This document shows positions 1-24,773 of a DNA stretch of 24,773 nt, piece by piece. A program made the position numbers and the translations under genes. Location of the stretch: positions 1 to 24,773 of the IMG/VR virus record IMGVR_UViG_3300027801_001955. One strand, given 5' to 3'. The notes below the pieces were generated by a model. The model was given only the letters and a program-made list of their open reading frames with translations. It had not been told where the DNA came from and made no database searches. The stretch comes from a virus. The first letter of the stretch is position 1, and each line of letters opens with the position of its first letter.

Positions 1-651
1 GCTCGAACCGACGACATTGGCGGTGATTGGTGTTGTTGCTTGATTGGATTTTGAACCCCAATGACCAGATGCACAGGATGATTTGGTATCGGTGAAATTG
101 AACACCACATATGGTGCTTTGGCGACTTGCATATCAACCAATCCACGAACCAATTCAGCACGGGTCATTTTGACAACCAAAGTCGATTCTTCATTGTCGA
201 ACATTGGGAATTGAAAGTGGCCAGCAGCCGATTGGGGGAGAACCCAATGGTCTGGAATAGTAGCACATTCATCCTCATCGGCAGCGTGATAAACGGCGGT
301 CGCACCATTCTTTGAGGCGACCGTGATTGGCTTGTTTGCTGTGGTTTGGATATGAACAATCTGACCAGCGAACTTCGCCGATAATAATTCAGAGAATTGC
401 TTTGGTTCGATGAGAAGGATGCAATCGTCTTTCACTTTCAAAGAGGCGAGTTCACGTTCATTCACCAGCAATTGAATAGTCTTGGCGTGGTCGTGGGTCC
501 ATACGGACATTCCGTCGCTGGTGAACATGATACGCACAGGTGCGGGGTCGGTGTTCAATACCAATGAGGACAATGCCCCAGATAGGTCGGTTGCGTTGAC
601 CTTGATGTTGACGGTGCGGCTAAGTTCACTTGAGTTCGGAGTCAGGCTCAT
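1..651 (-). CDS. PCNA-like DNA sliding clamp, C-terminus cut off by window edge
   Basis: A clamp of this kind encircles DNA and tethers polymerase, ligase and nucleases. 217 residues are visible from ATG 651 and the frame is open to base 1; archaeal PCNA is usually about 245-250 residues, so perhaps 30 are missing. The pattern fits PCNA: an N-terminal beta-alpha-beta unit (NIKVNATDLSGALSSL), then SDGMSVWTHDHAKTIQLL in the place of the usual 'GL...AMD..H' strand, a linker, and a second similar domain starting near residue 155 (EESTLVVKMTRAELVRGL). The start is fixed by a TATA-like promoter 31 nt upstream and by an ATGA overlap with the methyltransferase stop codon. Identity to known PCNAs is low by eye, so this is a fold-level call. 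It closes the replication module read from 8.4 kb. Confidence 0.6.
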   Translation of the reverse strand, partial: MSLTPNSSELSRTVNIKVNATDLSGALSSLVLNTDPAPVRIMFTSDGMSVWTHDHAKTIQLLVNERELASLKVKDDCILLIEPKQFSELLSAKFAGQIVHIQTTANKPITVASKNGATAVYHAADEDECATIPDHWVLPQSAAGHFQFPMFDNEESTLVVKMTRAELVRGLVDMQVAKAPYVVFNFTDTKSSCASGHWGSKSNQATTPITANVVGSS

Positions 652-1598
652 AAATTATCGAGCCGACTCCCACCCTTATGAAGCCCAAACCATTCATCAA
701 ATGTTGCAGGCTGGGGAACATCATCTCCCGATTCAATTTGATGGCCAACGATTTTGCTCACACGAGCAGGAATTATTGCAGCGTAATCTGGATTGAGTTC
801 GATACCGATTGCGTTGCGGCCATTCCTGATTGCGACTCCGAGCGTTGTTCCAGAACCAGCAAACGGGTCCAGCACCAAACCTCCTTTTGGTGAACCAGCG
901 AGAACACATGGCTCAATCAATTCTGGTGTATAGACGGCGAAGTGTGCGCCTTTCCAACGGCTTGCGGCCACCGACCACACGCTTCGCTTGCGGCGCATCC
1001 CATCTGGTGTTTGACCCTCTCGATTGAAGTTATCCATCCACGCCACGAGACCCGTGTTGCCATTGTTCATTGAGCCATAGTGGTCGGTTTCAGCCTTCTT
1101 GGGATGCTCTCTATGTCGAGCCACCTTCTTGGTGCTAATGGCCTTCTCTTTGATGGCTTCATAGTCAAAATAATATGTCTTGGATTTGGCCAAGAGATAG
1201 ATTACTTCGTGATTGCGAGAGCATCTATCGGTTGATGGTTCTGGCATTGGATTCGGCTTCGCCCAGATGATTTCCTGACGGAGATACCACCCGTCGCTTT
1301 GAAGGGCGATAGCCAGCCGTGCTGGAACCATCTGCAATTGCTTGTCAACATAGGTATCGGAGATGTTCAACCATAGTGTTCCATCAGGCTTGAGAACTCT
1401 CTTGACTTCACGGAGTATCTCCACCATGTTGTTGATGTATTCTTCGCTTGTCGATTCCCGACCAATCTCCTTCATGGACTCGCCGTATTCACGCAAGCCC
1501 CAATATGGTGGAGATGTGATGCAGGTGTTGACGGTCTCATCGGAGATGGTTCTCAATCGTGAGAGCGCATCCCCGACTTCGACCGTGAACTTGACCAT
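648..1598 (-). CDS. DNA methyltransferase (N4-cytosine or N6-adenine), beta class
   Basis: Transfers a methyl group from S-adenosylmethionine to an exocyclic amino group of DNA. Of 316 residues, the catalytic motif IV (SPPYW, residues 29-33) comes first and the SAM-binding motif I (LDPFAGSGTT, about residues 242-252) comes near the C-terminus; this order is typical of beta-class enzymes of the N6/N4 MTase family. SPPY is common in N4-cytosine enzymes but also occurs in phage N6-adenine enzymes, so the target base is open. No restriction endonuclease gene is adjacent, so it looks like an orphan viral enzyme, perhaps for protection from host restriction. A GGGTGGG-type promoter sits 31 nt before ATG 1598. 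The stop overlaps the clamp start (ATGA). Confidence 0.9.
   Translation of the reverse strand: MVKFTVEVGDALSRLRTISDETVNTCITSPPYWGLREYGESMKEIGRESTSEEYINNMVEILREVKRVLKPDGTLWLNISDTYVDKQLQMVPARLAIALQSDGWYLRQEIIWAKPNPMPEPSTDRCSRNHEVIYLLAKSKTYYFDYEAIKEKAISTKKVARHREHPKKAETDHYGSMNNGNTGLVAWMDNFNREGQTPDGMRRKRSVWSVAASRWKGAHFAVYTPELIEPCVLAGSPKGGLVLDPFAGSGTTLGVAIRNGRNAIGIELNPDYAAIIPARVSKIVGHQIESGDDVPQPATFDEWFGLHKGGSRLDNL
669..682 (-). promoter_or_regulatory. TATA-like promoter, TTCATAAGGGTGGG class, for the clamp gene
   Basis: On the minus strand this reads TTCATAAGGGTGGG, with its first T exactly 31 nt before the A of the clamp ATG at 651. The same word at the same distance precedes the SSB-like and AAA+ helicase genes. 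It lies inside the last codons of the methyltransferase gene, so promoter and coding sequence are superimposed. Confidence 0.65.
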
Positions 1599-1615
1599 GA
1601 GGGTTGGATGGATTC

Positions 1616-1629
1616 CCCACCCATTTCAA
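1616..1629 (-). promoter_or_regulatory. TTGAAATGGGTGGG promoter for the methyltransferase gene
   Basis: The minus strand reads TTGAAATGGGTGGG, beginning 31 nt before ATG 1598. It is preceded by GAACAACACCATTGA, which resembles the upstream element seen at several other promoters in the window. Confidence 0.55.
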
Positions 1630-1638
1630 TGGTGTTGT

Positions 1639-2112
1639 TCAGTTATCACGAAGGTATGTATAAGCATCCCATTCTGAAACCTTGACTCCAAGTGCAGCCT
1701 CACACGCTCTTAATTGGCGGTTCAATACTGCACGGCGACGGTTGATGCTTGAGCGAGATGCTTCTCCATCACAGGAGATGTTCTCTGGACTCAATCCGCA
1801 ATAGATGTTGCTGATTTGCTCGAATATCTCTTTATCGGTTGAAGCGACTTTGAACTCTCCCTTGTTGAGAATTGAAACAATGTCTTCACCAGATTCTGGC
1901 GCATCAACATTTGAATCGAGGATGGTGATGAATCGTGCATCCATTGGCACAGTCCATACGGTTCCGATACTGTGGGTCTTTTGACGACCACGAATCTCGG
2001 TTTGTTCGATTTTGACTTTTGTTCGGTTCACCTTAACGATTTTGCCGATTGTCTTTTCACCATTTGGTCGCCCAAATGATACTTTCATTCCTGTGGTGTA
2101 TTCTTGGCTCAT
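1639..2112 (-). CDS. 157-aa protein with an SH3/KOW-like N-terminal domain
   Basis: No family is recognised with certainty. Residues about 8-60 form an alternating beta pattern rich in G, K and V (GMKVSFGRPNGEKTIGKIVK, then WTVPMDARF), as in small SH3/KOW-type barrels that bind nucleic acid or protein. The C-terminal half is helical and basic (SSINRRRAVLNRQLRACEAA). An upstream ATG at 2133 is open, but I chose ATG 2112: it has a GGAGATGA Shine-Dalgarno site with 5-nt spacing, the pattern used by the internal operon genes. The stop codon of a 38-codon membrane-protein gene lies 17 nt upstream, so the two are probably co-transcribed. Confidence 0.75.
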   Translation of the reverse strand: MSQEYTTGMKVSFGRPNGEKTIGKIVKVNRTKVKIEQTEIRGRQKTHSIGTVWTVPMDARFITILDSNVDAPESGEDIVSILNKGEFKVASTDKEIFEQISNIYCGLSPENISCDGEASRSSINRRRAVLNRQLRACEAALGVKVSEWDAYTYLRDN

Positions 2113-2129
2113 AATTTTCATCTCCTGTT

Positions 2130-2246
2130 TCAATATATTTCAATAACCTCGCACATTAACAATGGCAACCAAACAAATGTCAAGGGAATCAATGGTATTA
2201 CCATGATGCACCAGACGGTGGCTGGGATGCGTATTAGTGGGGTCAT
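2130..2246 (-). CDS. 38-aa hydrophobic, probably single-pass membrane microprotein
   Basis: A small ORF starting with ATG 2246 and ending with TGA 17 nt before the next gene. The peptide is MTPLIRIPATVWCIMVIPLI followed by PLTFVWLPLLMCEVIEIY. About 25 central residues are strongly hydrophobic, with one Arg on the N side and acidic residues at the C-terminus, which suggests one membrane segment. The main support is positional: the ATG is 29 nt downstream of TTGATATACT, and a 24-nt upstream element shared with two other genes lies just behind it. The function is unknown. Small membrane proteins in viruses may act in lysis, egress or superinfection exclusion, but nothing here separates these. 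Confidence 0.55.
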   Translation of the reverse strand: MTPLIRIPATVWCIMVIPLIPLTFVWLPLLMCEVIEIY

Positions 2247-2265
2247 GTTTGTCGGTGGGTGTCCG

Positions 2266-2302
2266 AGTATATCAATGAATCGGTATCACAATGGTTTTGT
2301 TC
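2266..2302 (-). promoter_or_regulatory. Composite promoter: GAACAAAACCATTG element plus TATA
   Basis: The minus strand has GAACAAAACCATTGTGAT and CCGATT, then TTGATATACT, whose first T is 29 nt before ATG 2246. The element aligns almost base for base with those before the genes starting at 8810 and 14609, including a 16-nt offset between its CATTG and the TATA-like box. Confidence 0.6.
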
Positions 2303-2421
2303 GTTAATTTTGGTTGTCGATTTCCACGTTCAGAGATTCAAATGGTTATCGAACTCAATATGCCTGTTGGATTCCGAACAGAGAATCTCGGTGCTGCGGT
2401 TTTTGCCAATCAATTTTCAGA
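2303..2421 (-). other. Unassigned short stretch between two genes
   Basis: About 120 nt between the stop of the winged-helix-like gene and the composite promoter. Short open stretches occur in several frames on both strands, none with a supported start. It contains TATTGAGTTCGATA on the minus strand (2347-2360), close to a near-palindrome also found at 14686-14703. I see no gene here. Confidence 0.4.
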
Positions 2422-2802
2422 TTATTCTGAAATCGGCGGTGCATCAAAAGCGTCTTCATGTGCAAGCCAAGTGGATTGGCCATAGGAACTTCGACCATCG
2501 AGACCTGCAACACGAACCCTGCCGGATTCCACGAACAGGTATGGTTTGTTGGCTAAGTGATTGGTCAAGGCATTCATAGAGAATGGTTGATTAGGGAGAT
2601 TGAGAACTTCTGTTGAGGATAGTGGTGTGCCATCTGGGAATGATGCGCCAGCAAGAATCATTGCTCGCCAAAGTCGTTTGATATTCCGGCCATCATGCCG
2701 ACCCAATCGGCCTTTTCGACGAGTTCCATATTTAGACGAAGGCACTTCATTTGGGTTGGGTTCGTCTTCGCTCACGGTTAAGGTGAGGAACACACCCTCC
2801 AT
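2422..2802 (-). CDS. 126-aa winged-helix-like DNA-binding protein, function unknown
   Basis: The N-terminal 30 residues are polar and proline-rich. Residues about 31-115 look like a small winged helix: a basic helix (HDGRNIKRLWRAMI), a possible recognition helix (SMNALTNHLANK), then a two-strand wing (YLFVESGRVRVAGLDGR). This suggests a transcription regulator or replication-initiation accessory protein, but no family is identified. It starts 35 nt after the stop of the Cas4-like nuclease, with no clear Shine-Dalgarno site; a weak TATA-like TTGAACTTC lies 29 nt upstream. Co-transcription with the nuclease is likely. Confidence 0.6.
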   Translation of the reverse strand: MEGVFLTLTVSEDEPNPNEVPSSKYGTRRKGRLGRHDGRNIKRLWRAMILAGASFPDGTPLSSTEVLNLPNQPFSMNALTNHLANKPYLFVESGRVRVAGLDGRSSYGQSTWLAHEDAFDAPPISE

Positions 2803-2836
2803 AAGAGTTCGCCGTGTTGGATGAAGTTCAAGCCGA

Positions 2837-4012
2837 TTACAGGCGTTTGATTTTCATTGCGTTGTATGGTTTTTTGATTTCACTTGCTTTGACTTGTTCC
2901 GCCATTGCTTCTGGGAGGATAGGCAAAACACGCTCAACCGCCGATTTGGTGAGGCCAACCATCTGGCCAAATACTGCTGGAGGAACAATTTTCTGAATCT
3001 CCGATGGAATGTATTCACTTCGCTCGCCCTTCTTGAATCGACAATCCCACTTCTCTGTGGCGATTGCGGTTCCTTCTGGGTCAAGTGTGTCCATGCGGCC
3101 TTTCAAGTCCTTCTCGATAACGCTACGGCGTTTGGTGAGGATGCCTTGAGCAGCCTTGATTGTAGCAAGAGCATCGAACTGTTCATCATCGGTATCGAAC
3201 TCGGATGCCACGATATCAAACGCACCCTTATGGATGAGGTCTTGAACGGTCGGGCATAGAGATTGGTATGCACAGTATTTGCATGAATCGCCAAGAGATG
3301 GTGTTCCATGCTTGATGGTCTTGATGGTGTCATATTTGGCCTTGAGCCATAACTTGAACTCGTCAATCTGATGGTCAGTCCACACGGTTGAAACCGGACC
3401 CCATCGAATCATATCGAATGTGAATCGCAACGGTCGGTCTGGCCAAACCTGTCTCGCATATGCCAGATAGATTCCAGCCTGAACATCGGTGTCGGCTTCA
3501 GTTTGCGACTTTGGCATCCTGTTGGTTTTGTAGTCGATAAGTTCGATTGTTCCATCCTTATGTTCCAGAATCAAATCAATGAATCCGAATATGGGAACTC
3601 CATTATCCAATTTGAAAGGTGCGTTATGTTGACCCATCGGTTGCTCTGTTGAATAGACACGAACAGGCGTTTTGCCTCTGCGGTCAAACCAACGCTTGAG
3701 CATATCCTTGCCATCCTGATAGAACGTAAAGTCAACGCTGAACTCCGGCTTTGCAGCCCACTTCTCATAGCATTGCATGAGAGTTCCAAACAATGGCTTT
3801 GGTGTTGAGCCATCTGGATTCGGGCTTCGCCAATCCTCAAGTGCGCCGTGAACTACATTCCCCAATCGTGCAGCCTGCATCTCGGATGGATGATTTGACT
3901 TCTTTTTGAGGATGCGTTCAGAATCACTTGTTGGGTCATACTGAAATTGATAAGCGAGGGTGCAATCCTTTGCCATTTTCAGACGAGTCGCAGAGATGTA
4001 TGGAACTTTCAT
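2837..4012 (-). CDS. Cas4/RecB-like PD-(D/E)XK nuclease with Fe-S cysteines
   Basis: Probable single-strand DNA exonuclease for end resection in replication or recombination. The 391-residue protein has the RecB-family landmarks: an early Cys (C17), the G-x3-H motif (GNVVH, H55), the catalytic D146 (FIDLI) and D160-x-K162 (LIDYK), and the QAGIYLAYA motif (Q178, Y182). Three further cysteines in CKYCAYQSLC near residues 241-251, with C17, make the 1+3 pattern that holds a 4Fe-4S cluster in Cas4 and AddB. It is longer than a typical Cas4 (about 200) and lacks CRISPR neighbours, so a viral recombination role is likelier than spacer acquisition. The helical C-terminal 100 residues are unassigned. 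A GGGTGGG promoter lies 31 nt before the ATG. Confidence 0.88.
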   Translation of the reverse strand: MKVPYISATRLKMAKDCTLAYQFQYDPTSDSERILKKKSNHPSEMQAARLGNVVHGALEDWRSPNPDGSTPKPLFGTLMQCYEKWAAKPEFSVDFTFYQDGKDMLKRWFDRRGKTPVRVYSTEQPMGQHNAPFKLDNGVPIFGFIDLILEHKDGTIELIDYKTNRMPKSQTEADTDVQAGIYLAYARQVWPDRPLRFTFDMIRWGPVSTVWTDHQIDEFKLWLKAKYDTIKTIKHGTPSLGDSCKYCAYQSLCPTVQDLIHKGAFDIVASEFDTDDEQFDALATIKAAQGILTKRRSVIEKDLKGRMDTLDPEGTAIATEKWDCRFKKGERSEYIPSEIQKIVPPAVFGQMVGLTKSAVERVLPILPEAMAEQVKASEIKKPYNAMKIKRL

Positions 4013-4029
4013 AATACAACACCACCATT

Positions 4030-4043
4030 CCCACCCATATCAA
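4030..4043 (-). promoter_or_regulatory. TTGATATGGGTGGG promoter for the Cas4-like gene
   Basis: The minus strand reads TTGATATGGGTGGG, starting 31 nt before ATG 4012, in the short gap after the ATPase gene. GAACCAACC lies about 10 nt further upstream. Confidence 0.6.
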
Positions 4044-4062
4044 GGGTGAGGTTGGTTCTGAT

Positions 4063-4944
4063 TCAAACAGCAGACTTCTCCACCGCTTTGTTGAAGCGGT
4101 CTTGGGTCGGATTCTCCAGCACGAATGGTGGACAAGCACGAGACTTCTTGACTTGAGCCAAGTATCGGGTCTCTAAATCGCCGCCTTTCACACGTTGTTG
4201 AGAGGTGAACTCGACAATCCAATCGAACAATGGGTCCGTGATATCGGGTCGGCCAGCGCTGACGATAATCTCCTTTGCTTCTGGAGTTCCCCAGCCTTCT
4301 TGGCGGCTCTTGAGTAGTGTCGTTGCGACAAAGTGAGCGTGGTATAATTCCGCACCCATTTTCAGACGTTCAAATGGTTGCACGAATAGTCGATTTATCA
4401 CCTTATAACTGTGCATCTGACCTTCTGCAAATGTTGGGAGAGTCTTTTTGCCTTCACGCAATGCCTGTTGCTGGCGAGATAGAAGCAAGTCTGCTTCGCT
4501 CATGCCGTGAACTGATTCTGCGTAGTGATTGCGGCATCCCAGATAGAATGCACCTTCATTCTCTAAGACGAGCATACGGATGCCTGTTGGGTGCTTCTCT
4601 TGGTGTTGCTTGGTCAAGTCGATGAATGCGAGAGTCATGTCGTTGACGGCATCTGGAGTAGTGCAAACCTTTCGATAGATGCGAGAGCGCAAGTCTTCAC
4701 GCATGATAGATTCACGAGCAATCAAATCGGCTTGGCCTTCAAGGTCGCAATCAATGATACAAAGGAGAACCTCTGCGGGTTTTCGACCAGCGCACATATC
4801 ATTGAACATGGTCAGATAGAAGTTCGTTTTTCCAGAACCACTAAAGCCTTGTAATTTCATGTGCTTAGTTCGGTTTTCAATCATAGATTCGCCTGTATCG
4901 CAACCTGCGATTAGGGCGGAATAATCCTTTTGTTTTCGTGCCAT
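4063..4944 (-). CDS. RecA-superfamily ATPase, Sak4/AAA_24-like
   Basis: Probable single-strand annealing or recombination ATPase. Walker A is GFSGSGKT (residues 33-40) and a Walker B-like strand is MLVLENE (124-130). In between, IIDCDLEGQADLI fits the second beta strand of a RecA core. At 293 residues it is shorter than RadA (about 320-350) and lacks the RadA N-terminal HhH domain, which matches the small phage Sak4 type. In known phages Sak4 works with an SSB; here the OB/SSB-like gene is directly upstream and the nuclease directly downstream. The start at ATG 4944 has a TATA-like TTGATAACGG 31 nt upstream. The annealase role is inferred from family and context. Confidence 0.75.
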   Translation of the reverse strand: MARKQKDYSALIAGCDTGESMIENRTKHMKLQGFSGSGKTNFYLTMFNDMCAGRKPAEVLLCIIDCDLEGQADLIARESIMREDLRSRIYRKVCTTPDAVNDMTLAFIDLTKQHQEKHPTGIRMLVLENEGAFYLGCRNHYAESVHGMSEADLLLSRQQQALREGKKTLPTFAEGQMHSYKVINRLFVQPFERLKMGAELYHAHFVATTLLKSRQEGWGTPEAKEIIVSAGRPDITDPLFDWIVEFTSQQRVKGGDLETRYLAQVKKSRACPPFVLENPTQDRFNKAVEKSAV

Positions 4945-4965
4945 ATCAATCGACTCCTGTTCACA

Positions 4966-4975
4966 CCGTTATCAA
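4966..4975 (-). promoter_or_regulatory. Weak TATA-like box for the Sak4-like gene
   Basis: The minus strand reads TTGATAACGG, 31 nt before ATG 4944. It keeps the TTGATAA core and the spacing but only part of the GGGTGGG extension (GGTGTG). It lies between the SSB-like stop and this ATG. Confidence 0.45.
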
Positions 4976-4990
4976 AGGGGTTGCCCCACC

Positions 4991-6367
4991 TCAATCCCAC
5001 TTCTCCCATTCTTCGTCTTCGTCTTCGCCATCAACGAATCCATCGGATTCGGCTGCAGCGTCGGCTGGAGGTGCATCATCTGGGTCTTCGTCTTCGTCGG
5101 ATAGAGCGACGATTAGTTCGGCCTTCTTCATGGTGGAGAAGCCTTCGACACCTGCGCCCTTAGCCATAGCCTTGAGAGCCTTGACGGGGAGAAGGGTGAG
5201 GTCGAGTTCTTCATCATCATCATCCTCGTCGTCTAAAGCCTCTTCTGGGGCTGCAACGGGTTCGGCTGGTGCTGGAGGGGCTTCGACGACTTCGACGGCT
5301 GGAGGGGCTTCGACAACCTTCTCTTCAACGACTTCATCATCATCATCATCATCATCATCAAGGCTGATTGCTTGAGCAGATGCCTTCTTGAAGTAATCAG
5401 CAGCATCATCCTCTTTTTCAGTCTTGACAACAGCAACCGCTTGGATTGGTGCAACAAGAATCACAGGAACAGCAACGGCAATGTTCGCCGATAGGCCGTA
5501 TTCGCCTTGCACTTTAGTAGTGATTAGAGCGAGGATTTTGGAGTATTTGCCGAACTTCAAAGCGATATCTGGAGAGCAAAGTGCATTGAGCATCAGAGAT
5601 TCGCCGGATTCGATTGCTTCGAGAGTCATGGTTGATTCATCCTTCAACAGTATTTTGCCGAATTGGTTGCCAGCACGAGAGTTCTGAACTCCAGAATATG
5701 ACACGGTTGCTTCAATCAAACGGTAATCGTTGCGGCCTTTGGAAAGGTCGTCTTCAAGGTCTGCGATATCGACAACATCATATGTGTCTTTGAGCAATTG
5801 AACTGAATCGGCGTGAGCATATTCTTCTTCGACGAATGAGGTCAATCCTGTGAGAGCCTTCAAATCAAGCGAAGGTGCATCCAGATTGCGGCATGAAACG
5901 CTGACTTCATAGATGCCATCGACTTCAACATCATCACCAACAGAAGCATCCTCATCCCATAGAGACATGGAAAATAGTGCGGCATCCATTTCATCGTCGC
6001 CATCCATCATAACGGCTTGGCCGAATATGTTGCAGACAGGTCGTGGATTGCCAGATGCAGCGCCAATGGTGCTGTGAGATACCGACCACACTTGAACGTG
6101 AGCAGCGTATCGCTTTTGGCGAAGAATTGAAGTCAAATCGGTCAGGACAATATCGGTCAAGAATGCTTGAGCGACTTCTGATGCAAGTCCACCAAGAGAA
6201 TCAATGGTCTCCTTTAGAGAAGCGTCGTGGGATTTTCGATTGAACATATCAACCACAGGAGATGCGTCTTTGAATATCCCATTGGCAATCCCACGCTCAA
6301 TAAATGGCATGAGTCGCTTGGATGCTGTCGGAGGCAGGGCGGTTGTTGCAGTCTTGTTGGCTGACAT
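4991..6367 (-). CDS. OB/SSB-like protein with acidic tail and SAP/Rho-N-like motif
   Basis: Probable single-strand DNA-binding protein of the replication module. Residues about 80-310 are beta-rich and look like one or more OB folds (PVCNIFGQAVMMDG, YEVSVSCRNLD, ATVSYSGVQNSRAGNQFGKI). From about 330 the protein becomes a low-complexity tail: a run of eight Asp, Ala/Pro/Glu-rich linkers, then a compact 35-residue helical unit near 389-425 (LPVKALKAMAKGAG, KKAELIVAL) resembling SAP or Rho-N domains, and a final acidic tip ending EDEEWEKWD. Acidic tips of bacterial SSB, T7 gp2.5 and T4 gp32 recruit partners and guard the DNA site; a parallel role is inferred. The neighbours are an AAA+ helicase upstream and a Sak4-like ATPase downstream. 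Confidence 0.65.
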   Translation of the reverse strand: MSANKTATTALPPTASKRLMPFIERGIANGIFKDASPVVDMFNRKSHDASLKETIDSLGGLASEVAQAFLTDIVLTDLTSILRQKRYAAHVQVWSVSHSTIGAASGNPRPVCNIFGQAVMMDGDDEMDAALFSMSLWDEDASVGDDVEVDGIYEVSVSCRNLDAPSLDLKALTGLTSFVEEEYAHADSVQLLKDTYDVVDIADLEDDLSKGRNDYRLIEATVSYSGVQNSRAGNQFGKILLKDESTMTLEAIESGESLMLNALCSPDIALKFGKYSKILALITTKVQGEYGLSANIAVAVPVILVAPIQAVAVVKTEKEDDAADYFKKASAQAISLDDDDDDDDEVVEEKVVEAPPAVEVVEAPPAPAEPVAAPEEALDDEDDDDEELDLTLLPVKALKAMAKGAGVEGFSTMKKAELIVALSDEDEDPDDAPPADAAAESDGFVDGEDEDEEWEKWD

Positions 6368-6384
6368 AATTCACCCAGAGATTC

Positions 6385-6398
6385 CCCACCCTTATGAA
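6385..6398 (-). promoter_or_regulatory. TTCATAAGGGTGGG promoter for the SSB-like gene
   Basis: The minus strand reads TTCATAAGGGTGGG, 31 nt before ATG 6367. The upstream helicase stop codon (TAA) is itself part of the TATA-like box. Confidence 0.65.
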
Positions 6399-8416
6399 GC
6401 CGAATAGTCTGGGTCGAGGGTGTCAAGGTGTGCATTCGCAATCTGTTCCCACAGGTCGGAATCGTCTGACTCAAGCGAAGTCTGGGCTATTGTTTGAACC
6501 TTCTTTCGCACCTTATTCTTGGCCTTGAGAGCATCGGTCGCAACCGCTTTCACGTTCAAATTGAGCCACGAGCAGCGTGAACCAAACAATGTTGGCTTAT
6601 GTGGGCTATCGCCAACAATATCATAGAGAACTCCTTTTGAAGTATCGGTCAAGTATGATGGGAGAATCAACGACCGCCAAACCAGCGAATCGGCTTTGGT
6701 CAAACAACCAGCCTGCTTCAATAAATCAGCATCTCCATCTCGAAGTGTCGATTTCATAATCGCTGGGAGGGCATCCTCCAGAATATCGTTGAAGTCGGCC
6801 ATTGTATTATTCAGATTCTTGCGAACCGCTTCGATAAATAATGGTGCGAGCGCATAGTTATCCATCAATCCTGTTCGGGTCTTGACTATGTTCCATGTCT
6901 TTCGACCACCTCCACGACCACCTCCACGACTCTTAACTTCGACCAAGCCCGCATCCTCCAGCGTTGGCAGATGCTTCTCCTTGAGGGCGTTCTTAGAGCA
7001 TGAGAATGCGTGAATGTGCAACCATTGGAGAATGTTATCCTCCGACAATCCTCGATTGCTGTCAACCATTTTTTTCAGTTCGTTGAAAACCATCCACGAA
7101 TCCTCTGGAACTCCAGACAGGCTGGCTCTCAAAACCAAATCGCAAAGAATCAGACCTGCAACATTATCCTCTATCGAACTCAATATGAATACTTCATCGT
7201 TTGATTCGTGTGTCGGTCGTTGATTCTGATGCAGAAGCGTGATGGTGTCAATAATCGACAACACTTTGGTGATGTCTCGTTGGTGCTGTGCCGATGTTGA
7301 TGGAAAAAAGTCAGCCATCAATGGTGCGAATATATTCCGAACTCGTTGGTTTTGTAATTTCAACATGGATGCTTGAAGCAGATGCAAATCGGGATGAAGT
7401 GATAATTCTTCTGGGCGAGCCTTTGCTCGGAGAGTATTGAAGACAACCGCTTCAACCTTGTCAGGTGTGGTGTCAGGAGTCATTAGTAATTGACGGGTGA
7501 TTTGTTCTTCTTCACTTGGATTGCGAGTCGTCAGCGTGATGAATGAAGGTTGACCACGAATGATGAAATCACGGGTTTCAATCTCGCCGGTCATTTCATT
7601 CTTGATTGGGGTTTTCCACAGCAATTCTTTATCATCACCAGACATCAACGGCTTCATTCGGCGCATGAATTGAAGAGATTCATCCTTTTCCAGAATCACG
7701 ATGCAGCGATTCCCGACATTGACGATATACTCACCATCGTCGCTCACTTCGTCATAATCATATTTCAGAGCCTCTTTGGATGCACCGGCCAAGACCATGC
7801 ACATTGACTTGGGGAATCCATTCCGAGCCGTCAATGTCAAGTATGTTTTTCCAGATGATGATGCGCCAATCATTTCCAGATTCAAAGGATGCTCGGTCTT
7901 GCATGACAGGAAAACCAAGAATGTCAACAGCAGGTTGGCATCATCACCAATGAATGGAGTCAATCGTGAACTGTGAAGAATCTCATTTATTCTGTCCAAC
8001 AGATTTTTCTGGTTCAGGAACGTATCAACCGTATTGGAGTCAATAACACCTAATGACGAACTGCGGCCTTCATATTCATTTTGCTCAATCTCGATTCTAT
8101 CTGGCATTGCTGCTGGAACATAGTCGCCATTTTGAAGAGAGATTCCGACCGACAATCCGGCGGTGATGAAATCGGATTTTATTGAATCCTCTAATTTCAA
8201 TGCCTTCGCCAATCGGGCGAGAGAATGCTGTGAGAGGACATTGAACTTGCCAAGTGGCTTGCCTTCATATTCGGCGGTGAAGTCCATCCGACCCTTCGCA
8301 GATGATAGGAATGTGAATGCCATATCGAATCCAGCGATAGTCGATTCATAGCGGCTCGCTGCATCTGCAGATTGCCTAACGATTGGCTTGCTCGGTGTAG
8401 CATCTGCATCCGTCAT
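6392..8416 (-). CDS. AAA+/SF3-like replicative helicase with winged-helix region
   Basis: Probable DNA helicase for viral replication. Of 674 residues, the P-loop is GASSSGKT (184-191). A hydrophobic strand ending in acids (CIVILEKDES) is the likely Walker B, and ITLTTRNPSEEEQITRQL carries a sensor-1 Asn and a candidate arginine finger. This GxSSSGKT layout resembles the phage and plasmid 'primase-helicase' AAA+ group and, more distantly, MCM. After the ATPase a winged helix (LPTLEDAGLVEVKSR) has an odd Gly/Arg wing (GGGRGGGR, about 496-505). No archaeo-eukaryotic primase motif is seen in the N-terminal 180 residues, so priming activity is not supported. It is first in the replication cluster, with its own promoter. 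Confidence 0.75.
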   Translation of the reverse strand: MTDADATPSKPIVRQSADAASRYESTIAGFDMAFTFLSSAKGRMDFTAEYEGKPLGKFNVLSQHSLARLAKALKLEDSIKSDFITAGLSVGISLQNGDYVPAAMPDRIEIEQNEYEGRSSSLGVIDSNTVDTFLNQKNLLDRINEILHSSRLTPFIGDDANLLLTFLVFLSCKTEHPLNLEMIGASSSGKTYLTLTARNGFPKSMCMVLAGASKEALKYDYDEVSDDGEYIVNVGNRCIVILEKDESLQFMRRMKPLMSGDDKELLWKTPIKNEMTGEIETRDFIIRGQPSFITLTTRNPSEEEQITRQLLMTPDTTPDKVEAVVFNTLRAKARPEELSLHPDLHLLQASMLKLQNQRVRNIFAPLMADFFPSTSAQHQRDITKVLSIIDTITLLHQNQRPTHESNDEVFILSSIEDNVAGLILCDLVLRASLSGVPEDSWMVFNELKKMVDSNRGLSEDNILQWLHIHAFSCSKNALKEKHLPTLEDAGLVEVKSRGGGRGGGRKTWNIVKTRTGLMDNYALAPLFIEAVRKNLNNTMADFNDILEDALPAIMKSTLRDGDADLLKQAGCLTKADSLVWRSLILPSYLTDTSKGVLYDIVGDSPHKPTLFGSRCSWLNLNVKAVATDALKAKNKVRKKVQTIAQTSLESDDSDLWEQIANAHLDTLDPDYSAS

Positions 8417-8433
8417 GGATTAGACGGGTTTCA

Positions 8434-8447
8434 CCCACCCTTATGAA
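8434..8447 (-). promoter_or_regulatory. TTCATAAGGGTGGG promoter for the AAA+ helicase gene
   Basis: The minus strand reads TTCATAAGGGTGGG, 31 nt before ATG 8416, identical to the boxes at 669-682 and 6385-6398. It is followed by TGAAACCC, which could pair with the GGGT inside the element. Confidence 0.65.
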
Positions 8448-8459
8448 ACCGAATCAGAT

Positions 8460-8810
8460 TCAGAAGGTGCGTGGGTCCACGCCAACGAATGCGACTTCTT
8501 GGTTAAGAACATCATAGACGACGAACTCGGTTGTTCGGTAGCCCCACCATGTAGTAGTGTTGCTGTTCATAAAAGTGATAGTGTCGGTGATGGTTTTGGA
8601 TGATAGTGAAGCGATTGCTTGAGACCAGACGATTTGCTCGCCATCTGCGCTCATGTGCAATTTGGCACGGTTCGCAGCGTTGAACTTCTCTTGGTCAGCA
8701 ACGACCATAACGCCAGCGACTCGGTATTGCTTCTTGGACTTCGACTTCATTGCCTGTGCAATCATAAGGTCGAGGTTGTTGGTTCGGGCGGAGTCAGTTT
8801 GTTGGCTCAT
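8460..8810 (-). CDS. 116-aa protein of unknown function under a composite promoter
   Basis: I do not recognise this family. The N-terminal 30 residues are polar and helical (MSQQTDSARTNNLDLMIAQA), then a basic patch KSKSKKQYR. The rest is beta-rich with aromatics (TTTWWGYRTTEFVVYDV). There is no signal peptide or membrane segment. A longer reading from 8855 is open, but ATG 8810 is chosen because it is 29 nt from a clean TATA box (CTTATAAGGG) and the added residues would be promoter sequence. The gene is alone: the ten-gene operon ends upstream and the helicase gene has its own promoter downstream. It shares its upstream element with the genes starting at 2246 and 14609. Confidence 0.7.
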   Translation of the reverse strand: MSQQTDSARTNNLDLMIAQAMKSKSKKQYRVAGVMVVADQEKFNAANRAKLHMSADGEQIVWSQAIASLSSKTITDTITFMNSNTTTWWGYRTTEFVVYDVLNQEVAFVGVDPRTF

Positions 8811-8829
8811 ATCCTTGCGTGAGCATCCC

Positions 8830-8866
8830 CCCTTATAAGAGGTTCGGTATATCAATGGTTCTGTTC
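8830..8866 (-). promoter_or_regulatory. Composite promoter: GAACAGAACCATTG element plus TATA
   Basis: The minus strand reads GAACAGAACCATTGATATACC and GAACCT, then CTTATAAGGG 29 nt before ATG 8810. It overlaps the 3' end of the previous gene. CATTGATATACC could itself act as a second TATA-like box 16 nt upstream of the main one. Confidence 0.65.
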
Positions 8867-9127
8867 TTTAATTGTCCAGCCATCGAATCGCATCGGATTC
8901 ACCGATGCCAAATGGATTCCACAGGAATGTTTGCCACGATGAACTCTCAAATAATTCGGATGGCGTTCAATCGGTTCCAATCGGAACTCCCAGATTTCAG
9001 CAATGACATTGCAGGTTGGACAAACAGAATGCGAGCGTTTTGCCGAATGAATATCTCGCAATTGGTCTTCACCATCCCAAGCAAAAACCATTGCTGGTGG
9101 GATTTCATTTGAGGTCAAATCGGTCAT
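8852..9127 (-). CDS. 91-aa putative zinc-binding protein
   Basis: Last gene of the ten-gene operon. It has CPTC near residues 36-39 and, about 30 residues later, HRGKHSC, which together could bind one zinc in a ribbon-like or treble-clef-like site. The segment between is a beta hairpin and helix with conserved-looking aromatics (EIWEFRLEPIERHPNYLRV). The function is unknown; no catalytic motif is visible. The start at ATG 9127 overlaps the upstream stop as ATGA, which argues for translational coupling; the Shine-Dalgarno site is weak. A longer ORF beginning at 9175 would run over the zinc-finger gene and is rejected. Confidence 0.65.
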   Translation of the reverse strand: MTDLTSNEIPPAMVFAWDGEDQLRDIHSAKRSHSVCPTCNVIAEIWEFRLEPIERHPNYLRVHRGKHSCGIHLASVNPMRFDGWTIKEQNH

Positions 9128-9291
9128 AGATGTTCGCCTTTCATTCGTGCTGGGAGAACGTGAGAACGGTTGCATTTATCACAGCAATATCCACCTTTGG
9201 ATAGGGAATGTCCGACACCAGCAATGTGTCGATTGATGCCCTTGAAAGACCGCTTGCATAATTTACAAGTATAACTTTTCCAGCCTGACAT
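9124..9291 (-). CDS. 55-aa C2H2-type zinc-finger miniprotein
   Basis: A short gene starting at ATG 9291 with GGAGGATG nearby and ending at TGA 9124. The protein contains YTCKLCKRSFKGINRHIAGV then GH: C9-x2-C12-x9-H22-x5-H28 with a core Phe16, the layout of a classical C2H2 finger with a short loop. A second set, C37-x2-C40 with H44 and H54, could make another small site. Fifteen Lys/Arg/His residues make it basic, fitting nucleic acid binding. Single C2H2 fingers are common in archaeal viruses, usually as transcription regulators; that role is an inference. It overlaps its neighbours by 1 nt (TAATG) and 4 nt (ATGA). Confidence 0.7.
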   Translation of the reverse strand: MSGWKSYTCKLCKRSFKGINRHIAGVGHSLSKGGYCCDKCNRSHVLPARMKGEHL

Positions 9292-9506
9292 TATCGCCCA
9301 TCCTCCATTCGTGCTGGGTATTGCAGTTTGGCATTCATCTGTTGACCGCTTGGTCTGGAATCCCCCATTGGAACAATCATCCAGCCCTGTGAATGAGCGT
9401 ATTGAACCATGACATTGAGAACTTGACCGTTTATTGCTCTGAAAAGTTCAGGACTCAAGGTGGGTTCGCAGAAGTCAATCATATAGTATTGTAAATCTGG
9501 AATCAC
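9291..9506 (-). CDS. 71-aa protein of unknown function, GTG start
   Basis: No family recognised. The start is GTG 9506, supported by a strong AAGGAGGTGA Shine-Dalgarno site (the strongest in the window) and by a GTGA overlap with the stop of the 372-aa gene. The product is mixed alpha/beta with aromatic residues near the N-terminus (IPDLQYYMIDF) and an amphipathic central helix (FRAINGQVLNVMVQYAHSQG). The C-terminal QYPARMEDGR resembles the C-terminal LPARMKGEHL of the next gene; the shared DNA (CCCAGCACGAATG) lies just before each following start. Confidence 0.65.
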   Translation of the reverse strand: MIPDLQYYMIDFCEPTLSPELFRAINGQVLNVMVQYAHSQGWMIVPMGDSRPSGQQMNAKLQYPARMEDGR

Positions 9507-10621
9507 GCCTTCACCTCCTTCGATAATAATTTGTCAACAACGGTCTGTTGACCTGTCGATATTGACCGGCCTTGAGCGAATCGCCCCATCAGAGATTGGA
9601 TGAAATCGGTCTCCCACTTGTTCAATTTTCCTGTGTTTTTCAAGGCCATTAGACGTTCTGCAACGGGTGGCAATGGAATATCAAGACCATTGGCAATCAT
9701 ATGGCGAGCAACGAGTTCTTCACGGAATCGGAGATAACCTCCACGCAATGCGGCGATACCTCCCTCATCTCGGATTTTACTTTGGACTCGACCAACCATC
9801 TCCTTCTCCCAAGCATTTAATTCGTCTTCAATGTCAATGCTCAATTCGATGAATGTTTCTGCTTCTGCAGCCCATAGATTGCGGTTCTTTGCTATCTGTT
9901 GAGCGAAGTTCGCCGATGCTTCGTGGTTGCGCTCGGCTCGCATTCTTGCTTCTGCCTTGCGTTGCGTTATACGCACATTGTATGCGGAGAGTTCTTTCTC
10001 TGCATCGAACATGAAATCATCCCATTGGCGGCGTTGCTTTGGACCCAAGAAGCCATATTTGACTATCCGATTGAGAACTGTTCTGGCCAATGCCTTTGAA
10101 ACCTTTCGAGAGTTCATCATTGACTCATATCGCTTCAAGTCATTCATAACATTTGGATATGAGGCTGCGAACTCTTGCTTCTTGAACTCGGCCTTTGCTT
10201 TGGTCATGTTCTCTTTCAGGAATGCCGACTTCTCTTTGTCATTCAATACTCGACCTGTTGCTGGGTCTCGAATCTCGATGTAGCGGTGAACACAGGTGTT
10301 CCCAATCATTATTTCAGTGCCATTGACTTCATCGACTAAAACACAGTTCTCCACGATTGGTGCGTGGCCACATAATTCACATTTGTTGGTGTGGCCAAAG
10401 ACCGAGCGAGAGTAATTCCAATCGGTGCTGAAATCATCATAACTGCGAATGCCACCATCATCTGAAATGATGTTTGAAACCTTTGCCAGATTGCGAATCA
10501 CACGGCGTTCATATGCCTTTGCTCGGCCTGATGCCAATGCCTCATAGAGTTCGTGTGGCATATCGTGAGCAACCTGTTGGGATTTCCAGCGGCGAGCCTG
10601 TCTGGTGAGAAGTGCGCTCAT
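9503..10621 (-). CDS. 372-aa phage-type protein with CxxCGH zinc motif
   Basis: A protein of a type seen in many tailed phages, with no assigned activity. It has C81-x2-C84-G-H86 followed by C110-x-H112 (KCELCGH and GNTCVHRY), a probable treble-clef or zinc-ribbon site. A long helical, charged middle (about 125-290) is likely coiled coil. The C-terminal 40 residues (KWETDFIQSLMGRFAQGRSI, then STGQQTVVDKLL) match a short helical motif seen in phage hypothetical proteins and some helicase tails. ATG 10621 is preferred over TTG 10630 because GAGGTTGA lies 5 nt upstream and the previous stop is one base away (TGA-T-ATG). A nucleic-acid role is plausible but unproven. Confidence 0.75.
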   Translation of the reverse strand: MSALLTRQARRWKSQQVAHDMPHELYEALASGRAKAYERRVIRNLAKVSNIISDDGGIRSYDDFSTDWNYSRSVFGHTNKCELCGHAPIVENCVLVDEVNGTEIMIGNTCVHRYIEIRDPATGRVLNDKEKSAFLKENMTKAKAEFKKQEFAASYPNVMNDLKRYESMMNSRKVSKALARTVLNRIVKYGFLGPKQRRQWDDFMFDAEKELSAYNVRITQRKAEARMRAERNHEASANFAQQIAKNRNLWAAEAETFIELSIDIEDELNAWEKEMVGRVQSKIRDEGGIAALRGGYLRFREELVARHMIANGLDIPLPPVAERLMALKNTGKLNKWETDFIQSLMGRFAQGRSISTGQQTVVDKLLSKEVKA

Positions 10622-10622
10622 A

Positions 10623-10850
10623 TCATTCAACCTCTTTGTTGATTGTAATTGTCATAAATGGTTGGTTTTCAATCGGCAATCCATCATCATCCTTATGGAA
10701 CTCTATTGCCAATTCAACCGAACCAAGTGCCACTTCAACCGGCACGATTCGTTGATTCGCAAGCAACAACAATCTGTCTATTTCATCAGATATAACCCGA
10801 TGAAAGTTCGCATCTATTTTGCATCCTTTCAAGGTGTGTCGTGTCGTCAT
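10623..10850 (-). CDS. 75-aa protein of unknown function
   Basis: The frame stays open back to 11048, but the real gene most likely begins at ATG 10850, one base after the previous stop (TGA-A-ATG), with GGGTGGTG upstream. The product is basic at the N-terminus (MTTRHTLKGCKIDANFHRV), then a helix (SDEIDRLLLLANQR) and beta strands, ending in KEVE. It may be a small alpha/beta domain; no motif is recognised. The final codons contain the Shine-Dalgarno site of the 372-aa gene. Confidence 0.6.
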   Translation of the reverse strand: MTTRHTLKGCKIDANFHRVISDEIDRLLLLANQRIVPVEVALGSVELAIEFHKDDDGLPIENQPFMTITINKEVE

Positions 10851-10851
10851 T

Positions 10852-11103
10852 TCAAACACCACCCATATCGTGGCAAAATACTTCACGGTCTTTGAAGTCA
10901 AAGTGGTTGAATAATCTCCAGCAAGAATCAATCCTGATGAAATCCATGTTGGATATGGAATCGGCTTCATGGATATTCCCCATGAACCAATCCAGCACAT
11001 TTGAATCGTTATGTTCGTCGGTTTTTCCAACCATGACTTCTCCATCATTATCGGAGACCCACCCCATGCAATCGTATTGCTTTTTTAATATCCACTTAAA
11101 CAT
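10852..11103 (-). CDS. 83-aa protein of unknown function
   Basis: Starts at ATG 11103 with GGAGATGA placed 5 nt upstream, the same geometry as four other genes here. Two earlier in-frame ATGs lie in the Shine-Dalgarno region and are less likely. The product begins with an amphipathic basic stretch (MFKWILKKQYD), then an acidic region with many Asp, Asn and Trp (WVSDNDGEVMVGKTDEHNDS), and ends DREVFCHDMGGV. No domain is recognised. It is embedded in the ten-gene operon. Confidence 0.6.
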   Translation of the reverse strand: MFKWILKKQYDCMGWVSDNDGEVMVGKTDEHNDSNVLDWFMGNIHEADSISNMDFIRIDSCWRLFNHFDFKDREVFCHDMGGV

Positions 11104-11104
11104 C

Positions 11105-11257
11105 TCATTCATCTCCTTGTTCGTGTGCGAGTCTGCTGATGCTGACCTTTTGATGTTGATTGACACGCTTGATATTCTTGTTCACATGATTCGTGCATTC
11201 GTGCAATGATTCGCTCTGGAATACTATATTCCCATTCAATTTAACTGTCCATTTCAT
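11105..11257 (-). CDS. 50-aa basic protein of unknown function
   Basis: A short gene from ATG 11257 to TGA 11105. The product starts MKWTVKLNGNIVFQSESLHE and ends RLAHEQGDE, with a basic middle (NHVNKNIKRVNQHQK). It fills exactly the gap between two better-supported genes: the start overlaps the upstream stop as ATGA, GGAGATGA lies 6 nt before it, and its own stop is one base before the next ATG (TGA-G-ATG). Its last codons GGA GAT GAA double as the Shine-Dalgarno site of the next gene. The function is unknown. Confidence 0.6.
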   Translation of the reverse strand: MKWTVKLNGNIVFQSESLHECTNHVNKNIKRVNQHQKVSISRLAHEQGDE

Positions 11258-11415
11258 TTGCTTTCATCTCCTGTGGTATTTGTCAATGTGTGGTCATAGA
11301 TATAGTGTCCATATCCATTCACGCTCGCCCAATCGGCAAGGGTCTCAATTAGACCAGCATCTCCTTCAGCGGTTTCTTTTTTACCGTCAATAATGACTAC
11401 GATTGTCTTTTGCAT
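11254..11415 (-). CDS. 53-aa protein of unknown function
   Basis: Starts at ATG 11415, one base after the previous stop (TGA-A-ATG), with GGAGG 10 nt upstream. The frame is open much further back, but that part overlaps the 107-aa gene and has a poor composition. The product begins with a beta strand (MQKTIVVIIDGKKE), continues with an acidic helix (DAGLIETLADWASVNGYGH) and ends GDESK. It may be a small ferredoxin-like alpha/beta unit, which is only a guess from the pattern. Confidence 0.6.
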   Translation of the reverse strand: MQKTIVVIIDGKKETAEGDAGLIETLADWASVNGYGHYIYDHTLTNTTGDESK

Positions 11416-11416
11416 T

Positions 11417-11740
11417 TCAATATCCCTCCATGTAGTATGTGCGAACTTCATATTGTCCGTCGCCTTCTTTGACTTGATAGTATCGTTGGACTCCATGACA
11501 AAGGTATGCAATCGCATCGTCTTTGTTCTTGAATCGCATTTGACTCCATGCGAATCCGTCAGTTCCCACTTGGTTGAATCGGTATTTTCCTGTTCCAGAT
11601 ACATTACAAAGTGAACCAAACCATTCTTCGTTGTTCCAATGGTTCAATGTGTTGTAGTGCGGTTCACCGTCTGGAGTGTATTTAATCTCAACATTTTTCA
11701 GTTCTTCAATTCGGGCTGTGTATAGGCGTGAGTGGAACAT
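11417..11740 (-). CDS. 107-aa protein of unknown function
   Basis: Starts at ATG 11740 with GGAGATGA 5 nt upstream; the previous stop is one base away (TGA-T-ATG). Nine further in-frame residues upstream would lie inside the previous gene. The product is rich in Tyr, Trp and Gly and looks beta-rich (EWFGSLCNVSGTGKYRFNQV, then AWSQMRFKNKDDAIAYLCHG), ending YEVRTYYMEGY. KNKDDAIAYLCHGVQRYY could be one long helix. No family or motif is recognised. Confidence 0.65.
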   Translation of the reverse strand: MFHSRLYTARIEELKNVEIKYTPDGEPHYNTLNHWNNEEWFGSLCNVSGTGKYRFNQVGTDGFAWSQMRFKNKDDAIAYLCHGVQRYYQVKEGDGQYEVRTYYMEGY

Positions 11741-11741
11741 A

Positions 11742-11900
11742 TCATTCATCTCCATCTCTTTCAGCAATCATTTTAGCAAACCTGTCATACAGGTCTGCGC
11801 CTTTTTTCTGTGCTTCTTTATGTTGTTTCATAGAACGGTATATTCCGCTTTCTGCAATAGCCATGCGGCGGGATTGTTCGTCGGCTTCTTTGTCGCTCAT
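11742..11900 (-). CDS. 52-aa charged helical protein, first gene of the ten-gene operon
   Basis: Starts at ATG 11900, 29 nt after a TTGATAAGGG box, so probably the leaderless first gene. The product (MSDKEADEQSRRMAIAESGI, ending AKMIAERDGDE) is almost entirely charged and helical, with alternating basic and acidic residues; a coiled coil or a small nucleic-acid-binding helix pair are both possible. A longer reading from 11945 would include the promoter and is rejected. The last three codons form the Shine-Dalgarno site of the next gene. Confidence 0.6.
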   Translation of the reverse strand: MSDKEADEQSRRMAIAESGIYRSMKQHKEAQKKGADLYDRFAKMIAERDGDE

Positions 11901-11919
11901 GTTTGTCGCACCACCATCA

Positions 11920-11929
11920 CCCTTATCAA
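11920..11929 (-). promoter_or_regulatory. TATA-like promoter of the ten-gene operon
   Basis: The minus strand reads TTGATAAGGG, 29 nt before ATG 11900, preceded by AACAGAAGTA, close to the GAACCAAAGC that precedes the same box at 24616. It should drive all genes down to 8852, since no further box with the right spacing was seen inside the operon. Confidence 0.6.
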
Positions 11930-11968
11930 TACTTCTGTTTTCCACTTAGCACACCAAACCATTCATAT

Positions 11969-13714
11969 TCATAACACCAGATGGCGTTTCAACCACGCTG
12001 GTGCTGGTTGGATTGCATTCCTGAACCACGAAGGCAAGAGATGTCCGTTTAGTCGATAATAGCGTTCCCACGATTGGTCGAGGATGAACAAGTGGCCAAC
12101 ATCATCTGGAGTTCTGTTGATTCTCCCAGCACCTTGAACCAATTTCAAAGTGGTTGCCACATTGAACCACGATTGACATGGTTTAGGACAAGTGAATGAT
12201 GAGCATAGATTTCCACTGTATTTGTTCGGAGGTTCATAGGGGCATTTAGGTGTGCCTTCGTGTTCTCTTCGCCATTCATGCTCGTCTTGTTCCATCCTTT
12301 GAGCGACCTGTGGGTCTGGTGTGAATAGATATGGTATTTTGGATATGACCAACCATTCCGCCAGCCTGCCCTTGAAGTCGAATCCTTCGCCGACATAGGT
12401 TGAAATGAGAACTAAATCATCACGCTCTGAAGTGAAGAACTTATCAAGCGCAAGTGAACGTGCATGGCCGTTTGAATCGTGAGTTATGATTCGGTCTCCA
12501 AGACCGGCTGCTTGTAGCCCCTCGACCAATCCTTTGCGGATTGCATGGGTGTGAGGGAGGACAACGCCTCGCTTATCTGGCCACTTCTCCATGATTGCTG
12601 CGATTGCCTTGACCTGACGAGGAATCGACTTCTCACGGCGAGCATATGACATTGAGCCTGTTGGTGCATAGTGAACATTGAAGTTCTCCTTTGGGAATGG
12701 CGATTCTGTGATTCGGATGAAGAGAGTCTTTTGGTCGGAGAGTCCAAGCCCAGCCAAGAACTCGTCAACATTGAGAATTGTTGCAGACATAAATATCCGC
12801 TGGCGGCTTATTGACTCCAATATATCCGGTGCTAATTTGCTGACTCGAATCGGTTTAACAATGAGAACTCGGTTGCCTCTTCTGTCATGGTCGAGTTCGA
12901 CCACTACATCATTTGGCACAGCAAGCAATTCCAGCAATGTTGCAGTTCGTGAAATAATTCCTCGCATTTCATCCACGAGATTCACGTTCTCATCCTCTTC
13001 TGCACTTGTCAAAGTCTTCGTCGCACCCTCGTGCAATTTGGTTATATCGTCAACCCAATCGGCTGGGTGATAGTGCATTGGGAATGGAGTCTTTGCCCCA
13101 AACACACGGTTGAAATCCACTTGATTGACACGAACCTCCATCAAGCCCATCAGGAATCCCTCCATGCCGTGAGCCTCGTCGATTATGGCGAAGTCTCGTT
13201 GACCAAATGATTGGTCTGGGGATTTGATAACTCGGAATAAATATGCTGGATTTGAAAGGGTGATTCTTGCATTTACAGCCTCGAACTTCTGTGCATAATA
13301 CGGGCAAGGGTCGGCTTCTTTGGTGTGTGGACACCGCTTCTTGCCAACATAACATGGACCCTTATCGGCAGTTCCAGAATTAACCCAGCAGGCAAAATTG
13401 GAACGGCCTTTGACTTCTTTCAAGGCATGGCCATAATCACGCTTGTATTGGTCTGCAAGGCCAAGAGATGGAGTCAGGAGGTATGCGGATTGAAAACGGT
13501 TTTGCACGGTCATAGCGATTGCTGATTTGCCGATTCCTGTGGGTGCTTCAATCACGATGTTGTCGAAGTCGTCATTATCCAAAGCCCAATACATAACCGA
13601 CAACGCATCGTCTTGATATTTTCTTGGGGCTGGCATCGGAAAGTGCGGTCTGACTTGTTCCCATTCATCGGGCAGTTCTGCACGAGAGGGAATGTCGATT
13701 CTCACGATTGCCAT
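11969..13714 (-). CDS. XPD/DinG/Rad3-like Fe-S DNA helicase (SF2)
   Basis: ATP-driven 5'-3' DNA helicase of the Rad3/XPD group. Of 581 residues: motif I EAPTGIGKS (56-64); four cysteines C109, C121, C128 and C137 between motifs I and II, placed as in the XPD 4Fe-4S domain; DEAH box (179-182); and motif VI QGAGRINR near 530. A second cysteine group (CPYEPP, then C..CxxxxCPKPC, about 490-515) sits in helicase domain 2 and is not part of the usual fold, so it may be an added zinc site. ATG 13714 is chosen over TTG 13720 because the TTGATTAAGGTGGG promoter is then exactly 31 nt upstream. It stands apart from the main replication cluster. Role likely in replication, repair or recombination of viral DNA. 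Confidence 0.9.
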   Translation of the reverse strand: MAIVRIDIPSRAELPDEWEQVRPHFPMPAPRKYQDDALSVMYWALDNDDFDNIVIEAPTGIGKSAIAMTVQNRFQSAYLLTPSLGLADQYKRDYGHALKEVKGRSNFACWVNSGTADKGPCYVGKKRCPHTKEADPCPYYAQKFEAVNARITLSNPAYLFRVIKSPDQSFGQRDFAIIDEAHGMEGFLMGLMEVRVNQVDFNRVFGAKTPFPMHYHPADWVDDITKLHEGATKTLTSAEEDENVNLVDEMRGIISRTATLLELLAVPNDVVVELDHDRRGNRVLIVKPIRVSKLAPDILESISRQRIFMSATILNVDEFLAGLGLSDQKTLFIRITESPFPKENFNVHYAPTGSMSYARREKSIPRQVKAIAAIMEKWPDKRGVVLPHTHAIRKGLVEGLQAAGLGDRIITHDSNGHARSLALDKFFTSERDDLVLISTYVGEGFDFKGRLAEWLVISKIPYLFTPDPQVAQRMEQDEHEWRREHEGTPKCPYEPPNKYSGNLCSSFTCPKPCQSWFNVATTLKLVQGAGRINRTPDDVGHLFILDQSWERYYRLNGHLLPSWFRNAIQPAPAWLKRHLVL

Positions 13715-13731
13715 ATCCAAGACACCAGCAT

Positions 13732-13745
13732 CCCACCTTAATCAA
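13732..13745 (-). promoter_or_regulatory. TTGATTAAGGTGGG promoter for the XPD/DinG-like gene
   Basis: The minus strand reads TTGATTAAGGTGGG, 31 nt before ATG 13714. It shares the GGTGGG block with the clamp, SSB-like, helicase, methyltransferase and nuclease promoters, which ties this isolated helicase to the replication set. Confidence 0.6.
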
Positions 13746-13767
13746 TGGAATCACCCCCTATGCTCAT

Positions 13768-13797
13768 ACACATACATATTGACTATCGTATATGTGT
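13768..13797. repeat. Imperfect inverted repeat ACACATA...TATGTGT
   Basis: Arms ACACATACA (13768-13776) and TATATGTGT (13789-13797) pair at 8 of 9 positions around a 12-nt centre. The site is 23-52 bp upstream of the XPD-like promoter box, in the only sizeable gap on that side, so it could be an operator. No protein partner can be named. Confidence 0.4.
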
Positions 13798-13829
13798 TCT
13801 AACACCCCTGTGGGTTTGATTGATTGATA

Positions 13830-13850
13830 TAGCCCCCCTATGGGGGGCTA
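13830..13850 (-). terminator. Perfect GC-rich hairpin after the 132-aa gene
   Basis: TAGCCCCCC, three loop bases, then GGGGGGCTA: nine perfect pairs. It lies 64 nt past the stop at 13914 and before the next promoter, where a leftward transcript should end. No long T-run follows, and archaeal termination does not need a hairpin, so RNA 3' end protection or processing is an equal possibility. The rest of the 13746-13913 gap shows no gene. Confidence 0.5.
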
Positions 13851-13913
13851 ATGATGCAGATGGATTGCAGGGCTTCTATCAATGCTTATTGAGTATCAAA
13901 TCAGAATATCAAT

Positions 13914-14312
13914 TCAAGCGAACCATCCGTATGATTCCCAGAGCGCACGAACCTCGTCTTTGTCGGAGTCCGATAAGTCGGATTCAGCGAGGTTCGATTC
14001 AGCCGTAGCGATGAACTTGTCAGTTTGAGGAACGAAGAAGTATGGGCGTTGCTTGTAGCCCTTCTCATCGCCTTGCATTGGGTGTTGGCATGACATGACT
14101 GTCCAGCCTCGTGGCTTGTCCGCCATAGCGACACGAAGGTCAGTAGTTCGGCAAACGAAGGTCGTGATGCAATCAATATCATCGCCATAAAACCCAGATT
14201 GGTCTGGGAATGTGCTGAATCCACGATAGTGCATAATTCCATCCTCAACGGTGTGAGGGTATTCGGCTTCATAGTCTGGTTGTCTGTTAATCATTTTTAC
14301 TGCGTATGTCAT
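13914..14312 (-). CDS. 132-aa acidic protein of unknown function
   Basis: Starts at ATG 14312 with GGAGATGA 5 nt upstream and an A-rich stretch before it; an ATG nine bases further upstream lies in the Shine-Dalgarno spacer. The product has an N-terminal beta strand (MTYAVKMINRQPDYEAEYPH), a Tyr/Phe/Gly-rich centre with Cys residues (DDIDCITTFVCRTT), PYFFVPQTDKF, and an acidic Ser-rich helix at the end (LAESDLSDSDKDEVRALWES). No family is recognised. It follows the 90-aa gene by 24 nt and is presumably co-transcribed. Confidence 0.65.
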   Translation of the reverse strand: MTYAVKMINRQPDYEAEYPHTVEDGIMHYRGFSTFPDQSGFYGDDIDCITTFVCRTTDLRVAMADKPRGWTVMSCQHPMQGDEKGYKQRPYFFVPQTDKFIATAESNLAESDLSDSDKDEVRALWESYGWFA

Positions 14313-14336
14313 TCTGTTCATCTCCTTTTTTTATTT

Positions 14337-14609
14337 TCAATAGAAGTTCATGTCCACATAGCAATATGCCAAGTGGTCAATGAATCCGTGAATTGCGTTT
14401 GGGTTTGAGAACTCAATTTTGCGAATCATGTTTGCGATGTTCTCTTGTTCTTTTGCTGGTGCAACATTGAGAACCATGTCGATAACAGCGGAGGATTCAA
14501 TCATGTGGATTGCTGACCTGTCGCCAAAGTCATACACGAAGTTCACCGTGATGATGCGTTCTGGGAGGTTGCGCTCGTTGAAGTATGTGCGGAGGTATTG
14601 GCTGCTCAT
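14337..14609 (-). CDS. 90-aa protein of unknown function under a composite promoter
   Basis: Starts at ATG 14609, 29 nt after ACTATAAGGG; the longer frame from 14705 crosses the promoter and is rejected. The product begins MSSQYLRTYFNERNLPERII, continues with a beta strand (VNFVYDFGDRSAIHM), then a helix with many Ala, Glu and Asn (NVAPAKEQENIANMIRKIEF) and an aromatic end (YCYVDMNFY). It looks like a small soluble alpha/beta protein. It follows the giant tail gene but has its own strong promoter, so it is probably expressed separately. Confidence 0.65.
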   Translation of the reverse strand: MSSQYLRTYFNERNLPERIITVNFVYDFGDRSAIHMIESSAVIDMVLNVAPAKEQENIANMIRKIEFSNPNAIHGFIDHLAYCYVDMNFY

Positions 14610-14628
14610 ATACAGTCGTGGGAGTTCC

Positions 14629-14665
14629 CCCTTATAGTATGTTCGGAATCTCAATGGTTTTGTTC
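14629..14665 (-). promoter_or_regulatory. Composite promoter: GAACAAAACCATTG element plus TATA
   Basis: The minus strand reads GAACAAAACCATTGAGATTCC and GAAC, then ACTATAAGGG 29 nt before ATG 14609. About 20 bp further upstream is a near-perfect inverted repeat (14686-14703: GATATTGA, two bases, TCAATATC) in the gap after the giant gene. Confidence 0.65.
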
Positions 14666-14685
14666 CTCGATGTATTTGGTAATTG

Positions 14686-14703
14686 GATATTGAGTTCAAT
14701 ATC
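14686..14703. repeat. Inverted repeat GATATTGA-GT-TCAATATC
   Basis: Eight-base arms around two central bases, in a short non-coding gap upstream of the 14629-14665 promoter. Related words occur at 2347-2360 and 22273-22286, the latter inside a possible small gene. It may be a dimeric repressor site, or chance in an A/T-rich stretch. Confidence 0.35.
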
Positions 14704-14708
14704 AATTT

Positions 14709-17700
14709 TCACAGCCCGTCTGGATAACCTGCGATTCCTTCACCTTTCGTTTGAGAATCTCCCATTTGCATTTGAACTCCGCCAGCCGATGGATAATACA
14801 AATCTGCGCCTTTATGTCCTGTTCGATACCATGAGGTTTCGTTGGTGAACCATCTCAAATCAATCTCTGACGCATCATATCCCCAGAATCGTTGATAGCG
14901 CAATTGAGTCGAATGGTGTGGAAAATCCTCTTGACCGGCCATTGTTTGAGCCGAGCCAACAGGACTCCAAGTGTTGTTGGCGTTATCCCATCGGAGAGAT
15001 GGCACGGATAGCCAGCGGATATTGATTGAGCGCAATACGTTCGCAGTCGTGTCGAACTCAATCGACGGAATCCAGCAATGCAAAATATGTTGATATTCAC
15101 GGCCTGTGGTTGAATCCATGTATGGTGGATATGGTGGAACAACCGCCCCAGACCAATTCGGTGAAATGTTTGGCTTGATGAATCCACCCAGATATGGGGT
15201 TTCGACCCCGCTGACGTTCAGTTTGCCCGTTGGAGTCGCCGCCCATTGAAGTGGACCCAGCGCCGATTGTCTGACCTGTGGAGAAGCAGCATCTCGATAC
15301 ACTTCTCCGAGTCTCCCATCGTCTTCGCCAATCATACTGAAAGTCATTACCAGATGAATGTTGCCTTTTCCATCCGTGCTTAAAGTCAAATCTCGATATG
15401 ATGGGTCAACGGCTTTCAGTTCGCTTGTTCCATTATACACGGGTCCACGCCAGACCGTTATGTGATTGCCAAGTCCATTGATTGCATCGTATTGTTCAGC
15501 AAGTGTCTTGCGAGTATCAAAGACGGTGAGAAGTGTTTGTCTTGGTGCGAATGTTTTGGCCAACGAGGTGTCTCTATCATCCTTGCACGACACGACCAAT
15601 GCTCTATCTCGCTCATCTATGATTGCGTCATAATACACGACATTGTATGGCTCAAGAGTATTCTTTGCATCTGGTGGCAATCCAACCACATGATAACATC
15701 GTTTGGTGTCGAATGCGTATCTCCCTGATGGGTCGTTTGACAATACATTTGGGCTTATTCCTATGTTGGCATATATCGCCGAATAGTTCCTGTCAGCAAT
15801 TCCAAACGATTGGATTGGAAAACCTCGATAAAATACAACAGGCAGGTTGTCGCCACGAAGACAAACCTTTGGCTCTGCGTTGAAATTGGTGTAATGTGGA
15901 CCCACCGATGCTTGGTTGAGCGTAGTATAGCCAGCATCAGGAATCGAGCCGTGAACCAATTGCCACCTATTGTCGTCAGGCCGTGCTGTGGAATCCAATG
16001 GAACCCAATCGGCGAATGATGGTTCACTATCCAATTTACAAGTATAGAATATCCTTGTCGATTGAGGCAATCCTGAACCACCAACGGTGGATAGAACTTG
16101 GACAACGGCGAGATGCAATTTGTCTTGAGAATCGCACACGAGAGATGGTTGCCTCAAATCCCATCGAGTTCCTCCCGATTCTGTTGTTCCTGTCAATCCA
16201 GATTGAATCAACACGGGTGTGTGAACTGACCAATCCCAATCATAAACGGGTTCTGGATTGTATGTTGACATGGTTCTTTCAGCCTTATGATAATACAGTT
16301 CATGCGCTTGATGGCTTGGCACATCATTTGGATTTGGATGATATTCAATAACCGCATGGAGAGTTCCATTTGAATCGGAACAAAACGCAGCCCCCATGAC
16401 TCGGCCTTTATGGTATTCACCTTGACTCATCCCAGCACCAACGGATGCCAATGTGGGTCCACATTCATCCTTGCCACCGAACACCGCAGCGTCTTGGTCT
16501 GGTTTCATTGCTCTGCGATTGTAAAACAAATCCGCATGAATTGGCTTTTTCAAATGACACCATTGGGGGAGATTGAGCGACCCAGATTGAACCGACCTGT
16601 GGAATTGGAATTGGTGAAGAGTTCCATCTGGAGTTCTGACTATACGTTGGCCATGACCGAGACACTGTGGACCCGAACCACCGGCCATAGTCGCCGGACC
16701 CTTCAAGTTCTCACCATCCATCGAGGATTGTGTTTGAATCATGTATGGACCCGCAACCGCATCCTTATACCCAATACCTTGAGCCGATACGATTCCGCCA
16801 GAATCCCACATTGGTCGAGAACTTTTCGATACATGAACGTCAACAGACGACATCAATTGTTCTGACACAGCAATCATATCGTGCCGACTCATTTCCTTGA
16901 TTCGACCAAGCATCATTGGTGAGTATCGGCTATTTTGAATCATAGATAGGTCATAATCGGTGTTGGGGAGAATTGGTATCGCCGCAGCATGAAAGTGGTC
17001 GGTTGGATGGTCTGACCAGAATGCCTCAAGCCCATATGAGCCACTGACAATGGGTCCGTGAACTCTCGTGTATGCACCAAGCCCAAGAGTCTTGGCTGGC
17101 TTTGCACCACCCGTTGGCCACATTGGTTTATCCCATAGATTAGTTCGCAAGAAGTATTGACCAGCAACGGGTCGTGCTTGACCTGCTGGAGATTCCCCAC
17201 CGAGTTCAAATCCGGTGTTGAAAGTCGCAGCACCGAGCAAGTGAATGTTGTCAGTTCGGTGGAATGGAGTCTCCATTTCAAGTTCAAGAGAATTGCGCCC
17301 TCCGGCTCTCGCTCGCACATGGACAGCAGGAGGCTTGAGCAAATGAATCGGCAAATTGTAGCCAACACCACCGTGAACTTGTTTGAAGACTCTATCGACA
17401 CGGTATGGATGCAATTTGGTTGAGATTCCATAGTGGAGGGGTCCGTGATGCGACCATCCACCTTGTCCACCCCGCATCAATCGGTGGCCTTCTGTTCCAT
17501 GAAACACGAATGGAATTGTAGTTCCACCAAGAGTTATTGAAGTCCAAAGCATCTGCGCTTCAATCGTTGGAGGATTGAAGGGGTTGTATGTTCTCACCAA
17601 TGAAGTTCCAATAATCTGGAATGGAGGCTCTCCGGTGTTGACATATTCTTGGTCGAGAGCAAAATAAGTCGATTGCGCTGGGTCCATTATGTTGGCGAGA

Positions 17701-20700
17701 ACTTCTGTCAAACCACCACAGGTTCTTGGTGGATTCAACAATTGTTCTCCTGTTCCACCGGCTTTGTATGCTCTGAATGATTCAAGGTTCACAGGATATG
17801 TGATGGCTGAACAATCGAGAGAATATGCAAATGCTGGTGCGTATGGATTCGCCCCTCCAGCATTATCGTCAATAATATCTCCGAATCCAGCGAATATCCC
17901 TTGCTCGGTTGGAACAATGACACCACCGATTGGTGGTTCTGCTTCTGTTGATTCTGGCGCATCTGAAAAGAACAAGGTGTTATCTCCGAATGCTGCTGGG
18001 TCATAGAGGCCACGAGGGAATGACCAACCAGACCACCCAAGTTCTTGGTGAGGATTCGCACCAGAGCCAAAGTCAGCAAAGCCGATTGTCGTTGCCACGA
18101 ACCGAGTCAATGTCAAAAACGCAATGCGCTCAACCGACCATGCGCTCACAGGCTGGCCGAGATTTGCATTGATAAATGGCAAAGCAACGCTCAAAGTTCG
18201 TGCTGTGGTAATCGGCTGAATCTGCGGGAATCCAGAACGGATAGTTCCAACCGTATTGGACCCAATAATTATATTTTCGATGAATGGCAATGAACGTGGT
18301 AAATGTGCAAAAGTCATTCGGCAATCGGGATATGAACCATATGTGATTGGAATTGCTTGTTGTCCAGATTCGGCATACCAATATGAGATTCTTGCACCTG
18401 ACCACCAAGTATCTCCATCAACCCACATTTGGTTGGCGATAGTATCTGGAACTTCTCCATCTCCCATAGGAATGGTCTCCCATCGAATATCAAACAACGC
18501 TCGCCCACGCTTGGCGAGTCCTGTTTGTTCATCCTCTTTGACATCGGTGAACATCAAAATCAACGAGCGAGCCTGTGTGTTCGCCATCAGTTTCGACCAT
18601 GTTGGATATGCGGAGAAGTTATCGCTCTTGGGAGTCGAACCACCTGACCCATTGACGGGTGATGGTGCGCCGGTTGGTTCGGGAACTACATCTCCAGATG
18701 CTGGGTCTGAACCATATCCCGATGGATTGTCGCTTTGACCACCATCAAGTGGAATGCACTTGCCACCAGATTGGTAATATCCAGCAGGACAACCGCCCGT
18801 GTCAAGGTCAGGATTCAAAGGATATTTGATGTCAACCGCTGGATAATCATTCTCGGTTTTGATGTAGTCGATATGCACCGCCGCCATAGCCATCCGACCA
18901 TCCTCCATGATTCGCAGGCTGGAACAATGAAGCGTTGGGTGATAGATGGGGAGAGGTGGAGATGCAGCCTGTGATGATAAAGGATGAACCACCGCATCCT
19001 TCTCTTCACGACCCAAATATCTCATCATTTCAATCTGTGGCATAACCCAATCGTGGAGATTCCAGACCGCACCGATTCCGATTGCAGTTCGTGATATATT
19101 CAACAAGTCGGTGGATGCTCTCGTCATGGTGTCGCAAGAGGTATCATATGCCACCGATACCACTGACTTTGGGAACATATCCTTGATTGGATTGCTGGCA
19201 AATGTGGTGTCTTTAGTCCAAAGAGGGTCGAGGGTCGGCGAGTATCGCCACACCATCAATTCAGTTCCCTTTGGTCGTTGAGGGGATGGAGTTCCATCTG
19301 GCCATATTTGACCATTGCCAAACACACCAAATGTGGTGTGGCCATCCTTCGTGCCGGTGGCTACACATAGGTCATGTGAGTCAATGAAATCAGCCCCAAC
19401 AAAGAGTTCACCTTCATAGATGGAGGCATCCCAGAGATGTGAAATCCCACCTCGTTGATAGAATCCACCAGCCTCGATGGCGGCGCATAATTTTGGAATC
19501 CGAGTATTCGAGTCGGCCAATGCTATCGGTCGGAATGGTGTCGCTTGGTGAAGACCCCAACCTTGTTGAGCATATTCACCATCGGTGAAAGAATGACGAG
19601 GGATGATGGATGCTTTACAATCAAAATTGGTGGCATCCAAACCGGCCATAACTCCAGCACCAGATTCAATAAATATCTGTTCCAGATTGGTCGGGTCAAT
19701 TCTGAAAATAGCGTGATAAATAGTGCATGGAATGTCTTGATAATTAGCATCAATGTGTAGTCGATTTGACATCGGCGCATTCCTGTTCGTTGGTTGACCA
19801 ATGTTCGTGTTCGCTGGGTCAGTATCGGCAACCGCAGCAGGAACATTATTGGGGTCAATAACCGATACCAGAACGTGATAATCCACGATTGGCTTGCGGA
19901 ATGTTTGGTTTGGTGCTGCGGGATTGGCTGCTAATTTTGCAGCACCGGCAGCAACAACCACATCGGTGTAGCCAACAATTGAGGGAATGACTTGAACTTT
20001 GGTTGGAACTCCATCTGCAATCCAACGGCCTGTGCTGTATTCTAAATCAATCGACTCTGGCGAACCAACCGAACACGCATTCGAGCCAACAATTTTAGTG
20101 GCTCGACCCGCCCCTTTACGTTCGATTAGCCCATTCCCAAATGGCTTGGCGGTGGTATCGCCAACCGCTGGGGCTTGACTTGGCAATCCCGACCCATCAT
20201 CTCTGACACGACCAAAGTTCCGAACCCATGTGTTGTTTGCATTTGTTGAGGCTGGAACAGTGTGTCCGATTCCTCGACCTGCATATGTCTTGACCATATC
20301 GGTCATTGGCATGACTACTAAACCATCGGTTCCATAGAGATAGGGTTCGGGTCCAGTATCAATCAATGGTGTCTGGTTTCGTCTGGCCGTCATTCCACTA
20401 TGAACTTGAATGTTAATCCCCGCATAGCCCTTCGAGGTGGTGTCGTTGGATATTGCACCTTGAATCTGGGTCGGGTCGGTGTCTCTCGTTGGTGCGAAGA
20501 ATGCGCTGGCTACAATCACACCTTCATATCCAATCAAACCTGCTGAATCGACAACCACACTTGCGCCCAAATCAACACGACCAAGAGTCGTGTTTTCCTT
20601 CGATTGAGGTGGGGCTGTGCCATTGGATATTGCATCGTGTGTGAGGATTTGTTGGATGGTGTCTTCACCACTGAACGCAGCATTGGCATGGCGAGCAGAC

Positions 20701-21686
20701 GCTTGACCCATCACTGACCAGCCTGTCAATCCATCTGGCATTGAAATGTCTTGACCCGTTTCAACGAATGGTTGGTCTGTTCGGAGATTTATGACCCAAT
20801 GAGATGAGAATGTATGTTCGTCTTCGGTGAAAGCGATTCCACACGTTGTCGCCGTTGACAATATCGGACTCGATACAAGCGTGGTTTGGAACTGTGAATT
20901 GTGCTTATCTCCATAAATTATCCCAAGACCATTTGATGGAATATCGCCAGCAACACTGTGGGCTATGTTGGCCACTTGAGGACCCCCAATCCATGTGGAT
21001 TCTGTGCTGGAGAATGTTCCTTCAACGAATGGCATTCCGGCCATCTGGTCAAATTGAGATGTTTGAGACCTTGATGTTTGAGACCAAGTGTGATTCCCAG
21101 CACGAGCCGATGTGTAGCCTTCTGTTGGATGAGATGTGAATTGACCCGCTTCTGTAATCGACAAGCCTCCAAATCCGCAAGTTCCTTTCACTTGTTCTGG
21201 ATAGTGGCGACTCGCCCCAATGTCTTGACCTGTTTGTCCTTGAAGCAAATGCCCTCTCGCATGATTCAATCTGGGTGCGGTTGTTGCGATTCGCAATCCA
21301 AACGCTCTTGGGATTTGTTCCATTCCGAGATTGGTTGGTGTTGGTGGATAACTTGATTTGTCGAATGTTGTTGTTGATGGCACGACCCCTTTGGGATTGA
21401 TTACAGTTCCAGATGCACCGACCGCATTCGTCGCTCTCGGTGTCCAAACCGCTTCATCCCAGAGAGCCATACGGGAATTGGCTGCATCGGCAATGGTGTC
21501 GTCAATGCTATCGTGAAAAACGAGGGTCAAGGGCAAGCCCCGACTCCCGATTGGTGGAATCATATCCACCGTATCAACCGGCATTCCTGTGGAGGGGGTT
21601 ATTGCTGGCGCTGGTGGCACATCAAATGGTAATCCTCGCCGCTTTAAGTGGTTGTTGCTAAGGATGAAAGAAGGTGAAGTGGCCAA
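14709..21686 (-). CDS. Giant 2325-aa putative tail/adhesion protein with beta-propeller-like C-terminal part
   Basis: Probably a virion surface protein for host binding. No catalytic motif is seen. The N-terminal 950 residues are beta-rich, with many Gly, Thr, Pro and Asn. Near residues 963-975 a short Cys motif (CPAGYYQSGGKC) is followed by a Gly/Pro/Ser/Asp-rich linker to about 1010. Between about 1670 and 2200, repeats of the form D-x-x-G-x-L-H-hydrophobic (TPDGTLHQFQFH, SNGTLHAVIEYH, DSQDKLHLAVVQ, GKGNIHLVMTFS) resemble blades of sialidase/BNR-type beta propellers. The start is uncertain: TTG 21686 is the only canonical or alternative start codon before residue 35, because an in-frame TAG lies 27 nt upstream in a hairpin loop. 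No promoter lies at 29-31 nt; the structured RNA region directly precedes it. The upstream neighbour is the baseplate-hub-like gene. Confidence 0.8.
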   Translation of the reverse strand: MATSPSFILSNNHLKRRGLPFDVPPAPAITPSTGMPVDTVDMIPPIGSRGLPLTLVFHDSIDDTIADAANSRMALWDEAVWTPRATNAVGASGTVINPKGVVPSTTTFDKSSYPPTPTNLGMEQIPRAFGLRIATTAPRLNHARGHLLQGQTGQDIGASRHYPEQVKGTCGFGGLSITEAGQFTSHPTEGYTSARAGNHTWSQTSRSQTSQFDQMAGMPFVEGTFSSTESTWIGGPQVANIAHSVAGDIPSNGLGIIYGDKHNSQFQTTLVSSPILSTATTCGIAFTEDEHTFSSHWVINLRTDQPFVETGQDISMPDGLTGWSVMGQASARHANAAFSGEDTIQQILTHDAISNGTAPPQSKENTTLGRVDLGASVVVDSAGLIGYEGVIVASAFFAPTRDTDPTQIQGAISNDTTSKGYAGINIQVHSGMTARRNQTPLIDTGPEPYLYGTDGLVVMPMTDMVKTYAGRGIGHTVPASTNANNTWVRNFGRVRDDGSGLPSQAPAVGDTTAKPFGNGLIERKGAGRATKIVGSNACSVGSPESIDLEYSTGRWIADGVPTKVQVIPSIVGYTDVVVAAGAAKLAANPAAPNQTFRKPIVDYHVLVSVIDPNNVPAAVADTDPANTNIGQPTNRNAPMSNRLHIDANYQDIPCTIYHAIFRIDPTNLEQIFIESGAGVMAGLDATNFDCKASIIPRHSFTDGEYAQQGWGLHQATPFRPIALADSNTRIPKLCAAIEAGGFYQRGGISHLWDASIYEGELFVGADFIDSHDLCVATGTKDGHTTFGVFGNGQIWPDGTPSPQRPKGTELMVWRYSPTLDPLWTKDTTFASNPIKDMFPKSVVSVAYDTSCDTMTRASTDLLNISRTAIGIGAVWNLHDWVMPQIEMMRYLGREEKDAVVHPLSSQAASPPLPIYHPTLHCSSLRIMEDGRMAMAAVHIDYIKTENDYPAVDIKYPLNPDLDTGGCPAGYYQSGGKCIPLDGGQSDNPSGYGSDPASGDVVPEPTGAPSPVNGSGGSTPKSDNFSAYPTWSKLMANTQARSLILMFTDVKEDEQTGLAKRGRALFDIRWETIPMGDGEVPDTIANQMWVDGDTWWSGARISYWYAESGQQAIPITYGSYPDCRMTFAHLPRSLPFIENIIIGSNTVGTIRSGFPQIQPITTARTLSVALPFINANLGQPVSAWSVERIAFLTLTRFVATTIGFADFGSGANPHQELGWSGWSFPRGLYDPAAFGDNTLFFSDAPESTEAEPPIGGVIVPTEQGIFAGFGDIIDDNAGGANPYAPAFAYSLDCSAITYPVNLESFRAYKAGGTGEQLLNPPRTCGGLTEVLANIMDPAQSTYFALDQEYVNTGEPPFQIIGTSLVRTYNPFNPPTIEAQMLWTSITLGGTTIPFVFHGTEGHRLMRGGQGGWSHHGPLHYGISTKLHPYRVDRVFKQVHGGVGYNLPIHLLKPPAVHVRARAGGRNSLELEMETPFHRTDNIHLLGAATFNTGFELGGESPAGQARPVAGQYFLRTNLWDKPMWPTGGAKPAKTLGLGAYTRVHGPIVSGSYGLEAFWSDHPTDHFHAAAIPILPNTDYDLSMIQNSRYSPMMLGRIKEMSRHDMIAVSEQLMSSVDVHVSKSSRPMWDSGGIVSAQGIGYKDAVAGPYMIQTQSSMDGENLKGPATMAGGSGPQCLGHGQRIVRTPDGTLHQFQFHRSVQSGSLNLPQWCHLKKPIHADLFYNRRAMKPDQDAAVFGGKDECGPTLASVGAGMSQGEYHKGRVMGAAFCSDSNGTLHAVIEYHPNPNDVPSHQAHELYYHKAERTMSTYNPEPVYDWDWSVHTPVLIQSGLTGTTESGGTRWDLRQPSLVCDSQDKLHLAVVQVLSTVGGSGLPQSTRIFYTCKLDSEPSFADWVPLDSTARPDDNRWQLVHGSIPDAGYTTLNQASVGPHYTNFNAEPKVCLRGDNLPVVFYRGFPIQSFGIADRNYSAIYANIGISPNVLSNDPSGRYAFDTKRCYHVVGLPPDAKNTLEPYNVVYYDAIIDERDRALVVSCKDDRDTSLAKTFAPRQTLLTVFDTRKTLAEQYDAINGLGNHITVWRGPVYNGTSELKAVDPSYRDLTLSTDGKGNIHLVMTFSMIGEDDGRLGEVYRDAASPQVRQSALGPLQWAATPTGKLNVSGVETPYLGGFIKPNISPNWSGAVVPPYPPYMDSTTGREYQHILHCWIPSIEFDTTANVLRSINIRWLSVPSLRWDNANNTWSPVGSAQTMAGQEDFPHHSTQLRYQRFWGYDASEIDLRWFTNETSWYRTGHKGADLYYPSAGGVQMQMGDSQTKGEGIAGYPDGL

Positions 21687-21689
21687 CCA

Positions 21690-22178
21690 GCACCGATGAG
21701 ATGGTCGCTAAACCAAATCATCGGTGAGGTTGATAGAACTCTTCGCTTGTCGCCCACACCCCCGCCACCCTTTCAGTTCCGGTTTGCACCCGAATAAAGA
21801 CGAACTCGATGTTTCTGATTGACCTCCCCCCTGTGCGGTTGAAGGCAACGACCCTCCCCGCTAAGGGAGAGATTCTCACCATGTATTTGAAACGAGGGAG
21901 AAAGACTCATGCCTCCCGTTCTCATTGGTTTTCAACCAATTCCACTTTAAGTTCTCCGCTGGTGTCTGACCAAGTGATGTTCACGAGGTGCTGCACAGGC
22001 TCGTCTTTAGAACGCCTCAACATCTGGGAGGTGGCTATTTCATCCGTTCTCCTCGAAGGAGACTCACGCACCCTATCCACCATGTTGAGGTGTGTAGCGT
22101 TTCAAATAATCCCCGCCAGCCGACTCAAAAGTGGTCGGTTATTGTCGAGGGTCGTCGGTGGCCTGATGTTCCGGCTAC
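21690..22178 (-). ncRNA. Putative structured RNA or long structured 5' leader (about 490 nt)
   Basis: No credible minus-strand ORF, yet the stretch has its own TATA-like promoter and many helices. Predicted 5' end is 22176-22178, by the 29/31-nt rule. Helices by eye: 22174-22179 with 22093-22098 (6 bp); 22154-22162 with 22115-22124 (9 bp, one bulge); 22082-22090 with 22015-22023 (9 bp), enclosing 22077-22081/22030-22034 and hairpin 22048-22062; 21979-22013; 21960-21972; 21924-21940; 21852-21871 (7 bp); 21777-21794 (GCAA tetraloop); 21691-21726 (9 plus 4 bp). Two hairpin loops share TTAGCG, and CGCTA near 22098 could pair with them. Hallmarks of RNase P, SRP RNA, group I and group II introns were looked for and not found. 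It could be an independent RNA or the leader of the giant gene. Confidence 0.6.
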
Positions 22179-22197
22179 AAACAACGGTGTGCATTCC

Positions 22198-22220
22198 ACT
22201 ATATCAATGCTTTGGTTCTT
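22198..22220 (-). promoter_or_regulatory. Promoter of the structured RNA region
   Basis: The minus strand reads AAAGAACCAAAGCATTGATA then TAGT. GAACCAAAGCATTGATA is identical to the promoter of the gene starting at 24587. With the usual spacing, transcription would start at 22176-22178, exactly at the first predicted helix strand. Confidence 0.6.
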
Positions 22221-22358
22221 TAATCAGCAATGAAATCGGTCGTTTCGAGCCAGCCTGAAACATCGACAATGCTATTGAGTTCAATATGACAGGCAAATAG
22301 AACGTCAAATTGCATTTCATCAACCCGCTGGGGGGTTGCTGAAATCAGCGACTTTCAT
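22220..22358 (-). pseudogene. Possible 45-aa gene interrupted by one extra C (or frameshifted)
   Basis: From ATG 22358 the frame gives MKVADFSNPPAG and stops. If one C of the run of six (plus-strand Gs at 22330-22335) is skipped, the reading continues as QRVDEMQFDVLFACHIELNS to WLETTDFIAD and TAA 22220, 45 residues in all. The ATG is 14 nt after the stop of the hub gene. Three explanations fit: a sequencing error in the homopolymer, a genuine mutation, or a +1 ribosomal frameshift at CCC-C. An inverted repeat (CAACCC, six bases, GGGTTG) covers the run. Peptide-like composition is the only coding evidence, so this is tentative. Confidence 0.35.
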
Positions 22359-22371
22359 ATCGAATCCAATA

Positions 22372-24198
22372 TCAGCCCTGATTTATTCCTGCTGCGAACT
22401 TCAAAGTCGAGAGCAGGTCTGGTGCTTGTCGGCCAACATTCAAAGTCATGGTTGACATTGCTGGGCTGATTTGCCAAGACACATTGAATATCCTTTGTCG
22501 CCCTGCAAGACTCGCCTCAACCGATGCGAACTCCATGATTTGTCCGGTTTCAATATCCAATCGCTCTGGGATTCCTTCAACGACCCATCTGGTCTTCGCC
22601 AATCCTTGAGTATTCAACATATATTCCCCGACCATTTTGGCTTGATTGTCATTGATAATCGACTCGTCTTTGATAATTCTTTCAACCGGAATGTTTGGAT
22701 AAGCAAGTGAACCCTTCACCGGAATGCTGACCAATATGTTCAATTTTGGATTGCTGACCACGACCACATTGAATCCCGTTGAATCTCCGCTTTCACGTTC
22801 AATTCCCGTAGCATAGAAGTCTTGAGGTGATGCAGTTCTGGGGAGTCGCCCTCCAACATACGGAATGGTTGTCGAATCGTGAACTTCTTTGAGCCGCTTC
22901 ATACAAATCATTCCATCTGGCGAGCAATACAATTGAATGAGATTTGGTGTGCTGTTGATGATGTTCAATATCCCCTGCACCGCTTTGAGTCTTGTCATTC
23001 CAGCAAAGAGAATACCTGCTGGGAGGATAACGAATGATTGATTCAATATCCGACCGATTGGTGGCGAATAATTTGAATTAGCAATGAAGTCTTTGATAAC
23101 GGTCGCCGCATCTGTTTGATAATAATGAGGCTCGGATTTGATAACTTCGATTCCGAGATAGCCGAGAGCATCTGAACATCGAACTGATATTGATTCTGTC
23201 GATTCGTTAATCTCGGAGACATATCCGGTGAACACCAAAGGAGGGTCAGCCCAAGTTCTCGGTGCTGCATAAATCTGAATCGTATCGCCAACGACGATAG
23301 TTCCTGTTCGACGACCAGATGGGTTATTGACTTCGATAGAGCAAATTGTTGGTGCATTGAACGTCTTGTCCATTGAAACCGATAGTATTCCATGAAGGTC
23401 ATTCATTCCATTGACCACTACGGTCGGGCATAGTGGAGTCGCTTCGTCTTCTGAAATCGCACCGAATAAATTGCGGAACATCACACGACGAGAGCGAGCG
23501 AAGAACACACGATGCGCCCAGCCGTTCCTAAGACCTCCTAAGCGCATCCTCTTGGGTCTGTTTGTCCATTGTAGCCCTTCAGGATTCCAACCTCCATTAG
23601 AGAAGCCCAGACGCCCTAAATTGAACACGGGCTGTGGGAGGATTGCTGTGGGATATGCACCTTCTGTTGGACCCGTCGTCATTGCGAATCCGCCACGAGG
23701 ACCCCCGCCACGACGAGCAACAATGTCGTGCTGGTCTGGGAATCCCGATTTGCCTTGATAATTATATCCAAACCCAAGTGCTTGGTCTGGGCTGGTTCCA
23801 ACATCACCATGCAATTGAGGGTCGAATGGTCTTGGTGTGGTGAGGCTGGTGTATGCGAGCGTTGTTGTCTTATCTCGTGTCCATGAACCGCCCAAGTCGG
23901 ATGGGAATGGAATCAAATCAAGACCCCAATCATCAGGATAATGAGATGGCCGTTCCATCAATTCTTTTTCACTATGCGTGGAATCAATTTCATTATCGGA
24001 GATACCTTCGAGCCGAGCCGTGTGAGCGTGTTCCAACCAGATTCTTGAAGCCCATCTCGCAATTGCTGTTCGTGGTCGGCGAGGGTCTTGTCCAAGACGC
24101 TCTATCTCATCGAGAAGGGGTTGAGGTGGTGTAATCACCATCGCATCCTCTGGCGACCGCACCAGCCGGTGGAATCGCTCTATGCTATCGTCAACCAC
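22372..24198 (-). CDS. Baseplate-hub-like tail protein (gpD/gp27/XkdQ type)
   Basis: Probable central hub of the tail tip, to which the spike or adhesion proteins attach. Of 608 residues, about 270-600 follow the hub pattern: an opening strand of the type 'S..K..N.P...S.EV.NPSG' (SVSMDKTFNAPTICSIEVNN), VVGDTIQIYA, VFTGYVSEINE, a 'CSDALGYLG' turn, then a helix DAATVIKDFIANS and later beta domains. The N-terminal 250 residues are an unusual Pro/Gly/Arg-rich segment (RRGGGPRGGF) that may be a structural extension. The start is GTG 24198; a GTGATAAGCC box lies 30 nt upstream. No lysozyme motif is visible. The giant protein downstream is likely its partner. Confidence 0.7.
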   Translation of the reverse strand: MVDDSIERFHRLVRSPEDAMVITPPQPLLDEIERLGQDPRRPRTAIARWASRIWLEHAHTARLEGISDNEIDSTHSEKELMERPSHYPDDWGLDLIPFPSDLGGSWTRDKTTTLAYTSLTTPRPFDPQLHGDVGTSPDQALGFGYNYQGKSGFPDQHDIVARRGGGPRGGFAMTTGPTEGAYPTAILPQPVFNLGRLGFSNGGWNPEGLQWTNRPKRMRLGGLRNGWAHRVFFARSRRVMFRNLFGAISEDEATPLCPTVVVNGMNDLHGILSVSMDKTFNAPTICSIEVNNPSGRRTGTIVVGDTIQIYAAPRTWADPPLVFTGYVSEINESTESISVRCSDALGYLGIEVIKSEPHYYQTDAATVIKDFIANSNYSPPIGRILNQSFVILPAGILFAGMTRLKAVQGILNIINSTPNLIQLYCSPDGMICMKRLKEVHDSTTIPYVGGRLPRTASPQDFYATGIERESGDSTGFNVVVVSNPKLNILVSIPVKGSLAYPNIPVERIIKDESIINDNQAKMVGEYMLNTQGLAKTRWVVEGIPERLDIETGQIMEFASVEASLAGRQRIFNVSWQISPAMSTMTLNVGRQAPDLLSTLKFAAGINQG

Positions 24199-24218
24199 AC
24201 TTCAAGTGGAACGCTTGG

Positions 24219-24228
24219 GGCTTATCAC
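24219..24228 (-). promoter_or_regulatory. Possible TATA-like box for the hub gene
   Basis: The minus strand reads GTGATAAGCC, 30 nt before GTG 24198, just before the stop of the 114-aa gene ends its transcript. It lacks the GGGTGGG block and the GAACMAA element, so it belongs to neither promoter class. Confidence 0.35.
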
Positions 24229-24242
24229 GGATTCGCTTTTGA

Positions 24243-24587
24243 TTAAACCCAATTGATGAGGATAAGAACCGGCTTGTATGTGGTATTGAGTTCAAAGACT
24301 TCTGCTGCAACGAGAGCGTTGATTGCTTCGCTTTGTTCAGGAGAGGCGTTGTAGCCATTGCGGTGAGATTGGTATTGCGATTTGTTTAGGCTAAGGAGAA
24401 AGTCTCTATCCATGTGGGTGCTGACCCATGTATCATTATAAGAGCAAAAGTTCTCAACCATTTTCTGCATCAAAGGGGTTGCATCCGTTGGCATCATCGG
24501 GTGGATGATGTGATTAGGATAAAGGCTATTTTGCCCCATTCTGGTCATTCGGTCTTTTAGGCTGGTTGGCTTTGACTGTTGGGTCAT
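24243..24587 (-). CDS. 114-aa protein of unknown function
   Basis: No family recognised. ATG 24587 is preferred to ATG 24593 because its distance from TTGATAAGGG is then 29 nt, as in the two genes with the same flank (CACGC.AGGATATG, compare 8810). The product begins MTQQSKPTSLKDRMTRMGQN, is rich in Met, Asn and Pro up to residue 60, then helical (SPEQSEAINALVAAEVFEL), and ends in a hydrophobic strand (YKPVLILINWV). It lies directly before the hub gene, so a small virion or assembly protein is possible, but this is only context. Confidence 0.6.
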   Translation of the reverse strand: MTQQSKPTSLKDRMTRMGQNSLYPNHIIHPMMPTDATPLMQKMVENFCSYNDTWVSTHMDRDFLLSLNKSQYQSHRNGYNASPEQSEAINALVAAEVFELNTTYKPVLILINWV

Positions 24588-24606
24588 ATCCATGCGTGGG
24601 GGTTCG

Positions 24607-24630
24607 CCCTTATCAATGCTTTGGTTCTCA
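24607..24630 (-). promoter_or_regulatory. GAACCAAAGCATTGATAAGGG promoter of the 114-aa gene
   Basis: The minus strand has GAACCAAAGCATTGATAAGG, with TTGATAAGGG starting 29 nt before ATG 24587. The first 17 bases equal the promoter of the structured RNA. Confidence 0.6.
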
Positions 24631-24633
24631 ATA

Positions 24634-24773
24634 CTAATGTTCCATTGTTGCGGAGTTCATATACTCTCGAAGTTCGTATTGATATTCCGATGTATTGGAG
24701 TCAATATCGGTCGTATAATCATACTCCAAGTCCGGCTTCTCGAACCAAAGTTATCGTGTATGGGGTTTGGCCA
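24634..24773 (-). pseudogene. C-terminal end of a gene cut by the window edge, frame uncertain
   Basis: One minus-strand frame enters from the right edge as GQTPYTITLVREAGLGV and stops at 24719. A second frame, beginning just before that stop, gives LEYDYTTDIDSNTSEYQYEL then REYMNSATMEH to TAG 24634. Removing one G at the join would fuse them into a single tail, LVREAGLEYDYTTD. This may be one gene with an indel, or an upstream gene ending at 24719 followed by a tiny ORF. A third frame is also open from the edge to 24657. The function is unknown. Confidence 0.3.

Follow-up and report, generated by a model that had tools for sequence, protein, structure and literature searches.

The locus at positions 2130-2246 raises the question of whether an open reading frame (ORF) of only 38 codons is a real gene and, if so, what so small a product would do for the virus that carries it. 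The window, namely the whole stretch of DNA analysed here, is a virus record of 24,773 bp and contains 308 ORFs of at least 30 aa, and so ORF length taken alone is uninformative. The product read from 2246 to 2130 on the minus strand, 38 codons followed by TGA, is MTPLIRIPATVWCIMVIPLIPLTFVWLPLLMCEVIEIY, and this microprotein and its orthologues are referred to as family A. The locus is organised as follows:

2837-4012, minus strand: PD-(D/E)XK exonuclease gene
2422-2802, minus strand: conserved 126-aa gene (ORF126) without family match, upstream of a variable slot
2267-2302, minus strand: composite promoter, GAACAAAACCATTGTGATACCGA (2302-2280; upstream element 2295-2280) plus the TATA-like box TGATATAC (2274-2267)
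2130-2246, minus strand: family A microprotein gene, 38 aa, predicted single span, ATG at 2246 and TGA at 2132-2130
2122-2126, minus strand: AGGAG, Shine-Dalgarno-like site of the second cistron, immediately past the microprotein stop
1639-2112, minus strand: second cistron, 157 aa, ATG at 2112, no Pfam or PHROG match at E 0.01
648-1598, minus strand: N6/N4 DNA methyltransferase gene, third gene downstream
1-651, minus strand: sliding-clamp (PCNA-like) gene, truncated by the window edge, matching the clamp of the relative L002 at 70%

Intact orthologues are present in two further lineages, one of 38 aa with 71% identity to the window microprotein (L002:5873-5989) and the other of 42 aa with 61% identity (L009:6508-6636, in L009/L010). 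Comparison of the window with L002 has shown that the ORF, with 84 of 117 identical nucleotides (72%), is the best-conserved block of the compared stretch. Identity drops to 46/119 (39%) in the upstream intergenic DNA and to 3/17 in the spacer, with intermediate values for the promoter stretch (31/56, 55%) and for the beginning of the following gene (71/123, 58%). The substitutions between these two microprotein genes are distributed 8/4/21 over the three codon positions, so that 21 of 33 are at third positions (binomial P 3.5e-4); the third-position count between the window and L009 is weak when taken alone and is not significant (17/37, P 0.075). The NG86 dN/dS ratio, computed without the first two codons, is 0.13 for window-L002, 0.34 for window-L009 and 0.17 for L002-L009. 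The preliminary description had proposed a real 38-residue gene and had named conservation, third-position bias and a search for stops and frameshifts as its checks; no stop or frameshift was found in the relatives carrying the ORF. The frame is kept in these relatives and selection acts at the protein level, and so, as far as the comparison of sequences goes, the ORF is a real protein-coding gene under purifying selection, which bears out that proposal.

Only three lineages with family A, the window included, are known. Of 12 related records, 3 carry it, a near-identical pair among them, and on this distribution the gene is patchy and optional; here and below, such counts take near-identical loci separately (the L011 group, the L085 group and L009/L010). 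No additional member with a convincing E-value emerged when 38,276 open frames were searched with a profile. A first pattern scan of viral_contigs returned four stretches, the three true contigs and L020, the last of which was rejected as an arginine-rich chance match, and a second pattern returned eight, three true and five unrelated.

The maximum 19-residue hydropathy of the microprotein, 2.29 on the Kyte-Doolittle scale, is the highest among the 189 ATG ORFs of 30-50 aa in the window. An AlphaFold2 model built from a three-sequence alignment (A4) has helices at residues 9-16 and 19-36 with a break near P18 (mean pLDDT 77, pTM 0.36). Among the residues unchanged in all three sequences are PLIRIPA (3-9), W12, L19, PLT (21-23), WLPL (26-29) and VIEI (34-37). 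Hydropathy and this moderate-confidence helix model agree on one hydrophobic helix of membrane length, suggesting that the microprotein is likely to be a single-span membrane protein, as had been predicted at the outset. It would insert into the cytoplasmic membrane as a single kinked helix, probably with its N-terminus inside and its C-terminus outside, R6 lying ahead of the span and E33/E36 behind it; this topology call is based on few charges, and the L002 copy lacks E33 and terminates in R38. Searches of Pfam, PHROGs, PADLOC and PDB sequences gave no useful match for the microprotein, the PDB search returning a single one at E 4.

The relative G002 encodes an HK97-type capsid, portal, prohead protease, terminase, tape measure, RFC-like clamp loader and family-B polymerase, and the combination of HK97-type capsid, portal, terminase and tape measure with archaeal-type replication genes places it among the archaeal tailed viruses (Caudoviricetes). 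The top-ranked matches of the polymerase in the phage collection are haloarchaeal tailed viruses at 21-24% identity. The 281-aa clamp gene beside the slot (L002:6455-7300) was not detected by Pfam or PDB sequence search and is visible by its predicted fold alone, which is that of a sliding clamp (pLDDT 86) with Thermococcus PCNA as the best Foldseek match (E 4.3e-13) and bacterial DnaN also ranking high. Because of the G002 gene set, the polymerase matches and the clamp fold, the host is likely to be an archaeon. A member of the Poseidoniales is suspected; ORF126 and capsid profiles gave no provirus or host match in genome_contigs, and for the named Poseidoniales virus families, including Magrovirales, the phages collection gave none or just distant matches (for ICTV profiles of Poseidoniales viruses, see PMC13108676 and PMC12999244). 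In the accessible part of its text, the magrovirus paper PMC10160649 makes no mention of lysis, holin, PCNA, sliding clamp, promoter or transmembrane. Likewise, the accessible text of the literature on magroviruses, on archaeal virus lysis, holins and exclusion, on leaderless promoters and on small leaderless membrane proteins does not describe the microprotein, which is not proof of its being unpublished.

Measured from the first C of CCGA in the composite promoter, the distance to the microprotein ATG is 37 nt in all three lineages. Two other composite sites in the window have the same distance:

8844-8859, minus strand: second composite-promoter element, ATG of its gene at 8810, 37 nt
14643-14658, minus strand: third composite-promoter element, ATG of its gene at 14609, 37 nt

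Across the window and 80 kb from each of G002 and G004, an ATG follows CCGA by 37 or 38 nt at 3/3 perfect sites, at 7/10 sites with up to one mismatch, at 13/19 with up to two and at 21/37 with up to three, the background being 4.8%. The element, with up to three mismatches allowed, was found in all ten records searched, with one control match in total. The claim of a composite promoter at the right distance is thus confirmed by this group-wide peak; "strong promoter", as it had also been called, holds as a good match to the family consensus and can mean nothing beyond that. Since the ATG sits at the group-wide promoter distance, with the TATA-like box about 28 nt before it, the microprotein mRNA would be leaderless, its 5' end being the ATG itself. 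The fixed distance also provides a simple rule for spotting such genes in uncultured genomes.

Plain TATA-GGGTGGG promoters are found in the window at 681, 4042, 6397 and 8446 (minus), the first belonging to the clamp gene, and composite promoters at 2295, 8859 and 14658 (minus), the microprotein gene being of the composite type. Both types were followed in five long contigs (G002, G004, G011, G023 and G028), records of 78-82 kb that were covered up to the last 1,411 bases of G023 and the last 646 of G028. Plain sites lie directly before certain genes, at 8-66 nt measured to the match edges. In the window, G002 and G004, they precede the exonuclease, 456-aa, 670-aa and clamp genes, to which RFC is added in G002 and G004; in G011, they precede the genes for clamp, RFC, PolB and helicase as well as two others; and in G028, they precede one core replication-type gene only. 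With patterns tuned on the window's clade, none was found in G023. Of the ten plain sites in G002, half immediately precede the clamp, RFC, exonuclease, 456-aa or 670-aa gene; the other five are elsewhere, one of them (61784) among structural genes. The composite type, for which the same clade-tuned patterns gave no site in G028, precedes many small unannotated genes, some of them antisense inside the structural region (G002, G004), in agreement with the earlier suggestion that the microprotein shares its promoter with other genes of unknown function. In G002, G004 and G011 it also stands 400-857 nt ahead of the largest gene, which encodes about 2,300 aa, and it precedes the ORF leading into terminase in two of the five long contigs, G002 and G004. 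A distinct infection phase, read from this promoter in the preliminary description, is partly supported, insofar as the composite type differs from the plain promoters before core replication genes and is used on the terminase side in those two contigs, but the terminase-side site was not detected in G011, G023 or G028, and plain promoters are not limited to replication genes. Separate timing of genes with plain and with composite promoters during infection is what the promoter sequences would predict, and this prediction is testable.

The usual gene order at the locus is exonuclease, ORF126, variable genes and clamp. Among 35 clamp loci, three carry family A in the gap between ORF126 and the clamp and five, four of them near-identical, carry an unrelated family B, and within the limits of the script no other short high-hydropathy ORF was seen in that gap. 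Family B microproteins are about 35 aa long and have a predicted single span; members include:

L085:6714-6821: family B microprotein gene
L090, end at 7225: family B microprotein gene, 35 aa
L131, minus strand: family B microprotein gene
L141:12236-12376: family B microprotein gene

They resemble family A in the slot, in the single span and, in the L085 type, in a TATA box at -28, and differ from it in their unrelated sequence and in a positively charged C-terminal end, G-x-[IL]-T-[VIL]-R-[QR]; the L090 type has a Shine-Dalgarno-like GGAGG upstream, with no -28-type TATA seen. Family B is additionally found away from the slot in G028, in two copies. Since an unrelated 35-aa protein occupies the same slot in 5 of the 35 clamp loci, the position appears to be a swappable accessory one. 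The L011-type contigs retain the composite promoter at the same place, but the gene started there is a different one of 181 aa. Downstream, an orthologue of the 157-aa cistron trails the microprotein in L002, whereas the next gene in L009 is unrelated, and because the cistron behind it differs in this way, family A is not the leader of one gene. Separately, the 157-aa protein has a C-terminal SPENISCDGE-type motif in common with proteins of the otherwise different virus contigs L001 and L003-L007.

In a census of hydrophobic ORFs of 24-75 aa with ATG starts only and a TATA-like box at -33 to -22, the window, G002 and G004 yielded family A, G023 yielded family B, and G002, G004 and G011 yielded a 64-69-aa protein beside the portal. 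Its further hits were, in the window, a start codon inside the microprotein gene and an ORF running antisense to a different gene, and, in G004, two minus-strand ORFs overlapping other genes; no ORF of this description was found in G028. Because the census of G011 gave the 68-aa portal-side protein as its sole hit, G011, which is of the L011 type, appears to be without a replacement microprotein of this kind. The portal-side proteins are represented by two genes:

L060:5836-6045, minus strand: 69-aa small membrane-type protein, relatives in 5 of 5 long contigs
L060:5562-5855, minus strand: 97-aa small membrane-type protein, relatives in 4 of 5 long contigs

Both combine a hydrophobic stretch with a charged, coiled-coil-like remainder. 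Their genes lie on the portal side, and in four of the five long contigs they are placed between portal and terminase; in G002, G004 and G011, genes of the 69-aa type are preceded by a TATA-like box at -29/-30. We take the two to resemble holin/XhlA-type proteins, a likeness that found no support in Pfam or PHROGs. Because of their position and conservation, they appear to be better lysis candidates than the microprotein. The pair adjoins a PAPS-reductase-like gene on the opposite strand (L060:6116-6994, plus strand; phrog_424) in G002.

The candidate function that carries about half of our belief is that of an accessory membrane effector. The microprotein gene would be the first cistron transcribed from its own composite promoter, an accessory that an archaeal-type tailed virus carries optionally, in the manner of a cassette. 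Its product would most likely bind or perturb some component of the host membrane in the course of infection, superinfection exclusion and host-membrane modulation being examples. Putative exclusion, which the preliminary description had suggested alongside lysis, is the leading example of such an action; the action itself is a guess about as good as the toss of a coin. An effector acting on the host membrane is favoured because of the patchiness of the gene, its own promoter, its changing neighbours, its unrelated replacement and the portal-side pair as better lysis candidates. An optional accessory gene with its own promoter is also what is expected of the exclusion type: superinfection-exclusion or moron-type small membrane proteins are like the microprotein in size class, in having their own promoter, and in being patchy, optional and replaceable at one locus. 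The microprotein differs from them in having no sequence match to a named family, and the usual exclusion proteins are longer than 38 aa. Type I toxin peptides such as TisB and Fst are similar in size and hydrophobicity; unlike the situation for these toxins, no opposing promoter of either pattern is present on the other strand at the microprotein locus. Release and exclusion in archaeal tailed viruses are little understood, and genes of 35-45 codons are easily overlooked.

The composite promoter counts in part against the effector, since it is common to the terminase-side operon in two contigs and would suit a late lysis gene too. As a lysis protein, the microprotein would be a single-span peptide that accumulates and collapses the membrane late, in the manner of a holin or a single-gene lysis protein, and it is like these in being a short peptide with one hydrophobic helix. 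Its four prolines, the promoter shared with the ORF-terminase operon of G002 and G004, and the unrelated microprotein occupying the slot in some relatives fit such a role, lysis proteins being likewise swapped between relatives. The microprotein gene, however, lies between exonuclease/ORF126 and the clamp, at a variable position within the replication region and not adjoining structural genes, Pfam and PHROGs gave no holin or other lysis family match, and the gene is missing from L011-type relatives. Because it is missing from a close relative without a like replacement, and because a portal-side membrane protein of the 69-aa type is present in all five long contigs (its 97-aa partner in four), lysis is less likely, and we regard it as doubtful. 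The archaeal virus-associated pyramid protein (PVAP) is also a small viral membrane protein, with a role in egress; according to the available text of PMC4456609, it is about 10 kDa and its C-terminal domain forms an inner protein sheet, whereas the microprotein, at 38 aa, has nearly no soluble part. Putative archaeal-virus holins have been proposed by structure comparison in a 2025 survey, the available text of which describes validation as pending (PMC12596118). A broader and rather unlikely proposal is that marine archaeal tailed viruses lyse or seal their hosts via leaderless one-helix microproteins, families A and B being cassettes that replace one another. This would be an archaeal equivalent of single-gene lysis; if real, such a system would have escaped annotation because of its small size.

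In all three lineages the gene has the exonuclease/ORF126 pair on one side and the PCNA-like clamp on the other, which raises the further possibility that the microprotein is a membrane anchor or regulator for the surrounding replication genes, tethering the replisome or the clamp to the membrane. Membrane-bound phage replication proteins exist, but the promoter type of the microprotein differs from that of its replication neighbours, the gene is missing in relatives that retain exonuclease, ORF126 and clamp, and few residues remain beyond the span for partner binding, which make an anchor improbable. The ORF could also act in regulation, as an upstream ORF or leader peptide through whose translation the 157-aa cistron is controlled, since it is a short first cistron immediately ahead of a Shine-Dalgarno-like site and the next ATG. 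Selection at the amino-acid level across the ORF argues against this, and L009 keeps the microprotein though its next gene is unrelated; because the next gene changes, leader function is very unlikely. That the ORF arose by chance within the 5' UTR of the 157-aa gene, as the abundance of short ORFs in the window might suggest, has a negligible probability and is rejected by the conservation of the protein in three lineages, above that of its flanks, and of the ATG-promoter distance.

At the 3' end of the microprotein gene, the DNA GTTATTGAAATATATTGAA...AGGAGATGAA is common to the window (about 2148-2119, minus strand) and L009 (about 6613-6650), the genes that follow being unrelated, and this shared stretch may be the mark of a recombination joint.
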